Source: Microbacterium sp. CH12i
Lineage (GTDB): Bacteria; Actinomycetota; Actinomycetes; Actinomycetales; Microbacteriaceae
Assembly (NCBI RefSeq): GCF_000685355.1
Contig: NZ_JHET01000008.1
Coordinates: 62,001 to 126,000 of the forward strand
Length of the DNA stretch: 64,000 nucleotides
Reading direction: 5' to 3'
Both the position numbers and the translations under genes were made by a program. The first letter of the stretch is position 1; the number at the start of each line of letters is the position of its first letter. Shown here in pieces: positions 1-64,000 of the stretch. The notes under the pieces were generated by a model. The model did no database searches. It saw only the letters and a program-made list of their open reading frames with translations, and had not been told where the DNA came from.

Positions 1-215
1 GCGGCGTAGCCGGCAGCGAGAGTGCCGAAAGAAGCAACCAAGCCGATCGCCGGCGGCAGTTCGCTAAAGAAAAGGCTAGCGAATACGAGAGACGCAGCAG
101 TCGAATAAATACTGAAGTCATAGAACTCGATCGCTCCGCCGATAAAGCTGGAGGCCCAGACTCGCCCAGCTTGGCTCGGCTCGGTGGTCGTAGTCGCTTT
201 CGATTGATCAGCCAT
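1..215 (-). CDS. MHS-family MFS transporter, N-terminal part (runs off window)
   Basis: The reverse strand opens with ATG at 215, preceded by an AAGGAAGG ribosome site. The visible 71 residues have a polar, Thr-rich N-terminus and then a first membrane segment containing the block FIGGAIEFYDFSIY. This is the signature start of metabolite:H+ symporters (proline/betaine, shikimate and dicarboxylate type) of the major facilitator superfamily. The C-terminus lies outside the window. It is divergent from the catabolic operon beginning at 480, so it probably imports that operon's substrate. The substrate cannot be read from this fragment. Confidence 0.85.
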   Translation of the reverse strand, partial: MADQSKATTTTEPSQAGRVWASSFIGGAIEFYDFSIYSTAASLVFASLFFSELPPAIGLVASFGTLAAGYA

Positions 216-479
216 ACGATATTGATCCTTCCTTGGATCGGCAGGCGAGTACCTCGGGTGTACCGCGCCTCCGGATTCATCCGCCACGGTGCGGATACCG
301 TTCAGCTTGAGGCGTAAACATTTTTGTTGTCAACTAAAAACTAAGTAATCGCTACCTTGCTGTCAAGATCGCGACAAATGTCGCCGCAAAGGAAGGCGCG
401 TTGCGCATAAAGTTGCTAGCCAGATACCAAATATTGTATGGTCAATCATGCACACTGCAGTGCACCGGAGAGGAACACC
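216..479. promoter_or_regulatory. Divergent promoter region between transporter and catabolic operon
   Basis: No gene lies here. The stretch is unusually AT-rich for this genome around 325-350 and again around 420-440. At 424-439 there is an imperfect palindrome, ATACCAAATATTGTAT (6 of 8 positions paired), about 40 bases before the SDR start. It is a plausible operator for the TetR protein encoded at 12522. That link is inferred from position only. Confidence 0.4.
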
Positions 480-1211
480 ATGGGCAACATCGCCTTCAAT
501 TTCACTGGACGAACCACCGTCGTCACCGGCGCTGCACGCGGAATCGGGCTGGAGGTAGCCCGCGCATTCACTCAGGCTGGCGCACAGGTCGTCATGGCCG
601 ACTTCGACGCCGAAGTCCTCGAAGCCGCCGCCGCGGAGATTGGCGGCATCCCCGTTCAGGCGGACGTTTCCCAGACCGAGGATGCCGAGCGCGTCATCCA
701 GACGGCGATCGAGCGCACCGGGCGGATCGACGTACTCGTCAACAACGCCGGCATCCTTCGCGACCGCGTGCTGTGGAAGCTGACTGATGACGACTGGGAG
801 TCTGTGCTCGCCGTTCACGCCGGTGGCACGTTCCGCTTCACACGGGCGGCTATCCCCCAGATGCGTGAGCAGGGTTACGGGCGAATCATCAACGTCACCT
901 CGTTCACCGGGCTTCATGGCAATTTCGGGCAGGCGAACTACGCCACGGCCAAGGCTGGCATCGTCGGCTTCACGAAGACCGCGGCCAAGGAGCTCGCCGG
1001 ATTCGGGATCACTGTCAACGCGATCTCTCCGCAGGCGGCCACACGCATGACCGCGTCGATTCCGGAGGAGCGTATCCCCGAGCTCAGCGGGCCGATCCCG
1101 CGCTTCGCGGATCCCTCCGAGATCGCTACCGCGATCGAGTTCCTCGCCGCCGAGGAATCCGGATACATCACCGGCGTCGTCCTTCCGGTCGACGGCGGCG
1201 TCTCGATCTGA
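480..1211 (+). CDS. SDR-family oxidoreductase (FabG-like)
   Basis: A 243-residue short-chain dehydrogenase, probably oxidising or reducing a 3-hydroxyacyl/3-oxoacyl-CoA intermediate with NAD(P). The cofactor motif TGAARGIG is near residue 16, NNAG follows, and the catalytic Ser-x12-Tyr-xxx-Lys set sits in the block from TSFTG to NYATAK. The C-terminus ends with the usual GVVLPVDGG. I chose ATG 480 because GGAGAGGAA lies just upstream; an in-frame ATG at 438 has no ribosome site. It is the first gene of the operon, 8 bases from the acyl-CoA dehydrogenase. The exact substrate is unknown. Confidence 0.88.
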   Translation: MGNIAFNFTGRTTVVTGAARGIGLEVARAFTQAGAQVVMADFDAEVLEAAAAEIGGIPVQADVSQTEDAERVIQTAIERTGRIDVLVNNAGILRDRVLWKLTDDDWESVLAVHAGGTFRFTRAAIPQMREQGYGRIINVTSFTGLHGNFGQANYATAKAGIVGFTKTAAKELAGFGITVNAISPQAATRMTASIPEERIPELSGPIPRFADPSEIATAIEFLAAEESGYITGVVLPVDGGVSI

Positions 1212-1219
1212 GGTTCACA

Positions 1220-3024
1220 ATGCCTGACAACCCGACAATCTCCCGCCGCGATCTCGACTTCATCCTCTACGAGTGGCTGGATGTCGCATCTCTCACCGAG
1301 CGCGAGCGCTTCGCCGATCACTCTCGCGAGTCCTTCGATGCCGTCCTCGACCTCAGCGAGGAAATCGCTCGCGAGAAGTTCGCACCGCACTACAAGACGG
1401 TCGACTCCCATGAGCCGCACATGCTGCCAGACGGCAGCGTCGAGATGATCCCCGAAGTCGGGGAGGCGCTGGAAGCCTACGCGCAGTCCGGATTCTTCGC
1501 CGGAGCATTCGACGAGAAGCTCGGCGGCATCCAGCTTCCGACATCCGTCGCCCGCGCATCCATGGCGATCTTCACATCGGCAAACACCTCGACGTCGGGG
1601 TATCCATTCCTCACTCAGGCGAATGCAGCCGCGATCGTCGCGCACGGGAGTGCGGAACAGATCGACAAATGGGTACTGCCCATGCTCGAGGGCCGCTATT
1701 TCGGCACGATGTGCCTGTCTGAGCCCGAGGCAGGCTCCTCCCTCGCCGATATTCAGACACGTGCCGAGCCCCAGCCCGACGGTACCTATCGCGTCTTCGG
1801 ACGGAAGATGTGGATCTCCGGTGGAGAGCACGAACTCAGCGAGAACATCGTGCACCTCGTGCTCGCCAAGATTCCCGGCGGCCCTGCGGGCGTCAAGGGA
1901 ATCTCCCTGTTCACGTGCCCAAGCACACCGTGAACGATGCGGGCGAGATCGACGAGCGCAACGACGTGACCCTCGCCGGCCTCAACCACAAGATGGGCTT
2001 CCGCGGCTCGACGAACACGGCGCTGAACTTCGGCGATGGACCACACACCCCCGGTGGCGCCCCCGGCGCAATCGGATATCTCGTCGGTGAGCAGCACAAG
2101 GGCCTCTTCTACATGTTCCACATGATGAATGAGGCGCGCATCGGCGTCGGACTCATCGCGACAGCCCTCGGCTACACCGGCTACCTCCAGTCCCTCGAAT
2201 ACGCACGCGGTCGTCTCCAGGGTCGAACAGCATCAGCGAAAGATCCCTCCTCCCCGCAGGCTGCGATCATCGATCACGCGGATGTGCGGCGGATGCTCAT
2301 CGCACAGAAGAGCTACGCGGAGGGTGCCCTGGCGCTCGGCCTGTACTGCTCCGACCTCGTCGACCGCCAGGACACCGCAGTAGATGATGCGGAGCGTGAG
2401 CGCTTCCGGCTATTGCTCGATGTGCTCACGCCTATCGCGAAGAGCTGGCCGTCGCAGTGGTGCCTCGCAGCGAACGACCTGGCCATCCAGGTCCATGGCG
2501 GCGCGGGCTACACGCGCGACTACAACGTCGAGCAGCTGTACCGCGACAACCGGCTCAACATGATCCACGAGGGCACCCACGGCATCCAGGGGCTCGACCT
2601 TCTCGGCCGCAAGGTCGTCATGGAGAACGGTGCCGCCCTGGATGCTCTCACCGAGACGGTGCGAGCATCGCTCGAACGAGCGAAGAGCGTCGGAGACGAG
2701 TCGCTCGCCGCCTTCGCGGCCGAGATCGGTGTTCGCCTCGACCGCGTTCTTGAGGTCACCCGCACTATCTGGGACGGCACGTCACCCGACGTCGCACTCG
2801 CCAATGCCTCGATCTACCTGGAGGCAGTCGGCCACCTCGTCCTCGCCTGGATCTGGCTCGAACAGAGCCTCGCAGCTCTCGGCAAGGAAGGATCCTTCTA
2901 CGAAGGAAAGCACGTGGCGGCCGCGTACTTCCGCCGATACGAACTCCCTAAGATCGACGCACAACTCGATCTCCTCGCCAGCCTCGACCGCCTTACCGTG
3001 GATCTCGATCCAGCCTGGTTCTGA
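1220..3024 (+). pseudogene. Long-chain-type acyl-CoA dehydrogenase (about 600 aa), single frameshift
   Basis: Together the two reading frames give a dehydrogenase of about 600 residues of the long FadE class, with an extra C-terminal domain. It would introduce an alpha-beta double bond into an acyl-CoA using FAD. The N-terminal frame carries the FAD/substrate block MCLSEPEAGSSL and WISGGEH. It stops at 1933 just after GISLF. The second frame resumes at VPKHTVND and carries NHKMGFRGSTN, HGGAGYTRDYNVEQLYRDNR and IHEGTHGIQ, where the Glu is the expected catalytic base. Restoring one base near 1913 (TTCA-T-CGTG, giving Phe-Ile-Val-Pro) rejoins them. All motifs are intact, so a consensus error is as likely as real inactivation. 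Confidence 0.85.
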
Positions 3025-3057
3025 CGTCGCAATCGCGACACAACGAAAGGACATCCC

Positions 3058-4206
3058 ATGTCTCGTGAAGCAGTGATCGTCGAAGCAGTGCGCACACCGC
3101 TCGGCAAGCGCGGCGGATGGCTCGCCGAAGTACATCCCGCCGATCTGTCGGCCCATGTACTCAATGCGCTGGTCCAGCGCGCCAATATCGACGCGGCGCT
3201 CGTCGAGGATGTCATGTGGGGCTGTGTGAGCCAGATCGGCGAGCAGAGCTTCGACATCGCCCGCACTGCGGTGCTCTCGGCGGGGTGGCCCGAGCACATC
3301 CCCGGCGTAACAATCGACCGCCAGTGCGGTTCATCGCAGCAGGCCGTGAACTTCGCCGCTGCGAGTGTCCTGGCCGGACACTACGACATCGTCGTTGCCG
3401 GCGGTGTTGAGAGCATGTCGCGGATCCCGATGGGGTCCAACACCGCCGCGGGCGACAGCCCTCTCGGCAGGAGGTACCAAGAGCGCTACGGGAGTGCCTT
3501 CCCGAACCAGGGCATCGGCGCCGAGATGATCGCCGACGATTGGAAGCTCAGCCGCACCGATCTCGACCAGTTCTCCCTGGCCTCGCATGAGAAGGCGGCC
3601 GCAGCTGCGGATCGGGGCGCGTTCACGAGCCAGATCGCTCCCATCGAGACCTCAGCCGGCCTCATCGACAGCGATCAGGGCATCCGACGTGGCGGCACCC
3701 TCGAGAAGATGGCGACCCTTGCGACCTCCTTCAAGGAGAACGGCAAGGTCACCGCCGGAAACGCCTCGCAGATCAGCGACGGCTCCGCGGCCCTGCTCAT
3801 CATGACCTCCGACAAGGCGAAGGAACTCGGCCTCACGCCGATCGCCGCGATCGACACGGTCGCGGTCGTCGGTGCTCCCCCGATGCCGATGCTCACCGGA
3901 CCCATCCCCGCCACCGAGAAGCTTCTCGCTCGCAAGGGTATCTCCATCAATGACATCGGCACCTACGAGGTCAATGAGGCATTCGCCTCTGTCGTCCTCG
4001 CGTGGCTCCACGACACTAAGGCGGATGAAGCGAAACTCAACCCGCTCGGCGGATCCATCGCCCTCGGTCACCCGCTCGGCGGAAGCGGCGCCCGCATCAT
4101 GACCACCATGCTCAATCACATGCGCGACAACAACCTCGAGTACGGTCTTCAGGTCATGTGCGAAGGCGGCGGGCAGGCCAATGCAACGCTGCTCCGTCTG
4201 CTGTAA
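3058..4206 (+). CDS. Acetyl-CoA C-acyltransferase (thiolase)
   Basis: A 382-residue thiolase that cleaves a 3-oxoacyl-CoA with CoA to release acetyl-CoA, or runs the reverse condensation. The nucleophilic Cys90 lies in DRQCGSSQQAV. The NEAFA block and GGSIALGHPLGGSGAR supply the active-site His, and the C-terminal Cys lies in CEGGGQANATL. Two residues of that last motif differ from the common CVGGG form. Length is typical of the family. It follows the dehydrogenase by 33 bases with an AAAGGA ribosome site and belongs to the same operon. It indicates that the pathway includes a beta-ketoacyl-CoA step. Confidence 0.92.
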   Translation: MSREAVIVEAVRTPLGKRGGWLAEVHPADLSAHVLNALVQRANIDAALVEDVMWGCVSQIGEQSFDIARTAVLSAGWPEHIPGVTIDRQCGSSQQAVNFAAASVLAGHYDIVVAGGVESMSRIPMGSNTAAGDSPLGRRYQERYGSAFPNQGIGAEMIADDWKLSRTDLDQFSLASHEKAAAAADRGAFTSQIAPIETSAGLIDSDQGIRRGGTLEKMATLATSFKENGKVTAGNASQISDGSAALLIMTSDKAKELGLTPIAAIDTVAVVGAPPMPMLTGPIPATEKLLARKGISINDIGTYEVNEAFASVVLAWLHDTKADEAKLNPLGGSIALGHPLGGSGARIMTTMLNHMRDNNLEYGLQVMCEGGGQANATLLRLL

Positions 4207-4215
4207 GGAGAAACC

Positions 4216-4668
4216 ATGACCACATTCACTTCGCTGGATGAGCTGCGAGCTGCTGTCGGTTCGGAGCTCGGAGCGGCTGGTCCCATCCTTGTGACGCAGG
4301 ACCGGATCAATGGATTCGCCGACGTCACCGAGGATCACCAGTGGATTCACATCGACGCCGAGCGTGCGGCCGCCGGCCCCTTCGGCACCACCATCGCGCA
4401 CGGTTATCTGACCCTGTCGTTCGTCGCACCGTTCCTGGAGAGCCTTCTCGTGGTTGAGGGTGTCAAAGCGACTCTCAACTACGGCCTCGACTCGGTCAGA
4501 TTCCCCACTCCTGTTCCCTCGGGCTCGGAAGTCTCCGCGACGGCGGTTCTCGCTGAAGTCGCCGACAAACCGGGCGGGGCAGAGGTCCGAGTAAAGCTGA
4601 CGATGACGATCCCGACCAGCCCTAAGCCCGTCTGCGTCGCCACCGTCGTCATGCGGATCGTCGAGTAA
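4216..4668 (+). CDS. MaoC-like hotdog dehydratase/hydratase
   Basis: A 150-residue single hotdog-fold protein of the (R)-specific enoyl-CoA hydratase (MaoC/NodN-like) group. The hydratase signature FADVTEDHQWIHID contains the Asp and His expected for water addition to a 2-enoyl-CoA. It is followed by GPFGTTIAHGYLTLS, the usual second conserved block. It starts 9 bases after the thiolase stop with AAGGAG upstream. As an intact single-domain hydratase it is distinct from the two MaoC-like proteins that follow. Confidence 0.88.
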   Translation: MTTFTSLDELRAAVGSELGAAGPILVTQDRINGFADVTEDHQWIHIDAERAAAGPFGTTIAHGYLTLSFVAPFLESLLVVEGVKATLNYGLDSVRFPTPVPSGSEVSATAVLAEVADKPGGAEVRVKLTMTIPTSPKPVCVATVVMRIVE

Positions 4669-4678
4669 GGAGCAGCCG

Positions 4679-5176
4679 ATGAGTAAAGATGACGCCCCCG
4701 ACTTCGCGAGCTTCCCGGTACGCCGCCGCGGTTCGTACCTGGAGAAGTTCGAAACCGGACAGGAGTACGACCACCACTGGGGACGTACCCTCGATATCGG
4801 CGACAGCACTCTGTTCTCGACAACGCTGGCGTATTTTCTCCCTCTGTACCTCAATGAGGAATTCGCCCAGCACGAGGGACACCCTTCGCGTCCGATCAAT
4901 CCGTTCCTGGTGCTCTGCACTGTGGTGGGAGTGTCGGTCGAGGATCTCAGCGAGTCCGCTGGCCCCTTCCTGGGAATCGAGGAATGCGAGTTCCCGACGC
5001 CGGTCTATGCGGGCGACACGATCCGCGCGCACTCGACCGTGCTCGACACCCGGCTCTCGGCCAGCCGACCGGGGCGCGGAATCGTCACCTGGCGCACGAC
5101 CGGATACAACCAGCGCGACGAGGTCGTCGTGACCTACGTGCGCAAAAACCTGCTCGCGACCCTGGAGGAGCTGTGA
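4679..5176 (+). CDS. MaoC/FAS1-like dehydratase domain protein, first half of a pair
   Basis: This 165-residue hotdog protein resembles the N-terminal half of mesaconyl-CoA (2-methylfumaryl-CoA) hydratases. It has the opening block YLEKFETGQEYDHHWGRT and the closing RKNLL segment. Its stop codon overlaps the next start (TGATG), so it is translationally coupled to the second half, and the two presumably form one heteromeric hydratase. Known mesaconyl-CoA hydratases carry both halves in one chain, so the split is notable. The likely job is hydration of an unsaturated branched dicarboxylyl-CoA. That substrate is inferred from resemblance and neighbours, not shown. Confidence 0.8.
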   Translation: MSKDDAPDFASFPVRRRGSYLEKFETGQEYDHHWGRTLDIGDSTLFSTTLAYFLPLYLNEEFAQHEGHPSRPINPFLVLCTVVGVSVEDLSESAGPFLGIEECEFPTPVYAGDTIRAHSTVLDTRLSASRPGRGIVTWRTTGYNQRDEVVVTYVRKNLLATLEEL

Positions 5177-5667
5177 TGAAGACCGAACGCGCACTCACCC
5201 TCGTCGACGATGATGGCTGGTTCGAATCCTTCGAGGTCGGCGAACGCTGGCGACATGCTCGGGGCGCCACGGTGGACGAAGTCGAAAATCAGATGCTGAC
5301 CAAGCTGGTGATGAACTCCGCCCAGGAGCACTGGAACGAAGCATCTATGCAGGGCTCCGAATGGGGCAGCTCCCGGATCGTCTTCGGACTCATCACCGGA
5401 TGCTTGACGATCGGCCTCGCAAGTCAAGACACCGCCGAGCAGGCGATCCGCGAGCTCGGCCTCGACGCCATCCGCTTCACCTCCAGCGTCTATCACGGCG
5501 ACTCGATCTACGCCTACACAGAGGTTCTCGAGAAGCGGCCTGCAGACCGCGACGACGCAGGAATCGTCGTCTTCCAGCATTGGGGCGCCACCTCAGACGG
5601 CCGACAGGTCTTCGAGTGCCGGCGCACCGTCCTCCTCAAACGTCAATCCCATTGGAGCCAGTCATGA
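5176..5667 (+). CDS. MaoC-like hydratase, second half of a pair (mesaconyl-CoA hydratase-like)
   Basis: A 163-residue hotdog protein whose N-terminus, WFESFEVGERWRHARGATV, followed by LVMNSAQEHWNEA, closely follows the pattern of mesaconyl-CoA hydratase and itaconyl-CoA hydratase-type MaoC proteins. It starts on the overlapping TGATG of the preceding gene and its own stop overlaps the start of the CitE-like lyase (ATGA). Gene order hydratase then lyase matches hydration to a citramalyl- or methylmalyl-type CoA followed by C-C cleavage. Substrate assignment is inference. Confidence 0.8.
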   Translation: MKTERALTLVDDDGWFESFEVGERWRHARGATVDEVENQMLTKLVMNSAQEHWNEASMQGSEWGSSRIVFGLITGCLTIGLASQDTAEQAIRELGLDAIRFTSSVYHGDSIYAYTEVLEKRPADRDDAGIVVFQHWGATSDGRQVFECRRTVLLKRQSHWSQS

Positions 5668-6610
5668 CAACACCTCTCTTTCCCGAGCCCACCACGCGAA
5701 TGGGCGCCCCCTGCGCCGCCGCCGCTCGGAGCTGTCGACACCCGCCACGAACCTCAAGATGATGGCCAAGCTGCCGCCAGCGATGCAGACCTCGTCTTCC
5801 TCGATCTCGAAGATGCAGTCGCCCCGAACGCCAAGGGTGTGGCGCGGTCCCAGGCGGCCGAAGCGCTCAACACGCTCGACTGGGGAGACAAGACGCGTGC
5901 CGTGCGCATCAACGGCGTGACCACCCCGTGGTTCCTCGACGACATCACCGACGTGGTGCTCGGTGCCGGTGCGAATCTCGACATCTTCATCGTTCCGAAG
6001 GTCAAATCCGCCAAGGATGTCTGGTTCGTGGACACCCTGCTCAGCAAGCTCGAGGAGAAGGCAGGTCTCCCCGTCGGTCGCATCGGGCTGGAGGTGCTGA
6101 TCGAAGAGGTCGAGGCGCTCTCCGACGTTGACGCCATCGCCGGCAGCACACCGCGCCTCGAGGCGATCATCCTCGCGTCGGCGATCTCGCCGCGAGCACG
6201 GTATGCGCTCCGCCCACATCGGCACCAGCGCGAACTACCCCGGCGACATCTGGCACTCCGCACGTGCCCGCCTCATCGTCGCGGCGCGCAGCCACGGCAT
6301 CGATGCGATCGACGGCCCCTTCGGCGAGTTCCGCGAAACTGAGGGCTACCGCGAGCAGGCGGTCTGGGCGGCAGAGCTCGGCGCGGTCGGCAAGTGGGCC
6401 ATCCACCCCAATCAGGTCGCCGTCGCGAACGAGGTCTACTCCCCCACCCAAGCGGAGATCGACCGCGCGCAGTACATTGTCACCTCCATGCGCGCGGCTG
6501 AGGCCGAGGGCGAAGGAGCAGTCGCGATCGACGGGATCATGGTGGATGCCGCGACTGCGCGCATCTTCGAAACCGTGCTCACCCGAGCTTCAGTGAACGG
6601 ACAGATCTAA
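5664..6610 (+). pseudogene. HpcH/HpaI (CitE-like) CoA ester lyase, several frameshifts
   Basis: The protein pieces reconstruct a CitE-superfamily lyase that would split a 3-hydroxyacyl-CoA such as malyl- or citramalyl-CoA into acetyl-CoA (or propionyl-CoA) and a 2-oxoacid. Recognisable blocks are RRSELSTPATNLKMM, DLVFLDLEDAVAPNAK, the Mg-binding Glu segment IGLEVLIEEVEAL, MRSAHIGTSANYPGDIW and GKWAIHPNQV. Four breaks separate them: near 5690, 5772, 6176 and 6203. The last three are each cured by adding one G (for example CTC-G-GCGTCGG and ACG-G-GTATG). Residues either side are perfectly conserved, which argues for base-call loss. The start ATG at 5664 overlaps the preceding stop. Confidence 0.85.
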
Positions 6611-6641
6611 TGCTCGCCCTCACCCCGTCCACCGTGCGATC

Positions 6642-7853
6642 ATGAGCGGCCCCCTGGCAGGTCTGCGCGTCGTCGATCTGACGGCGGCGCTCGCAGGCCC
6701 CTACGGCACGATGATGCTCTCCGACCTCGGGGCGGATGTCATCAAGGTCGAGGCGCCGGGCGGCGAGGTCACGCGACGCGTTGGTCCGCTGCCCAAGCGC
6801 GACGAGGGTGAGGACGAGACCGGACCTACGCTCGGTGGATACTTCCAGAGCATCAACCGCGGCAAGCGGAGCATCGTGATCGACCTCAAGTCCGACGAGG
6901 GTCACGCGGAATTCCTCGCGCTCATTCGGACGGCTGACGTCCTAGTGGAAAACTTCGGCCCCGGCGTCGTCGATCGACTCGGAATCGGATTTGAGACCCT
7001 CCACGCGATCAACCCGCGCCTCGTCTATGGAACCCTGACGGGCTTCGGGTCACGATGGGCGGGCGAGAGTCCGTATGCCGAGTGGCCGGCAATGGACATC
7101 ACCATCCAGGCGATGGCGGGTCCGCTGAGCGTGACAGGAACCGAATCGGGCGACCCGGTGAAGATCGGTCCCGGTGTGGGAGACATCTTCCCCGGTGCGC
7201 TGCTGATGACGGGAATTCTCGCCGCGTTACTCGAGGCGCGCACGACAGGTATTGGTCAGCAGGTCGACATCGCGATGTACGACGCCATCCTCTCCCTCAC
7301 CGAGCGGATCGTGTACCAGTACTCGTACACGGACATCGTGCCGAAGCCCATCGGCAATACTCATCCGATCCTCACGCCATTCGACATCCTCAAGGTGAAG
7401 GATGGTTGGATCGCGATTGCGGCGACCACGCAGTTGCGCTGGGAAGCGCTCTGCCGCATCATGGGCAAGGCCGAGCTCATCGATGATCCGCGGTTCGTCA
7501 CCGAGTTCGAGCGCTCGCAGCACCGAGACGATATCCGCGCCGTCCTCGACGAATGGACGGTCGGCTACACGCGGGCCGAGATGACCGAGATGCTCGGAGG
7601 GAAGGTCCCCTACGGGCAGGTCAACGATGTCCGCGACATCTTCGAGAGCCCGCATGCATGGGCGCGGGACATGCTCGTCGAAGTCGAGAATCCCAATGCG
7701 AGCCGTCCCGCCATCATCGCGGGGCAACCTCTCAAGTTCAGCCATTCAAAGCCCGATCCGCTGGTACGCGCACCCTTCCTCGACGAGCATGGCGATGCCA
7801 TCCGACAGGAGATCGCGCAGCACGACTCATCGAAGGAGACCACCAATGAGTGA
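6642..7853 (+). CDS. CaiB/BaiF family (class III) CoA-transferase
   Basis: A 403-residue family III CoA-transferase, moving CoA from a donor thioester such as succinyl-CoA to a carboxylic acid. The N-terminal block LRVVDLTAALAGPYGTMMLSDLGADVIKVE and VENFGPG are diagnostic. The catalytic Asp is Asp152 in the segment WPAMDITIQAMAG. C-terminal family blocks such as GQQVDIAMYDA are also present. Length is normal. It most likely activates the substrate of this operon. Family members acting on mesaconate or itaconate are known, which fits the adjoining MaoC pair and lyase, but the acid is not proven. The stop overlaps the next gene's start region. Confidence 0.9.
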   Translation: MSGPLAGLRVVDLTAALAGPYGTMMLSDLGADVIKVEAPGGEVTRRVGPLPKRDEGEDETGPTLGGYFQSINRGKRSIVIDLKSDEGHAEFLALIRTADVLVENFGPGVVDRLGIGFETLHAINPRLVYGTLTGFGSRWAGESPYAEWPAMDITIQAMAGPLSVTGTESGDPVKIGPGVGDIFPGALLMTGILAALLEARTTGIGQQVDIAMYDAILSLTERIVYQYSYTDIVPKPIGNTHPILTPFDILKVKDGWIAIAATTQLRWEALCRIMGKAELIDDPRFVTEFERSQHRDDIRAVLDEWTVGYTRAEMTEMLGGKVPYGQVNDVRDIFESPHAWARDMLVEVENPNASRPAIIAGQPLKFSHSKPDPLVRAPFLDEHGDAIRQEIAQHDSSKETTNE

Positions 7854-8798
7854 TCGTGTCTTCCCCGACCCCTATCCGGCAAGCGAAGAGATCCGTACGC
7901 TCGTCGCGCGTCTGCGAGCGGCTCCATTCAAAGCGGACACGAAGACCGTGCCCGAGTTGCGGGACAATTTCGAAGGCTTCGCCTCGAGCTTCCACGACAT
8001 TCCATCGTCGACTCGGTTTGAGCCCGTCGATGATGTGGAAGTCTCGATGGAGTGGGCGATAGCCGAAGGCGCCTCGACGGATGCCGTCATCCTCTACTTC
8101 CACGGCGGCGGTTACACCATCGGCTCGATCTCGTCCTATCGAGACCACTGCGCTCGGCTGTCGGCGATGACCGGCGCTCGCGTACTGTCGGTCGGCTATC
8201 GACTCGCCCCTGAGAACCGCTATCCCGCCGCACTCAACGATGCACGCACCTCATACGAGTGGCTGCTGGCTCAGGGCATCAGCCTGAGTGCATCCTGATC
8301 GCCGGCGATTCCGCCGGCGGCGGATTGTCTCTGGCGACGCTGGCTGCTCTCCGCGATGCAGGACGCCCTCTCCCCGCGGGCGCGGTGCTGCTCTCGCCGC
8401 TCACCGATATGGCGCACACCGGGGCATCCGTCGACGAGCGTGCGCATCTGGATCCGATCGTCACCCCGGAAGGCTCCCACGCCTACTCGACCCGCTATCT
8501 CGGTGAGGATGGCGACTTCGACCTGCCGTATGCATCTCCGGTGTATGCCGAGCTCGCAGGCCTCCCGCCCGTGCTCGTCGTCGTCGGCACGGAAGAGCTG
8601 CTGTTCGACGATTCCGTGCGCGTCGTGCGCAAGATCAAGGATGCCGGAGGTTCCGCAGACCTGGATGTCTGGCCGAACATGATCCACATCTTCCCGTTCT
8701 TCGCCTCGCAGATCCCCGAGTCGCAGCGAGCCATGGAGTACATCGCCCGGTTCGCCCGGCAACGACTCGGTCTTGAACAGACGGGAACATCACGATGA
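7846..8798 (+). pseudogene. Alpha/beta hydrolase (HSL-type esterase), single frameshift
   Basis: Joined frames give an esterase of about 317 residues in the hormone-sensitive-lipase family. The first frame holds the oxyanion motif YFHGGGYTIG. The second holds the nucleophile elbow GDSAGGG, the acid region GTEELLFDD and the His in NMIHIFPFF. The first frame ends at 8298 after WLLAQGIS. Restoring one C near 8289 (AGC-C-CTGAG) gives ISPECILIAGDSAGGG and a single protein. It begins inside the previous gene's tail (ATG 7846) and its stop overlaps the acyl-CoA dehydrogenase start. It may hydrolyse an ester or lactone feeding the pathway. Confidence 0.85.
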
Positions 8799-10024
8799 GC
8801 CGCAACGCCTACCGCGAGGCCGTCGACCTGCCCGCCTCGCCTCCTGAACTTCTTCCACCGTGGTCGACACCTGAGCGCCAAGCGATTCTCGCGGAGGCCA
8901 GGGCATTTACGGCCAACATCGTCCTCCCGTACGCGAACGTGCATGACCGGGACGAAGCAGCGATGCCCGCTGAGGTACTTCAGGGACTCGCGGAGCACGG
9001 ATACTTCGGCATCACTGTTCCCAAGGAGTATGGCGGCCTCGGGCTCGGCGTGTTCGAGTACTGCATGATCGCCGAGGAACTCGGCCGCGGCTGGATGAGT
9101 GCGGCAAGCCTTATTGCTCGCGCCCAGGGCCTGGCGACCGCGTTCAGCGATCCGGAGCGCACCGAGCGCGCGCGCCGTCGCAGCGCGCGCGGCGAATGGA
9201 TCGGCGCGGCAGCGTTCTCTGAGCCCGAGTCCGGATCCGACCTCGGATCGATCGAGACGGTCGCAGTTCGCGATGGCGACGGCTACCTCATCTCGGGCAC
9301 AAAACGATGGTGCGGGAACGCCTTTGAAGGCGACTTCATCCTCGTGATGTGCCGGATTGTCGAGCCCGACGGAACCCGCGGACCGGTCGAGACCTTTGTG
9401 CTCGAAAAGGCCCGTAACAGCTTCCCCGTCGGTGTCACTGGCTCCCCGATCGACAAGATCGGCTACAACGGCATCATCAGCTATGACCTCGAACTGCGTA
9501 ATGTGCGAGTCACGGATGCGGATATCGCCGAACCTTTCGGTTTCTCCGGTGCGGAGGGACGAGGGTTCGGAGCCGTCGAGAATGGCCTTAATGTGGCGCG
9601 AGTGCACACCGCTGCACGCGCCGTCGGACTCGCGCGCGCCGCTGTTGAAGACTCGATCAGCTATCTGCAGAAGCGTGTGCAGTTCGGGCATCCACTCGGC
9701 GATTTCCAGGCGCTCCGATTCGAGATCGCCGATATGGCTGCGCGGGTTGCGCAGGCCCGTGCGTTCTACCAGCAGGTCGCGCACCTCATGGATTCTGGTA
9801 TCGCATGCGAGAAGGAAGCCGCGATGACGAAGCTTCTCGCGACCGAGATGTGCGTCGACGTCACAGGGCGTGCGCTACAACTGCACGGTGGAAACGGCTA
9901 CACGCGAGACTTCCCGATCGAACGCTACTGGCGCGATGCGCGCCTGACGACGATCTTCGAGGGCACGAGCGAGATTCAGAAGAAGATCATCAGCGACCGG
10001 ATCCTGCCGCGCGTGGCGCGCTAA
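8795..10024 (+). CDS. Acyl-CoA dehydrogenase
   Basis: A 409-residue standard-length acyl-CoA dehydrogenase, FAD-dependent, oxidising an acyl-CoA to the 2-enoyl-CoA. Visible blocks are AAFSEPESGSDLGSIET and ISGTKRWCGNA (FAD and substrate contacts), QFGHPLGDFQALRFEIADM and the C-terminal LHGGNGYTRDFPIERYWRDAR. The catalytic Glu lies in TIFEGTSEIQKK. In the mesaconate-type reading it could be the methylsuccinyl-CoA dehydrogenase step, but sequence inspection alone does not fix the substrate. It is the last gene of the forward operon and ends tail-to-tail, overlapping the MmgE/PrpD gene by three bases. Confidence 0.92.
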   Translation: MSRNAYREAVDLPASPPELLPPWSTPERQAILAEARAFTANIVLPYANVHDRDEAAMPAEVLQGLAEHGYFGITVPKEYGGLGLGVFEYCMIAEELGRGWMSAASLIARAQGLATAFSDPERTERARRRSARGEWIGAAAFSEPESGSDLGSIETVAVRDGDGYLISGTKRWCGNAFEGDFILVMCRIVEPDGTRGPVETFVLEKARNSFPVGVTGSPIDKIGYNGIISYDLELRNVRVTDADIAEPFGFSGAEGRGFGAVENGLNVARVHTAARAVGLARAAVEDSISYLQKRVQFGHPLGDFQALRFEIADMAARVAQARAFYQQVAHLMDSGIACEKEAAMTKLLATEMCVDVTGRALQLHGGNGYTRDFPIERYWRDARLTTIFEGTSEIQKKIISDRILPRVAR

Positions 10025-11370
10025 AGGCCCTCGATCACCTCCTGCAGGATGCCTGCGGATTGCCCGGATGCGAGTCTGTGCGCCGCACCGAGGAGGCGAT
10101 CGACGCCTTCCGAACCGATCTGCGCGTCACACAGGTCATGAGCCTTTGCGCGCAGCGCATCCCGCTGCTCACGCGGATGCTCTCGCCACTGCGGCGTACC
10201 AGCATTCGCCTCCGCGCTTCTGATGATGCCGTCGTCCAAGGTCACGGCCACCTTCGTCTGCGTCTTCGCATACGAGTCGTCGAAGGTGAGCGTCGTCGCA
10301 TCCATCAAACTCCGCACCGTGCCTGACGGGCTGTAAGGCTCTGCGAACGATGCGGTCAGGATTGGTCCCTCGAGAGCGGCTGCCGTTGTGAACGCGACGC
10401 TGAACTTCGCTTCCTGTCCGGTCTTCGGATCAGGGATCGTGCAGACGGTGCGGGTGATCGGTGGCACAGTGATGTGCACCTTCCGCACGCGCGAAACATC
10501 GACCCCGGCGTCTTTCAAAAGACCGGCTGCCATGATCGCGCCGTGAGTGCCGAAGCATGCGGAGGAGAACTTGAACAGGAGCGAGCGGATGTACCAGGGC
10601 TCGCCGAACGCCTGAGAAAGTGAGGCTTCATCGACGCTGCTCGAATGTGTGGGCGCAAGCCCTTGCGGTCCGAACACGGTGTCAGCGGCCGGGCCGGCAA
10701 GGCCCGTGGCGGCCAGGAGCGCGGCGCGCAACCCGGTGCTCGCCGCATTACCGGCGTTGAGTGGCTTCCCTGCTGAGCCGAACACGGATTTCAGCCCGGA
10801 TGCGCCGGTCGCGGCGTACGCGATGGCTGCGCGCAGCTGGCTCCGGTCGGCGCCGAGGACGAGAGACGCCGCGCATGCCGCCCCCAGCGCTCCCACGATC
10901 CCAGTGGTGTGAAATCCGACCTCGTAGTGCGAGGGGCTGATGGAGAGTCCAACTCGCTCCTGGAGCTCGTAGGCGGCCGCATACGCCGCCAACAGCTTCT
11001 CGCCCGATACCTCGCGACCGGCGGACGCGGACAGCAGCGCCGGCACGATCGCGACGGAAGGATGCGCGCCTGAACCAGGAGCCCAGTCGTCGTAGTCGAG
11101 GGTGTGGGCCGTGATGCCGTTCACGAACGCTGCAGTGACCGGGTCGCGGGACTCCTGAGTTCCCCAGATGCGCACTGCACCTTCGTCGGGGAAGGCGCGG
11201 CGGGAGGCCGCCGCCTCGGGTGCCTGCGTTCCCCCGATCGCACAGATCATCGCGTCCGCGATCGCCTGCGCCGCTAGCTCGGCGATGTCGGAAGGGAGCG
11301 GCGCTTGCGCGACCCGAATCGCTTCCTCCACGAGGAAATCGAGACGGTCAGCGTCTTTCTGCGTGCTCAT
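10021..11370 (-). CDS. MmgE/PrpD family protein
   Basis: A 449-residue MmgE/PrpD-fold protein. The family includes 2-methylcitrate dehydratase and cis-aconitate decarboxylase (itaconate-forming). The block AHTLDYDDWAPGSGAHPS matches the family HxxDYDD...HPS active-site segment. AYAAAYELQERVGLSISPSHYEVGFH follows, with FHTTGIVGALGAA as a further conserved stretch. It is transcribed toward the forward operon and followed by a second CitE-like lyase upstream on the same strand. The pairing suggests dehydration or decarboxylation of a tricarboxylate- or methylcitrate-like intermediate. Confidence 0.88.
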   Translation of the reverse strand: MSTQKDADRLDFLVEEAIRVAQAPLPSDIAELAAQAIADAMICAIGGTQAPEAAASRRAFPDEGAVRIWGTQESRDPVTAAFVNGITAHTLDYDDWAPGSGAHPSVAIVPALLSASAGREVSGEKLLAAYAAAYELQERVGLSISPSHYEVGFHTTGIVGALGAACAASLVLGADRSQLRAAIAYAATGASGLKSVFGSAGKPLNAGNAASTGLRAALLAATGLAGPAADTVFGPQGLAPTHSSSVDEASLSQAFGEPWYIRSLLFKFSSACFGTHGAIMAAGLLKDAGVDVSRVRKVHITVPPITRTVCTIPDPKTGQEAKFSVAFTTAAALEGPILTASFAEPYSPSGTVRSLMDATTLTFDDSYAKTQTKVAVTLDDGIIRSAEANAGTPQWREHPREQRDALRAKAHDLCDAQIGSEGVDRLLGAAHRLASGQSAGILQEVIEGL

Positions 11371-11385
11371 CGAGTGGCAGCCGAT

Positions 11386-12327
11386 TCAGGCGTCCCTCAA
11401 GGTGCGGATGAGCCCGGCACGTCGGCCCTTCAAAGCTGTCATCTCCGCCATCTTGCGGCTTGCTTCGTCAATCATCTCGTCGCCGAGCATGACCGCGCCG
11501 CGGCCGCCGCCAGCCTCAGAGGTGTGGAAGGCATAGGTCTCGAGAATCTGTTCCGCCCGGTCGTATGAGGCCTGCTGCGGGGCGAAGATGCGGTTGCCGG
11601 CGTCGATCTGAGACGGATGCAGCACCCATTTGCCGTCGAATCCGAACGCGACGGCTCGCTCTGCCGCCTTCTCGAATCCGGACAGGTCGCTGATCACGCC
11701 GTAGGGGCCGTCGATCACCTGCACACCGTGTTTGCGCGCGGCGATAGCCAGGAGCACGAAAACGGTGTCCAGCGGTGCATAGCCGCCCAGGGAGTTCTCG
11801 CCGATCGTCAACGACGGCAGTTGCATGGATGCCATGAAGTCCCCCGGTCCGAAGATGAGCGTCTCCACTCGGGGGCTCCCGCCTGCGAGCTCGTCGGCGA
11901 TGCTGAGACCGGACGGGCCCTCGATCTGGACTTCGATGCCGATACGGCCTCGCTCGAGACCATGGCGCTGCTCCAGCTGATCGAGTGACGTGTCCAGCCA
12001 GTGCAGATCTGCCAGGCGCTCGACCTTCGGGAGCATGATGCAGTCGATGCGCGAACCTGCACCGGCGACAACGGTCTCGAGATCTTCGAATGCCCAAGCC
12101 GTCGACGCGTCATTGATGCGCACTGTCACGGTCTTGCCCGTCCAGTCCCCCTCGAGCAACGCCTTCACGATCGCCGCGCGCGCATCTTCCTTCGCGGCGG
12201 GGGCCACGGCATCCTCAAGATCGAGAAACACAGAATCGGCATCAAGAGTCTGCGCCTTGGCGAGCATCTTTTCGCTGCTTCCGGGCACTGCGAGAACAGT
12301 CCGTCGGGATCGAATCGGTCGAGACAT
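11386..12327 (-). CDS. HpcH/HpaI (CitE-like) CoA ester lyase, intact copy
   Basis: An intact CitE-superfamily lyase of about 313 residues, paralogous to the frameshifted gene at 5664. It has RRTVLAVPGSSEKMLAKAQ, the DSVFLDLEDAVAP block, the metal-ligand Glu in GRIGIEVQIEGPSGL, and Asp in FGPGDFMASM. The C-terminus has WVLHPSQIDAGNRIF and a trailing lid. I chose ATG 12327 (MSRPIRS) because GGAG lies 8 bases upstream; ATG 12342 is the alternative. It shares its strand with the MmgE/PrpD gene, 15 bases apart, so the two are an operon. The expected reaction is aldol cleavage of a 3-hydroxyacyl-CoA. Confidence 0.9.
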   Translation of the reverse strand: MSRPIRSRRTVLAVPGSSEKMLAKAQTLDADSVFLDLEDAVAPAAKEDARAAIVKALLEGDWTGKTVTVRINDASTAWAFEDLETVVAGAGSRIDCIMLPKVERLADLHWLDTSLDQLEQRHGLERGRIGIEVQIEGPSGLSIADELAGGSPRVETLIFGPGDFMASMQLPSLTIGENSLGGYAPLDTVFVLLAIAARKHGVQVIDGPYGVISDLSGFEKAAERAVAFGFDGKWVLHPSQIDAGNRIFAPQQASYDRAEQILETYAFHTSEAGGGRGAVMLGDEMIDEASRKMAEMTALKGRRAGLIRTLRDA

Positions 12328-12521
12328 GTCAGGGACTCCCATCCTGCCGGCTTCGCCGCCGACACCCGCCAGGCTATCGACCGACTTGGACTCGACCGGT
12401 CACAGAGCGGCGATTAGAGACGGATGTCGCTCCGGCCCCGCGACGCGGGTCGCGTCGAATCCCCTTTCCGAGGCGCAAAGAGTATCCTGGCAACTACCAT
12501 TTAGAATCCAGAGGAGCCGGG

Positions 12522-13177
12522 ATGTCATCGGAGACAGCCACTGAGAACGAGACCGCATCACAGCGACCTCGTATGAGCCAGCAGAAGCGTTCATCCATTT
12601 CCACGCGCAAGCTTCTTCAAGCCACCGCGGACCTGATCGCGGAGCGGGGCTACGAGGGAACCACGCTGATCGAGATCGGCAAGCGCGCTGGCTACAGCCA
12701 CGGGCTCGTCACCCGTCGATTCGGCACCAAAGCGAACCTCGTGCAGTCGCTCATCGCCACTCTGTCCAAGCGTTTCGGGCACGTCGAGATGTCGCAGACG
12801 GTCGGTGACGCGGTGGGAATCGACGCGATCGAGACGCTGCTGCTTTCGATCCGTGTGAACGCCGAGGAGTCGCCGCAATCACTGCGGGGGTTCTACGCGT
12901 GATGTTCGAATCGCTGAAACCCGCGGTCGGGTTGCAGGAGTACATGGTCAGCATCCATCGAGACTTCTTGACCGACGTCGAAACTGTCGTCAGCCGCGGC
13001 TCCGAAAATGGTCGTCTCGCTGATGGTGCGGATCCCCGTGCGCTCGCCGAAACGATGATGAATCTGCTTCGCGGTCTCGCGTTCCGGTGGCTGCTCGATG
13101 AAAAGGAAGTCGACATGCTCGCAGGCATCGACAGCATCCGTCGCACGATGAACACTCTCGCCGCACCCGCAGACTGA
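12522..13177 (+). pseudogene. TetR-family regulator, single frameshift
   Basis: The two frames make a TetR repressor of about 218 residues. The N-terminal helix-turn-helix reads LIAERGYEGTTLIEIGKRAGYSHGLVTRRFGTKANL. The ligand domain continues in a second frame from MFESLKPAVG to NTLAAPAD. The first frame stops at 12902 after LRGFYA. Adding one C near 12899 (GCG-C-TGATG) gives GFYALMFESLK, a natural join. A GAGGAG ribosome site precedes ATG 12522. It is divergent from the lyase/PrpD pair and is the best candidate local regulator of the catabolic genes. If the break is real, those genes could be derepressed. Confidence 0.85.
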
Positions 13178-13209
13178 CCGCGCCCGCTGGGCGCGCTCGA
13201 GGGAGAACA

Positions 13210-14718
13210 ATGGCAACCGAAATCGAGAGACTGCTCGACCAATCACCCGAGCCGCACGCGATCATTGATGCCGAGGGCAGATATCGATACATCAGCCCGG
13301 CGGCCCGCGAGATCCTCGACGGCAGGGAGTCACGCATCGGTGATCCATCACCGTTCAGCGACGCCCGCTCTCAAGAGTTCCACGGTAGAGTGCGGCACTC
13401 CCGGATCGGGTGGACCGCTGTCGAATTCTCCCGTGTTCCTTTCGAATCCGAAGGCGTGGAGCACTTCCTGATCCGATTCGAGCCCGTGCACGGGAAGTCA
13501 CGTCGCGAAAGACAGCTCGACGCGATCGTCGCGGTGGCGGGGGCATTGAGCGAGGCAGATCAACTTGATGCCGCACTCAGCCGGTTGGCACGCGAAGTGC
13601 GCACAGCCGTGGACTTGGAAAGCTGCGCGCTGACCCTGCTGGAGCCGGATCTCCGAGTGCGGATTGCAGGAACAGCGGGGTTACCCGAGGATTACGCGGA
13701 GAAACTTGAGGCATGTCGCCAGCGAGGTGCACCGCTTCTCACCGTGCGCGCTGTCGAAGACGATCAGGTCATCATCGATCCGCAATGGCGCAATTCCATC
13801 CTTGCCGACCAACGCTGGGCCCCGCTGCACGAGACGATCCGAAGCCTCCGCATCGGAACCCTGATTGCCGCACCGCTTCATGTGCGTGACCCCGAGGGAA
13901 AGGACGAGGTCCTCGGCGCTCTCACGGTGTTCTGTCGCGAGGATGTCGAGCTCGGCCACGACGATATCGCGTTCTTGCGCGCGATGACGGACTACGCGTC
14001 AATCGCGATCTCGAATGCACGGATGTTTCGTCGGCTACGCGAGCAAGGTGCGCAGGACGAACGGCTCCGGCTCTCGCGCGAGCTGCACGATTCCGTCACT
14101 CAGGAGCTTTTCTCCCTCTCGCTTCGCACACGTGCACTCGCTCGCTGGCCCCAGGTGAAGGCGGATCCTGTGCTGGCGGAAGAGGTCGGCGACCTTTATG
14201 AACAGTCCCGCCGAGCACTCGACCAGATGCGCGCGACCATCCTCCGCGGCCGAGCAGTCGAGGTCGGCGCGGTGGGCGTGGTGCAGGCGTTGCGGACACA
14301 GTGCGCACAGCTGGATCTTCCTCCGGGCCTGAAGGTGGAGGTGCACGCCCACGATGAACCGAGCACGCTGGCGCCCGAACTGCAGGACGACGTCTTCCTG
14401 CTGGCGATGGAGGCAGTGCGTAACGCAGTCAAGCACTCCAATGCGTCACGGATCACCGTCGAACTCGCGCGAGGTATCGACGATCCCACGGCACTCCGTA
14501 TCGTGGTGATCGATGACGGCGACGGGTTCGTACGCTCGCGTCGAAGCGCCGGAGCAATAGGGCTCGATGCGATGCGCGAGCGCGCTGAGGCGCATGGTGG
14601 CACACTGACGCTGACGTCGGAGCTCGGTCACGGGACCACGGTCACGTCCGTGTTCCCGGCCGCATACAGTGTCACCGGCGCGAGCGCCGGTGAAATAGCC
14701 CAGGAGAACACACCGTGA
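13210..14718 (+). CDS. Soluble sensor histidine kinase (PAS-GAF-HisKA_3-HATPase)
   Basis: A 502-residue cytoplasmic sensor kinase with no membrane segment. Residues about 5-100 resemble a PAS domain (HAIIDAEGRYRYISPAAREIL). Residues about 105-275 form a GAF domain. The HisKA_3 dimerisation helix holds the phospho-accepting His293 in RLSRELHDSVTQELF. The ATPase domain shows the N box EAVRNAVKHS, IDDGDGF and GLDAMRERAEAHGGTL. This is the NarL-type (DevS/NreB-like) kinase architecture. Its stop overlaps the response regulator start (GTGA), so they form one two-component system. A small-molecule or redox signal sensed through GAF is likely but unknown. Confidence 0.92.
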   Translation: MATEIERLLDQSPEPHAIIDAEGRYRYISPAAREILDGRESRIGDPSPFSDARSQEFHGRVRHSRIGWTAVEFSRVPFESEGVEHFLIRFEPVHGKSRRERQLDAIVAVAGALSEADQLDAALSRLAREVRTAVDLESCALTLLEPDLRVRIAGTAGLPEDYAEKLEACRQRGAPLLTVRAVEDDQVIIDPQWRNSILADQRWAPLHETIRSLRIGTLIAAPLHVRDPEGKDEVLGALTVFCREDVELGHDDIAFLRAMTDYASIAISNARMFRRLREQGAQDERLRLSRELHDSVTQELFSLSLRTRALARWPQVKADPVLAEEVGDLYEQSRRALDQMRATILRGRAVEVGAVGVVQALRTQCAQLDLPPGLKVEVHAHDEPSTLAPELQDDVFLLAMEAVRNAVKHSNASRITVELARGIDDPTALRIVVIDDGDGFVRSRRSAGAIGLDAMRERAEAHGGTLTLTSELGHGTTVTSVFPAAYSVTGASAGEIAQENTP

Positions 14719-15359
14719 CCGAGATCACCATCGTCCTCGTCGACGACCATGCCATGGTCCGAAAGGGACTACGCGCCTTCCTCGACACCGAAACCGACCT
14801 CGCCATCGTCGGCGAAGCGGCTGACGGTCGCGAAGCGATCGCCGTGGTTGACACGCTGTCACAGACACGGGCGCCGGACGTCGTTCTGATGGATCTACTT
14901 ATGCCGGGCCTCGACGGTATCAGCACGATCCACCACCTACGCGAGCTCTACCCGGACCTCAAGATCGTCGCGCTGACGAGCTCCACCGACGCGGCGACCG
15001 TCAACGGGGCGATGAGCGCCGGGGTCAACGGTTACCTGCTGAAGAACGCCTCTCCGGAGCAGGTTGCGGAGGCTGTGCGAACTGCCGCCCGCGGTCAGGC
15101 TCACATCGATCCGCAGGTCGCGATGACGGTGGCGAACTCCGCACGTGGCGCCGCGCTGCCGATTCTGAGTGAACGAGAGACAGAAGTGGTGACTCTGCTC
15201 GCACGCGGATTCTCAAATCAGCAGATCGCTGACACGCTGTTCTTGAGCGAGCGCACGGCTCGCACACACGTGAGCCACATCATCTCCAAACTCGGCCTCG
15301 ACTCGCGCATTCAGGTTGCACTATGGGCCATTCGTGAGGGCATTGTCACGGTCTCGTAG
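14715..15359 (+). CDS. NarL/LuxR-family response regulator
   Basis: A 214-residue response regulator. The receiver domain has the acidic pair Asp10-Asp11 in VLVDDHAMVRKGL, the phospho-acceptor Asp60 in VVLMDLLMPGLDG and the conserved Lys in LKNASPEQ. The C-terminal LuxR/GerE helix-turn-helix reads LSERETEVVTLLARGFSNQQIADTLFLSERTARTHVSHI. It starts with GTG inside the kinase stop codon, so it is coupled to that kinase. Targets may include the adjacent SDR-thioesterase-NIPSNAP group starting at 15512; this is inferred from adjacency. Confidence 0.95.
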   Translation: MTEITIVLVDDHAMVRKGLRAFLDTETDLAIVGEAADGREAIAVVDTLSQTRAPDVVLMDLLMPGLDGISTIHHLRELYPDLKIVALTSSTDAATVNGAMSAGVNGYLLKNASPEQVAEAVRTAARGQAHIDPQVAMTVANSARGAALPILSERETEVVTLLARGFSNQQIADTLFLSERTARTHVSHIISKLGLDSRIQVALWAIREGIVTVS

Positions 15360-15511
15360 CCTCTCGACCGAAATGCAGGCGAGACAAGTGTCGCGTATGC
15401 ATCAGGACCTTCGTACGACGCTGTGCCTCGCTGATTCCTGTTGGCTAGGTCCATGGCCGAATGACGGCTCTTGGCCGAAAGCCGGCCGATGATTGAGACG
15501 AGGATGTTTCG

Positions 15512-16306
15512 ATGGGTGATCAGCTGCAGGGAATCAGGGCGATTGTGACCGGCGCTGGACGAGGAATCGGCCGTTCCGTAGCGATTCGCTTGGCTGAGCA
15601 GGGCGCGGACGTCGCCGTGGTCGACATCAATCTTGAATCGGGCAAAGACATCCCCGGCGAAGCTGACGAGCCTACGACCGAGGCGATCAAGGCTCTGGGA
15701 CGCCGAGCCATCGGCATCCAGGCAGATTTAACCGACCCTGCTGCGGCAACGCGAATCATCGCCAAGGTCGTCGACGCGTGGGGTGGAATCGACGTGCTCG
15801 CGAACATCGCCGGCGGTGCGGTGACACCCTTCGCTCGAAGCAACGCGAGCACCATCCCCGTCGAGGACATCCGCCATATTCTCGATGTGAACCTGATGTC
15901 GGCGATCTACATGTGTCAGGCAGCGGTTCCTGTGCTTCGGGAGTCGTCGCGCGCAGCGATCGTGAACACGACGTCGCTCTCGGCATCCGTCGCCCATCCG
16001 GGCGGGAAGCTCGCGGGATACGGAATGTCGAAGATCGCGCTCGGGTACTACACGCGTGCGCTCGCCGAGGAGGTGGGGCCGGACGGTATCCGAGTGAATG
16101 CTGTCGCTCCCGGCTACACCATGACAGGACGCGTTCGTGCAAACTCCGTCGATACCGGGTTCGCCGAGAAGGCCGAGGACGTGGCGCTTCGCCGCCTCGC
16201 GACACCGGAAGACATCGCCGATGGCGTGGTCTTTCTTGCTTCGTCGAACTCCTCTTATGTCACTGGGCACACGCTCTCCATCGACGGTCAGACCAGTGTC
16301 CGCTGA
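15512..16306 (+). CDS. SDR-family oxidoreductase
   Basis: A 264-residue classical short-chain dehydrogenase. It has TGAGRGIGRSVAIRLAEQG near the N-terminus, an Asp-ending second strand (VVDIN) suggesting NAD preference, NIAGG in place of NNAG, and the catalytic set NTTSLSASV...GYGMSK. An insertion after strand beta2 (GKDIPGEADEPTTEAIKALG) resembles actinobacterial SDRs often paired with mycofactocin, but no mycofactocin gene is visible here. It is preceded by 150 bases without genes and followed closely by a thioesterase-like gene. Confidence 0.85.
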   Translation: MGDQLQGIRAIVTGAGRGIGRSVAIRLAEQGADVAVVDINLESGKDIPGEADEPTTEAIKALGRRAIGIQADLTDPAAATRIIAKVVDAWGGIDVLANIAGGAVTPFARSNASTIPVEDIRHILDVNLMSAIYMCQAAVPVLRESSRAAIVNTTSLSASVAHPGGKLAGYGMSKIALGYYTRALAEEVGPDGIRVNAVAPGYTMTGRVRANSVDTGFAEKAEDVALRRLATPEDIADGVVFLASSNSSYVTGHTLSIDGQTSVR

Positions 16307-16315
16307 GCCAGCATC

Positions 16316-16846
16316 GTGAGGGAAAAAGGTGAAGCTGACCTGCCTCGTGAAAGAATTCCGACGTATCAACAGTTGGGAGCATTGCCAGCCTCGGAGCGCC
16401 TGACCGTCCTGCCCGCGCAGATCGACGACCGCGAGCACATGAACATCCGACATTACTTCGATGCGGCGGCGAAGGTAATTCTTGACACCTGCGAGTTCCT
16501 CGGGCTCGATGGACACTATCGCGACGAGCACGGCGCTGACGTCTTCACAGCAGAGCATCACATTCGCTACTTCTCCGAGTTGCGGCTCGACGATTCATAC
16601 TCGACCCGTATTCGTATCGACGCAGCATCAGATAAGGCACTTTGCATGACTGCGTACCTGGTGGATGAGACACAGAATCGTCTGGCGTGCACACTTGAGT
16701 CGACGCTCGTAAACGTCGATCTCGCGACGCGGCGCGCGAAGCCATTCACGGCAGAGGTCGCGCAGCAGATCGACGCCACCCTGCGCACCCATGACCTGCT
16801 GCCCTGGAAACTTCAGGGTTATGGTCGTCTCACGAGTGTCAGCTAA
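16316..16846 (+). CDS. Thioesterase-like hotdog protein
   Basis: About 176 residues with a 4-hydroxybenzoyl-CoA thioesterase-like hotdog fold. The segment PAQIDDREHMNIRHYFDAAAKVIL matches the D..GHMN...Y active-site helix motif, with Glu for Gly before the HMN. An acyl-CoA thioester substrate is likely. The start is uncertain: GTG 16316 gives the full frame but lacks a good ribosome site, and alternatives lie a little downstream. It sits 10 bases after the SDR and is probably co-transcribed. Confidence 0.65.
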   Translation: MREKGEADLPRERIPTYQQLGALPASERLTVLPAQIDDREHMNIRHYFDAAAKVILDTCEFLGLDGHYRDEHGADVFTAEHHIRYFSELRLDDSYSTRIRIDAASDKALCMTAYLVDETQNRLACTLESTLVNVDLATRRAKPFTAEVAQQIDATLRTHDLLPWKLQGYGRLTSVS

Positions 16847-16895
16847 GCCTGCGACGCAGTGAGGTGCCGCGAACCCTCGTTCCGAAAGAGAACCC

Positions 16896-17243
16896 ATGCT
16901 TTACGAGATTCGTCGCTATCAGACACTTCCAGGACTCCGGAGTGAATGGGTGCAGTACATGGAGGATGTGATCATCCCCATTCACGTCGCCGCCGACGTC
17001 AAGGTGGTCGCCACGTTCACCGACCTGGACGATGACGATGGCTTCGTGTGGGTTCGGGCCTTTCCTGATGAATCAGCACGAAAGGCCGCCTACCGCGGGA
17101 TCTACGAGTCGGAGCACTGGAGGGCGATTGTCAGCCCGCGCGTCCGTGAGTTCCTGGTCAAGGATTCGACGACGATGATGAGCGTGCAGTCCACCGCGAA
17201 GTCGCCGCTCGACCAACACTTCTTCGGTACCGAGCCTGTATGA
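16896..17243 (+). CDS. NIPSNAP-family protein
   Basis: A 115-residue ferredoxin-like (dimeric alpha-beta barrel) protein of the NIPSNAP family. The opening MLYEIRRYQTLPGLRSEW and the central VWVRAFPDESARKAAY...SEHWR are characteristic. In bacteria these small proteins often accompany catabolic or CoA-dependent operons, and their reaction is generally not known. A GAAAGAGAAC ribosome site precedes ATG 16896. It is the last gene of the SDR-thioesterase group. Confidence 0.82.
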   Translation: MLYEIRRYQTLPGLRSEWVQYMEDVIIPIHVAADVKVVATFTDLDDDDGFVWVRAFPDESARKAAYRGIYESEHWRAIVSPRVREFLVKDSTTMMSVQSTAKSPLDQHFFGTEPV

Positions 17244-17582
17244 GTGAACGCCAGATTCCCCGCAGCGGGAACCGCTTTATTTGAACCCCATCTTTCGCGA
17301 CCAGACTCATCCGGATTGACTCAGGAAGCCCGGATTCACGCGGATTTGTGATCTGGAAGATCTGGGCTCAGCCCGTCCCAGCGGGGTTGGTTCTTGTTCA
17401 GTTTGACGCAAAATGTGGGCAGGAATCCTGAGGACTCCAGGGCACGCGTTTCGCCTTCAGAATCATTCTCCCGCACCTAGCGGTCGCCGCCAGCGGGTCG
17501 CAATCCACAGGCTGACCCATCGCCCAAAAACTTCCACGCCCACTACTCACCGAGTAGAATCAGATGGACGGATGGAGAAACC
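17244..17582. other. Intergenic stretch at the boundary of the plastic region
   Basis: About 340 bases without a recognisable gene. The base composition is lower in GC than the flanking operons. It separates the metabolic genes from the defence/mobile genes that start with the Fic pair, so a left junction of the genomic island could lie in it. I did not see a copy of the tRNA-Ser attachment core here. Confidence 0.4.
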
Positions 17583-17755
17583 ATGACCATCACTGAAGCA
17601 CGAGCCTTTCAGGTAGAAGCCGCGATCCACAGCGCCGAGATCGAAGGCTGAGCGTGACGCCCGACACTCGCGCCGATGCTGACTCGTACATTGCGGGCAC
17701 CATCGATTCACACGAACTCGTCGATCGAGTACGTGCCCGGTATGGCCTCTCCTGA
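17583..17755 (+). pseudogene. VbhA-type antitoxin of the Fic toxin, single frameshift
   Basis: A small antitoxin-like gene of about 57 residues when repaired. The first frame encodes MTITEARAFQVEAAIHSAEIEG and then meets a stop at 17651. The second frame continues LSVTPDTRADADSYIAG...RVRARYGLS to 17755. One missing C near 17649 (GGC-C-TGAGC) joins them. The segment SAEIEG matches the Fic-inhibitory motif (S/T)xxxE(G/N), whose Glu blocks ATP in the toxin active site. Its end overlaps the Fic start by 14 bases, the usual antitoxin-toxin arrangement. The inhibitory Glu lies just before the break. Confidence 0.75.
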
Positions 17756-18416
17756 TTTCGTCGACCCTTACCTGATTCCCGGAAGCGACGTCCTCCGAAA
17801 CCTTGTGGGCGCCACATCGGCGTCAGAACTCTCGTTCGCAGAAGCCGACTTGTCCTTCGCGCGAGCGCTCCAGCTCCTCGAAGCACCAGCGCCAGCAACC
17901 AACGACCTCCGCGAACTGCAGGCAATTCATTCCCACCTGTTCCAGGACGTCTACGACTGGGCCGGTGAGCTGCGCACGGTCGACGTGCGCAAGAACGTCC
18001 CCGGTGCGGAGTTCTTTCTCCCCTACGGGTTCATCGAAAACGCCGCAGAGATCTGCTTCCGAGAGCTCGCCGAAGAACGACTCCTCGTCGGACTGGGTCG
18101 AACGACATTCATCGAACGCCTGGCCTCCCACTACGAGAAGATCAACTACGTCCACCCGTTCCGTGAGGGCAACGGCCGCACCCAACGCTTCTTTTGGAAC
18201 CGAGTGGCACTTCAAGCAGGCTGGCAGCTCGACTGGCGCCCCGTCCACTGCGAAGAGAATCACACAGCCGCTCGAGTCGGATCAGACGAACAGGACCTCG
18301 GCCCACTGATTCGAATGTTCGACAAGATAGTGACCGAGCCTCAGGAGCTCGGATCAGACACATGGGCGACGCAAGAAATCCAACGACTGTCGATCACACT
18401 GCCCGAGACTGGTTAG
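17742..18416 (+). CDS. Fic-domain toxin (AMP-transferase)
   Basis: A 224-residue Fic protein. The core motif HPFREGNGRTQRFFW spans about residues 138-152 and has every expected residue: the catalytic His, the Asp/Glu-GN phosphate loop and the Arg pair. The flap YDWAGELRTVDVRKN precedes it. Fic enzymes transfer AMP from ATP to target proteins, often DNA gyrase/topoisomerase IV for VbhT-like toxins. I start at ATG 17742, overlapping the antitoxin; an upstream in-frame ATG at 17676 would lie inside the antitoxin. There is no intrinsic inhibitory helix, so it should depend on the upstream antitoxin (class I). Confidence 0.9.
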   Translation: MASPDFVDPYLIPGSDVLRNLVGATSASELSFAEADLSFARALQLLEAPAPATNDLRELQAIHSHLFQDVYDWAGELRTVDVRKNVPGAEFFLPYGFIENAAEICFRELAEERLLVGLGRTTFIERLASHYEKINYVHPFREGNGRTQRFFWNRVALQAGWQLDWRPVHCEENHTAARVGSDEQDLGPLIRMFDKIVTEPQELGSDTWATQEIQRLSITLPETG

Positions 18417-18452
18417 ACGACCCCAACCGAATCTCCACCACTCCACGGGACG

Positions 18453-18560
18453 TCACCTTTGTTCAGACCACAAGCCGAGCTCGAGCTTCGCGAGCGCCTG
18501 CACCATGTGCTCGAACTGTTGCCAACCCATCCTGTTGAGTTCGTAGTGGCCCACGCGCAT
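18453..18560 (-). pseudogene. N-terminal remnant of a restriction/NACHT-like protein
   Basis: A 35-codon reverse-strand frame opening MRVGHYELNRMGWQQFEHM and ending soon after in a stop. Its pattern (xYxLxxxGWxxFExxVQALAK) recalls the first residues of large actinobacterial restriction-endonuclease-like or NACHT-type defence proteins. The rest of such a protein is not seen upstream or downstream. It is therefore probably a truncated leftover in the Fic/Abi region. The identification rests on a short stretch. Confidence 0.4.
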
Positions 18561-18774
18561 CCTCTCAACCATTCAGGTCGCGACGGCGATCCGCCACTCC
18601 GGATCAGGCTACTGGCAACAGAGCGGAGGATGCCCCGAGGTCACCGCTCATGGTGAGGATGCGTCTGCGTTGGTTAGTCAGCGATCTGTTGACCAATTGC
18701 CGGTGCTCGCCGCGAGAGAACCCGCTCGGTCCCCTGGGGACATCAGATGCCGGTCGCGGCGCTGAAAATAAGAG

Positions 18775-18805
18775 AGGTCTGCGGCTCTGTGCGAGCCGCA
18801 GACCT
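18775..18805. terminator. Perfect 13-bp hairpin, probable terminator
   Basis: AGGTCTGCGGCTC and its exact complement flank a 5-base loop (TGTGC). On the reverse strand the right arm is followed by a T-rich tract, consistent with a rho-independent terminator. It lies in the gap between Fic and the Abi-like gene. Confidence 0.6.
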
Positions 18806-18914
18806 GAATCTGAATCCGTATGGTGCCTAGCTAAGCCAGAGGGCCGAGACCACCGGAGTTCCCTCATTATCGCACCTTTACAGGCAGCTCGCTACCCTAT
18901 GGGATGATGCCGGT

Positions 18915-19621
18915 GTGCAGCTTTCACAGACGACAGCAGAACAGTGGCTCTCTCACCCTCGACTGCACGTGTACCTGCATGCGCGTCCGGGAATCTGGAT
19001 GACGCGCTCGACCTCTACGACTGGAACGCGGCAGTCGCCGCGGCGTGTCTGCGCGACGTCGGCCATTTCGAGGTCCTGATTCGCAATCGCTACGCGGCTG
19101 TTCTGAACCAGCACTATCCAGACTGGACCTTCCCCTCGAACGCCCTGTGGACCATCGAGGCAGGTATCCCCCAGACCCGCACGAAGCAGCGGAAGCTAAA
19201 TCAAGGTTCGGCGAACATGGTGCGCAAGGCGCGGAACAAGACCACACCTCCTAGCGCCGGCCACACGATCGCAAACCTTCAGTTCGGGTTCTGGATGATG
19301 CTCACCGCGGCTCCTCGAGAAGTGACGATCTGGACGCCGATGCTGTCGCCGTCTTTCCCTGGCCGGTCTCGCGGCTATGTGCATGACCGGATGGAGAAGT
19401 TGAACGACTTCCGAAACCGGCTCGCTCACTGGGAACCGGTGTTCAGCACCACCACCGGCCTCGCTGCCCGTCTCAGCGAATTCGACCGCTTCCTCACCGA
19501 AGTGGATGCGGATGTGGCGCGGTGGGTCGGTGAGCGGTCGACCGTCGTGGAGACGGTGACACAGTGCCCAATCCCGGCCCTGAACATGGTGGCACCCACC
19601 TACCTGGGCAAAGCCCCCTGA
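18915..19621 (+). pseudogene. Abi-like (abortive infection) protein, single frameshift
   Basis: Reconstructs to about 236 residues of the Abi-like family common in actinobacteria. The first frame from GTG 18915 reads VQLSQTTAEQWLSHPRLHVYLHA. The second gives SGNLDDALDLYDWNAAVAAACLRDVGHFEVLIRNRYAAVL and a C-terminal RNRLAHWEPVF (the RNxxxH-like, HEPN-type motif). One missing base near 18982 separates them. HEPN-like Abi proteins are thought to act as RNases that arrest the infected cell; the catalytic RN...H set is intact. It lies 300 bases from the Fic toxin, suggesting a small defence cluster. Confidence 0.72.
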
Positions 19622-19727
19622 TCGATGCGGGCGGCCAGGAAGGTCGCTTTGCGGCAAAGAAACGCTCCGCGCGTTTGTAGGCACCGAGTCGGCGTCGCCG
19701 CCCGCCTCAAGTTCGCTGCGGGTGCCT

Positions 19728-20285
19728 CTAGCGATTGAGCGCGCGGCGAACACTAGTAGCACCGACTCCGAGCACGCGGGCGATGCTCTCCCAGCTCTGA
19801 TGCTCGGCGCGCATGCGCGCGGCGGTCGCGATCCGTTCGGCCGTCATCACGCTCGGTCGGCCGCCGACGCGACCCTGGCTGCGGGCGTAGTCCAGCCCGC
19901 GAGTCGTGTTCTCTCGGATCGTGTCGACGCGGAGCTGCGCGAACACGGCGACGATCCCGTAGAGGACGCGACCCATCGGTGTCGTGGTATCGATCATTGG
20001 CTCGGTGAGGCTGACGATGTTCACTTGTCGGGCGTCGAGATCCTGCAACGTCTCGATCAGGATGCGCTCACTGCCGGCGAGGCGATCGAGTCGGCGCACT
20101 TTGAGGGTGTCTCCCGGCCGGAGGTAGTCCAGGCAGGCAAGCCACTGAGGGCGGTCCGCGACGCGGCTGGACTCGCCGTGGTCGACGAACACACGTTCAC
20201 AGCCGGCCGAGCGCAGCTCGGCCTCCTGCGCGTCCGGGTTCTGCTCGCGCTTGGAGACTCGGGCGTAGCCGACTTGGTGTGCCAT
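19728..20285 (-). CDS. Serine recombinase (resolvase/invertase family)
   Basis: A 185-residue small serine recombinase. The catalytic Ser is in GYARVSKREQNPDAQ, with the Arg-rich LKVRRLDRLAGSERIL block and the long E-helix following. A C-terminal Hin-type helix-turn-helix (SWESIARVLGVGATSVRRALNR) completes it. I start at ATG 20285 because the resolvase fold begins there; the in-frame extension upstream does not look like protein. No cognate transposase is adjacent, so it may be a stand-alone resolvase or the remains of a Tn3-like unit. Confidence 0.9.
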   Translation of the reverse strand: MAHQVGYARVSKREQNPDAQEAELRSAGCERVFVDHGESSRVADRPQWLACLDYLRPGDTLKVRRLDRLAGSERILIETLQDLDARQVNIVSLTEPMIDTTTPMGRVLYGIVAVFAQLRVDTIRENTTRGLDYARSQGRVGGRPSVMTAERIATAARMRAEHQSWESIARVLGVGATSVRRALNR

Positions 20286-20647
20286 GCCGAAAACGGTACT
20301 GCCGATGTTCCGGCGCGATTCGGTTTCGGCAGGGAGTTTCGGCGGATCAATCCGCGGCGTGTCGTGCACCTGGTCGCCGACATCGACCGGCCTGCCGAAA
20401 ACGATCGTTTGCGGTGGCGCTCGGCTTCCTGCCCAGCCAGCGCAAGCGGCGCGCAACTCGCCGCTGATTCGCACAGCCGCGTTGGTTGGCACAGGGCCGC
20501 GCTGACGACCGCGGTCGTGACGCTTACCCCTTTGCGGTACCGGCTCATCATCAGAACCGCTGTCAGCGTCACGATGATAACGAGCACAAGGACGAATGGC
20601 GCGACCACCGCAAGCGTGTACAGAGCGTATGCCCTGGGATCGAGCAT
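20286..20647 (-). CDS. Possible small membrane protein, uncertain
   Basis: A reverse-strand frame starting at 20647 with a clear hydrophobic segment, LYTLAVVAPFVLVLVIIV, followed by basic residues (MMSRYRKG). After about 50 residues the composition loses protein character, and the frame runs on into the resolvase. It could be a genuine short one-helix membrane protein whose tail has been replaced by the recombinase insertion, or a chance frame. No family recognised. Confidence 0.3.
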
Positions 20648-20805
20648 CGGACCCGGGCACTATACCGGCTCGATCGCGACACATCAACCCAAGGCGAGCC
20701 CCTTGACACGTGGTTCCTGGGGGCGTTTGCTGTCTAGCGATGGGGCCGGCGTCGGAGAGGCCTTGCCAGAAAGACATCGAGCGACACAATCGGATCGGAG
20801 TAGAC

Positions 20806-21972
20806 ATGAAAGCAGTGGTGTACGAGGGACCCCGTCAGGTCAGCACGAAGGACGTCCCGGACGCGAAGATCGAGCGACCCACCGATGTCCTGGTCAGGGT
20901 AACGACGACGAACATCTGCGGCTCGGACCTCCACATGTACGAGGGGCGGACCTCCTTCGAAGTAGGCCGGACGTTCGGTCACGAGAACATGGGGGAGGTC
21001 ATCGAAGTCGGTAGCGGCGTGGAGAAGGTCAGGGTCGGAGACCGGGTTGTGCTCCCGTTCAACATCTCGTGCGGATTCTGCAAGAACTGCGAACGCGGCC
21101 TGACCAACTACTGCCTCACCACCCAGCCCGAACCATCATTCGCCGGAGCGGCCTATGGGTTCGCCGACATGGGTTCCTATGGCGGTGGCCAAGCGGAGCT
21201 GCTCCGCGTGCCTTTCGGTGACCACAACGCGCTGCGTTTGGGCGAGGATGCGGAGGAGAAGGAGAACGACTACGTCATGCTCTCTGACATCTTCCCCACC
21301 GGCTACCACGCCACCGAGATGGCCGGCGTGATACCCGGCGACAGCGTTGTGATCGCTGGGGCGGGTCCGGTCGGATTGATGGCCGCCCTGTCCGCGATGA
21401 TCAAGGGCGCAGCAAAGGTGATGGTGGTCGATCGCCACCCTGACCGGCTCGCGCTGGCCGAGCAGATCGGTGCGATTGCCATCGACGACTCCAAGGTCGA
21501 CCCCGTGCAGGCTGTGCTGGACGAGACGATGGGGCTCGGAGCTGACCGTGGTTGCGAATGCGTGGGCTACCAGGCCCACGATCCCCAGGGCAACGAGGAC
21601 ACCGCCGCCACGCTGAACATGCTCATCAACTCGGTCCGCTTCACCGGAGGAATCGGCACCGTTGGCGTGTTCATCCCCCAGGACCCGGGGGCCAAGGGCG
21701 AATTGGCCAAGCAGGGCAAGGCAGCCATCGACTTCGGCACACATTGGCTCAAGGGGCAGACCATGGGAAACGGTCAAGCCCCGATCAAGCGGTACAACCG
21801 CCGGCTGCGAGACTTGATCGCGGCCGGCAAGGCGACCCCTTCCTGGATCGTCTCCCACGAAATCTCGCTGGACCAAGCCGCCGATGCCTACAAGAACTTC
21901 GACGCCAGGTCCAAGGGTTGGACGAAGGTCCTCATCAAGCCCGGCATGTCAAGCGGAAAGAAGGAAAACTGA
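20806..21972 (+). CDS. fdhA: Glutathione-independent formaldehyde dehydrogenase-type zinc alcohol dehydrogenase
   Basis: A 388-residue zinc-dependent medium-chain dehydrogenase. The catalytic zinc ligands lie in NICGSDLHMYEG and GHENMGEV. The structural-zinc loop CGFCKNCERGLTNYC follows. The Rossmann motif is VIAGAGPVGLMAALSA. The long insertion DIFPTGYHATEMAGV and the C-terminal HWLKGQTMGNGQAPIKRYN are typical of glutathione-independent formaldehyde dehydrogenase (Pseudomonas FdhA-like), which converts formaldehyde to formate with bound NAD. ATG 20806 is preceded by CGGAG. It leads an operon with a PfpI protein and a small monooxygenase and is followed by an amine-oxidase-like flavoprotein that could generate formaldehyde. 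Confidence 0.85.
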   Translation: MKAVVYEGPRQVSTKDVPDAKIERPTDVLVRVTTTNICGSDLHMYEGRTSFEVGRTFGHENMGEVIEVGSGVEKVRVGDRVVLPFNISCGFCKNCERGLTNYCLTTQPEPSFAGAAYGFADMGSYGGGQAELLRVPFGDHNALRLGEDAEEKENDYVMLSDIFPTGYHATEMAGVIPGDSVVIAGAGPVGLMAALSAMIKGAAKVMVVDRHPDRLALAEQIGAIAIDDSKVDPVQAVLDETMGLGADRGCECVGYQAHDPQGNEDTAATLNMLINSVRFTGGIGTVGVFIPQDPGAKGELAKQGKAAIDFGTHWLKGQTMGNGQAPIKRYNRRLRDLIAAGKATPSWIVSHEISLDQAADAYKNFDARSKGWTKVLIKPGMSSGKKEN

Positions 21973-21973
21973 G

Positions 21974-22543
21974 ATGGCAGCAGATCTTCAGGGCAAGAGG
22001 GTCGCGATCCTCGCGGCCGACGGAGTCGAACGCGTTGAGCTCGAGCAACCCCGCGAAGCACTGGAACAGGCCGGCGCTCAGACCGAGGTCCTCTCGATCC
22101 ACGACGGCGAGATCAAGGCCCGTAAGAACGATCTGGATGAAGCGGGCACGTTCACCGTCGACGGGTTGGTCGCCGACGCCTCGGTGGGCGACTACGACGC
22201 CCTGCTGCTTCCCGGCGGCACGGTGAACCCCGACCAGCTCCGGGTCGACAAGGACGCCGTTTCCTTCGTCCGCGACTTCGTCGAGAGTGGCAAGCCCGTG
22301 GCGGCGATCTGTCACGGGCCTTGGACGTTGATCGAGGCTGGCGTGGTCGGAGGTCGCACCTTGACGTCCTTCCCGAGCATCCGCACGGATCTGCGCAACG
22401 CCGGTGCGGAGGTCGTTGACCAGGATGTCGTGGTTGACGGGAACCTGATCACCAGCCGCTCACCCGACGACCTGCCTGCGTTCTGCGATACGATCGTGGC
22501 GAAATTTGCGAGCAATTCGACCCAGGAAGAGGTGATGTCATGA
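21974..22543 (+). CDS. DJ-1/PfpI-family protein (YhbO-like)
   Basis: A 189-residue DJ-1/PfpI protein. The nucleophile elbow AAICHGPWTLIEAG has Cys113 followed by His114, and an acidic residue (Glu in VERVELEQPREAL) completes the usual site. Close relatives (PfpI, YhbO, YraA) act as stress proteins linked to glyoxal/methylglyoxal repair. Sitting one base after the formaldehyde dehydrogenase, a carbonyl-stress role is plausible. Its stop overlaps the next start (ATGA). Confidence 0.88.
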   Translation: MAADLQGKRVAILAADGVERVELEQPREALEQAGAQTEVLSIHDGEIKARKNDLDEAGTFTVDGLVADASVGDYDALLLPGGTVNPDQLRVDKDAVSFVRDFVESGKPVAAICHGPWTLIEAGVVGGRTLTSFPSIRTDLRNAGAEVVDQDVVVDGNLITSRSPDDLPAFCDTIVAKFASNSTQEEVMS

Positions 22544-22842
22544 GCGTGACGAAGGGACTGCTTGTCAGGCTGGAGGCCCTGCCCGGCAAGGAAGACGAGG
22601 TCCAGGAATTTCTCGGCATCGGGCGAGGGCTCGTCGAGGAGGAACCGGCCACCATCGCGTGGTTCGCGATCCGTCTCGGCCCGTCCTCATTCGGGATCTT
22701 CGACGTGTTCCCCGATGACGCCGGCCGCGACGCGCACCTGTCTGGCGCGGTTGCGACCGCTCTCGGCGAGCAGACGGGCAAACTGTTCAGCGAACCGACG
22801 ATCGAGAAGCTCGACGTTCTGGGCTCCAAACTCCCCGCCTGA
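22540..22842 (+). CDS. Antibiotic biosynthesis monooxygenase (ABM) domain protein
   Basis: A 100-residue dimeric alpha-beta-barrel protein of the ABM family (KGLLVRLEALPGKEDEVQEFL, then WFAIRLGPSSFGIFDVFPDDAGRDAHLSGAVA). Members include cofactor-free quinone-forming monooxygenases and heme-degrading proteins. No heme- or substrate-specific residues can be assigned by eye. It is translationally coupled to the PfpI gene. A copy of its last 22 codons recurs at 24157-24222, evidence of a local duplication. Confidence 0.8.
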   Translation: MSVTKGLLVRLEALPGKEDEVQEFLGIGRGLVEEEPATIAWFAIRLGPSSFGIFDVFPDDAGRDAHLSGAVATALGEQTGKLFSEPTIEKLDVLGSKLPA

Positions 22843-22983
22843 CACCACAGACCGGGAGTACTGGCCCAGAAAGGAGGGGTCGCTGCGCGCGGTGACTTCG
22901 GGCTTACACAGCCCGCTGACGTCGTGGCAGCGGCCCCTTCTCTTGCGGCCTATCGCTAATCGCCAACAGATCGGGGAACCGCG

Positions 22984-24113
22984 ATGACAGGAACTGACGA
23001 CGGCGTTGCCACGACGCGTTCACCCGAGGTAGCAGTGATCGGGGGCGGGATCGTCGGTCTGTCGACGGCGTACGCGCTGCGGGAGCAGGGCGTGCCGGTG
23101 CGCTTGTACGAGGCTGGTCTGCCCGGGACGGGTCAGTCCGCAGGCGAGGCGCGGATCTTCCGGCATGCCCACGACGACCCGCGACTCGTCGCTTTCGCGC
23201 GCGAAGCCGCGGCGTATGGGATGAGTGGGCCGAACACTTCGACGTCGAGCTGGTCTCATCAGACGGTGTCCTGGCGATCGGAGACAGCGCCCTGGCGCGG
23301 CTGCGGGTGCTCGACCAGGTCGGCGGCGTGGAAGCGCACGAGATCGACGCGGCCGAGGTCGCCCAGCGGATGCCGCTGCTCGCTGGGTACTCGGGGCCAG
23401 CGGTGCTCGACGAGTCGGGCGGCGCGATCCGCACCCGCGCCGCGATCACGGCACTCACGGGTGCCCTCGCAGATGCGGTCACCACCGGTGAGGTCATCTC
23501 CATCGATCCCCGCGCCGACGGGACGGTCGAGGTGCGCAGCGTCACCGACCGGGCTGTCTACTCCAAGGTGGTCGTGTGCGCCGGCCGCGAAACCGCCCGC
23601 CTGGCACGCAGCGTCGGCCTGTCGCTGCCGGTTCGCCTTGCCGCACACGTCAGGCTGACCTTCGAGGTGAAAGCCGCCGCCCCGGCACGAGTCGCGTGCC
23701 TGCAGGACAGCAGCGGCGTCTTCGGCGAAGTCGGCGTCTACGCGACGCCGCTACCGGGCAACAGCAACTATTCGGTCGGACTCAGCGACACCGTCGGCGT
23801 CCGCGACGACGGAACTTTCATCGACCCGGCGGCGATTCGATCGCTGGACGAACGCGCACGCGAATACGTGACACGGGCGCTGCCCGGTCTCCACCCAGAG
23901 CCGCGCGACTTCCTTCACTGCTGGGTGACCGACCTCCCGTGGAGTGAGGACGGCGTGGCCGTGTGGGAGGCAGGCTCTGTCCTTTTTGTGGCCGGTCACA
24001 ATTTGTTCAAGCAGGCACCTGCGCTGGGTCGCGCTCTTGCCCGGGCTGCGACCGGCGGCGGTCTCCGCGCCGAGCTCACGCCCGAAGCGCGCCTCGGCGA
24101 GGCCCAGAGCTAG
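22984..24113 (+). pseudogene. FAD-dependent oxidoreductase (DAO; sarcosine/N-methyl amino acid oxidase-like), single frameshift
   Basis: Repaired length is about 377 residues. The first frame contains the FAD-binding VAVIGGGIVGLSTAYALREQG and the GEARIFRHAHDDPRLVAFAREA block seen in sarcosine and N-methyltryptophan oxidases. The second frame resumes at DEWAEHFDVELV and continues through KVVVCAGRETARLA to the C-terminal GHNLFKQAPALGRALA. One missing C near 23217 (GCG-C-TATGGGATGAG, giving Leu-Trp-Asp-Glu-Trp) explains the break. Oxidative demethylation by this family yields formaldehyde, which the neighbouring fdhA product could remove. Confidence 0.8.
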
Positions 24114-24125
24114 GGCGTGTCTCCC

Positions 24126-24150
24126 AATCGCGGGGGGGTGACCCGCGATT
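24126..24150 (+). terminator. Hairpin after the DAO gene
   Basis: AATCGCGGG and CCCGCGATT flank a 7-base loop about 12 bases after the oxidase stop. There is no strong T-run, so termination is plausible rather than certain. Confidence 0.4.
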
Positions 24151-24156
24151 CTGGCC

Positions 24157-24222
24157 GGCAAACTGTTCAGCGAACCCACGATCGAGAAGTTGGACGTCCT
24201 GGCCTCTAAGCTCCCCGCCTGA
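24157..24222 (+). pseudogene. Duplicate tail of the ABM monooxygenase gene
   Basis: The codons GKLFSEPTIEKLDVLASKLPA-stop repeat the end of the gene at 22540-22842 with only a few base changes. The rest of the gene is absent here. This is a 66-base fragment of a diverged second copy, abutting the UvrA-like remnant. Confidence 0.8.
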
Positions 24223-24240
24223 GACTACGACCTCGTCGAG

Positions 24241-24650
24241 TCACGATGGGGTCACGTTGGTGGCTGCGTGCAGTGCGGCGGTGAGGTAGCCCGCGGAAGC
24301 ACCGACACCTTTGTCCGCGACGTGCTCGTGCGTGCCAGCTGCAACCACGGTCCCGCCAGCGTCGCCCGCACCGGACCCTAGATCGATCACGTGGTCGGGC
24401 CACTGCGATGACACGCATATCGAGCTCTGCCGCGACGACAGTATTACCCGCCTCGACGAGCGTCTGCAGATGCGCGACCAGACGATCCGTGTCGGCGCAG
24501 TGGAGCCCGGACGTTGGCTCGTCCAATACGTACAGCGTGTCCCCACGCTGCGCACGCTGCAACTCGGCCGCGAGCTTGACGCGCTGCGCCTGTACTCCGG
24601 AGAGCTCGGTTGCCGGTTGACCCAACCGGAGGTAATCGGGTCCAACGTGC
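24241..24650 (-). pseudogene. C-terminal fragment of a UvrA-like ABC protein
   Basis: Reverse strand. It encodes YLRLGQPATELSGVQAQRVKLA, LDEPTSGLHCADTDRLV and LDMRVIA, then after a frame change DHVIDLGSGAGDAGGTVVAAG to YLTAALHAATNVTPS-stop. This matches, residue for residue over long stretches, the C-terminal ATPase domain of the intact gene at 29082-31748. The ABC signature is damaged (LSGVQAQ for LSGGEAQ). It is a decayed partial paralogue, left by duplication or recombination. No ATP-binding P-loop half is present. Confidence 0.85.
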
Positions 24651-25126
24651 CGACGGGAGCATAGGGAGCAATGAATAGATCGCCTTGCTCCGCCGAAGCC
24701 TTCTCTCCGGCTATGCATAGCGTGACATTCGAAGAACTCGACCAGGTGAGCCCGACGCTTGCCCCTCGTGGAGGGTTCAGCACGGCGGAGGAACCGGTGC
24801 GAGACATCGTCGTGAAGATCGCGGAACCTGTAGGGACCGTCGCTGAAGAAGAGGCAGCGAGGTCTTAGCGTGCGCAGCCCGCCCGTGAGTGATCCGCTGA
24901 CGGACACACGAGCCCGACATTGGGTGAACAAGATCCTTGCTCACCGATGCAGTAAGAGGCTGCGTATAGATCTGCGCCCCACGACACGAAGGCAGCAATG
25001 CCGGCGGGAACTGAGGGCCGGATGTGATTGGAGATCTGCTGCAGGGTGGAACCTCCAGCGAGGGAGACTTCGCACCCAGGTAGGCCGTGGCAGTTTCTGC
25101 CAGGCAGGTGTAGCATCACCCCCGTG
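24651..25126. other. Stretch without a supportable gene
   Basis: Open frames on both strands here show no family pattern. The reverse strand next to the UvrA fragment has a short protein-like run (NVTLCIAGEKASAEQGDLFIAP) that may be debris of another gene, with no recognisable family. The region between two remnants looks like recombination scar tissue. Confidence 0.4.
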
Positions 25127-25873
25127 ATGGAGTGCGAAATCGAGCCGCGAGAGGGCGCGCGCCTTCGCGCATCGGAACAATGCTGCGCACTGTTCAGCGC
25201 CCGCGGCACCACGGACCTGACGATCACTGAGATCGCGAGCGAGATCGGCATTTCGCAGCGAACGTTTTATCGGTACTTTCCGGTCAAGGCTGAGTCGGTT
25301 GGGCCAGTGTTCGACTGGTCCATTCGACGTTTACGCGGTGATCGTCGAAACGGATCCAGACATCGCCTTGACGGAGGTGCTGTCGCCGTCGCGTTCCGGG
25401 GCAAGCTTGCTGGGCGAATCGGCCGTAGCGCACTTTGCACGCTGTTTCCCCTCGTGTTCCGCAACTCGGAGATGTGGTCGGTGTTCATGAGAAGGGTTCA
25501 TGACGGTGAGCTGTCGGTCGCGCCCGTGGTGGCGCCCCGGCTCGGGTTGGCGGCGGACTCTGTCGCCGCCCGCGCGGCTGCCGCAGCCGTGGCGAGTTCG
25601 ATTCGGATCGCCCTCGAGGACATGGTCACAGCGGGCGCTGATCCGGAGATCGCTTACGTGCGGACCCTCGCACAATTCACGTCGGGACCTCTCGTTGCCA
25701 CCCCGCGCCGCCTCCCCGAGGTGGGCAGCCCGCCTCGCCACGCGAACCTGCGTCGATGGGAGGTGCGAACTCAACGCCCTGATCGAACAACACTGGCGCT
25801 TCGACGAGTCGCCTCCTGCGATCGCAGGGCAACCAGGCGACCGCAAACCATCATCCCCAACAAGGCCCGCTAA
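25127..25873 (+). pseudogene. TetR-family regulator with a double frameshift
   Basis: An N-terminal TetR helix-turn-helix is clear: DLTITEIASEIGISQRTFYRYFPVKAESV. Between about 25320 and 25385 the sense shifts frame (FDVYAVIVETDPDIALTEVLS is in another frame) and then returns to AFRGKLAGRIGRS...VFRNSEMWSVFMRRVHDGEL, the typical TetR C-terminal body. Two compensating indels would restore one protein. The C-terminal end after SGPLVA is unclear. It is divergent from nothing obvious and precedes an alcohol dehydrogenase by about 20-30 bases, which it may regulate. Confidence 0.7.
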
Positions 25874-25894
25874 TGGCGTATCTGTGAACAGAAA

Positions 25895-26950
25895 ATGAAG
25901 CACATTATGAAAGCAGCACGACTGAACGAAGTAGGGTCGGATTTCGTCATCGAGGACATCCCGACTCCAGAACCTGGGCCTGGGGAGGTCCTGATACGAA
26001 TCGGTGGATCCGGGGCATGCCACTCCGACCTGCACGTCAAGTCCGGCGAGATTCCGGGTGTCGCTTTCCCACACACCCTGGGTCATGAGAATGCAGGCTG
26101 GATCGAGTCCTTCGGTCCCGGCGCAGAAGGCAACGGGTTCGAGGTCGGCGACGCGGTCGTCGTGTTCGGCGGCTGGGGCTGCGGTCACTGCCGTTTCTGC
26201 CTGGGAGGCAAGGAACAGCTCTGCAACACATTCCTGTGGGGCGGCATGGGCCCAGCAGGCGGGTATGCGGAGTACATGGTCGTGCCGTCCGTGCGGCATT
26301 TGCTCCGGGCAGACGGACTCGACCCGGTAGAAGCAGCCGCTCTCACCGATGCAGCCCTTACGCCTTACTCGGCGGTCAAGAAGGCACTGCCCCGCCTCGT
26401 GCCCGGCACTAGCGCGGTCTTGATCGGCGCTGGAGGGCTCGGCCAGTACGGGGTCCAGTTCCTGAAGCTGCTCTCCCCGGCAAAGGTGATCGTCGTCGAC
26501 ACCGACGAGAAGAAGCGTCAGACCGCACACGAGCTCGGCGCCGACGTCACCGTCGACCCTCGAGATGCTGATGCCGCGGAACAGATTCGCACTGCCGCCG
26601 GCCAGGACGGGGTAGCGGCTGTTCTTGACTTTGTCGGAATCGACACGACCATGGCCCTTGGTGCTGGAGCGGTGGACCGGCTCGGTATCTTTGTGCTCGT
26701 CGGGCTCGCGGGCGGCAGCTTCCCGTTCTCGTTCTTCCGCTTCGCCGCCGAAGCAGTGATGATGACGAGCAACTGGGGTACCCGGAATGAACTCGAGGAG
26801 GTACTCGCGCTAGCCCGCTCTGGGCGCCTGGTATCGGCGATTGAACGACACCCACTTTCGGAAATCAACGAAGTGTTCGAACGCCTCGCCACCGGTCAGA
26901 TCCCCGGACGGGCCGTGCTGGTCCCGGGAACACCCTCCTCGAAGGGCTGA
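25895..26950 (+). CDS. Zinc-dependent alcohol dehydrogenase (NAD-linked, MDR family)
   Basis: A medium-chain zinc alcohol dehydrogenase of about 350 residues. Catalytic-zinc residues are in GACHSDLHVKSGEIPG and LGHENAGWIE. The structural-zinc loop is CGHCRFCLGGKEQLC. The NAD-binding motif is VLIGAGGLGQYGVQFLK, followed by an Asp (VVDTDEKK) that favours NAD. The C-terminal half is intact. The start may be ATG 25895 or ATG 25907 (MKAARLNEVG), the latter matching family N-termini better. The substrate is a primary or secondary alcohol, not determinable here. Confidence 0.9.
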   Translation: MKHIMKAARLNEVGSDFVIEDIPTPEPGPGEVLIRIGGSGACHSDLHVKSGEIPGVAFPHTLGHENAGWIESFGPGAEGNGFEVGDAVVVFGGWGCGHCRFCLGGKEQLCNTFLWGGMGPAGGYAEYMVVPSVRHLLRADGLDPVEAAALTDAALTPYSAVKKALPRLVPGTSAVLIGAGGLGQYGVQFLKLLSPAKVIVVDTDEKKRQTAHELGADVTVDPRDADAAEQIRTAAGQDGVAAVLDFVGIDTTMALGAGAVDRLGIFVLVGLAGGSFPFSFFRFAAEAVMMTSNWGTRNELEEVLALARSGRLVSAIERHPLSEINEVFERLATGQIPGRAVLVPGTPSSKG

Positions 26951-27042
26951 GCGCCCAACGGCCAGGACGATGCCCCTCCCACGAGAGAACAACAGGCTGG
27001 GGCATCGTCCTCGCCACCACGATCGGGAATCGTTGACGCAAG

Positions 27043-27297
27043 CGGAACGAAGATCTGATCCGCTACGCCGAAGAGCTGGGCCTGAATGTCGCCCAGTTCA
27101 CGGCTGACCTCGACAGTGCCGCCGTACGTGCTCGTGTGGAGCGGGATCTCGAAAGCGCCGATGCAAGCGGGGCGCACGCCACCCCGACGTTCTTCGTAGA
27201 CGGCCGACGGTTGCTGGGTAGCTACGACGCTCGAACGCCCACCTCAGCCCTCGAAGCCAGCCGCCGAGGCACACGAACCCAGGAAGTGCGCTCCTGA
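27043..27297 (+). pseudogene. C-terminal fragment of a DsbA-family thioredoxin-like protein
   Basis: An 84-codon open frame without a start reads RNEDLIRYAEELGLNVAQF...ESADASGAHATPTFFVDGRRLLGSYDA. The GxxxTPTFFVDG cis-Pro block is characteristic of DsbA-like oxidoreductases, as found in NhaA fusions. The CxxC-bearing N-terminal half is missing, replaced by unrelated sequence after the alcohol dehydrogenase. It is a truncated remnant. Confidence 0.7.
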
Positions 27298-27299
27298 GT

Positions 27300-28563
27300 C
27301 GTCAGGCGTCGCGGGGCGCGTCGGTACACCTGCCCGAGCGAACAAGAACACCCGATGGCAGGGCGCTCGTCGCCCTCGACAGCGCGGGAACGTACCTCCC
27401 CGTTGCGGCACTCTTCCTCATCCAAGTTCGCGGATTCTCGGTTGCGGACGCGGGCCTCGCATTGGGCGTCGGGGCAGGCGTCGGACTGCTGTTCCCCGTG
27501 CTCGCCGGGACGCTGGTCGACCGAGTTGGCCCTCGCAGGGTGATCGGCACCGGACAGTTGCTCCGAGCCATCGCGATGCTCGTCTACCTACTCGTACCCG
27601 GTTGGCCCGGGGCGATTGCCGGGAGCGCGATCTGCGCCCCGGGATGCAGCTGCACTACGGATCGCTATACGCCTTCCTGACAGCATTGCGTCCCAGCGAC
27701 GGGTCTCACGATGCGCAGTTCGCTCGCGTGAGATGGTGCGTTCGGCTGGCTACGGTGCTGGCGCGCTCCTCGGTGCCGTGCTGCTGGCCTGGGACCCCGC
27801 CATGTTGCCTTGGCTGCTAGCGGTCAAACTCGTCACGTCGACGATGGCAGCCATACTTGTGTTCACGATGCGGATGCCGCCGCACACGTCATCTCGCTCG
27901 GTGAAGGCTACGTCCGCCGCACCAGGAGTGCTACGGAACCGCCCGTTTCTCGGGCTCATCCTTCTGGGCTTTCTCATCACCCTGGTGATGGAGTTCTTCC
28001 CGGTTGCCTTTCCGGTGATCGCTGTCGAACAACTCGGCGCGCCGGCATGGTTGCCGAGCCTCGCAAACGCCGGCCTGGCCGTGCTGTCGAGCACTCTCAC
28101 AGGAGTCGCGGTGGCGCTGACGAGCTCACGTTCTCGGGCATTCGCTGTGCGGCTCGGAGCAGTGCTGCTCTTGGCGTGGATCGCCTCAATGGCGGCCGTC
28201 TACGCGGTTCCTTCAGCGTGGCTTGCGGTGGCCCTGTTCGGATCGGCGCTGATCTTCGGAGTCGGCACGGTCGTGCTCGGCACGAGGATGAACGCGGCCG
28301 CGAGTGAGGTCGCCCCACCGGAACAGGCTGGACGCTACCTCACTGCGTTCCAGTACTCATTCAGCATCGCCAGCCTCACCGCGCCTCTTCTGATGTCGGC
28401 TTTCGCGTTGTCGGGTTGGTTGCCGTGGGTGCTACTCGCATTGGGGCCTGCGGGGCGCTCGTACTGCTTCCGTGGCTACGTCGCGCGCTGCCGCCCCGTG
28501 TGCTCGCTCTCGCTCCCGACGAGACTGAAGCCGGAGCCTCACCCATCCGCATCCGACGGGTGA
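27300..28563 (+). pseudogene. MFS transporter with several frameshifts
   Basis: Hydrophobic segments in three frames assemble into one 12-helix major facilitator. Frame one holds LDSAGTYLPVAALFLIQVRG and GLLFPVLAGTLVDRVGPRRVIG (the MFS loop 2-3 motif). The next holds MQLHYGSLYAFLTALRPSDG. The next holds MVRSAGYGAGALLGAVLLAW through GTRMNAAASEVAPPEQAGRY. Breaks fall near 27640, 27731 and 28451; the last two are each cured by one G. Start and end are approximate: no good start codon precedes it, and the repaired frame could run past 28563. Probably a drug or metabolite exporter. Confidence 0.7.
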
Positions 28564-28581
28564 GGACGACGCCACCACCTG

Positions 28582-29022
28582 TTACAAGAGATGCACGATC
28601 CCTGTGTCACCCCAGGCGGACGCGAGATACTCCGCGGCGAGACGCCGATGACAACGATCAGGAGAGGCCTCTGAGCAGAGGAGCACTGCCTCGTTGAAGT
28701 CAGCAGGACTGAGCACCGCTTCGACCTGGCGACCTTCCAAGAGGCGCACGTACTCAGCGGCGTATTGCTCCCACGACACAGCCCCGTGCTGGTAGTCACG
28801 TAGCGCTTGCTCCGTCGGGGTGAGGATCAACTCCTGCCGATAATGCATGTGGCAAATCTCACTGAGGAAGAACTCGAGGTCGTCTCGCTTCGCGAATCCT
28901 GCGAGCTGCGAACGGTTCCGCAGCCGTATGTCAACAAGAGCCGTGGCGCCGCTGTCGGAGAGCAGACCGAAGAACTCGCGCGTCTTCTTCTTCGTGAACC
29001 CGATGGTAAACAGCCGCATCAT
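28582..29022 (-). CDS. DUF488-family protein
   Basis: About 146 residues. The opening RLFTIGFTKKKTREFF, then VDIRLRNRSQLAGFA and the C-terminal AVLLCSEASPDRCHRRLAAEYLA match the DUF488 family (SxxGxS/T start, VDxR, LLCxE...CHR). The biochemical function of the family is not established. The start is chosen at the ATG pair 29022/29019 because GGGAGG lies 4-7 bases upstream; ATG 29034 is possible. It is divergent from the UvrA-like gene and overlaps the end region of the MFS remnant tail-to-tail. Confidence 0.85.
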   Translation of the reverse strand: MMRLFTIGFTKKKTREFFGLLSDSGATALVDIRLRNRSQLAGFAKRDDLEFFLSEICHMHYRQELILTPTEQALRDYQHGAVSWEQYAAEYVRLLEGRQVEAVLSPADFNEAVLLCSEASPDRCHRRLAAEYLASAWGDTGIVHLL

Positions 29023-29081
29023 CTTGCCTCCCACGGTCGATGAACCTGCTTACCACGAGACCCGCTTGGTACAGTTCTGAA

Positions 29082-31748
29082 ATGGATCACCTTTCCTCAG
29101 TGCCCACCCACGTCCAGCCCGATGTCCGGGTGCGTGGTGCCCGCGAACACAACCTCAAGGACGTCGATCTCACGGTTCCGCGTGACGCGATGGTTGTGTT
29201 CACGGGCGTGTCCGGATCCGGGAAGTCCTCGTTGGCTTTCGGCACGTTGTACGCGGAGTCGCAGCGGCGCTACTTGGAGTCAGTTGCCCCGTACGCGCGG
29301 CGACTGATCGACCAGGCGGGTGTCCCCGACGTCGACTCCATCACCGGGATGCCGCCCGCAGTCGCCTTGCAGCAGCAGCGCGGAGGGCGTAGCGCGCGCT
29401 CCTCTGTAGGCAGCATCACCACGCTGTCGAGTGTGGTTCGGATGCTCTATTCGCGAGCAGGTGAATACCCAGATGGTCAGCCGATGCTCTACGCCGAGGA
29501 CTTCTCCGCGAACACCGTGCAGGGCGCGTGCCCCGAGTGCCACGGCATTGGCAGAGTGTACGCGGTGACCGAGGAGCGGATGGTGCCCGATCCCTCACTC
29601 ACCATCCGGGAGCGCGCCATCGCATCGTGGCCGACCGCCTGGCACGGCCACCAGTTGCGGGACGTGCTCGTCGCGCTCGGCTACGACGTCGACGTACCGT
29701 GGAAGGATCTGCCGAAGAAGGATCGGGACTGGATCCTCTATACCGACGAGACCCCCTTCGTTCCCGTCCACTCTCGACTCACACTCGCCGAGGCGCGCCG
29801 GGCAATCCGAGCAGGAATCGAACCGAGCTACTCGGGCACCTTCGTCGGCGCGCGGCGGTACGTGCTCGACACTTTCGCGAACACGAAGAGCGCGTCGATG
29901 AAGCGCCGCGTAGCCCAGTTCATGAGCGCGGCGGTCTGCCCGGTGTGCCATGGGAAGCGGCTCAAACCCGAAGCACTGACGGTGACGTTCGAAGGACTCG
30001 ATATCGCGGACTTCTCAGCCTTGCCACTGCGTGAATTGACTGAGCTCCTCGAGTCCGTCGTCGCCGAGTCTGACCGCGAGGGCGAGACCTCCGGCGCCGT
30101 GGTAGACGTCGCGACTAGACGTGAAGCCGTCGAGCAGCGCGTTGCTGCTGGCGGCTCCGCTCACTCCGCTGCGCCGGATGTCCGTCGCACACCGAATCAG
30201 TCTGTCGAGAAGCGCGCCGCGGCAGCCCGCCTGGGCGCAGAATTGCTGGACCGCCTGCGCCCCATCATCGATCTCGGACTCGGTTACCTCTCGCTAGGTC
30301 GCACTACGCCGACACTGTCCGGAGGGGAGCTACAACGACTTCGACTCGCCACGCAGCTCACGTCGGAACTGTTCGGTGTTGTCTACGTCCTCGACGAACC
30401 GTCAGCCGGTCTCCATCCGCACGACGTCACCGCGCTGCTGGGTATCCTCGACGGGCTGAAGCAGCGCGGCAACAGCCTCTTCGTCGTGGAGCATTCCGTC
30501 GACATCATGCGGCACGCGGACTGGCTGGTTGACATCGGCCCCGGAGCCGGGGAACGCGGCGGGCGCGTGATCTACAGCGGACCCACGGACGGGCTCGCGG
30601 AGGTCGACGAGTCGGTGACGCGCGGATACATCTTCGGGGGCAGCGGCCTTCCACCGCACCAGCCCCGTGCCGCCCACGACTGGTTGCAGCTGGAGCACGT
30701 CACCCGCAACAACCTGCGGGACGTATCTGTGGCGCTACCGCTCGGAACGCTCACGGCTGTCACTGGCGTGTCAGGGTCGGGGAAGTCCAGCCTTGTCAGT
30801 CAAGTCCTGCCTGCCCTCATCGGCGCCAGGCGAGGAGACGCCCCTCGCGTCGAGGAGGAAAGCGCTGAGGCCGACGCCCTGCTCCTCACTGACGAGTCCG
30901 ATGAACTCGGAGGGTCGGTCGAGGGCGATCTCACGACCGTCCGGCGTGTGGTGAGCATCGACCAGAAACCCATCGGCCGCACGCCCCGCTCCAACGTCGC
31001 GACCTACACAGGACTCTTCGATCATGTGCGGCGCCGGTTCGCCGAGACGCCGGAAGCTCGGACACGCGGATACAAGCCCGGTCGGTTCTCCTTCAATGTC
31101 GCAGGCGGCCGTTGCCCGACCTGTGAGGGTGAAGGCTCCGTGATGGTCGAGCTGCTCTTCCTGCCCTCGGTCTACACCGTGTGTCCCGACTGCCATGGCA
31201 CCCGCTATCAATCGAGCACCCTGGAGATCACCTGGCGAGGGCGCAACATCGCGGAAATCCTCGCGATGAGCGTCGAAGAGGCTCACGAGTTCTTCGCCGG
31301 CGAGTACGACGTGATGCGCTCACTCACCTCGCTGGTCGATGTCGGGCTCGGTTATCTGCGCTTGGGACAGCCGGCCACAGAGCTCTCCGGTGGGGAGGCG
31401 CAGCGTGTGAAGCTGGCCACCGAACTGCAACGAGCGCAGCGCGGCGACACTCTGTACGTGCTCGATGAGCCGACCTCCGGATTGCACTGTGCCGACGCAG
31501 ACCGTCTAGTTACCCACCTTCAGACTCTCGTCGATGCGGGCAACACGGTCGTGATGGTGGAACTCGACATGCGAGTGGTCGGCGCAGCCGACTACGTCAT
31601 CGATCTCGGGCCGGGAGCCGGTGACAACGGCGGCACAGTGGTCGCGTCCGGAACGCCAGCAGAGGTCGCCGCGTCGAGAAACAGCGCTTCAGCACCGTAT
31701 CTCGCCGCCGCCCTCGCCGAGGCCGCGACGCTGACGTCAGGGGCATAA
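29082..31748 (+). CDS. UvrA-like ABC protein (UvrA2/drug-resistance type)
   Basis: An 888-residue UvrA-family twin-ATPase. The first P-loop is GVSGSGKSSLAFGTLYAE. Zinc-finger cysteines lie in CPECHGIGRVY and CPVCHGKR. The ABC signature LSGGELQRLRLATQL is followed by LDEPSAGLH. The second P-loop is GVSGSGKSSLVSQVL, with the second zinc finger CPTCEGEG...CPDCHGTRY, then LSGGEAQRVKLATEL and LDEPTSGLH. It is shorter than housekeeping UvrA and matches the paralogues linked to DNA-intercalating antibiotics (DrrC-like). I start at ATG 29082; a -10-like TACAGT lies 7 bases upstream, so the mRNA may be leaderless. A decayed copy of its C-terminus lies at 24241-24650. Confidence 0.9.
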   Translation: MDHLSSVPTHVQPDVRVRGAREHNLKDVDLTVPRDAMVVFTGVSGSGKSSLAFGTLYAESQRRYLESVAPYARRLIDQAGVPDVDSITGMPPAVALQQQRGGRSARSSVGSITTLSSVVRMLYSRAGEYPDGQPMLYAEDFSANTVQGACPECHGIGRVYAVTEERMVPDPSLTIRERAIASWPTAWHGHQLRDVLVALGYDVDVPWKDLPKKDRDWILYTDETPFVPVHSRLTLAEARRAIRAGIEPSYSGTFVGARRYVLDTFANTKSASMKRRVAQFMSAAVCPVCHGKRLKPEALTVTFEGLDIADFSALPLRELTELLESVVAESDREGETSGAVVDVATRREAVEQRVAAGGSAHSAAPDVRRTPNQSVEKRAAAARLGAELLDRLRPIIDLGLGYLSLGRTTPTLSGGELQRLRLATQLTSELFGVVYVLDEPSAGLHPHDVTALLGILDGLKQRGNSLFVVEHSVDIMRHADWLVDIGPGAGERGGRVIYSGPTDGLAEVDESVTRGYIFGGSGLPPHQPRAAHDWLQLEHVTRNNLRDVSVALPLGTLTAVTGVSGSGKSSLVSQVLPALIGARRGDAPRVEEESAEADALLLTDESDELGGSVEGDLTTVRRVVSIDQKPIGRTPRSNVATYTGLFDHVRRRFAETPEARTRGYKPGRFSFNVAGGRCPTCEGEGSVMVELLFLPSVYTVCPDCHGTRYQSSTLEITWRGRNIAEILAMSVEEAHEFFAGEYDVMRSLTSLVDVGLGYLRLGQPATELSGGEAQRVKLATELQRAQRGDTLYVLDEPTSGLHCADADRLVTHLQTLVDAGNTVVMVELDMRVVGAADYVIDLGPGAGDNGGTVVASGTPAEVAASRNSASAPYLAAALAEAATLTSGA

Positions 31749-31848
31749 CCGGCTCTTCGCAGATGAGGGTGTAGACATCGAGGGTGCGTTGTTGGCCGGG
31801 TAAGGTGAATCGCTCTGGGTTTCGTTCCGTTCCGTTCTTCAAGCAAGG

Positions 31849-32163
31849 ATGGAATTGATGAATCAGAAGTACTCGCCCGAGATGCGGGAGAAGGCGTTGC
31901 GGATGCTGGACGAGGCGAAGCCCTCGCATCCGAATCTCATGACCGCGGTGCGTCATGTCGCTGGGCTTCTTGGTATGAGCGCGGAGACGTTGCGGGTGTG
32001 GCATCGCCGTCGCGAAGTCGACGGCGGGCAGCGTCCCGGTGTGCCCACCGATGTTGCCGAGGAGAACAAGCGCCTGCGGCGTGAGAACGCTGAGCTGCGC
32101 AAGGCGAACGAAGTCCTCAAAGCCGCGAGCGTGTTTTTCGCGAAGGAACTCGACCGCTCCTGA
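31849..32163 (+). mobile_element. IS3-family transposase OrfA, orphan
   Basis: A 104-residue OrfA. It has the N-terminal helix-turn-helix (YSPEMREKALRMLDEA...GMSAETLRVWHRR) and the leucine-zipper-like heptads EENKRLRRENAELRKANEVLKAASVFFAKELDR typical of IS3. The normally overlapping orfB with the DDE integrase core is absent: after the stop at 32163 only about 170 non-coding bases precede a resolvase. It is a truncated insertion sequence, so it should not transpose on its own. I could not define terminal inverted repeats. Confidence 0.85.
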
Positions 32164-32338
32164 CGGGTCTGCCCCGCGCACACCGCTTCCGCTGTCCCGA
32201 TAGCCGGTCGTCCACCGGTACAGGTGCGGACCATCCGGGTGAACGACCAGAACCCAGCAACTACCTAAGCCTTCGATTCCCGTAAGACTGTCCCGCAAAA
32301 ATGCCCGGTGAAGGTCCCCTAAACGCTATAGTCGTCGC

Positions 32339-32920
32339 ATGCTTGTCGGATACGCCCGCGTCTCAACCTCTGGGCAGGACCTCGCCGCGCAGCGGGACGG
32401 CCTCCACTCGCTCGGCGTCGATCCCGAGAACGTGCACGTCGACCACGGCATGACCGGAACGAACCGTGAACGCCCGGGGCTCCGCGAAGCGCTTGCCGCG
32501 GTCCGCAAAGGTGACGTCCTGGTCGTCACCAAGCTCGATCGCCTCGCAAGATCACTCCCCGACGCTCGTGATATCGCCGACGAGCTGACGCGCAAGGGCG
32601 TGACGTTGAACCTCGGAGGTTCCGTCTACGACCCAACCGATCCCGTTGGGCGACTGCTGTTCAACGTCCTCGGGATGGTCGCGGAGTTCGAAGCCGACCT
32701 CATCCGTGCCCGCACGCGCGAGGGGATGGCGATCGCTAAGGCCGCGGGCAAGCTCCGCGGAAAGAAGCCCAAGCTCTCCGTCTCACAGGAGAAGCACCTG
32801 GTCGCGCTGCACCGTGCCGGCACGCACACCACGAGCGAAATCGCCGAGCTCTTCGGTGTCGCCCGCTCAACCGTGTACCGAGCGATCCAGCGCGGCGGAG
32901 CGAACCCACCCGCCGCCTGA
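32339..32920 (+). CDS. Serine recombinase (Tn3-type resolvase)
   Basis: A 193-residue resolvase. It has the catalytic Ser in GYARVSTSGQDLAAQRDGL, the VVTKLDRLARSLPDA block, the dimer E-helix (VGRLLFNVLGMVAEFEADLIRARTREGM) and the C-terminal helix-turn-helix HTTSEIAELFGVARSTVYRAI. All catalytic Arg positions appear intact. It differs clearly from the resolvase at 19728. It carries three tandem 24-base repeats directly over and after its stop codon. No Tn3 transposase is visible. Confidence 0.93.
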   Translation: MLVGYARVSTSGQDLAAQRDGLHSLGVDPENVHVDHGMTGTNRERPGLREALAAVRKGDVLVVTKLDRLARSLPDARDIADELTRKGVTLNLGGSVYDPTDPVGRLLFNVLGMVAEFEADLIRARTREGMAIAKAAGKLRGKKPKLSVSQEKHLVALHRAGTHTTSEIAELFGVARSTVYRAIQRGGANPPAA

Positions 32921-32984
32921 CGACACCGAGCGAAGCGGGAAGGACGACACCGAGCGAAGCGAGAAGGACGACACCGAGCGAAGC
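32919..32984. repeat. Tandem 24-bp direct repeats after the resolvase
   Basis: The unit GACGACACCGAGCGAAGC plus GRGAAG occurs at 32919-32942, 32943-32966 and, truncated to 18 bases, 32967-32984. The first copy overlaps the resolvase stop codon. Copies differ at one base only, which suggests recent slippage or an iteron/res-like site. Confidence 0.85.
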
Positions 32985-32987
32985 TGC

Positions 32988-33126
32988 TCACAGGTCGTCG
33001 ACTCCGAGCTCACTTCCGCGCTGGGGCTCCTCGACGCGATGAGCCCTGAGACGCCAGCGGTTAAGATCGGACGCTGTATCGAGTATCTGAGTCAGAGCTG
33101 CTCGCTGGGCTGCGGTGAGGACCATG
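32988..33126 (-). CDS. Possible small protein, unrecognised
   Basis: A reverse-strand frame of about 45 residues from ATG 33126 with amphipathic, protein-like composition (MVLTAAQRAALTQILDTA...LRAHRVEE). No family is recognised and no strong ribosome site is seen. It could be the end of a lost gene. Confidence 0.25.
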
Positions 33127-33224
33127 GTGGGCACGTTAGCAACGAGGATGTGCACCCACCGAAAACGATGGGTTTTGAGATGTTGGTAGCCTCCAGCCAA
33201 CCTCACCCGGACGGGCACCGTCAC

Positions 33225-33865
33225 ATTCCACCTCCGGCGAGGAGGTGCGCAAGCACCTCAAGAGTCGCCTGAGCCCTGCAGAGCGGCACGCTCGGCGGCC
33301 GATCCGACGGAGGTCTTTCCTCTTCTGAAAGACGTGTGGCCCTCGTTTGTCCTTTCTGGCGTTCCGCGATTGCAACGTCTTTCCGCGGTGGCCGCAGACT
33401 CATGCGCGTCAGACGCCGACACGATCGGACGTGCCCGTGATGCGGGTAGTCACCGGGGAACTAAGCCGGCGTCTGCCGCATCTGACTACAGGCACCGGCT
33501 TGGTCTCCGTGTCGAGCGCGCCGGAGCGGCTCGGGTCGCGTGAGCAGCGGTGCGAGAGCAAAGGACGGTGCGGGAAATTATCCCGCACCGTCGAGTCGCC
33601 ACCAGGATCCCGAGCATTAGCGGCGAGGCACTCTCCACGTCAGTCTCAGAATACGCCCAAGCGGCTCAAAGTTCAGCCTGGTCACTCTCGGCACCCGGCA
33701 ACGTCAGACGCGGACTCGGACTGCGAACCGGCACACGATCTGCAGCGCGCTCGACATAGGAGCTGTGCGTGCACCTGTCAGTCGCAGGAGATTTTCGTCA
33801 ACTGCGAACCCCGCGGGGATCGCAGTGCAGACCACAAAAGACATCGCACGAGATAGGAGAGCGCG
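33225..33865. other. Gene-free stretch before the integrase
   Basis: About 640 bases without a credible gene. It contains the perfect inverted repeat at 33564-33592 and AT-rich segments before the integrase. Its position directly upstream of an Xis-Int gene makes it the likely regulatory and attachment-arm region of the element. Confidence 0.5.
33564..33592. repeat. Perfect 12-bp inverted repeat
   Basis: GACGGTGCGGGA and TCCCGCACCGTC flank the 5-base spacer AATTA. There is no T-run after either arm, so an operator or recombinase-binding site is as likely as a terminator. Confidence 0.7.
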
Positions 33866-35125
33866 ATGAGCGCGGACCACAACAGGGACTCGCCCCGGTT
33901 GTTCCTTTCCGAGGAAGAGGCGGCAGCGCAGCTCGGCATCCACCGCACCACGCTGCGCGCGCTGGCCCTGGATGGCCGCTCCCCTCTCGAGCGGGGTAGT
34001 GGAGTGAGCATCGAGATTCGTCGGACTAAGGCCGGAAAGCCCTACTACTTCGTTCGTGTCAAGTCCGGTCGCCGGTTGGTGGCATCCAAGGCGTTCGATA
34101 TCAAGCGAGACGCAGAGATCTGGGAACGGATACAGAAGCACCTCGTCGAGACAGGTCTCCCTTTGCCTCCTCCTCGGACCTTCACGCTCCGGAAGCTTGT
34201 GACGCAATTCAAGATTGCACGCGCGGGCGGGAACCCGCACAGTGTCGATACCGACGTGAACAACCTGAACGCGCTACCAGCGAACCTGCTCGATCGCCCG
34301 CTCGCTTCGATCGATGCCCGTGACATCCGCGCCCATCTGCTCGACCAACTGCGCGCCGGAAAGATGCCATCCACCGTCGCGCGGGCAAAGACCACACTGA
34401 GCGCCCTATTCACCTTCGCCGCTGCCGAAGGCCTTCTGTATCAACAGCATCCTGTGCGCACCATGGCGCGAATCCCTGAGCTCGGAGCACCCGCGCTCCG
34501 TCCCGTCAGCCCCCATTCCATCCCCTCGCCGCGAATCGTTGCATCGGCTCTCACCGATCTCCGGGAGCGCCGTTCGGACATCGCTGACGTCTTCGAGTTC
34601 CTATCGCTTACTGGACTTCGCTGGGGTGAGCTTCGCGCTCTCCGCACGGATGCGCTGTCTGACGTTCCATTCCCGCAGTTGATCGTTGAGCGCTCCCACT
34701 CCGACGGATACGAGGAGAAGGAGCCGAAATCCTGGCGCGGCACACGTCTGATCCCACTTTCCCCTCGAGCTGTGGCCATCTTCCGCGCCCACGCCCGCGG
34801 AAAGCGACCCGAGGCCTATCTGTTCACCAACCGCCGAGGTGAGCAGCTCAGCGTCGGCGTCGTCCGAAAGTTCCCACTCGGCTTCCGCCGGCACGCCCTG
34901 CGCCACTACGCAGCATCCACCTGGCTACGGCTGGGGACACCCGTGAACGAAGTGGCCGAATACCTCGGCGACGACCCCCGCACAGTGCTTGCGGTGTACG
35001 CGCACGTACTCGGAGACGACCAGCGTCGTACGCACCTGCGACGCCTCACGGTGGCCGAGGGCCAGCCCTTCGAACACCGTGCGCGATCCTCCCCCGATGA
35101 TCGCCTTTCGGGGCTCGGCAACTGA
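33866..35125 (+). CDS. Tyrosine integrase with fused excisionase-like N-terminus
   Basis: A 419-residue protein. Residues about 12-38 form a MerR/Xis-type helix-turn-helix (RLFLSEEEAAAQLGIHRTTLRALALDGR). A phage integrase follows: arm/SAM-like domain, then catalytic Arg in LTGLRWGELRAL, the HxLR box in RRHALRHYAAS and the Tyr in TVLAVYAHVLG. In the sister element at 52466-53906 the same Xis and Int are two overlapping genes. Here about 75 bases spanning the Xis wing and stop are missing, joining them in frame. An internal GTG at 34004 could still give a separate integrase. The gene points to the tRNA-Ser-like site 265 bases downstream. Confidence 0.88.
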   Translation: MSADHNRDSPRLFLSEEEAAAQLGIHRTTLRALALDGRSPLERGSGVSIEIRRTKAGKPYYFVRVKSGRRLVASKAFDIKRDAEIWERIQKHLVETGLPLPPPRTFTLRKLVTQFKIARAGGNPHSVDTDVNNLNALPANLLDRPLASIDARDIRAHLLDQLRAGKMPSTVARAKTTLSALFTFAAAEGLLYQQHPVRTMARIPELGAPALRPVSPHSIPSPRIVASALTDLRERRSDIADVFEFLSLTGLRWGELRALRTDALSDVPFPQLIVERSHSDGYEEKEPKSWRGTRLIPLSPRAVAIFRAHARGKRPEAYLFTNRRGEQLSVGVVRKFPLGFRRHALRHYAASTWLRLGTPVNEVAEYLGDDPRTVLAVYAHVLGDDQRRTHLRRLTVAEGQPFEHRARSSPDDRLSGLGN

Positions 35126-35285
35126 CGCTCTCCCGCTCGGCAACCAGGCGCGAAATTGTCAAATCGGTGGGGCCGCTATCTGCGAGCGATACAACCTCAA
35201 CGAATCCAGACGCACGAGGGCCCCGCGAGCTACCGAGGGCATCAAGCGGCAGCGGCTCGGGCAGGCACGGAACCCGCCACTCGAT

Positions 35286-35307
35286 GGGGGACACCTGGGG
35301 GACACCT
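35286..35307 (+). repeat. Tandem 11-bp repeats near integrase end (possible Int arm sites)
   Basis: Two exact head-to-tail copies of GGGGGACACCT. Related pairs with GTCAC instead of GACAC occur at 35608-35628 and 53735-53755. All three pairs lie within about 200 bases of a tRNA-Ser attachment site, as expected for integrase arm-binding sites. Confidence 0.6.
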
Positions 35308-35361
35308 GACGGTCGAGACGCGGTGTTCGCGCCAGATTGGTCCCACCCGCCATGAATCAAG

Positions 35362-35386
35362 AAATCCCCGCCTGAGCGGGGATTTT
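35362..35386 (+). terminator. Rho-independent terminator after the integrase
   Basis: AAATCCCCGC and GCGGGGATTT form a perfect 10-bp stem with loop CTGA and a T-run. It ends just before the tRNA-Ser-like remnant. Confidence 0.8.
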
Positions 35387-35388
35387 GA

Positions 35389-35450
35389 TGGCGGAGACGA
35401 GGGGATTTGAACCCCTGGACCCTTGCGAGGTCTCCACCTTAGCAGGGTGA
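35389..35450 (-). other. tRNA-Ser(GCU)-like 3' portion; attachment site
   Basis: On the reverse strand this gives the anticodon loop CTGCTAA, a long variable arm, the T-arm GGGGTTCAAATCCCC, CGTCTCC and GCCA, i.e. a tRNA-Ser(GCU) 3' part. The matching acceptor strand GGAGACG and a normal D-arm are not found on the 5' side. A weak GGGGGAG pairing is possible but leaves a mismatch and an ill-fitting D-arm. It shares the 18-base core CTCCACCTTAGCAGGGTG (35432-35449) with the intact tRNA at 53880-53897. I read it as the attachment-site scar of the first element; a divergent functional tRNA is the alternative. Confidence 0.65.
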
Positions 35451-35607
35451 TTCTGCCGCGCCGCAGGAAGGCCACTCCCCCGCCGCCCCCTGCCCGGAAA
35501 CACCCAATTTGTCTGTTTTTGCGGGCCTTTCCGGCCCGCCATCTAGAACCACACCACGCACTCGATGCACTCCCAAAGTGGGCAGCATCGGCATCCTCGG
35601 GAGACGC

Positions 35608-35628
35608 GGGGTCACTTGGGGGTCACCT
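35608..35628 (+). repeat. Direct repeat pair beside the attachment site
   Basis: GGGGTCACTT followed directly by GGGGGTCACCT. It matches the pair at 53735-53755 in the other element, on the opposite side of the attachment site from the integrase. This fits an arm-type site of the second element's other end. Confidence 0.55.
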
Positions 35629-35668
35629 GGCAGATATTCCCGAGAGCACAGACCACGTCAATCTGTTA

Positions 35669-35686
35669 CAGTTATTGCAGTTATTC
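35669..35686 (+). promoter_or_regulatory. Tandem operator-like repeats before the antitoxin
   Basis: Two 9-base direct repeats, CAGTTATTG and CAGTTATTC, lie in an AT-rich patch 20 bases before the antitoxin start. Promoter autoregulation by the helix-turn-helix antitoxin is the likely role. Confidence 0.5.
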
Positions 35687-35704
35687 AGAACATGGAGGTG
35701 GACA

Positions 35705-36088
35705 ATGACTGACATACTGACCCGTGACGCCAATGCCCTGCATCGTGCGCTCGACGGCAAGGGCGACGAGGTAAAGCTCAGCCTGTCGCGAGAGACCGCA
35801 GAGTGGCTCGCGCGCATCGTGGATGCCCGGACTCACGGCCAGGAAGTCGTCTTCACGCGCACCAGTGGCGAGGTGACGCCGACTGAGGCTGCGACGCTGC
35901 TCGGAGTTTCCCGCCCCCAGGTCCGCAAGTTCATGGACGAAGGCAAGCTCGAGTTCCGCAAGGTAGGCACGCACCACCGGATCACAGTCGAATCACTCCA
36001 GGCCTTCCGTGAGCAGGAGCGGGCACGCAGACGTGTGGCGATGGAAGAACTCTCCCAGTTGCAGAACGAGCTCGGCCTGTTTGAGTGA
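35705..36088 (+). CDS. Excisionase-type helix-turn-helix antitoxin
   Basis: A 127-residue protein with a central MerR/Xis-like DNA-binding domain: EVTPTEAATLLGVSRPQVRKFMDEGKLEFRKVGTHHRI. An acidic N-terminal region and a C-terminal helix rich in Arg and Glu (FREQERARRRVAMEELSQLQ) could bind the toxin. It is followed with a 4-base overlap (GTGA) by a PIN-domain gene. This gene order is a known PIN toxin-antitoxin layout. Repeats at 35669 suggest autoregulation. Confidence 0.82.
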   Translation: MTDILTRDANALHRALDGKGDEVKLSLSRETAEWLARIVDARTHGQEVVFTRTSGEVTPTEAATLLGVSRPQVRKFMDEGKLEFRKVGTHHRITVESLQAFREQERARRRVAMEELSQLQNELGLFE

Positions 36089-36657
36089 GTCCATCCACGG
36101 ACATTGACCACGCCCCGATCCGTATCGTTCTCGGCGACGCGAACGTTCTCTACTCCCGCGTGCTTCGGGACTACCTGCTCTATACGGCGGACGCCGAACT
36201 CATCAGCATTCGCTGGAGCGCCGCGATCGTCGCCGAGGTCATCGAGCACCTCATCGCGAACCTGCCAACCTTCGATGCGGCCGCAGGACAGCGACTCATC
36301 ACAGCCATGACCACTGCATTCCCTGACGCAGAGGTCAACATCGATGACGCCGCTCGCGAGCGGGTCGCATCGTTGGCGCTTCCCGACGAGGACGACCGGC
36401 ACGTTCTCGCGGCCGCCATCGCGGCAGAAGCAGAGATCCTCTGCACCGACAACATCAAAGACTTCCCCATTGACGCGATGAAGGCGGTCAGCATCCAGGC
36501 ACTGACCGCTGACGACCTGCTCTCGCTGCTCGTCAAGGAGTACGGCGACGAAATGCGCGCTGTACACCAGACGGTCGTCTCACACCTACCTGGTGCGACT
36601 GACGAGTCGACGCTCGCAACGCTTCGGCGGGCTGGCGCGGTAAGAACAGCCGCCTGA
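36085..36657 (+). CDS. PIN-domain toxin (ribonuclease)
   Basis: A 190-residue PIN-domain protein. The acidic metal site is visible: Asp18 in VLGDANVLYSR, Glu51 in IVAEVIEH, Asp104 in DEDDRHVLAAAI and Asp122 in LCTDNIKDF. Such VapC-like enzymes cleave RNA, often tRNA or rRNA, when released from the antitoxin. It starts with GTG overlapping the antitoxin stop. The pair sits right beside the attachment site and probably stabilises the second integrative element. Confidence 0.88.
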   Translation: MSPSTDIDHAPIRIVLGDANVLYSRVLRDYLLYTADAELISIRWSAAIVAEVIEHLIANLPTFDAAAGQRLITAMTTAFPDAEVNIDDAARERVASLALPDEDDRHVLAAAIAAEAEILCTDNIKDFPIDAMKAVSIQALTADDLLSLLVKEYGDEMRAVHQTVVSHLPGATDESTLATLRRAGAVRTAA

Positions 36658-36725
36658 TCGGGAATCTGCTCGATGACCGTTCCTGCTGAGACGGCTCACC
36701 GACAACGGCGGGAATCAGGCATGGG

Positions 36726-39700
36726 TCATAGGCTGAGGCCATCGCGTTCAGCACCGCGCCCGTGTGATGGTGAACGCCTCTGCTCCGGTTCCCGCATTTG
36801 GGCGGCTCGTTCCGCAGGGGCACGTTCGTCCGCCTTCTGCGCTTCGGCGTGCTCGCCGATAAGGGCTGCGGCCTGATCGATCGGTAGCGCTTCGATCTGC
36901 CCGAGATGTCGCCGGGCCTCGTCGGCTTGCCTCGCCCATCCATCGGCACGGGTTACCGCACTGCCAGCGATGCGAACCTGGCCGTAGATGCTCTCGCGGA
37001 GCACGTCCCGCTCCCTTCCCTGCCGAGTCTGCAGGGCGTGAAGCTTCTCCTGCTCGATCGTTGCCTGCCGCCGCTTCTGAGATACACGCGGATCGTTCTC
37101 AGCGATGCGACCGGTTGCGGAGGCCGACCACGTTGGCACTCCAGCAGTTGTGCCGGGCGTTGAGCCCCACCGCCGAGTCGTGGCCGCTTCCAGTTCACCG
37201 TGCTCCGTACTTGCTCGCACTTGGGCGCGGTCTGCACCGCGTCGCTGGAAACCTCGTGCAGAGCGTCGATCAGCCGACGCGTCCCACATGCGTTGCCGTG
37301 CCGCGAGGTAGGCGGTGCCGTCTTCAACCGCCTGCGCCAAAAGAGGAGTCGTCACCTCGGAACGCACTCGTTCGGCCTGCGCCTCAGCCGCCATGAGATC
37401 AGCTCGTTGTTCGTCGGACTCCGCTAGGTGTTCTTCCCTCTGCCCACTCAGCATCACGGCAGCGCGCTTCCACTGCGCAGCCTGGCGGTCGGCGCGTTCG
37501 ATCTGCTCCGTTAGCCGGGCACGCTCCACGCTCACGAGTTTCACTGGTCCTTCTGCGACGAATCCGGCGACGGCGTCGCGGACGGCCTGGGTGGCGGCGA
37601 CCAGGCCGCGGTCGGCGCGATCGCGCTCGAGCGCGGCGGTGAACTGCTCACGGGCGTCGTCCAGATCGGCGGCGACGATATGCAGACGGTTGGCCTCCTG
37701 TCCGCGAGTCATTCCGACATAGACACCTGCGGCGTCGAGGGCATCGCCGAGGACGGTGTGCGACTCAGGCATGGTCGCACCTTGCACTCCGTACGCAGTG
37801 GAGGCGTAGGTGAGGTGCGTGTGCTCAGCGACGTACTCGGCGGGGAGACGGACGCCGCGCTGGCGCTTCCGGTCGATGCCGTTCTCAACAGCCCACACGG
37901 TGCCGTCCTCTCCGACGTCCTGTACAGTCCAGGTCTGTCGGTTGGCGACCTGCACGTCAGCATCGTTGCGTCGGGTCTGAATCACATCACCGCGACCGAA
38001 CGACAGGCCATCGTTACCGGTCGCCGTCCGAGCGTCATCGACCAGACCCGCACGCACTCGCTCCTCGCGGATGCAGATGTTCAGTTCGCGTGCCTCGTCG
38101 TTGGTCGCCACCGTGATCGCATCCCCCACGTGCGTGGTGCTGGCAATTGCGTCGCGCACGTCTTCGGTGCTGTTGTGCAGGGCAACCAGACCGAGTGCGT
38201 GCAACCGGTCGAACAGCAGCGCCGCGTTCTCTCCGGCACGCATCCGTATCGTCAGATCGGCGTATTCAGGATCGGTGAAGCGGTGCACCGTCGTCAGATC
38301 GACCACGTGCGTGGAGAGTTGCGCGGCCATATCGAGCACACCGCCACGGCCGACCGCAGCGAGCTGCGCCCGGTCGCCAACGAGCGCGAGAGTTGCACCG
38401 TGCTCGTCTGCGACAGCAAGGAGAGCGAGGGCGGTGTCCTGATCGAGCATCCCGGCCTCGTCCACCACGATCCGTTCCCCACGCATCAGACGCGCCTCTG
38501 CGGATGGACCGACGTAGGTGATACCGGTTTCCGGGTCGGTACCACCAGGGGTTAGGCGGGACCAGATGCCGTCCCGGTTCCAACGCCAGCCGTGTTCGTG
38601 CACGAGCATCGCGACCGACTCTGCCGAGATGCCGAATTCCTTTGCGGCAACGTCAGCGGCTTTCTTCGTCGGAGTCACGATTCTCGTCGCTCGGCCGTCC
38701 GCAGCAGCGGTTTCGATTGCAGCCCCGAGCATGGTGGTCTTGCCCGCGCCCGCAGCTCCCTCGACCACCACCAGCGGATTAGTGGAAGCGATCCCGGCAG
38801 CAGCCCGCACCTGCTCAATGTCAAGACCGTGGTCATCGGCCACGGATGCCGGCACCCGATCACTGCTCGCTGCACGGACGGCGAGCAGGTCGTGCAGTCG
38901 TGTTTCGACCGAAACAACATGCAAGCTCGTGAGGTGGGCGAAGTGCTCAGGTCGCGCTGCTTTCGGGGGCAGTACCGACAAGCTGTCCTCGGCGGCGAGC
39001 GCGGTGGCCAGGGCAACAAAGTCGCGCAACTCTGTAGGTGTTGCGCGCACTCCGGTCTCGGTGATGACGCGGGTGACGTGCTCCTGGATGGTGTGCACCG
39101 TCCACGTCGACGCACCCACGGCGCAACGGTCGAGTGCGCGGGAGGCGAGTTGTTGCACGCTCAGATCATCAAGTGCGACAGGCGTGCGCACCCGTGCACG
39201 CTTCGGGTGCGGTGTGTAGCCGGCCTCTTCCAGCTCACGCAACCACCCCGCTTCGCTACCGAGACGAGCAGGTTTCTTGCTCGGCCGCTCGTGATCCCAC
39301 GCACGAGCGATCAACCGTGACCGCACAACGGGCCCGGGCTCCTGTCCGGGATGCGTGCCCTCCCATTCCGCCTCGAACCGGGCCAGGTCCGCGCGACTTG
39401 TTCGCCGCGCTTGGACATGACCGCGTTGTAGGACAGTAATTCCGCAACCTCACCGGTGATCGGATCGAGGCTCAGGCCGTGAACGTCGAGGACCGCGGCG
39501 AGTTGCGGGTGCGCGGCGATCACCGCCGTACCCAGCGCGCGGATCGCGCCCTGCTGCCGGAACAGTGCCGCCGTGTCCAGACCCCGCCAGGCTCCCGCCG
39601 CCCAGACACGGGTGCCGACCTGGAAGTGAATGTGCCGGTGCGGATCACCCGCCCGTGAAGTCTTATGCGAGACAACGACCGTCTCCAACTGCTCGATCGG

Positions 39701-40144
39701 CACGACCTCTTGCTTTCCCCGCGGACCGACCCGCGTAACCGAGTGTTGACCGAGCCATGCGCGGATCTCCGCCACCGCATCCCGCTGGGCGGCATCCAAA
39801 GCCTCCGACACTTCCGGGTGCAAGGCCGCGGCGATCGACAGCGACTTCGGCGCATTCACGACCATCTCCGCGAACCGCGGAGAACCCTGCCGATCCTCCC
39901 CCGGCGGGCGAGGCGTGCCCATCGATTCGCCGGTGAGCGGGTTGAGCCAATCAACCCATTGGGCGTACTCCTCCGGCGTCAGCCCCACCGCACCGATCAC
40001 ACGACCCTGGGCATCGACCGCAGAGAATTCGGCAAGTGCGGTCCCGCCCTCCAGGTAATACTCGTCAGCGCGGTAGCGGTCTGATTCCAGGTAGCGGCGC
40101 GCGTCCGTACCGGAGCCTCGGAACAGGATCACGCCGCCTTTCAT
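36726..40144 (-). pseudogene. MobF-family relaxase/helicase (TraA-like), single frameshift
   Basis: The joined reverse-strand frames give about 1,140 residues. The N-terminal TrwC relaxase domain has paired Tyr29-Tyr30 (RADEYYLEGGTALAEF) and the HUH metal motif in GDPHRHIHFQVG. It nicks oriT and carries the strand covalently. The C-terminal RecD-like helicase has the P-loop VVEGAAGAGKTTMLGAA, the DEAG box IVVDEAGMLD and YVGMTRGQEANRLHIV. The two frames meet near 39390, where one G restores QVARDLARFEAEWEG. The C-terminal region after about residue 900 is charged and coiled. No type IV secretion gene is visible, so the element is likely mobilisable rather than self-transmissible. Confidence 0.88.
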
Positions 40145-40465
40145 CGCCGCCCCGATCCTTATCGCGTGTACTTGCTATTACGCACGGTAGCATACGTACA
40201 TTCAGAAGAACAGAGCGGCAGGGCTGGGGTTCGCGTGATGGAGAGCACGGCGGTAGAGGCGGCTGTACTGCCGGTGAGGAGTCCATCTGGTTGACGGGGA
40301 TTCCGCTTTCGTATGGCGTTTCTTCGGGTGTGAGAAACGCCATAGAACGCGCCGATCAGCATCGCTTCTAACGCGCAAAGAGTTGACGGAGGATGAGCCG
40401 TATGACATCGCTCCCGAGCGCTCGGGACTGATTTCTCGACTTTTGTGGGGTAGGTACTAGTGCGG
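40145..40465. other. Gap upstream of the relaxase; possible oriT/promoter
   Basis: About 320 bases with no gene. AT-rich runs at 40165-40200, just before the relaxase start on the reverse strand, are the natural place for its promoter and for an origin of transfer. I see no unambiguous nic site or inverted repeat. Confidence 0.35.
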
Positions 40466-40830
40466 TCAGAGGGCCGCGAAGCGGAAGATCGCGACGAAGA
40501 TCGCGGCCAACAGCAGCACGATGTTGAAGAGGATGACTTTGATTTCGTGCCGACGCACGTGCACGAAAACAGCGAACAGTTGTATGACGGCGAGCCCTGC
40601 GGCGGCGATCGGTGTGAGGACCGGCGCGATGTCGGTCAGCCAGGGCAAGATGACACCGATCGCGCCGAGAGCTTCGACGCTGCCGATGAGCTTGATCGCA
40701 GCGGGGGAGTAATCCTCGGCCCATGGGAGGCTTTCGGCGAGTTTGGCTTTGGTGGTGAAGGTCTTCATGAGCCTGCGGCGAGGTAGGCGGCGGCCAGGAT
40801 TCCGGAAATGATCCAGAGGGTGATGTCCAC
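40466..40830 (-). pseudogene. DoxX-family membrane protein, single frameshift
   Basis: Repaired, this is a 121-residue four-helix DoxX-like protein. The first frame from GTG 40830 reads VDITLWIISGILAAAYLAAG. The second continues MKTFTTKAKLAESLPWAEDYSPAAIKLIGSVEALGAIGVILPWL and two further helices. One C lost near 40770 (GGC-C-TCATG) separates them. DoxX proteins are small inner-membrane proteins often co-encoded with redox enzymes. It is the last gene of the reverse-strand redox operon. Confidence 0.82.
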
Positions 40831-41018
40831 GTGTTCAGTACTCCGTCGTGTAGGGGGGAAGGGGATGGTTAGTTCAATGAGCGGATTCGGATCTCGGTGC
40901 GCGTGGTCGCGGCGATCTACGACGACAGGGCGGAAGTTGCTGTCGACTCTGCCGGTCAAGAAGAGCACGCGGTTGACATCGGCAGTGCTGTCGCAGAGGG
41001 TGCACCCGGTTTGCGGTA

Positions 41019-42068
41019 CTAGGCGAGCGCGGCGTTCACCTTTGGGATGACTTCGGTTGCGAGGAGCTCGATCGATCGGTTGGTGAGGGCCGGGTCGATT
41101 CCGCCAAAGTCCAGCTGCATACCGATTCGAAGGTTGCCGAAGGTGTCGTGCACGCGCAGGATCTTGTCGACGACTTCGTTCGGTGAGCCGACGAACAGGG
41201 CCCCGGCGGGTGCGGCTGCTTGGTCATAGAACGCGTGCTGGTCTGCGTCGCTGCGTTCTCCGAACCGTTGGTTGATTACCGACATGAAGTGCGGGTAGAG
41301 CTCACGCTTTGCCTGTTGGCCGTCATCGAGGATGAGTCCGGTCGCGGAGATCCCCACCTTCAGGGAAGCGGCGTCATGTCCGCGACTTGCGCCGGCTTGA
41401 CGGTACAGCTGAACGAGCGGGGCGAAAGATGCGGTGTCGCCGCCGATGATCCCGTAGACGATGGGCAATCCCAGGGCGCCGATGCGGATCGATGAACGCT
41501 GATTGCCGCCGGTGCCGACCCAGATTGGCAGATGGCCCGGCCTGTCGGCGGTCCCTTGTGCCCGCGGGAGCACGCGCGCATGGTCAAGTGGCGCGTGGTA
41601 CTTCCCGGACCAGGAGACCTCTTCGTTCGCGTCCACGGCGAGGAGCATCGAAAGCTTTTCGTCGAACAGTTCGTCGTAGTCGGCTAGAGGCGCGCCGAAC
41701 AGGGCGAATGCCTCGGTGAACGAGCCGCGGCCGGCGATGATCTCTGCGCGGCCTCCGCTGAGCTGATCCAGCGTCGCGAACTGTTGATAGACGCGCACGG
41801 GGTCCTCTGCGCTGAGCACGGTCACCGCACTGGTCAACCGGATCTGCGTGGTGAGGCTCGCGGCGGCTGCGAGCACTGTAGTGGGAGACGAGATCGCGAA
41901 TTCGGGAACATGCCGCTCACCGACACCGAAGAACGTCAGACCGGCCTGGTCGGCGAGTACGATCTGCTCCACGGCCTGACGAAGCCGTTTGCCGACGTTC
42001 ATCGCCGCACCGGTGGACGGATCCCGGTACATGTCGCCGAAACTGTAGATTCCGAATTCCATAGTCAC
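41019..42068 (-). CDS. LLM-class flavin-dependent oxidoreductase
   Basis: A luciferase-like (LLM) monooxygenase of about 349 residues. The family pattern is clear: EFGIYSFGDMYRDPSTG, then FFGVGERHVPEFAISSPTTVLAAAASLTTQIRLTSAVTVL and VWVGTGGNQRSSIRIGALGLPI. It uses reduced FMN (or F420) with oxygen on an unknown substrate. Starts at GTG 42068, with AGGAG upstream, or ATG 42062. It lies downstream of the DsbA-like gene in a five-gene reverse-strand operon. No F420-specific residues can be assigned by eye. Confidence 0.9.
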   Translation of the reverse strand: MTMEFGIYSFGDMYRDPSTGAAMNVGKRLRQAVEQIVLADQAGLTFFGVGERHVPEFAISSPTTVLAAAASLTTQIRLTSAVTVLSAEDPVRVYQQFATLDQLSGGRAEIIAGRGSFTEAFALFGAPLADYDELFDEKLSMLLAVDANEEVSWSGKYHAPLDHARVLPRAQGTADRPGHLPIWVGTGGNQRSSIRIGALGLPIVYGIIGGDTASFAPLVQLYRQAGASRGHDAASLKVGISATGLILDDGQQAKRELYPHFMSVINQRFGERSDADQHAFYDQAAAPAGALFVGSPNEVVDKILRVHDTFGNLRIGMQLDFGGIDPALTNRSIELLATEVIPKVNAALA

Positions 42069-42144
42069 TCTCGTCTCCTGTACGAATCAACTGACTGAGA
42101 TGGCGTCACACCGCGTGTCGAAGTGCGGTGTGACGCCAGCCGTG

Positions 42145-42846
42145 TCATCCAGCCGTCGTGACCGAGGGGGTGCCGACGGTTTCGTTCCAACTTGTTTCCA
42201 GCGCCTGCAGGAACGCTTCGACCGGTTGTGCGCCGGAGACGGCGTACTTGCCGGCGAACACGAAGAACGGCACGCCGGTGATGCCGAGTTCGCGCGCTTG
42301 CTGCGTGTCCGCGACCACAGCGTCGGCGAACTCGCCACTCGCCAGCGCAGCCAGCGCGGCTTCGCGATCGAGTCCGATCTCGCTGGCAATACCTGCCAGC
42401 ACCTGGTGATCGGCGATGTTGAGTCCGTCGGTGAAGTACGCCTCGAAAAGCCGCCGGATCATCTCATGCTGCTTTCCCTGGGAAGCGGCGAAATGGCTGA
42501 GTTCATGCGCCGACCTGGAATTGACCGTGATGGCGCGGTCGAAGTGGTAGTCCAGTCCGACCTCACGACCGCGCTCAGCGATCTGCTCGTTCATGGACAC
42601 CGCCTGGTCCCGCGGGATTCCCCGCTTGGTGGTCAGCAATTCTGTCAGATCAGTCGGCACATCGCTGGCCAGCTCGGGCATCAGCAGGAAGCTGTGGTAG
42701 CGGACTTCGACACCCTGTTTGTGTGGAAACTGCGCTACGGCCTGCGCGAAGAGTTCATCGCCCAGATAGCAGAACGGGCACATCACGTCGCTCCACACGT
42801 CCACCACGAGCGGGTTCCGCGGCCGACCGAATGCGCCACCGGACAT
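42145..42846 (-). CDS. DsbA-family (FrnE-like) thiol oxidoreductase
   Basis: A 233-residue thioredoxin-fold protein of the FrnE/HCCA-isomerase group. The redox motif CPFC is in DVWSDVMCPFCYLG. The helical insert is of typical length and the cis-Pro loop is GITGVPFFVFAGKYAVSGAQP. No signal peptide, so it acts in the cytoplasm, as FrnE does. I start at ATG 42846 because it overlaps the stop of the 49-residue peptide gene (TGATG); an ATG at 42855 is possible. The coupling suggests the small two-Cys peptide could be its partner or substrate. Confidence 0.9.
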   Translation of the reverse strand: MSGGAFGRPRNPLVVDVWSDVMCPFCYLGDELFAQAVAQFPHKQGVEVRYHSFLLMPELASDVPTDLTELLTTKRGIPRDQAVSMNEQIAERGREVGLDYHFDRAITVNSRSAHELSHFAASQGKQHEMIRRLFEAYFTDGLNIADHQVLAGIASEIGLDREAALAALASGEFADAVVADTQQARELGITGVPFFVFAGKYAVSGAQPVEAFLQALETSWNETVGTPSVTTAG

Positions 42847-42995
42847 CAGGCGCACTCCCCATCCATGTCACACACATCGAGAGTGTTGTCCGCGGTGAGA
42901 ACCTGGAATGAAGAGGTGACATCCGAATCGATAGTCGGAGGGTTCATCGTCGGCATCTCAGTACTGGCGCGAACGTATTGCGTGGGAACGGTCAT
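42846..42995 (-). CDS. Small 49-residue peptide with C-terminal CxxxxxC tail
   Basis: A short frame between two co-directional genes: 4 bases after the quinone reductase stop and overlapping the next start. The predicted peptide opens MTVPTQYVRASTEMPTMNPP and ends TLDVCDMDGECA. The N-terminal two thirds is rich in Thr, Ser and Pro; the last ten residues hold two Cys amid four acidic residues. It has no membrane segment. The layout (leader-like region plus Cys-bearing tail, beside a DsbA-like thiol enzyme and a flavin monooxygenase) resembles a RiPP precursor or metal-binding peptide. No known family is recognised and no strong ribosome site precedes it, so coding status is inferred. Confidence 0.5.
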   Translation of the reverse strand: MTVPTQYVRASTEMPTMNPPTIDSDVTSSFQVLTADNTLDVCDMDGECA

Positions 42996-42999
42996 GGTG

Positions 43000-43926
43000 T
43001 CAGGCCGTGAGAAGGATCTTGCCGAGCGTGCCCCGGCCGAAATGAGCGAGAGCGTCGGCGCCTTGATCGAGGGGATAGACCTGATCGATCGTGACACGGA
43101 GGCTGCCGTCGGCGTGAGCACGGGCCAGCCGATCAAGGGTGTGGGTTGTCGAGCTGGCGACCACAGCGGTGACAGTTGCGGTGCCGGCATCGATCTGGTC
43201 CGGCGACTGCAGCAGAGTAGACACGAATCGGCCATTCGACTTGATGACCCTGGCAAGGGCCTGTGGGTCGCCGGCCAGGTGGAACACGACGTCAACACCG
43301 CCCGGGTGCAGCTGGCCTACTGCCGCGGGCACATCCGCGGTGTAGTCAACAGTCTCGGCGGCGCCGAGGTCGGTGACGTGCGCGATCTCCTGCTCGGTGG
43401 TGGCGGTGGCGATCACGCGGGCGCCCGCAGCGCTGGCAAGCTGAACGAGCAGGCTTCCGACACCGCCCGTCGCCCCAGCGATCAGCACTGTATCGCCGGG
43501 CATGACGGCGGCGGCATCGAATGAATCCATCGCCGCAGCCCCGGCCAGTCCGAACGTGGCAGCCTGAGCGGTCTCGATCTCGTCCGGGATGAGGGCGAGA
43601 CCATCGACGGGGACGATCACGTACTCGGCGAAGGAACCCTCGCCCATGTGCGCCTTGTTGACAACGCCGAACGCTCGATCACCCGCGCTGTACCCGGTGA
43701 CGCCCGGCCCGACAGCGTCAACGGTGCCGGCGAAGTCTTTGCCGAGCACCAGCGGGAATCGGTGCTCGAGGACGCCATCCAAGTAGCCGGCCGCGACCGC
43801 GAGGTCGAAGCCGTTCACCGTTGCGGAGTGAACCCGCACCCGTACTTCTCCCTTACCCGGCGCGGGAATTTCGAGGTCAGTGAGCTCCGCAGTGGAGCCG
43901 AACGTGTTCAGGACAAGCGCTTTCAT
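43000..43926 (-). CDS. NADPH:quinone reductase-type MDR oxidoreductase
   Basis: A 308-residue zinc-less medium-chain reductase. It opens MKALVLNTFGSTAELTDLEIPAPGKGEVRVRV and has GKDFAGTVDAVG, the NADPH-binding GATGGVGSLLVQLASAAGA and the C-terminal AHFGRGTLGKILL. No zinc-ligand cluster is present. It reduces quinones or enones with NADPH. ATG 43926 is preceded by AAGGAAACCC. It is first in the operon and divergent from a TetR gene, with an inverted repeat between the two. Confidence 0.9.
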   Translation of the reverse strand: MKALVLNTFGSTAELTDLEIPAPGKGEVRVRVHSATVNGFDLAVAAGYLDGVLEHRFPLVLGKDFAGTVDAVGPGVTGYSAGDRAFGVVNKAHMGEGSFAEYVIVPVDGLALIPDEIETAQAATFGLAGAAAMDSFDAAAVMPGDTVLIAGATGGVGSLLVQLASAAGARVIATATTEQEIAHVTDLGAAETVDYTADVPAAVGQLHPGGVDVVFHLAGDPQALARVIKSNGRFVSTLLQSPDQIDAGTATVTAVVASSTTHTLDRLARAHADGSLRVTIDQVYPLDQGADALAHFGRGTLGKILLTA

Positions 43927-43976
43927 GGGTTTCCTTCGTTGATCGATATCAGTCAATATTCGCGGGCCACAGATAC

Positions 43977-43998
43977 AAGCGGGTAAGCCTGCCCGTTT
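43977..43998. promoter_or_regulatory. Candidate TetR operator
   Basis: AAGCGGG and CCCGTTT flank an 8-base spacer between the divergent quinone reductase and TetR genes. The arms pair at six of seven positions. A dimeric repressor could control both promoters from here. Confidence 0.5.
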
Positions 43999-44050
43999 AG
44001 ATCACCGTAGCACCTATCTGGGCATGGCTATCCAGTTGTAGACTGATGAT

Positions 44051-44686
44051 GTGGAAGCAAAGATCATGACCGGCCCCGGTGAGGTGTTGCGCTCTGACGC
44101 GGCCCGAAATCGGGGGCGGGTGGCTGCTGCGGCCCGGGAAGTGTTCGCCGAACTTGGCACGAACGCACCGATGATCGAAATCGCCCGTCGCGCCGGGGTC
44201 GGCACCGCAACCCTCTACCGACGCTTCCCCACGCGGGATGACCTGCTCGAGTTGGTGTTCGAAGATCGGATCGAGCTCTGCGCGGCTACGGTCGATCAGT
44301 TCCTCGCTCGCGTCGCCACGGAGCCGTGGGAAGCGTTCGCGGGGTACCTGCGGACGCTCTTCACTCTTCAGCGCGAAGATCGGGCCTTCACCGCCGTGTT
44401 GCTGCATTCCTTCCCCGAGGGCGGGCGAATGGAACAGGAACGCCGACGCGCGATCGCCGGCCTGAGCGTGCTCGTCGCGCGGGCACAGTCTGCCGGCGCG
44501 CTCCGGCCGGATTTCTCGGTCGGAGACATCGAACTCCTCCTCACAGCCCACGACGGCGTCCTCTCCCGCGATCCGAACTGTTACGCCTCATCCCGCATCA
44601 CAGAAATTCTGCTCGATGCCTGCCGGCCATCCACTCATGATTCGGGGCATGGTGCGATCAGATCGACAGCCGGTTCACACGGTTGA
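44051..44686 (+). CDS. TetR-family regulator
   Basis: A TetR repressor of about 211 residues. The DNA-binding domain is VAAAAREVFAELGTNAPMIEIARRAGVGTATLYRRFPTRDDLLE. The C-terminal half is helical with the WEAFAGYLRTLF segment typical of the SbtR/YxaF-like subgroup. It starts at GTG 44051 or ATG 44066. Divergent from the redox operon, it is the obvious local regulator, responding perhaps to quinones or electrophiles; the ligand is inferred. Confidence 0.9.
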   Translation: MEAKIMTGPGEVLRSDAARNRGRVAAAAREVFAELGTNAPMIEIARRAGVGTATLYRRFPTRDDLLELVFEDRIELCAATVDQFLARVATEPWEAFAGYLRTLFTLQREDRAFTAVLLHSFPEGGRMEQERRRAIAGLSVLVARAQSAGALRPDFSVGDIELLLTAHDGVLSRDPNCYASSRITEILLDACRPSTHDSGHGAIRSTAGSHG

Positions 44687-44710
44687 GCTGAGCTCACGGC
44701 CCAGCGCGGA

Positions 44711-45109
44711 CTACGCCTCGGCTGGTTTCCGGCTCCCTGACTCGATGGCGAGCTGAGTGAGCGCGGCGAGTTCGCCGGTATGCGTGGCGACGCGTTCGAC
44801 CAGCGGCAGGAGAAGGGCGGTGACCTCCCGGCCGTCCTTCGTCAGCGAATACTCCACATGCGGGGGCATGGTCGGCTTCTGCTCCCGCAGGATGAAGCCG
44901 TCCTCGACCAACGCCTGCAGACACTGCGCGAGCATCTTCTCACTGACCCCGTCAAGCGCGCGTCTGATCTCGCTCCACCGCCGCGTACCATCTGACAGCA
45001 CGAGTAGAGCGAGCATGCCCCACTTGTTCGTCACATGTCCGAGGACACCACGGGTGACACAGTTGGCTGGAATGGAGAGTGCAGTACGGGAGACGGACAC
45101 CGAAGTCAT
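44711..45109 (-). CDS. HxlR-family regulator
   Basis: A 132-residue winged-helix regulator of the HxlR (DUF24) family. It has the N-terminal Cys (NCVTRGVLGHVTNKWGMLALLVL), the recognition part RRWSEIRRALDGVSEKMLAQCLQALVEDGFI and the wing PPHVEYSLTKDGREV. The conserved Cys near residue 15 is often a redox sensor in this family. ATG 45109 is chosen to match family N-termini. It is divergent from the SDR at 45227. Confidence 0.92.
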   Translation of the reverse strand: MTSVSVSRTALSIPANCVTRGVLGHVTNKWGMLALLVLSDGTRRWSEIRRALDGVSEKMLAQCLQALVEDGFILREQKPTMPPHVEYSLTKDGREVTALLLPLVERVATHTGELAALTQLAIESGSRKPAEA

Positions 45110-45116
45110 GCTCAAA

Positions 45117-45140
45117 TTATACTTACCAAATAGTGGGTAT
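45117..45140. promoter_or_regulatory. Candidate HxlR operator/promoter
   Basis: The AT-rich divergent gap holds an imperfect dyad, ATACTTACC and GGGTAT around AAATAGT. This kind of TAC...GTA dyad is common at HxlR sites. Confidence 0.45.
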
Positions 45141-45226
45141 GGTGGCTCGGGAATGTTCACTCGATATGGACGTTGTCTTCTGTGGTTGCGTCCGTGACCA
45201 CCCCACTGACCTTTCGGAGAGCATCT

Positions 45227-45982
45227 GTGTCATCCACCATCGCGTCATCCAGCACCGCGCCCGTCATCGTCGTCTTCGGAGCTGGCCCCGGCCTCGGCGC
45301 TTCCATAGCGCGCCGTTTCGGCAAGGAAGGATTCCGGGTCGCCCTCGTCGGGCGACGTCAAGCCCCCCTTAACGAGCTCGCCGTAGCGCTGAAGGCCGAC
45401 AGCGTCGAGGCTGCGCCGTTTACCGCCGACTTGTCCGACCCTGCCCAGGTTCCCGCTCTCATCGCCAACATCCGCGAACGGTTTGGCCGCATCGACGTCG
45501 TCGAGTACGGTCCTGCCAGCGCCGGCGAGCAGGGGTTCACTCCCGCCACCCAGCTCGATGCCGCGGCGCTGGAAAAGTCCACACGGTTCTTGCTGCTGAC
45601 GCCCGTCGAGATCGTGCGCGCAGTCCTTCCCGAACTCACCGAACGCGGTACCGGCGCGATCCTGGTCACCCACGGTATGTCCGCTGCGATAGCGATGCCG
45701 TTCCTCAGCGGCACCGGGCCAGCGATGTCCGCGATGCGCAATTACATCTACTCGCTGAACGGCGAGCTTAAGGACACCGGCGTCTACGCCGGAACCCTGA
45801 CCATTGGCGCGCTCATCGTTCGTGAGGACGCAGCCTCCAACGAGACATTCCCGGATGACGCAGAGGCAGCCGGCGCTTTCCCGACTGTTCATCCCGACGT
45901 CCTCGCCGACCTCTACTGGGACATGTACACCCAGCGCGACGCTGCCGAGCGAACCTACCCGGAGTCACTACCCACGGCATGA
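45227..45982 (+). CDS. Atypical SDR-family protein
   Basis: A 251-residue Rossmann protein with VIVVFGAGPGLGASIARRFGKEG and RRQAPLNELA of the SDR family. The usual catalytic YxxxK is missing: the equivalent stretch reads THGMSAAIAMPFLSGTGPAMSAMRNYIYSLN. NNAG is also replaced (VVEYGPAS). It may be a non-catalytic NAD(P)-binding or sensing protein, as in the NmrA-like and atypical SDR groups. GTG 45227 is chosen because GGAGAG lies 5 bases upstream. Its pairing with an HxlR gene suggests induction by electrophile or redox stress. Confidence 0.8.
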   Translation: MSSTIASSSTAPVIVVFGAGPGLGASIARRFGKEGFRVALVGRRQAPLNELAVALKADSVEAAPFTADLSDPAQVPALIANIRERFGRIDVVEYGPASAGEQGFTPATQLDAAALEKSTRFLLLTPVEIVRAVLPELTERGTGAILVTHGMSAAIAMPFLSGTGPAMSAMRNYIYSLNGELKDTGVYAGTLTIGALIVREDAASNETFPDDAEAAGAFPTVHPDVLADLYWDMYTQRDAAERTYPESLPTA

Positions 45983-46093
45983 CGCCCGCGATCGATAGGC
46001 GTCCCGCTCACCACGGGAGGCCCTCGGAGCTCGACCAGCCCGGGATGCCGCGCACCCGTTCGTGTGCATGGCGGCATTGCCGATGTTCAAGGC

Positions 46094-46139
46094 GAAGAAC
46101 GGCGGTGCGGCACCAACCGGTGCGGCACCGCCGTTCTTC
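46094..46139. terminator. Long bidirectional terminator hairpin
   Basis: GAAGAACGGCGGTGC pairs with GCACCGCCGTTCTTC, with a further inner pairing of GGCACC and GGTGC. It lies between two convergent SDR genes and is followed by a T-rich tract on the forward strand. Confidence 0.8.
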
Positions 46140-46160
46140 ATTTCTTGCTCAGCAAGAACC

Positions 46161-46937
46161 TCAGCGCACGTTTCCAAGTCCTCCATTGACGGAGATGATC
46201 TGGCCGGTGATGAACCTCGACGCATCCGACGCCAGGAACACCAGCACTGGCGCGATGTCAGTGGCAGGGTCACCGAGACGTCCGCCGAGGGGAACCATCG
46301 CGCCCATGATCGCGTCGTGGGCGGCAAGCTCCTCCGCGTTCATTCGCTCACGGTGCTCGTTGTACATCGGAGTCCACATAGCGGGGACTACGGTGTTCAC
46401 ACGAACGCCGAAGGGTCCCCATTCGGCAGCGGCCGTTCGATCGAAGGCCATGACTGCGCCCTTCGAGGCCGCGTAATGAGCACCGTTCGGGTAGGGGGCG
46501 AGCCCCGCGTCCGAGCCGAAGTTGACGATTGCACCGCCATTGGTCTTCAAATGCGGGAACACTGCCTGGTTGATGAAGAACGTGCCTTTCACATTCACGT
46601 TCAGAATGACGTCGAGGTCGGCCTCGGTGATGTCCTCGACGGGCCCGGATCGCTCGACGCCTGCGATGTGGAAGAGGGAATCAAGCCCGCCGAGCTCGGC
46701 GACGGCGCTGTCCACCGCAGCGAACGTCTCAGCCCGATTTGAGACATCAACGTGACGGTATACAACCGAGCCGGGTCCGGTGGCTGTGGCCTCAGCAGCC
46801 ACTTTGGCACCTGCATCGTCGCTGACGTCGAACGACACGACGCGTGCGCCGGCGGCGGCGAAAGCACGTACTACGGTTTCCGCGATGCCGCGAGCCCCTC
46901 CGGTGACGATGATGCGCTTGCCTTCGATTTCGAACAT
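46161..46937 (-). CDS. SDR-family oxidoreductase
   Basis: A 258-residue classical short-chain dehydrogenase. It has VTGGARGIAETVVRAFAAAG (Ala replacing the second Gly-x-Gly position), FDVS after beta2, HIAGVE in the NNAG position, and the catalytic set NFGSDAG...HYAASKG. A C-terminal GQIISVNGGLG is normal. Divergent from the TetR gene at 47056 across a strong palindrome, it is probably repressed by that TetR. Confidence 0.88.
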   Translation of the reverse strand: MFEIEGKRIIVTGGARGIAETVVRAFAAAGARVVSFDVSDDAGAKVAAEATATGPGSVVYRHVDVSNRAETFAAVDSAVAELGGLDSLFHIAGVERSGPVEDITEADLDVILNVNVKGTFFINQAVFPHLKTNGGAIVNFGSDAGLAPYPNGAHYAASKGAVMAFDRTAAAEWGPFGVRVNTVVPAMWTPMYNEHRERMNAEELAAHDAIMGAMVPLGGRLGDPATDIAPVLVFLASDASRFITGQIISVNGGLGNVR

Positions 46938-46997
46938 TTTTGTTCTTCTTTCTTGAATTCGATCGCCGACTCCAGTGCCGACGATGCCGTCATCATC

Positions 46998-47023
46998 ATA
47001 AACGCGTAGTAGTCCGCGTTTAT
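46998..47023. promoter_or_regulatory. Perfect 9+9 palindrome, TetR operator candidate
   Basis: ATAAACGCG and CGCGTTTAT flank an 8-base spacer, midway between the divergent SDR and TetR starts. Perfect symmetry and position make it a strong operator candidate. Confidence 0.7.
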
Positions 47024-47055
47024 TTCATGATGACCGCACGGTCTAGAATTGCGCG

Positions 47056-47727
47056 ATGAACAGCGACCAGCGCCCTCCGCGTCGGGACGCGATCCTTAAT
47101 CGCGAACGGCTCATCCAGTCGGCCCGCGACGTCTTCGCGGAACTCGGTGTCGACGCCCCACTCGATATCATCGCCCGACGCGCAGGCCTCACCAACGCCA
47201 CCCTGTATCGGCACTTCCCCGTCCGATCAAACCTCCTCCTGGAGACCTTCCGGCTGACGCTGCGGCGCCACGACCGAACCATCCACGAAGCACTCGCTAT
47301 GGAGACGGGCTGGATCGGGTTCGAGTACTTCCTCCGATGGGAATTCGCCGAGCATCAATCAGACGCCAGTCTCAGCCACAGTCTGCTCAGCGTTCGAGCG
47401 GGCTCTGACACAGAAGTCGACGGACTGCGCCTGCAGACACTGGACGGCATCGAGGCCCTCATGGATCAGGCGAAGGCCGAAGGAGCATTGCGCCGCGATC
47501 GTTGGCTCGATGACGTTCTCGTGTTTTTCGAAGCCAACGCGCGATTGGTCGCCAGCGGCGGCACAGGGCCGCAAGCGGCCTCAGACCGCCTGCTCGAACT
47601 GGCACTCGACTCGTTCAGCGCTTCTCCGCCGGATCGCGGGGAGGTCGAGCCGGCATCGGTCCTATTGGTAAGGCGCGCATTCGTCCACCGCTTGCACGGA
47701 GAACCACGCGACAGCGATGACCTCTAG
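47056..47727 (+). CDS. TetR-family regulator
   Basis: A 223-residue TetR protein. The DNA-binding region reads LIQSARDVFAELGVDAPLDIIARRAGLTNATLYRHFPVRSNLL. The C-terminal helices have an SbtR-like pattern (IEALMDQAKAEGALRRD). It is divergent from the SDR at 46937 and likely autoregulated through the palindrome at 46998-47023. Its N-terminal sequence is related to the TetR at 44051, so the two may be paralogues. Confidence 0.9.
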   Translation: MNSDQRPPRRDAILNRERLIQSARDVFAELGVDAPLDIIARRAGLTNATLYRHFPVRSNLLLETFRLTLRRHDRTIHEALAMETGWIGFEYFLRWEFAEHQSDASLSHSLLSVRAGSDTEVDGLRLQTLDGIEALMDQAKAEGALRRDRWLDDVLVFFEANARLVASGGTGPQAASDRLLELALDSFSASPPDRGEVEPASVLLVRRAFVHRLHGEPRDSDDL

Positions 47728-47827
47728 ACAAAGTTCTGTCTGTTGCGTAACAAGACCGTGAGGATGGGCGATGCGTGATGAGACCACCGATCACGCCGAT
47801 CACAAGGCCTGACGAACCTGCGCATCA

Positions 47828-47864
47828 GGGCGGGGTGACTGCCTGAATGGCAGCCACCCCGCCC
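47828..47864. terminator. Terminator between TetR and the MMPL gene
   Basis: GGGCGGGGTG-A-CTGCC and GGCAG-C-CACCCCGCCC form a stem with loop TGAAT and one mismatch. It lies between convergent genes and may serve both. Confidence 0.75.
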
Positions 47865-47881
47865 TCTGATTCGGTCCAGCG

Positions 47882-50695
47882 TCAGTCCGCCTCGCGCCCT
47901 GCGCTCCGGACGATCACGACACCGCCAGTCGGTGGCTCGACCACCGCAGTACTGTCGGCATCGACGGTCACGACGAAGGATCCGACGTCGATCCGACGAC
48001 GCCCGTTCTCGAGATCGTGCACGGCGACATCGAGGGTGTGCACCGCGTCGAGGGCACGGACCTGCCGGCGCAGCGACGCGGACTTCGGAGACACGAGGTG
48101 AGCGTGCTGGTTCAACTCGATCGATGTCTCCCGTGGCACGTGGGCGTCGACGTGGACCGATGCGGCATCCTCATCCAGTTGACAGTCGGCAGCATCAGGA
48201 TCGTTCGCGTGTAACGCATCGACGTGGAGGTGACGGTGTTCGAGGGCGGCGCCTTCGACGTCGACGTTCGGCAGGATCCGGTCGAGCCATCGAGGCAGCC
48301 ACCATGCCCATTTTCCGAGCAGATGCATCACGGCCGGGATGAACAGCAATCGGACCACGAAGGCATCCACGAGCACACCGAATGCGAGTCCGAAGCCCAG
48401 TGAGCGGATGATGGCGCTGTTCGAGAAGATGAATCCTCCGAACACCGAGATCATGATGATCGCTGCCGCGATCACAACCGTCCGACCGGCTCGTACACCT
48501 TGCTGGACCGCAATCCGAGCGGACGCTCCACGCGTATACGCCTCACGCATTCCGGACACGAGGAACAGCTGATAGTCCATCGAGAGACCGAACAGGATGC
48601 CAATGAGGACCGTGGGGAGAAAGCTCATGATCGGAGCGGGATCGTGCACACCGAAGACCTCGCTGAGCCAGCCCCACTGGAAGATCGCGGTCATCCCACC
48701 GAACGTCGCGAACAGCGACATGATGAAGCCGATCGTCGCCGTGATCGGCACCAGGATCGATCGGAACACGAACACCATGATGATCAGCGACAGTCCGATC
48801 ACCACCGCGAGGTAGATCGGCAGGCTGTCTGCGAGCGTCTGCGAGACGTCGATCGCGCCGCTGGCACTTCCGGCTACTCCGAGTTCGATATTCCCGTCGA
48901 GGGGTGAGAGGTCGCGCAGATCGTGCACGAGCTGCTCGGTCGACTCGCTGGACGGTCCCTCTTCGGGGATGACCTGGAAGGCGAGCACGGTATTGTCGTC
49001 GGATGCGCCGATGGGCGCGACCGCAGAGACGCCGTCGCGATCGAGCAGTTCCTGTCCGATCTCGACCTGCTGGGCGACGAGATCGTCGTCGCTGATCGCG
49101 TCCGGTAGATCCGCGACCACGAGCAGCGGTCCGTTGACACCGTCCCCGAAATTCTCCTCGATCAGCGTGTACGCCTTGTACTGCGTCGAATCGACTGCTT
49201 CCGAGGTCCCGTCTGGGAGGCCCAAACGCATCTCGAGCGCGGGTGTGGCCACGACGCCCAGGAGGACGATGCTCGCGATCACTGTGATCCACGCGCGAGC
49301 GGTCTTCAGGGGCTTGATGTCCGCGGGCTTTTCCTGCCGCTGACCGAGGCGAGCACGAGCCTTGCGGTTCAGGACTCGTATTCCGATCAACGACAGCAGC
49401 GCCGGCGTCATGGTGATGGCGATGAGGATAGCGACCGCGACGCAGATCGCGCCGACGGTACCCATCAACCCGAGGAATGGAATCCCGGTGACGTTCAGGG
49501 CGAGCAGCGCCACCAGAACCGTTGCCCCGGCGAAGACGACAGCATTCCCGGACGTGCCGTTGGCGAGACCGATCGACTCTTGCAGATCAACGCCTTCAAG
49601 CAGCTGCTTTCGGTGTCGGTTGAGAATGAATAGGGAGTAGTCAATGCCGACCGCGAGTCCGAGCATCACGCCGAGCACGGGCGTGACGGAGATCATCTCA
49701 AGCGTTCCGGAGAGGGAGAGGGCGGCAGTGACGCCTACGCCCACCCCTACGATCGCGGTCAGGATGGGCAAGGCTGCGGCGATGACGGAACCGAGCATGA
49801 CCAGCAGCGTGATCGCTGCGATGATGAGGCCCACGACCTCTCCGATGCCGAATATCTCGGGGATTTCCTGGGTGAGTTCGCTCGTGAACTCCGCTCCGAC
49901 GCCGTCGGGCAGGTTCTCAGAAATGTAGTCGACGACCTCGGTCTTCGACTCGGGGTCGATCTCCTGCTGTGCCTCATCGAACGTGATGCTCGCAAGAGCT
50001 GTGCTGTTGTCATCCGATACCATCCGGATTTCGGACGACATCTCCAGCAGCCGGCTTGCCTGACCGAGTTCCTCGCCCTGTTCTTTCAACTGGGCACGGG
50101 TGTCGTCGAGGACGCCCTGTTGGGAGTCGAGCTCGGCCTGCTGAGCGTCCAGCTCGAACTGCTGAGCGTCCAGCTGTGCGAGGCCTGCCGACGTTGTGCT
50201 CTCTTCCCGGGCGGTATCGAGTTCGGTCTGAGCATCCGCGAGCATCTGGGCTGCGTCGTCGAGCTGTGCTTGTCCGTCGTCGAGTGCCGTGGTTGCGTCG
50301 GCGATCTGGGTCTTCCCGTCGGTGACTTCCCGCGCTTGATCGTCGATCTCCGCTTGGGTTACGAACGGGTCAGTCGTCGAGTCGACCCCGTCAATGTCAG
50401 CAGTATCCTCCAGAAGCACTCCGACTGCCGTTTTCTGCGCGTCGGTGAACGTGCCGTCATCGTCGGCGTGGAAAACTACCGTGCCGGATCCTCCGCTGGC
50501 GTCCGGGAAGTCCTCGGCGAGCTGGTCAGTAACCTTCGTGGTTGCAGTTCCGGGGATGGTGATAGCACTGGATAGGGCTCCGCCGAATGCCAGGAACGCC
50601 CCGACGGAGAGCCCTAGGACGACAACCCAGGCGGTGATGACCTTCCAGGCATGGCGGGCGGAGAACCGCCCGAGACGATACAATAACTCGGCCAA
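47882..50695 (-). CDS. MMPL/RND-family exporter
   Basis: A 937-residue MMPL-type transporter. One N-terminal helix (VITAWVVVLGLSVGAFLAFGG) is followed by an extracytoplasmic domain. That domain contains a long coiled coil, residues about 115-215, of heptads such as LDAQQFELDAQQAELDSQQ. Five helices follow, then the cytoplasmic loop, a second external domain and a second bundle of helices. The MMPL signature VLGVMLGLAVGIDYSLFILNRHRKQ is clear. The C-terminal 100 residues are soluble and acidic. Proton-driven export of a lipid or drug is expected. It lies 35 bases after a TetR gene, in the same direction, and is likely controlled by it. Confidence 0.92.
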   Translation of the reverse strand: MAELLYRLGRFSARHAWKVITAWVVVLGLSVGAFLAFGGALSSAITIPGTATTKVTDQLAEDFPDASGGSGTVVFHADDDGTFTDAQKTAVGVLLEDTADIDGVDSTTDPFVTQAEIDDQAREVTDGKTQIADATTALDDGQAQLDDAAQMLADAQTELDTAREESTTSAGLAQLDAQQFELDAQQAELDSQQGVLDDTRAQLKEQGEELGQASRLLEMSSEIRMVSDDNSTALASITFDEAQQEIDPESKTEVVDYISENLPDGVGAEFTSELTQEIPEIFGIGEVVGLIIAAITLLVMLGSVIAAALPILTAIVGVGVGVTAALSLSGTLEMISVTPVLGVMLGLAVGIDYSLFILNRHRKQLLEGVDLQESIGLANGTSGNAVVFAGATVLVALLALNVTGIPFLGLMGTVGAICVAVAILIAITMTPALLSLIGIRVLNRKARARLGQRQEKPADIKPLKTARAWITVIASIVLLGVVATPALEMRLGLPDGTSEAVDSTQYKAYTLIEENFGDGVNGPLLVVADLPDAISDDDLVAQQVEIGQELLDRDGVSAVAPIGASDDNTVLAFQVIPEEGPSSESTEQLVHDLRDLSPLDGNIELGVAGSASGAIDVSQTLADSLPIYLAVVIGLSLIIMVFVFRSILVPITATIGFIMSLFATFGGMTAIFQWGWLSEVFGVHDPAPIMSFLPTVLIGILFGLSMDYQLFLVSGMREAYTRGASARIAVQQGVRAGRTVVIAAAIIMISVFGGFIFSNSAIIRSLGFGLAFGVLVDAFVVRLLFIPAVMHLLGKWAWWLPRWLDRILPNVDVEGAALEHRHLHVDALHANDPDAADCQLDEDAASVHVDAHVPRETSIELNQHAHLVSPKSASLRRQVRALDAVHTLDVAVHDLENGRRRIDVGSFVVTVDADSTAVVEPPTGGVVIVRSAGREAD

Positions 50696-50730
50696 AACTT
50701 ACTCTTTCTCTGAATGGCGGATGGGGGAAG

Positions 50731-51393
50731 TCAGTGCTGGGAGGGGTAGCCCGCACGGACGCTCGCGAGGAGCCGTTCGAGAAGGGAATCCCACAGTGCA
50801 CGGGCATCATCGTCCGTCGTAGCCCCGGTTGCCGCGATCCATCGGTTCGCGATGACCCCGGTGCCGTGTATCAGAGAGGAGACCAGCAGCTCGGTCTCAA
50901 GGTCGTCAGTGGCCGGGTTGCGCTGCACGAGCACACGGGAGAGCTCATCCGATGTACGCGAGAAGGTCGCTTGGAAAATCTGCAGCGCACGCGGATCTCC
51001 CATATCGAAGCCACCGAGCGCCCGATACACGAATGAGAGCACGGTCGGCACATCCGTGGAGCGCAAAGCGTGGGCAACGTCGTCGAACATCGCGCTGCGC
51101 CCCCCGTCGCCCGGAGCATTCTGCTCGGCAGACTGCCGGAACGCGTCGATCACGAACTCAAGTCGCTCGGCGCACATGGTCGTGACGACATCGTCGATGG
51201 AAGCGAAATGGTTGAAGATCGTGCGGCGCGCGACATCTGCCCGGTCAGCCAACTCATCGACGCTGAAGCGAGTGACATTTCCTTCGGTCACGAGAGCCGC
51301 TGCGGCATCCATAATGGCACGGCGATGACGCGCTTTAAGGGCACTACGGCGATCAATGGGTTCGGATCGATCGACTGATTCAGAGGTTTGCAC
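50731..51393 (-). CDS. TetR-family regulator of the MMPL exporter
   Basis: A 220-residue TetR protein with AAALVTEGNVTRFSVDELADRADVARRTIFNHFASIDDVV. It starts at GTG 51393, embedded in a perfect palindrome (51387-51413). The protein would therefore cover its own start codon and block transcription of itself and the downstream exporter. The arrangement is typical of drug-responsive efflux operons. Confidence 0.92.
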   Translation of the reverse strand: MQTSESVDRSEPIDRRSALKARHRRAIMDAAAALVTEGNVTRFSVDELADRADVARRTIFNHFASIDDVVTTMCAERLEFVIDAFRQSAEQNAPGDGGRSAMFDDVAHALRSTDVPTVLSFVYRALGGFDMGDPRALQIFQATFSRTSDELSRVLVQRNPATDDLETELLVSSLIHGTGVIANRWIAATGATTDDDARALWDSLLERLLASVRAGYPSQH

Positions 51394-51413
51394 TTGATTA
51401 CACTAAGTGCAAA
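51387..51413. promoter_or_regulatory. TetR operator overlapping start codon
   Basis: TTTGCACTT and AAGTGCAAA flank the 9-base spacer GATTACACT. Additional AAGTGCAA and GTGCAAG half-sites lie within the next 45 bases upstream of the gene. The palindrome includes the GTG start of the regulator. Confidence 0.8.
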
Positions 51414-51646
51414 GACGCATGAAGTGCAAGCTGGCACAGAGTGCAAGTGCTTTAGAGAGCATCAATCGAATACGTCGCCCGGAGCGATGCCCGGGAGAAC
51501 TCTGGTTTCTTATACACTCAGCCTGCCGCGGCTGAGCGCGGTAAGAACATAACGTTGGCAACGAAGCCCCATACATTCATGAGGCGTGATCGACGTCGTC
51601 AGGGGTTTGAGGTCAGTTCAACTTGCTCACTGTCCTGAACTCGGCG

Positions 51647-52360
51647 CTACCCGGCGCGTCCGCGGCGTCCGGGAGGCAACAGCCCACGGGTACGAGTCTT
51701 GGCCACCCATCCTTGCGCGGTTGTCAGCGCAACGCCGTTGATCTGTGCCATGGTCGCGCTCGGGTTCTTATCGCCCTGCTGCACCAGACGTCCATGCTGA
51801 AGAGCGACGCGCTGGTAGAAATCGGGGACCTGCTTGGCAGTACCACCAAGAGGCTTGAGGAGGTCGCGTTCGGCGATCTTCCGCCCGCTGGGCAGGGTGA
51901 TCTTTCCGCCCGTGATTGTGTGCTCGCGCTTCATGACGAACAGGCGTTTGTTGATCGCAGCCTCGATCTGCGCGGTCGGCAATTCACGGAGGAGGCGACT
52001 GGTGATGGGAGCACCGGGACCCCAGGGAAGATAGACGACTCCGGTGATGCGCACTTCCTCGGGCACGGCGAACATCTGACGCTGCAACCGGAGGAACACC
52101 CGCGTGCCGGTGCTGGTGTGCTCGATGTAGCGCCAGCGACCGTCTGCCGTCTCATTCGGCGCGGAGTCATCCCGCTCGTCCGCAACGGGAGTTGGAGGAG
52201 CCGCGTTGTCATAACCCAGGAGCGCGTCGATCTGCGTACTGGCATCGTCACTGCGCTCGCCGGGAAATCGAGTGGGCAGATGCCACCCCTCCGGCAGGTC
52301 GTCCTGCTGGATCAGACCGTCCGCGCCTTGAAGCGCATACGGAGAACCCGATTCCTTCAT
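51647..52360 (-). CDS. Helix-turn-helix protein of integrative elements, function unknown
   Basis: About 237 residues with no family recognised by name. The C-terminus (ATMAQINGVALTTAQGWVAKTRTRGLLPPGRRGRAG) has the look of a helix-turn-helix followed by a basic tail, suggesting a DNA-binding role such as replication initiation or control of excision. ATG 52360 is chosen because a -10-like TACAAT lies 7 bases upstream on the reverse strand (leaderless mRNA); GTG 52411 would extend it by 17 residues. It is divergent from Xis, sharing an inverted repeat, so the two may be co-regulated. Confidence 0.7.
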   Translation of the reverse strand: MKESGSPYALQGADGLIQQDDLPEGWHLPTRFPGERSDDASTQIDALLGYDNAAPPTPVADERDDSAPNETADGRWRYIEHTSTGTRVFLRLQRQMFAVPEEVRITGVVYLPWGPGAPITSRLLRELPTAQIEAAINKRLFVMKREHTITGGKITLPSGRKIAERDLLKPLGGTAKQVPDFYQRVALQHGRLVQQGDKNPSATMAQINGVALTTAQGWVAKTRTRGLLPPGRRGRAG

Positions 52361-52406
52361 GCTTCCGATTGTATCGGCATGCTGCGTGAAATGATGCTCT
52401 TGCAGA

Positions 52407-52436
52407 TACACGCGATACGTGATCTAATCGCGTGTA
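52407..52436. promoter_or_regulatory. 10-bp inverted repeat between the HTH and Xis genes
   Basis: TACACGCGAT and ATCGCGTGTA flank a 10-base spacer, followed by a third half-like ACGCGATCT at 52446. It lies in the divergent promoter of the helix-turn-helix gene and xis, a likely binding site of one of them. Confidence 0.7.
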
Positions 52437-52465
52437 CTAGCCAGAACGCGATCTAGGAGGTTGGC

Positions 52466-52675
52466 ATGGGCGATACCGAGATGATCAACGCCGCCGCCCC
52501 TGCGCGCCTGTTCTACTCCGAGGAGGAGACCGCCGCCCTGCTCGGCATCCACCGCACGACACTGCGCACTCTCGCACTGGAGGGCCGGGCACCGGTGGAG
52601 CCGATTCGGCTCACCGATCACAAGCGCGTCTACCGCCGCATCGACGTCGAGCGCTTGGCGGGGGTGGTCGAATGA
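52466..52675 (+). CDS. Excisionase (Xis), MerR-like helix-turn-helix
   Basis: A 69-residue winged-helix excisionase: RLFYSEEETAALLGIHRTTLRTLALEGRAPVE, then the wing HKRVYRRIDVERLAG. An AGGAGG ribosome site precedes ATG 52466. The stop overlaps the integrase start (ATGA). Xis bends attachment DNA and directs the integrase to excise. Its counterpart in the other element is fused to the integrase and lacks the wing. Confidence 0.88.
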   Translation: MGDTEMINAAAPARLFYSEEETAALLGIHRTTLRTLALEGRAPVEPIRLTDHKRVYRRIDVERLAGVVE

Positions 52676-53906
52676 TCGAGACCCGCACGACGAAAGCTGG
52701 CCAGACCTACTACCTCGTCCGGGTGAAGTCCGGCCGCAAGCTCGTCGCATCCAAGTCGTTCGATATCAAGCGCGACGCTGAGGCCTGGGAGCGCAACCAG
52801 AAGCATCTGTTGGAGACCGGCCGACCCCTGCCGCCAAAGCGCTCGTTCACGCTGAAAGACTGGTGACCCGGTTCCTGGAGGCACGAGAGGGTGGCAATCC
52901 GCACACCGTCGATACTGACCGGAACAATCTCGCCGCACTCCCCACCGAGTTGCTCGCCCGGCCGCTAGCCTCGATCCACGCGGACGACATCCGCACCCAT
53001 CTGCTCACCGAGTTGCGTGGCGGGAAGAAGCCCTCGACGGTCGCGCGCGCGAAGACGACCCTCAGCGCCCTGTTCACCTATGCCGACGAGCAAGGGCTCC
53101 TGCACCAGCCCCATCCGGTGCGGACGATGAAGAAGATCCCCGAACTCAGTGCCGCCCAGCGTGGGATCAGCCCGAACGAGGTGCCCACTCCCCAGCATGT
53201 CGCCGCTGTGCTCACCACTCTCCGTGAACGGCGATCCGACATCGCAGATGTGTTCGAGTTCATGTCGCTGACAGGAGTGCGATGGGGCGAACTCCGCGCG
53301 ATCCGCGTCGGTTGGCTCTCCGAGGTGCCGCTGCCGCAGTTGAGTGTCGAGCGCTCACACTCCGACCACTACGAGGAGAAGAGCCCGAAGTCTTGGCGCG
53401 GCACCCGCCCGGTACCGCTCTCTCCGCGCACCCTGGCGATCTTCCGCCAATATGCCGCCGGGAAGAACCCGGACGACTACCTGTTCACCAACCAGCAGGG
53501 TGGGCAGCTCTCCGTCGGCGTCGTCCGCAAGTTCCCCCTCGGCTTCCGTCGCCACGCTCTCCGTCACTACGCGGCGTCCACCTGGCTGCGACTCGGCACT
53601 CCCGTGAATGAAGTCGCCGAATACCTCGGCGACGAAGCCCGCACCGTCCTCGCCGTCTATGCACACATCCTCGGCGAAGGACAACGCCGCGACTTCGTGC
53701 GCCGCCTTGCTACGCCGAGAGCCTCGACATCGGCGGGGGTCACCTGGGGGTCACTCAGAAGGCCCCGGGCCTCGGATTCTAGCCGAGACACAGAATTAGA
53801 TTCTACGAATAAACCGCTTCTGACCAGGTATTTCTTGGCGGAGACGGAGGGATTTGAACCCTCGGTACCCTTGCGGGTACTCCACCTTAGCAGGGTGGTG
53901 CACTAG
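52672..53906 (+). pseudogene. Tyrosine integrase, single frameshift
   Basis: Repaired length is about 411 residues, closely related to the integrase at 33866. The first frame reads MIETRTTKAGQTYYLVRVKSGRKLVASKS...FTLKDW and stops at 52866. The second begins TRFLEAREGGNPHTVDTDRN. One G lost in a GGG run near 52863 (TGG-G-TGACC) explains it. Catalytic residues are intact: Arg in LTGVRWGELRAI, HxLR in RRHALRHYAAS, Tyr in TVLAVYAHILG. The reading frame runs through the tRNA-Ser gene and ends there, marking the attachment junction. Confidence 0.9.
53735..53755 (+). repeat. Direct repeat pair near the attachment site
   Basis: GGGGGTCACCT followed directly by GGGGGTCACT, inside the integrase 3' end and about 80 bases from the tRNA. 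Matches the pair at 35608-35628; candidate integrase arm sites. Confidence 0.6.
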
Positions 53907-53925
53907 GCCACTATGCGACGTCTCC
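53836..53925 (-). tRNA. tRNA-Ser(GCU)
   Basis: A complete 90-nt type II tRNA on the reverse strand, including the CCA end. Acceptor GGAGACG pairs with CGTCTCC. The D-arm holds GTGGCCTAG. The anticodon stem CCACC-GGTGG encloses CTGCTAA (anticodon GCU). The variable arm is GTACCC-GCAA-GGGTAC and the T-arm is GAGGG-TTCAAAT-CCCTC. It is the integration target of the second element; the 18-base core at 53880-53897 is shared with the remnant at 35432-35449. Confidence 0.95.
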
Positions 53926-54081
53926 AGGCATCCGGCTCGAAGGCACGGATGCGCTCGTCCATCATAACCGGTCGCGGGAACACCTACGAACCGTCGCGAA
54001 ATCCATGGATCAAGTCAGCCTCCACGATGACGATGACAGGTGGGGCACCCACGCGAGCGCGACTCAATAGCGGCTCGAATC

Positions 54082-54786
54082 TCACTCTGCGTTGTCGGCG
54101 AAGGAATCAGCGAGCAGTCGCGCACTGGCCGTCGCCATGTGGATCGCCATGGCGGATGCCGCAGTATCCCCGTCGCCGGCACGGACTCCTGCCAGCACCG
54201 CTTCATGCTCGGCAACCGCCGTCGCCGCTTCACCCGGGTCGTGAACGGCGCGGTCGGCGTAGACCTGGAGGAGCGAACGGATGACGTGCACATGGTCGGT
54301 CAGCGTCTCATTGCCCGCCGCTTCGGCGAGCGCATGGTGGAAGTCGAGGTCTGCTTTGGCGAAGGCGGGGAGGTCGGCGATGGTCTCGCGCATCCGCCTT
54401 ACGCCCTCGTCTAGGCGGGCAATAACGTCGGCATCCGCTCGCGCGGCAGCGAGACGGGCGACGTAGATCTCCAGCCCCTCGCGCAGCTCCAGCAGTTGGG
54501 CCGTGTTGCGCTCGCCGATGAGCAGCCCCCAGCGCAGCGTCTGCGGCAGGAGCTCGCTCGCCAGGCCTCGCAGGTAGGTGCCGGAGCCCGGCCGCACATC
54601 GACGATGCCGAGGATCTCGAGAGCCGCGAGCGCCTCGCGCACGGCCGAGCGGCCGACGCCGAGCGTGGCGGAGAGGTGGCGCTCGGGGGGCAGGCGGGTG
54701 CCGGCGGCGACAGAACCGCTCGTGAAGAGATCGAGCAGGCGGCGTGCCACCTCGGACACCGGCGTCGCGGAAGGCAGCGCACTCAA
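54082..54786 (-). CDS. GntR/FadR-family regulator
   Basis: A 234-residue FadR-subfamily regulator. The winged helix reads LPPERHLSATLGVGRSAVREALAALEILGIVDVRPGSGTYL. The FCD ligand domain has DLDFHHALAEAAGNETL with the metal-binding Asp and His, and His residues later (AEHEAVLAG, AIHMATASA). It is divergent from the D-apionate genes, with a GTCAA...TTGAC dyad between. It probably represses them until a sugar acid binds the FCD pocket. Confidence 0.93.
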   Translation of the reverse strand: MSALPSATPVSEVARRLLDLFTSGSVAAGTRLPPERHLSATLGVGRSAVREALAALEILGIVDVRPGSGTYLRGLASELLPQTLRWGLLIGERNTAQLLELREGLEIYVARLAAARADADVIARLDEGVRRMRETIADLPAFAKADLDFHHALAEAAGNETLTDHVHVIRSLLQVYADRAVHDPGEAATAVAEHEAVLAGVRAGDGDTAASAMAIHMATASARLLADSFADNAE

Positions 54787-54874
54787 AGCGGCCGTGATGT
54801 CATCAACGGTTCACCGGGGAAAGCGGGCATGGGTTCAACTTACCCGGAACGTTGCAGAATTCGGGTTGCAATTG

Positions 54875-54889
54875 GTCAACCGGTTTGAC
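54875..54889. promoter_or_regulatory. FadR-type operator candidate
   Basis: GTCAACCGGTTTGAC, a 15-base dyad with six of seven pairs matched, lies between the divergent GntR gene and the apionate operon. GntR/FadR proteins typically bind such GT-N-AC dyads. Confidence 0.6.
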
Positions 54890-54939
54890 AAAATTGCATG
54901 AGTTCGTCCATATTCAGTCGCGATCAGAAGGTGTTCACG

Positions 54940-55734
54940 ATGATCGGCCTCGGCACCTACGCGTACTTCTGGCAGCACTCCGACCGAGTGCCGGAGCCGC
55001 TGAGCCTGATCGGTGCCTTTGAGGACACCCGCGCCCAGGGCGTCGACCTCTTCCAGATCTGCGACTACGCGCCGCTCGAGCAGATGAGCGACGGTGAACT
55101 GCGCGATGCGGCCGGAGCTGCCCGCGATCTCGGCCTCACGATCGAGCTGGGCACGAAGGGCATCGCCGGTGAGCACCTGAGCCGGTTTCTGACGCTCGCC
55201 GAGGTCTTTGATGCGCGCCTCGTGCGCAGCATGCTCTACGGCCCGCACTCCCGTCCGAGCCTGGCCGAGACAGAGGCCTGGCTTCGCCATGCTCTTCCTG
55301 CGTATGAGACCGCCGGTGTCACTCTCGCCCTCGAGACCTACGAGCAACTCGCCACGACGGATCTCGTCGGTCTGATCGACCGGATTGGCAGCGACCACCT
55401 CGGCATCTGCCTGGACCCGGCGAACGTCGTGGCTCGGCTGGAGAACCCCAAAGCATGCGTCGAGCAGACGGCCGCGCTCACCAAGAATGTGCACGTGAAG
55501 GACTTCGCCTTCGCCCGTCAGCCGGGCTGGGTCGGCTTCACCTACAGCGGCGCCTCGATGGGATCGGGGCTGCACGACTACGACCATCTCCTCGCGACGG
55601 TCCGTCCGCGCGAGCGCGGCATCAACGAGATCGTCGAGCACTGGCTGCCATGGCAGGACGATGCCGCGACCACCATCCGAACCGAGCGGGACTGGACCCG
55701 CACTACCCTGGAACACCTGAGGAGCACACTGTGA
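54940..55734 (+). CDS. oiaC: 3-oxo-isoapionate decarboxylase-like TIM-barrel protein
   Basis: A 264-residue xylose-isomerase-like TIM barrel. Metal-site segments are visible: LALETYEQL (Glu), LGICLDPANVVARL (Asp), NVHVKDFAF (His) and GINEIVEHWLP. Members called OiaC decarboxylate 3-oxo-isoapionate to L-erythrulose. The assignment rests on the fold plus the adjacent ApdH- and ApnL-like genes, and a generic sugar isomerase remains possible. I start at ATG 54940, with AAGGTG upstream; an in-frame ATG at 54898 overlaps the operator region. The stop overlaps the next GTG start. Confidence 0.75.
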   Translation: MIGLGTYAYFWQHSDRVPEPLSLIGAFEDTRAQGVDLFQICDYAPLEQMSDGELRDAAGAARDLGLTIELGTKGIAGEHLSRFLTLAEVFDARLVRSMLYGPHSRPSLAETEAWLRHALPAYETAGVTLALETYEQLATTDLVGLIDRIGSDHLGICLDPANVVARLENPKACVEQTAALTKNVHVKDFAFARQPGWVGFTYSGASMGSGLHDYDHLLATVRPRERGINEIVEHWLPWQDDAATTIRTERDWTRTTLEHLRSTL

Positions 55735-56585
55735 GCGAGAACTACAAGATCGCCGTCATCGGCGCTGGCGGCAAGATGGGCATGCGGGTGTCCAACAACC
55801 TAGCGAGGACCGGGCACACCGTCTGGTACGTGGAGAACTCCCCCGCCGGACAGCAGCGCACGCTCGACGCCGGCCGCGAGCTGACGGATGCGTCCGCAGC
55901 AGTCGCAGACGCCGACATCATCGTTCTCGCGGTTCCCGACTTGGCTCTCGGCCCGGTCACCGCTGACCTCGTCCCGCAGCTGCGCGCAGGCGCCATCGTG
56001 CTGACGCTCGACCCGGCCGCCGCCTATGCCGGGCTCCTCACCACCCGCGAAGACGTCATCCAGGCTGTCGCGCACCCGTGTCACCCGTCGATCTTCCTGC
56101 AGCGCGAGACGCCCGAGCAGTGGGCAGACACGTTCGGCGGCATCGCAGCCCCGCAGGATGCCATTGCAGCGATCGAGAGCGACGATGACGCCAAGAAGGC
56201 CATCGTCGAGGCCACCGTGCGCGCGATCTACGCTCCCGTCATCGACGTGCACTGGGTCACGATCAAGCAACTCGCCCAGCTCGAGCCGACCCTCGTCGAA
56301 ACCGTCGCTTGCATGATCGGCGCTCTTCTCAACGAGGCACTCCAGGAGACAGTGAACACGATGGGCGTTCCAGAGGCTGCGGCGCGCAGCATCCTGTACG
56401 GCCACACCCAGGTGGCCCTCGCGAATGGCCTACGCGGCGACAACCCGTTCAGCGATGCCTGCCTCATCGCGATGGACTATGGCCGCGAGAGCCTCATCAA
56501 GGACGATTGGAAGAAGATCTTCCGCGACGATGAGCTCGACAAGAACCTTGCCCGGATGCTGCACCTCGACAAGATCGAGCGCTGA
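55731..56585 (+). CDS. apdH: D-apionate oxidoisomerase-like dehydrogenase
   Basis: A 284-residue NAD-binding protein of the 6-phosphogluconate dehydrogenase type. The Rossmann motif is IAVIGAGGKMGMRVSNNLARTGH. The middle has AHPCHPSIFLQRETPEQWADTFGG. The C-terminal helical domain has VETVACMIGALLNEALQETVNTMGVPEAAARSILYGHTQVALANGL. This CHPS-containing form matches D-apionate oxidoisomerase (ApdH), which converts D-apionate to 3-oxo-isoapionate. GTG 55731 overlaps the previous stop, so it is coupled to the decarboxylase that would use its product. Confidence 0.72.
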   Translation: MSENYKIAVIGAGGKMGMRVSNNLARTGHTVWYVENSPAGQQRTLDAGRELTDASAAVADADIIVLAVPDLALGPVTADLVPQLRAGAIVLTLDPAAAYAGLLTTREDVIQAVAHPCHPSIFLQRETPEQWADTFGGIAAPQDAIAAIESDDDAKKAIVEATVRAIYAPVIDVHWVTIKQLAQLEPTLVETVACMIGALLNEALQETVNTMGVPEAAARSILYGHTQVALANGLRGDNPFSDACLIAMDYGRESLIKDDWKKIFRDDELDKNLARMLHLDKIER

Positions 56586-56586
56586 G

Positions 56587-57341
56587 ATGGCCCGCCTCCA
56601 GGGGAAGACGGCGCTCGTCACCGGCGCGGCGCCGGAATCGGGCGCGCGGTGGCCGAGCGATTCGCCCGTGAGGGCGCGCGGGTGATCATCGCCGACAGAG
56701 ACGCGGATGCTGCAGCATCCGTCGCCGCGGAGATCGGCGCTGCCGCCCGTGCCGCGGTCGTCGACATCTCTGACGAGGCCTCCGTCGAGGCGGCCTTCGC
56801 CGACCTCATCGCGGCCGGTTGGAGCCCCGACGTCGTCGTGGCGAACGCCGGCGTGCAGCTGTTCGGGCAGGATGCGAAGGCAGCGGACCTCGACCTCGAC
56901 GTGTGGCGTCGAACGATCGACATCAATCTGACCGGCACGTTCCTCACGGTCAAGCACACCGTCCGGGCGATGCTCGCCTCCGGCGGCGGTTCGATTATCC
57001 TCACCGGAAGCCCCACCGGCCTCAACGGCGAAGGGCAGGACTTCACCGCATATTCTGCCTCGAAGGCTGGCATTCATGGCCTCACGCGCACAGTCGCCGC
57101 GGCATATGCCCGCGACGGCATCCGTGTGAACACTGTCGTGCCCGCCTACACAGAGACCGGACTCGTCGCGACGATATCCGACGACCCCGACTCGCGTGCG
57201 GCGATCATCGGGCGCATCCCGATCGGTCGCGCCGGAAGCCCGGCCGACGTTGAAGGCGTCATGGTGTTCCTCGCCTCGGAAGACGCGGCGTTCGCGACCG
57301 GCGCGCTGTTCGCCGTCGATGGCGGGATGACGAACCTCTGA
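56587..57341 (+). pseudogene. SDR-family dehydrogenase, single frameshift
   Basis: Repaired, a 251-residue SDR. The first frame gives MARLQGKTALVTGA and ends early. The second resumes GIGRAVAERFAREGARVIIADRD. One G lost near 56629 (GCG-G-GCGCC) restores the cofactor loop TGAGAGIGRA. NAGVQ and the catalytic set LTGSPTGLNG...AYSASKAG are present. In this operon it may oxidise D-apiose to D-apionolactone or act on L-erythrulose; known D-apiose dehydrogenases belong to another family (Gfo/Idh/MocA). Confidence 0.82.
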
Positions 57342-57351
57342 CGATCGGACG

Positions 57352-59088
57352 ATGGCAATGACGTGGTGGCGGACGGATGCGGCGCCCTGGCGTGCACACG
57401 GCTGGAGCATCGAGGTGCGCGGCGACGAGCTCGCCGATATCCGCCGGGACGGGCGGCTGGTGCTGCGCGGCGTGCGCGCCGTCGTGCGCGACCACGGCTG
57501 GAACACTGTGCCGGTCGTCGTCGAGTCGTTCACGACCTCCCCTGACGGGCTCGAGTTCCGGCTGCGCCATGACGGACTCGGCGCACGTGTCGCAGCACTT
57601 CTGCGGGTCGACGTCCGCGGCGACGAGCTGATCGTCTCGTGGGATGCCGTCAACGAGGTGGGATTCGACACCTGCCGCGCCGGACTCGTCGTGCTGCATC
57701 CGGCGACGGATGCCGGATCGGCGGTGACGGTCACCCATTCGGACGGTTCCGCAGAGCAGACGATGCTCCCCGTTGCGATCAGCCCGCACCAGCCAACTAG
57801 AGACATCCGAGAACTGCGAATCGGCTCGACCGCCTCGATCAACCTTCGCTTCGATGGCGAGGTGTTCGAGATGGAGGACCAGCGAAACTGGTCCGACGCG
57901 TCGTTCAAGACGTACAGTCGACCGCTCTCGCTGCCGTACCCGTACCGCCTGGAAGCCGGCGAGCATCTGCGGCAATCGATCAGCGTTCGGGTGGACGCCG
58001 TGGCGACCACAGGCACCGCACCGGCCACAGGCACCGCGGCCGGTGCGGATCCCGTCATCCACCTGAACCCGGCCGGCGCGTTCCCGCAGATCGGAATCGA
58101 GGCCTGCACCGCCCCAGACCCGGTCCCCGCGGTCGCGACCGGTGCGTTCCGGGTGGTGGAGCTGAACCTCACCACTCCTAACTGGCACGCGGCACTGACC
58201 AGGGCGTCGGCCGACAAGCGTCCAATCGACGTCCGCCTCGTGACCGACGGCGATGCCGGGCTTCTCGAAGAAGCGGCGCGCTCACTCCGGGATCACGACG
58301 TGCAGCGAGTGACGCCGTTCGACGTCACGACGCACGTGAGCGACCGAGCCGTCGTCGAGGCGACGCGTGCAGCGCTCGCTTCTGCGGGCCTTTGTGTGCC
58401 GATCCTGGCCGGTGCACGCTCGCACTTCACCGAGCTCAACCGCGAGCAGCACCAGGTACCGCACGATGTGCACGGCATTGCCGTGAACACCACGCCGCTG
58501 TTTCATTCCCTGGACACCGAGCAGCTCGTCGAGGCCATCCCGATGCAGCGGCTCATCGCCGAGCAGACCGTGCGAATTGCTGACGGCTTGCCCGTGCACA
58601 TCGGTCCGCTCTCGCTGCGCCCGCGCTTCAACAACGTCGCGACCAGCCCGGAACCGGCGCCGACCCGCGACGAGCTCTCTGAGGGCTACGGCGCACAGTT
58701 CACCGGGGGGGCCGACGAACGGCAGCGCGCCGCGGAACTGGCCGCGTGGGTGGTCGCGAGCGCGGCGGCCCTGGCCGTGCCAGGGGTGGTGAGCCTCTCA
58801 TGGTTCGAGGCCTTCGGGCCGCGCGGGCTGCGCGACGCGAACGGCGCCTTCCCTGTCGCGGCGGCGATCGAGTCGCTCAGCGCTCTCGCCGGCGGCACTC
58901 TGCTGACTGGCAGCAGCCCGGACGGACTCGTCTGGGCGATCGGGTCGCGCAGTTCACACGAGGACATCGTGCTCGTCGCGAACCTCGATCGCGTAACGAG
59001 GAAGTTCGGCGTGCAGGTGACCGGCGGAGCGACGCAGGACGTCGTCGTCGAGCCCGGCAGCTGGACACGCATGAGCGCCGCCCGCTGA
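57352..59088 (+). CDS. apnL: D-apionate lactonase-like protein
   Basis: A 578-residue protein beginning with a beta-sandwich-like region and continuing into a (beta/alpha) region. The segment FEMEDQRNWSDASFKTYSRPLSLPYPYRLEAGE is the family block I recognise for D-apionate lactonase (ApnL), which opens D-apionolactone to D-apionate. Two carboxylates (Glu-Asp in EMEDQRNW) may be catalytic. No signal peptide, so it is cytoplasmic. It is last in the apionate operon and convergent with the FAH gene. Start at ATG 57352 or 57358. Confidence 0.75.
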   Translation: MAMTWWRTDAAPWRAHGWSIEVRGDELADIRRDGRLVLRGVRAVVRDHGWNTVPVVVESFTTSPDGLEFRLRHDGLGARVAALLRVDVRGDELIVSWDAVNEVGFDTCRAGLVVLHPATDAGSAVTVTHSDGSAEQTMLPVAISPHQPTRDIRELRIGSTASINLRFDGEVFEMEDQRNWSDASFKTYSRPLSLPYPYRLEAGEHLRQSISVRVDAVATTGTAPATGTAAGADPVIHLNPAGAFPQIGIEACTAPDPVPAVATGAFRVVELNLTTPNWHAALTRASADKRPIDVRLVTDGDAGLLEEAARSLRDHDVQRVTPFDVTTHVSDRAVVEATRAALASAGLCVPILAGARSHFTELNREQHQVPHDVHGIAVNTTPLFHSLDTEQLVEAIPMQRLIAEQTVRIADGLPVHIGPLSLRPRFNNVATSPEPAPTRDELSEGYGAQFTGGADERQRAAELAAWVVASAAALAVPGVVSLSWFEAFGPRGLRDANGAFPVAAAIESLSALAGGTLLTGSSPDGLVWAIGSRSSHEDIVLVANLDRVTRKFGVQVTGGATQDVVVEPGSWTRMSAAR

Positions 59089-59118
59089 CCCCGACAAACG
59101 TTCCCCGTGTCGTCGCGA

Positions 59119-60120
59119 TCACCACGATGCAGCTCCGCTATAACGCGCGACGCGACGCCTGGAACGCGGCCGGGCAGACGGGAGCGGCGGTGCCGGTACC
59201 TGCTCCCCGACCGTGTTGACGAGTTCACCGATGCCCTCGATGATCATCCGCACCTCGTCGCCCTCCCGCAGCGGGGGCGGGGTGAGAGCCTGGTTGCGAC
59301 CCCAGAGTTCACCGAGGCATCCGCCGTTGCCGACTGTTCCTGAGCCGAGCACGTCGCCGGGCACGACGCGCGAGTTGCGCGAGGCGTAGGCGACGAACTC
59401 CGGGAACGGCCAGCCGGCGTTCGACAGCAGGTCCTCGCCGATCAGCTCGCCATTGACGTACACCTCGGCGCGGAGCGCCAGGAAGCCATCGCCATCGAGA
59501 TACGGCGCCACCTCGTCGCTGGTCACGATCCAGGGGCCCAGCGTCGTGCCGAAGTCTTTGCCCTTCGCCGGCCCCAGACGCACCTTCATCTCGCGGGCCT
59601 GAAGGTCACGCGCCGACCAGTCGTTCATGATCGTGTAACCGAAGATGACGGATGCGGCGGATTGCGCGTCGAGGTTCGACTCCCCCACTTCCGCATCGGC
59701 GCCGATGACGATCGCGAGTTCGAGCTCGAAGTCGAGCTTCTCGGTGACGGGCGGACGCAGCACGTCGCCAGGACCCGAGATCGTGTGCGGGTTCGTGAAG
59801 TAGAACGTCGGTGCGTCGTACCACTCCGCCGCGACGTCGCTCTTGCCCTCGACTCCGGCGCTGACTCCTTCGACGTGCTCCTCGAAAGCGACGAAGTCGC
59901 GCACCGAGGCGGGCACGACCGGAGCGAGCAGGCGCACGTCAGCCAACGACTCGCCTTCGCCCTCGACACGCTCATACAGGGCGTGCGTCTCGGCGAGACC
60001 ACGCCGCAGCACGTCGGTGACAGTGAGGCCGTCGGGGAACGGCACCACGTTGCCTGCAATGATGAAACCCTCACCGACGCTCTGTCCGCTCTGTCCGCTC
60101 TCCCAGCGGGCGATCCTCAT
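59119..60120 (-). CDS. Fumarylacetoacetate hydrolase (FAH) family protein
   Basis: A 333-residue FAH-family enzyme. The metal-binding site is LDFELELAIVIGADAEVGE (the E-x-E pair) with a later Asp/Lys in GYTIMNDWSARDLQAREMKVRLGPAKGKDFGTTLGPW. The C-terminal GDVLGSGTVGNGGCLGELWG is the conserved closing block. It has an extended N-terminal domain like true fumarylacetoacetases. It would cleave a C-C bond in a beta-diketo acid. Its start overlaps the stop of the amidohydrolase. The last 20 residues are unusually Arg-rich and may reflect an altered end. Confidence 0.9.
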   Translation of the reverse strand: MRIARWESGQSGQSVGEGFIIAGNVVPFPDGLTVTDVLRRGLAETHALYERVEGEGESLADVRLLAPVVPASVRDFVAFEEHVEGVSAGVEGKSDVAAEWYDAPTFYFTNPHTISGPGDVLRPPVTEKLDFELELAIVIGADAEVGESNLDAQSAASVIFGYTIMNDWSARDLQAREMKVRLGPAKGKDFGTTLGPWIVTSDEVAPYLDGDGFLALRAEVYVNGELIGEDLLSNAGWPFPEFVAYASRNSRVVPGDVLGSGTVGNGGCLGELWGRNQALTPPPLREGDEVRMIIEGIGELVNTVGEQVPAPPLPSARPRSRRRVARYSGAASW

Positions 60121-61154
60121 GCCTGCACCTTCCCCGTCAGCAGATCGGCGGCGTTTCCGGCCAAGATGCGCTGGGCGACCTCGGCGGAAAGCCCTGCGCC
60201 CTGCACGAACGCCACCGGGTCGTCGAGCCCCATGTCGAACGGGAAGTCACTGCCGAGAACCACCCGGTCGGCGCCAGCGACCTCGATCAAGTGCCGGAGC
60301 GACGTGGGACTGTGCACGACCGTGTCGAACCAGATCTTCTTCAGATAGGTCGATGGTGCCTCGGCGCAGCGCTGCGCCTCGGGCCGCACGGCCCAGGCGT
60401 GGTCTGAGCGTCCGATCGCGAATGGCAGGTAGCCTCCACCGTGCGCCGCGATGATCTTCAGCTTCGGATGCCGGTCGAGCACACCCGCGAAGATGAAGTG
60501 CGAGAGCGCCACCGCGTTCTCCGTCGGCTGCCCGACCGTGTTGGCCAGGTAGAAGCGGTCAAGCCGCTCGTCCAGGCTGCAGCCGAACGGGTGCAGGAAG
60601 ATCACGCAACCGAGTTCGGCGACACGCGCCCAGAACGGCTCGAGCCGCTCATCCGAAAGCTCGACATCGCCGGCGAACGAGGATATCTCCACGCCGGCCA
60701 GTCCCCGCCCGAGCACGGCGTCATCGAGGCACTCCACAATCCGCTCCGGATGCTGCAGCGGGACGAGTCCGAGCCCGACGAGGCGGTCCGGAGCCTCGGC
60801 CACGTGCTCGGCCACGAGCCTGTTCGCCTCGTTCGCAGCCCAGACCGCGAGGCCCTCCGGAGCCCAGGGGTAGAAGTGGTTGGGCGACGCGCTCACCCAC
60901 TGCACCTCGACGCCCTGCTGGTCCATCGCGGCAAGCCGCTCAGTGACCGAGGTGAGTTTCGGGATGCGGGCGCCGACCATGGGGCCGGACACAGCCGCGC
61001 TCTCCGCACCGTTGCGCTTCAGCTCCAGTGCGGCAGCCTCGGCGACCAGCTCTGGCACTCGCGCCTCCACCGCCGCCTGGATCGACGGCAGGAGGAGATG
61101 GGCGTGCACATCCGTCACGCGGGCGTCAGCGGTCCGCTCGTTCTCAACGGTCAT
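60117..61154 (-). CDS. Amidohydrolase-family protein (ACMSD-like decarboxylase)
   Basis: A 345-residue metal-dependent amidohydrolase fold. The HxH metal motif is DVHAHLLLP. Further ligands are in CVIFLHPFG (His) and IIAAHGGGYLPF (His), with the catalytic Asp in VVLGSDFPFDMGL. This set matches the ACMSD group, which includes decarboxylases of hydroxybenzoates and aminocarboxymuconate semialdehyde. ATG 61154 is chosen because it overlaps the upstream stop. Between an FAD monooxygenase and FAH, decarboxylation of an aromatic acid or ring-cleavage product is likely. Confidence 0.9.
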   Translation of the reverse strand: MTVENERTADARVTDVHAHLLLPSIQAAVEARVPELVAEAAALELKRNGAESAAVSGPMVGARIPKLTSVTERLAAMDQQGVEVQWVSASPNHFYPWAPEGLAVWAANEANRLVAEHVAEAPDRLVGLGLVPLQHPERIVECLDDAVLGRGLAGVEISSFAGDVELSDERLEPFWARVAELGCVIFLHPFGCSLDERLDRFYLANTVGQPTENAVALSHFIFAGVLDRHPKLKIIAAHGGGYLPFAIGRSDHAWAVRPEAQRCAEAPSTYLKKIWFDTVVHSPTSLRHLIEVAGADRVVLGSDFPFDMGLDDPVAFVQGAGLSAEVAQRILAGNAADLLTGKVQA

Positions 61155-62287
61155 GCCGGTTCCGCCATCTTCTTCGCGATCCCAAAGATCAACCCGCCAG
61201 CGTCGGCGTCGCGATCGCCGTCGATCTGCCACTGCGCGAGTTGCGAGGACGCTTCAACAACAGCCGTCGCCCTGGGGAGTCTGCGGCGGTGGAACTCATC
61301 CCACAGCGCCTCGTCGACAGCATCTGCCGTGACCAGAAGCTCGGCGAGAACGACGGCATCCTCCAGGCCCTGCGCCGCGCCCTGCGCGATCGTGGGAGGG
61401 CAGGAATGCGCGGCGTCGCCGATGATCACGACGCGTCCGCGATTCCACGGTGCATCGACGATGTGCCGCGTGAACCAGGTGTAGTTCGCGTGCGCACCCA
61501 TCTCCAGGTCGGTGCGAATAGAGTCCCACGGGCCTGCATAGGCTCGAGACTCCTCGAGCATGATGCGTGTGGCCTCCTCGTCGGAGTGACCGAATCGGTC
61601 CTGCGCCTTCTCGACCAGGAACGCATACATCGAGTTCTCGCCGGTGGGTGTGTAGCCGGCAATGTACACCGGTCCGCCGTAGTACAGCTCGCTGCGCTCG
61701 ACCTCGGCCGGACGTGACACGAAAGTGCGCCAGATGCCCATGCCGTTCTGCTCGGGCTTGGTCTCGATCCCGATGAGTCCACGGACTGTCGAGTGCAGAC
61801 CGTCGGCGCCAATCAGCAGATCGTATGCTCCGGCGGATTCGCCATCCACGAACACCTCGACGGAGTCCGGTACGCTCGCGTCGATTGCCGTGACCTTCGC
61901 GCCGAAGACGATGTTCACGCCCGCCGCCTGTGCGTGGGAGAGCAGGATGCGCGCCAGTTCGGCACGCGGCATCCCCATAGCGGCCGGGTAGTCGGGGCCA
62001 CCGGTCTTGACGTCGGGAAGCGATGCGACGATCGGTGCATCGGGTCCGGGAGCTCGGAAGTTCAGTCCCTCGAACGCGTAGCCGGCATCCCGGATGTCGT
62101 CCCAGGCGCCAAGCGCGTCGAAGCAGCGCAGTGCGTTCCCCTGCAGGGAGATGCCCGAACCGAGGCCACTCAACTCGGGCTTGGCTTCGAAGACGTCAAC
62201 CTCGATGCCCGCCTTTGCCAGCTGAATCGCTGCGGCGAGTCCCGCGACGCCGCTGCCGGCGATCGCGACCTTGGATACTGCGGTCAT
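61151..62287 (-). CDS. FAD-dependent aromatic monooxygenase
   Basis: A 378-residue group A flavoprotein hydroxylase. It has the FAD GxGxxG in VAIAGSGVAGLAAAIQLAKAG ending in the Glu-like FEAKP, the DG motif DLLIGADGLHSTVR and the GD motif VVIIGDAAHSCPPTIAQGAAQGLEDA. ATG 62287 is preceded by AGAGAGG. The family hydroxylates aromatic acids with NAD(P)H and oxygen (salicylate or 6-hydroxynicotinate hydroxylase-like). The substrate is not determinable by eye. Confidence 0.92.
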   Translation of the reverse strand: MTAVSKVAIAGSGVAGLAAAIQLAKAGIEVDVFEAKPELSGLGSGISLQGNALRCFDALGAWDDIRDAGYAFEGLNFRAPGPDAPIVASLPDVKTGGPDYPAAMGMPRAELARILLSHAQAAGVNIVFGAKVTAIDASVPDSVEVFVDGESAGAYDLLIGADGLHSTVRGLIGIETKPEQNGMGIWRTFVSRPAEVERSELYYGGPVYIAGYTPTGENSMYAFLVEKAQDRFGHSDEEATRIMLEESRAYAGPWDSIRTDLEMGAHANYTWFTRHIVDAPWNRGRVVIIGDAAHSCPPTIAQGAAQGLEDAVVLAELLVTADAVDEALWDEFHRRRLPRATAVVEASSQLAQWQIDGDRDADAGGLIFGIAKKMAEPA

Positions 62288-62325
62288 GTCAGAACCTCTC
62301 TGTTCTGGTGTAGTGCATCGGAAAG

Positions 62326-63323
62326 TTAGAGAAGGGCGATGGGATTGATCGGAGAGCCGACCGCACCCGTGATGGGCAGGGGCGGGGCAGAGAGCAAGAA
62401 CTCCCAGCGGCCGAGCTCTGCGCAGGCCGCTGCGAGCTCGTCGAGGTTCCACATCTCGCCGATCGTGAGCCCCATGTTCGGGATCACGACCTGGTGCAGC
62501 GGCTGGAAGGCCTCCGCGTCGAACTCGTTCGGGCGCACCTCGAAGCCCCAGGTGTCGGTCGCGATAGCGGCGATCTCAGTGCGATGCAGCCAGCCGGCGG
62601 TGGTGACTGAGAGTCCGGGTGCAGGTCCCCCTGCATAGTCGCCCCAGCCGTCGCGGCGAGTCCGCGTGTACTGACCTGTGCGGACGAGCACGATGTCGCC
62701 GCGGCCGATGCGTGCGGAGTCGCCCTGCGCTGCGGCGGTCGCTTCGAGATCGGCGACGGTGATCGCGTGGCCTTCGTCGAGCTCGCCCGTCTCAGGGCGC
62801 AGATGCCGGCCGACGTCGAGCAGCACGCCGCGTGAGACGACGACGGATGCTGCATGCTCAATGCCTGTGACGAGGTCGCCATCACTTGTGACGACGTCGC
62901 CGGCACGACGACCGTTCCAGGCGTTGCCGTGATCGAAGATGTGGCCGAGACCGTCCCACTGAGTCGAGCACTGCAGCGGCATGGCGATCACGTCATCCGC
63001 GCCGCCGATCCCGTGCGGGAAGCCCTGATTGCCGCGTTCGGCATCGGTGCCGGTGTCGGTCATCGTGTGCACCGGGTTGGTGCGTCGGCGCCAGCCCTTT
63101 TGCGGACCGTCGGTGTCGAAGGGCTGCGAGAGCGAGATTGCCCGCCGTCGCGGACCAGGCTCGCGGCCTGCACGCGCTTGGCCGGGTCGATGAAGTTCAG
63201 CGTGCCGAGAGCGTCGTCCTCGCCCCAGCGGCCCCAGTTGCGAAACGCCTCGGCACGAAGGGTGATCTCTGCCTCTGGATCCTGGCGGTCAAGGTCAGCG
63301 GGGTTCTCGGACGGAGCGGTCAT
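62326..63323 (-). pseudogene. Cyclase-family hydrolase, single frameshift
   Basis: Repaired length is about 332 residues. The first frame from ATG 63323 reads RNWGRWGEDDALGTLNFIDPAKRVQAASLVRDGG. The second continues LSQPFDTDGPQKGWRRRTNPVHTMTDTG...MPLQCSTQWDGLGHIFDHG to SPINPIALL. One base is missing near 63134. The metal-binding TQWDGLGHIF and PLHQVVIPNMGLTIGEMWNLDEL match the cyclase/kynurenine-formamidase superfamily, which hydrolyses amides, enol esters or lactones. The start overlaps the upstream FAH stop. Confidence 0.85.
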
Positions 63324-64000
63324 GACTCGTCCTCCGCGACGCAGCGGATGACCTGGGTGCCGAGGCCTGCGATCGTCCCGGTCATGACGTCGCCGTCGCG
63401 CAGGAACCTCTTCCAGTGCTGACCATTACCCGCGGGGCTGCCAGTCAGCAGCAGATCGCCGGGCAGCAAGGGCATGTTCTGCGAGGCCGCCGAGATCAGT
63501 GCGGGGATGTCAAAGAGCAGGTCGGTGGTGGAGGCGTCCTGCATCACCTCTCCATTCAATTCGAGTCGCACCGCCGCATTGTCAGCATCCACGAACTCGG
63601 CCGGCACCAAGAACGGGCCAGTGGGCAGGAAGCCGGGGGCATTCTTGCCGCGGTACCAGTCGGTGCCGATGTCTTTCATGTCCTCGCGGAATACGAGGTC
63701 CCGCGTGGTGACGTCGTTGACCATGGTGTAACCGGCCACGTGCTCGAGGGCATCCTCGCGAGTCACCCGGAACGCTTCCCGACCGATCACTACGGCCAGC
63801 TCCAGCTCCCAGTCATGCACCTCACTGTACGACGGCAGCACGAGCGGTACGTCGTCGCCGACGACGCACGCGGGCAGACCGATGAAGAAGTAGGGCTCAC
63901 CGTTCACGGCCCGATCGTCCATCAGCTTGGCCGCGAACTCGCGAGCCTCTTCGATTGTGCGACCGCTGTTCTTCGACACTCCGGCGGCGACCAGCTCGAT
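63320..64000 (-). CDS. FAH-family hydrolase/isomerase, partial (5' end outside window)
   Basis: The visible 226 residues are the C-terminal three quarters of an FAH-family enzyme. The E-x-E metal pair is in DWELELAVVIGREAF. GYTMVNDVTTRDLVFREDMKDIGTDWYRGKN and GDLLLTGSPAGNGQHW follow. The frame is open to the window edge, so the start lies beyond 64000; the GTG at 63979 is an internal Val. A different branch from the FAH at 59119, closer to the 2-oxohept-3-ene-dioate hydratase/acylpyruvase type. Confidence 0.9.
   Translation of the reverse strand: MELVAAGVSKNSGRTIEEAREFAAKLMDDRAVNGEPYFFIGLPACVVGDDVPLVLPSYSEVHDWELELAVVIGREAFRVTREDALEHVAGYTMVNDVTTRDLVFREDMKDIGTDWYRGKNAPGFLPTGPFLVPAEFVDADNAAVRLELNGEVMQDASTTDLLFDIPALISAASQNMPLLPGDLLLTGSPAGNGQHWKRFLRDGDVMTGTIAGLGTQVIRCVAEDES

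Follow-up and report, generated by a model that had tools for sequence, protein, structure and literature searches.

Which enzyme oxidizes D-apiose where the usual dehydrogenase is missing from a set of apparent apiose genes? This question is raised by a 64-kb stretch of the genome of Microbacterium sp. CH12i (the window), in which candidates for a dehydrogenase, a lactonase, an oxidoisomerase and a decarboxylase all lie at one locus (54940-59088, Table 1); the first of these is an SDR whose reading frame is broken. An oxidative D-apiose pathway was reportedly described by Carter et al. in 2018. Its steps are given in PMC11747546 (accessible text). The first enzyme of the pathway is a Gfo/Idh/MocA protein, whereas here it is apparently an SDR. 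From sequence comparison we propose, with a probability of roughly 0.72, that the locus represents an actinobacterial type of D-apiose catabolic operon, with the SDR family as its D-apiose 1-dehydrogenase.

Table 1. Features of the putative D-apiose operon (positions in the window)
Feature	Position	Strand	Basis
FCD/GntR regulator (FadR subfamily), probable repressor of the operon	54082..54786	-	Pfam GntR 62.5 bits, FCD 94.4 bits
Predicted operator of the regulator	54866..54894 (29 bp)	+	core GGTCAACCGG at 54874-54883; imperfect dyad to 54889
OiaC-like protein, candidate 3-oxo-isoapionate decarboxylase	54940..55734	+	xylose-isomerase-like TIM barrel; Pfam AP_endonuc_2 62.3 bits
ApnO-like PGDH_C oxidoreductase, candidate D-apionate oxidoisomerase	55731..56585	+	Rossmann and PGDH_C; Pfam PGDH_C 192.7 bits
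SDR gene, candidate D-apiose 1-dehydrogenase family	56587..57341	+	in-frame part 56649-57341: Pfam adh_short_C2 186.8 bits
ApnL-like protein, candidate D-apionolactone lactonase	57352..59088	+	NF049900 210.5 bits

Open reading frames and Pfam and NCBIfam scans agreed with a preliminary description of this DNA on the regulator, OiaC-like, ApnO-like, SDR and ApnL-like genes and their domains, and on the absence of a transporter and a kinase from the operon in the window. The PGDH_C oxidoreductase that it had named ApdH is present under a name that did not stand, the enzyme of this step being D-apionate oxidoisomerase; its symbol we take to be ApnO. D-apionate oxidoisomerase is EC 1.1.1.421 (PMC11747546, accessible text). 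Comparison with relatives places the start of the OiaC-like gene most likely at 54940 (54943-55734 was taken for the Pfam scan), and in many relatives this gene adjoins ApnO. No NCBIfam model for either enzyme as such was matched by the OiaC-like and ApnO-like proteins, the latter of which shares 41% identity with the PGDH_C protein encoded in a Shinella cluster that also contains OiaX and ApnL. The ApnL-like protein showed 30% identity to Shinella ApnL and can only be called a distant relative, because it scored far below the cut-off of 750 bits of the equivalog model for D-apionate lactonase ApnL, for which proteins of Shinella (818) and Roseibium (919) served as positive controls. Its predicted structure was good (mean pLDDT 90.7), and most of the 50 Foldseek matches listed were glycosidases, among them members of GH97, GH36 and GH30; TM-scores normalized by query length were low (0.22-0.41), and these matches do not decide its function. 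Since ApnL fails the equivalog cut-off and no NCBIfam model identified OiaC or ApnO as such, the route rests on family resemblance. By this route the SDR family would convert D-apiose to D-apionolactone, probably with NAD+ as judged from Asp37, the ApnL-like protein D-apionolactone to D-apionate, and ApnO D-apionate to 3-oxo-isoapionate, which the OiaC-like protein may decarboxylate to L-erythrulose.

Longer operons of relatives add a Dak kinase with TIM-type and RpiB-type isomerases at many loci, as well as an MFS or a DUF2291-type ABC transporter, by which uptake would proceed; the ABC binding protein of locus L048 is 60% identical to its counterpart in the Shinella cluster. In many relatives the Dak, TIM and RpiB homologues might take L-erythrulose to D-erythrose 4-phosphate, following the steps of LerK, LerI and DerI. 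The accessible text of PMC10733421 defines these as a tetritol module, which resembles the relatives' operons in holding such homologues together. There, however, L-erythrulose derives from erythritol or threitol, whereas here it is presumed to come from 3-oxo-isoapionate, and the trio has no place in the window operon. The RpiB homologue scored above cut-off as ribose-5-phosphate isomerase and below it as DerI, and the genome of the window strain holds a separate set of the Dak/TIM/RpiB kind on contig C10 (L092). The oxidative D-apiose pathway shares with these operons an ApnL-type lactonase combined with a PGDH_C oxidoisomerase, the DUF2291-type ABC transporter of the window's relatives and a GntR-type regulator, which bears the annotation NanR at three of the four plasmid loci inspected. 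It differs in having OiaK and OiaX, whereas many actinobacterial loci have OiaC with Dak/TIM/RpiB, and the window ApnL is far below the equivalog cut-off. The predicted system occurs widely in Microbacteriaceae, frequently accompanied by kinase, isomerase and transporter genes, and this distribution is new.

The SDR gene begins with ATG at 56587 and, aligned with both L091 and L109, lacks one base at about 56626/56627, inside the glycine-rich cofactor motif; this confirmed a frame break that the preliminary description had implied by speaking of a repaired SDR. The adh_short_C2 match, a Ser-Tyr-Lys triad and the glycine-rich motif identify it as a classical SDR. Across 24 aligned SDR sequences Ser142, Tyr156 and Lys160 were invariant, and G13, G17, G19 and Asp37 nearly so. 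All 25 NCBIfam models listed for the protein, GolD/DthD among them, stayed below cut-off and gave no substrate. The predicted structure of the L109 copy, an intact SDR gene of Microbacterium sp. AK031 at 8032-8787 of that locus, was poor (mean pLDDT 65.6) and was left unused.

The frame break could be a sequencing error in a functional gene, which we consider possible, if rather doubtful. The genome is a draft and the single lost base falls in a G/C-rich run, the remaining operon genes are open, and two genes 16-23 kb further on along the contig also have frame breaks, as expected of indel errors. Such errors do not explain the two in-frame stop codons that interrupt an apiosidase-like gene on this contig. 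Moreover, the MFS gene that L091 and L109 have between operator and OiaC is missing there in the window, and a search of the strain's own genome for it, run without a positive control, was empty. With the SDR frame broken and the MFS gene missing at the relatives' place, the route is probably not working in the window strain, where the system, as a further new observation from the sequence, appears damaged or decayed.

The link between SDR and ApnL was followed across genomes. Among 198 genomes of the genus, the SDR group was found in 56 and ApnL in 55, both together in 53, where SDR meant a match of at least 65% identity (the next lower match was at 45%) and second SDR copies of G397 and G464 were omitted. 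The two genes were at most 300 bp apart in 45 of the 53; three genomes had the SDR without ApnL and ApnO, and two had ApnL without the SDR. Because related genomes are not independent, Fisher values are too strong. At the level of loci (SDR threshold at least 58% identity and at least 90% coverage), 56 of the best 80 named ApnL loci encoded the SDR, 53 of them at most 300 bp from ApnL; it was missing from the other 24 and from five of 40 family loci. The latter were fetched out of 52 family genomes with a match, and named (L109-L188) and unnamed family loci (L033-L072) share organisms; genes were called by a home-made script, with L094 and L130 among the badly called loci. Pairs of SDR and ApnL on one strand, at most 300 bp apart and not preceded by ApnO within 150 bp, numbered 49, of which 28 came from family loci and 21 from named loci; some, such as that of L064, have ApnO about 300 bp before. 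The SDR was also present in clusters with OiaK and OiaX homologues (L070-L072, L106, L107); in L072 no OiaC was found within the 20 kb covered.

Both domains of the regulator exceeded their Pfam cut-offs and place it in the FadR subfamily, and relatives of it were found near the operon in many loci. The dyad at 54875-54889 reported earlier proved to lie inside a conserved 29-bp predicted operator. This was found through shared 10-mers, a regular-expression search for TGGT..ACCA-type sites having mostly failed, and its core was present in 57 of 70 regulator upstream regions; the matrix was built from these sites with an exact GGT[CT]AACCGG core. Allowing at most two mismatches, the 16-base operator core occurred once in the 3.35-Mb genome of the window strain, and its reversed control not at all. 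The operator also preceded 32 of the 49 pairs defined above; two of the 17 pairs without it had just 117 bp of upstream DNA. The regulator would act at a TTGGTCAACCGGTT-type operator, both in front of the operon and ahead of SDR-ApnL pairs that stand apart. Taken together, the gene families, their linkage and the operator support the route to L-erythrulose under an FCD regulator that had been suggested for this locus, and the SDR as a candidate D-apiose dehydrogenase in the Gfo/Idh/MocA slot.

Apiosidase-like domain PF13204 was encoded in 30 of the 56 genomes with the SDR versus 11 of the 142 without it, and in 19 of those 30 it lay within 15 kb of SDR or ApnL. Near the operon the matches scored modestly (about 49-74 bits). 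Members escaped the genome-wide search, which gave no match for G307 and G369 although proteins of L097 and L099 share 75 and 83% identity with a PF13204-matching protein. An SDR apart from ApnL can directly follow an Apiosidase-like glycosidase gene; PF13204-type genes stand directly before the SDR in L097, L099, L100 and L101.

A Gfo/Idh/MocA gene adjoined ApnL in all four alphaproteobacterial loci inspected (four of 236 plasmid records), one of which, L224, also has an SDR gene 4 kb before ApnL that is 26-28% identical to the SDR group. Pfam and NCBIfam scans found no Gfo/Idh/MocA D-apiose dehydrogenase in the window operon, and the Shinella Gfo protein had no match in the strain's own genome at E<=1e-15. 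A single-seed Gfo model returned two proteins, a motif filter 19 mixed candidates, and a model from 15 Gfo proteins (15 of 30 had passed a motif filter) four in 142 fetched loci, 106 of them with ApnL called. Because the last model overlooked Gfo genes or gene fragments in L129 and L183, 120 ApnL loci were also searched by tblastn with four alphaproteobacterial Gfo proteins (E<=1e-5). This search gave matches in L129, L141, L181, L183, L185 and L187, none adjoining ApnL at any actinobacterial locus; L185 and L181, two related MAG loci, hold short Gfo gene remnants only, between ApnL and OiaX.

The SDR might instead act on another sugar or derivative of the same plant glycan, D-apiose being oxidized by a Gfo/Idh/MocA or other enzyme encoded elsewhere. 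Such an arrangement would suit an SDR beside GH78 and GH43 (L100) or GH2 and GH3 (L096), a gene divergent from ApnL in L033 and L095 that encodes a flavoprotein containing D-arabinono-lactone oxidase domains, and the Gfo genes found elsewhere in genomes, four other Gfo proteins being encoded in that of the window strain. We regard it as unlikely, given the tight pairing of the SDR with ApnL under a common operator and nearest matches to the Shinella Gfo protein of just 25-35% identity in the 198 genus genomes searched, none of which has a close relative of it. A role for the SDR as L-erythrulose reductase, as had also been suggested, or as tetritol dehydrogenase, handling the OiaC product, fits an operon expected to yield L-erythrulose and the sub-threshold GolD/DthD match, but is very improbable and unsupported because a kinase and two isomerases in the longer operons suit the processing of L-erythrulose and the SDR accompanies ApnL and Apiosidase-like glycosidases. 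The 49 pairs without ApnO directly before them and the presence of the SDR in L072, the OiaK/OiaX locus where no OiaC was found within 20 kb, also speak against it.

Returning to the SDR as D-apiose dehydrogenase, unrelated families might fill the first oxidative step beside the same lactonase family, namely Gfo/Idh/MocA in Alphaproteobacteria, this SDR group in Actinobacteria and, at L185 and L181, perhaps an aldo/keto reductase; we give this wider proposal slightly less than even odds. In a D-apiose cluster of Escherichia (PMC13001218, accessible text) the usual first apiose enzyme is likewise missing and oxidoreductases are proposed as substitutes, but the pathway is a different one, in which the isomerase ApsI of a transketolase route is replaced. 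No SDR-type D-apiose dehydrogenase was among the literature matches listed, which is weak evidence, and the search returned no paper combining apiose and Microbacterium.

If the proposed function is right, it would be assigned to an SDR group of 56 of the 198 sampled genus genomes and of other Actinobacteria, and the operator motif would define a regulon that includes a candidate apiose transporter. The locus would further offer a testable case of enzyme-family replacement at the entry of a pathway, and suggest how Actinobacteria with this SDR may use apiose from plant glycans and glycosides.

The open reading frames and domain assignments of the gene group at 54082-59088, carried by a 3.35-Mb draft genome of 21 contigs (window: contig C8, 62001-126000), proved sound (table). 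The lactonase (ApnL), oxidoisomerase (ApnO) and decarboxylase (OiaC) roles in this operon are putative and assigned by family resemblance. The window ApnL relative scored 210.5 bits against NF049900 (cut-off 750), compared with 818 and 919 for the Shinella and Roseibium proteins, and its closest named relatives were mainly from Microbacterium and other Microbacteriaceae. Its high-confidence predicted structure combines a beta-sandwich and a barrel, with weak fold matches that were, among those listed, mostly glycosidases despite the lactonase family name. Beside the operon, an integrase-family gene ending over a tRNA-Ser gene suggests the remnant of an integrated element, and the genes past the operon look like a cluster for aromatic-compound breakdown.

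Coordinates of the operon, its surroundings and compared loci (no prefix, window position; L plus number, fetched locus)
Feature	Location	Strand	Remarks
GntR/FCD regulator	start of 54082-59088	minus	
AP_endonuc_2 protein (OiaC)	within 54082-59088	plus	xylose-isomerase-like
PGDH_C oxidoreductase (ApnO)	within 54082-59088	plus	
SDR	within 54082-59088	plus	base missing at about 56626/56627
ApnL relative	57352-59088	plus	
Putative operator	54866-54894		score 44.4
Phage-integrase family gene	52863-53925		31.4 bits; end overlaps tRNA-Ser (gct) on opposite strand
Genes past operon	59119-63979	minus	two FAA hydrolases, amidohydrolase, FAD monooxygenase, cyclase-family protein
Plant-glycan module, apparently decayed	L189:11033-19953		own contig C8, 16-25 kb past ApnL; frame breaks, two in-frame stops
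Apiosidase-like gene	L126:13741-15246		Jiangella asiatica; two genes from ApnL
Aldo/keto reductase	L185:13340-14275		after OiaX
Aldo/keto reductase	L181:3566-4489		after OiaX
Flavoprotein	L033:7873-9114		divergent from ApnL
Flavoprotein	L095:8227-9474		divergent from ApnL

Among 198 same-genus genomes the SDR group (matches of at least 65% identity, the next lower match being at 45%) occurred in 56, ApnL in 55 and ApnO in 56, with all three together in 53. SDR and ApnL lay within 300 bp of each other in 45 of these 53 genomes and within 3 kb in 50. Three genomes encoded the SDR without ApnL (G307, G380, G455) and two ApnL without the SDR (G347, G399). The Fisher p-value of 7e-42 takes no account of kinship. 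An ApnL relative was found in 52 of 299 family genomes; up to 20 kb around ApnL was fetched for 40 of them, and 35 of these loci contained the SDR, at most 300 bp from ApnL in 31. The best 80 named loci contained it in 56 cases (53 within 300 bp), and 12 of the 24 SDR-less loci were from MAGs with ApnL identities of 29-33% (L176-L178, L180-L188). From this linkage we infer that the SDR is part of a pathway with ApnL and ApnO.

The core GGT[CT]AACCGG was present in 57 of 70 regulator upstream regions. A predicted operator (score >13) lay within 350 bp upstream of 32 of the 49 SDR-ApnL pairs lacking an immediately preceding ApnO (21/28 in unnamed, 11/21 in named loci), about one being expected by chance (151 merged sites in 2.31 Mb); mononucleotide-shuffled windows gave a mean of 0.6 matches over 12. 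In L033 and L048, sites were also predicted upstream of a DUF2291/ABC transporter set, a candidate apiose transporter; its L048 binding protein is 60% identical to the Shinella cluster counterpart. Linkage and regulation across many genomes thus support well the proposal of the preliminary description that the SDR would replace the usual dehydrogenase.

In a D-apiose-growing strain, D-apionolactonase, D-apiose dehydrogenase, D-apionate oxidoisomerase, a kinase and a decarboxylase form one cluster, according to PMC11747546. Plasmid records matching ApnL numbered 236; in each of the four inspected (Rhizobium, two Shinella, Roseibium), the gene adjoining ApnL was annotated as Gfo/Idh/MocA. One of these loci (L224) encoded an aldo/keto reductase after the Gfo/Idh/MocA gene and, 4 kb before ApnL, an SDR just 26-28% identical to the window family. 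A search with the Shinella Gfo protein found no match in the strain's own genome at E<=1e-15, and the best one in the genus reached 99 bits and 32% identity. A tblastn search of 120 ApnL loci with four plasmid-type Gfo proteins gave matches in six (including L187), at least 2 kb from ApnL in L129 and L141 and adjoining it in L183 (a Chloroflexia MAG), L181 and L185; in the latter two just short, differing pieces of Gfo protein lay between ApnL and OiaX. Judged by gene order, the window-type SDR is in the slot held elsewhere by Gfo/Idh/MocA. L185 and L181 contain ApnL and come from MAGs labelled Gemmatimonadetes and Latescibacterota; their aldo/keto reductases, encoded in L185 between OiaX and OiaK, are 90% identical to each other and possibly represent a third type of D-apiose dehydrogenase. 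The flavoprotein of L033 and L095, which bears D-arabinono-1,4-lactone oxidase domains, may be an alternative means of oxidising the sugar, since G399, the source of L095, has no SDR of the group.

Of the 198 genomes, 41 had a PF13204 (Apiosidase-like) match: 30 of the 56 SDR-bearing genomes and 11 of the 142 others. In 19 of those 30 it was no more than 15 kb from the SDR or ApnL. These counts are too low, because G307 and G369 gave no match though their loci L097 and L099 hold the glycosidase family described here: in four loci with the SDR at a distance from ApnL or with no ApnL (L097, L099, L100 and L101), the gene immediately before the SDR belongs to a single glycosidase family (72-87% mutual identity). 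Its L100 member, which has GH78 and GH43 genes before it, matched DUF5060, PF13204 (48.7 bits) and DUF5605. Homologues of OiaK and OiaX were also clustered with members of the SDR family (L070-L072, L106, L107), those of L072 scoring 416 and 443 bits, both below the cut-off of 700. The SDR was not found in the Jiangella asiatica locus. The preliminary description had left a choice between D-apiose dehydrogenase and L-erythrulose reductase; the common factor of these contexts appears to be D-apiose and its lactone, not L-erythrulose, which favours the former and places the predicted SDR substrate upstream of erythrulose.

A longer operon was found in L064, L067 and L068, in the order divergent regulator, MFS, Dak kinase, RpiB homologue, TIM homologue, OiaC, ApnO, SDR and ApnL (representatives: MFS 158.9, Dak1 365.8, Dak2 151, LacAB_rpiB 157.1 and TIM 172.6 bits). 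By NCBIfam the RpiB homologue was over the cut-off as ribose-5-phosphate isomerase and under it as DerI. LerK, LerI and DerI convert L-erythrulose to D-erythrose 4-phosphate, as described in PMC10733421, and the kinase and isomerases of the long operon would match these steps in kind. The Dak kinase, RpiB and TIM homologue genes are absent from the window operon; a separate Dak-RpiB-TIM set lies on contig C10 (L092) of the same genome with ABC transporter, DeoR regulator and zinc dehydrogenase genes.

In L091 and L109, the closest relatives of the window, an MFS gene lies between operator and OiaC; the window has none there, and none was found in an own-genome search run without a positive control. 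Relative to both loci, the missing SDR base falls in the stretch encoding the glycine-rich cofactor motif. In the plant-glycan module, an apiosidase-like gene about 23 kb past ApnL carries the two in-frame stops; the reading frame is broken once in the GH78 gene preceding this gene and twice in a rhamnose-type dehydrogenase gene. The frame breaks could be indel errors of the draft, but the two in-frame stops do not fit such errors. The module lesions, the broken SDR frame and the absence of the MFS gene together suggest that the D-apiose system has decayed in this strain.
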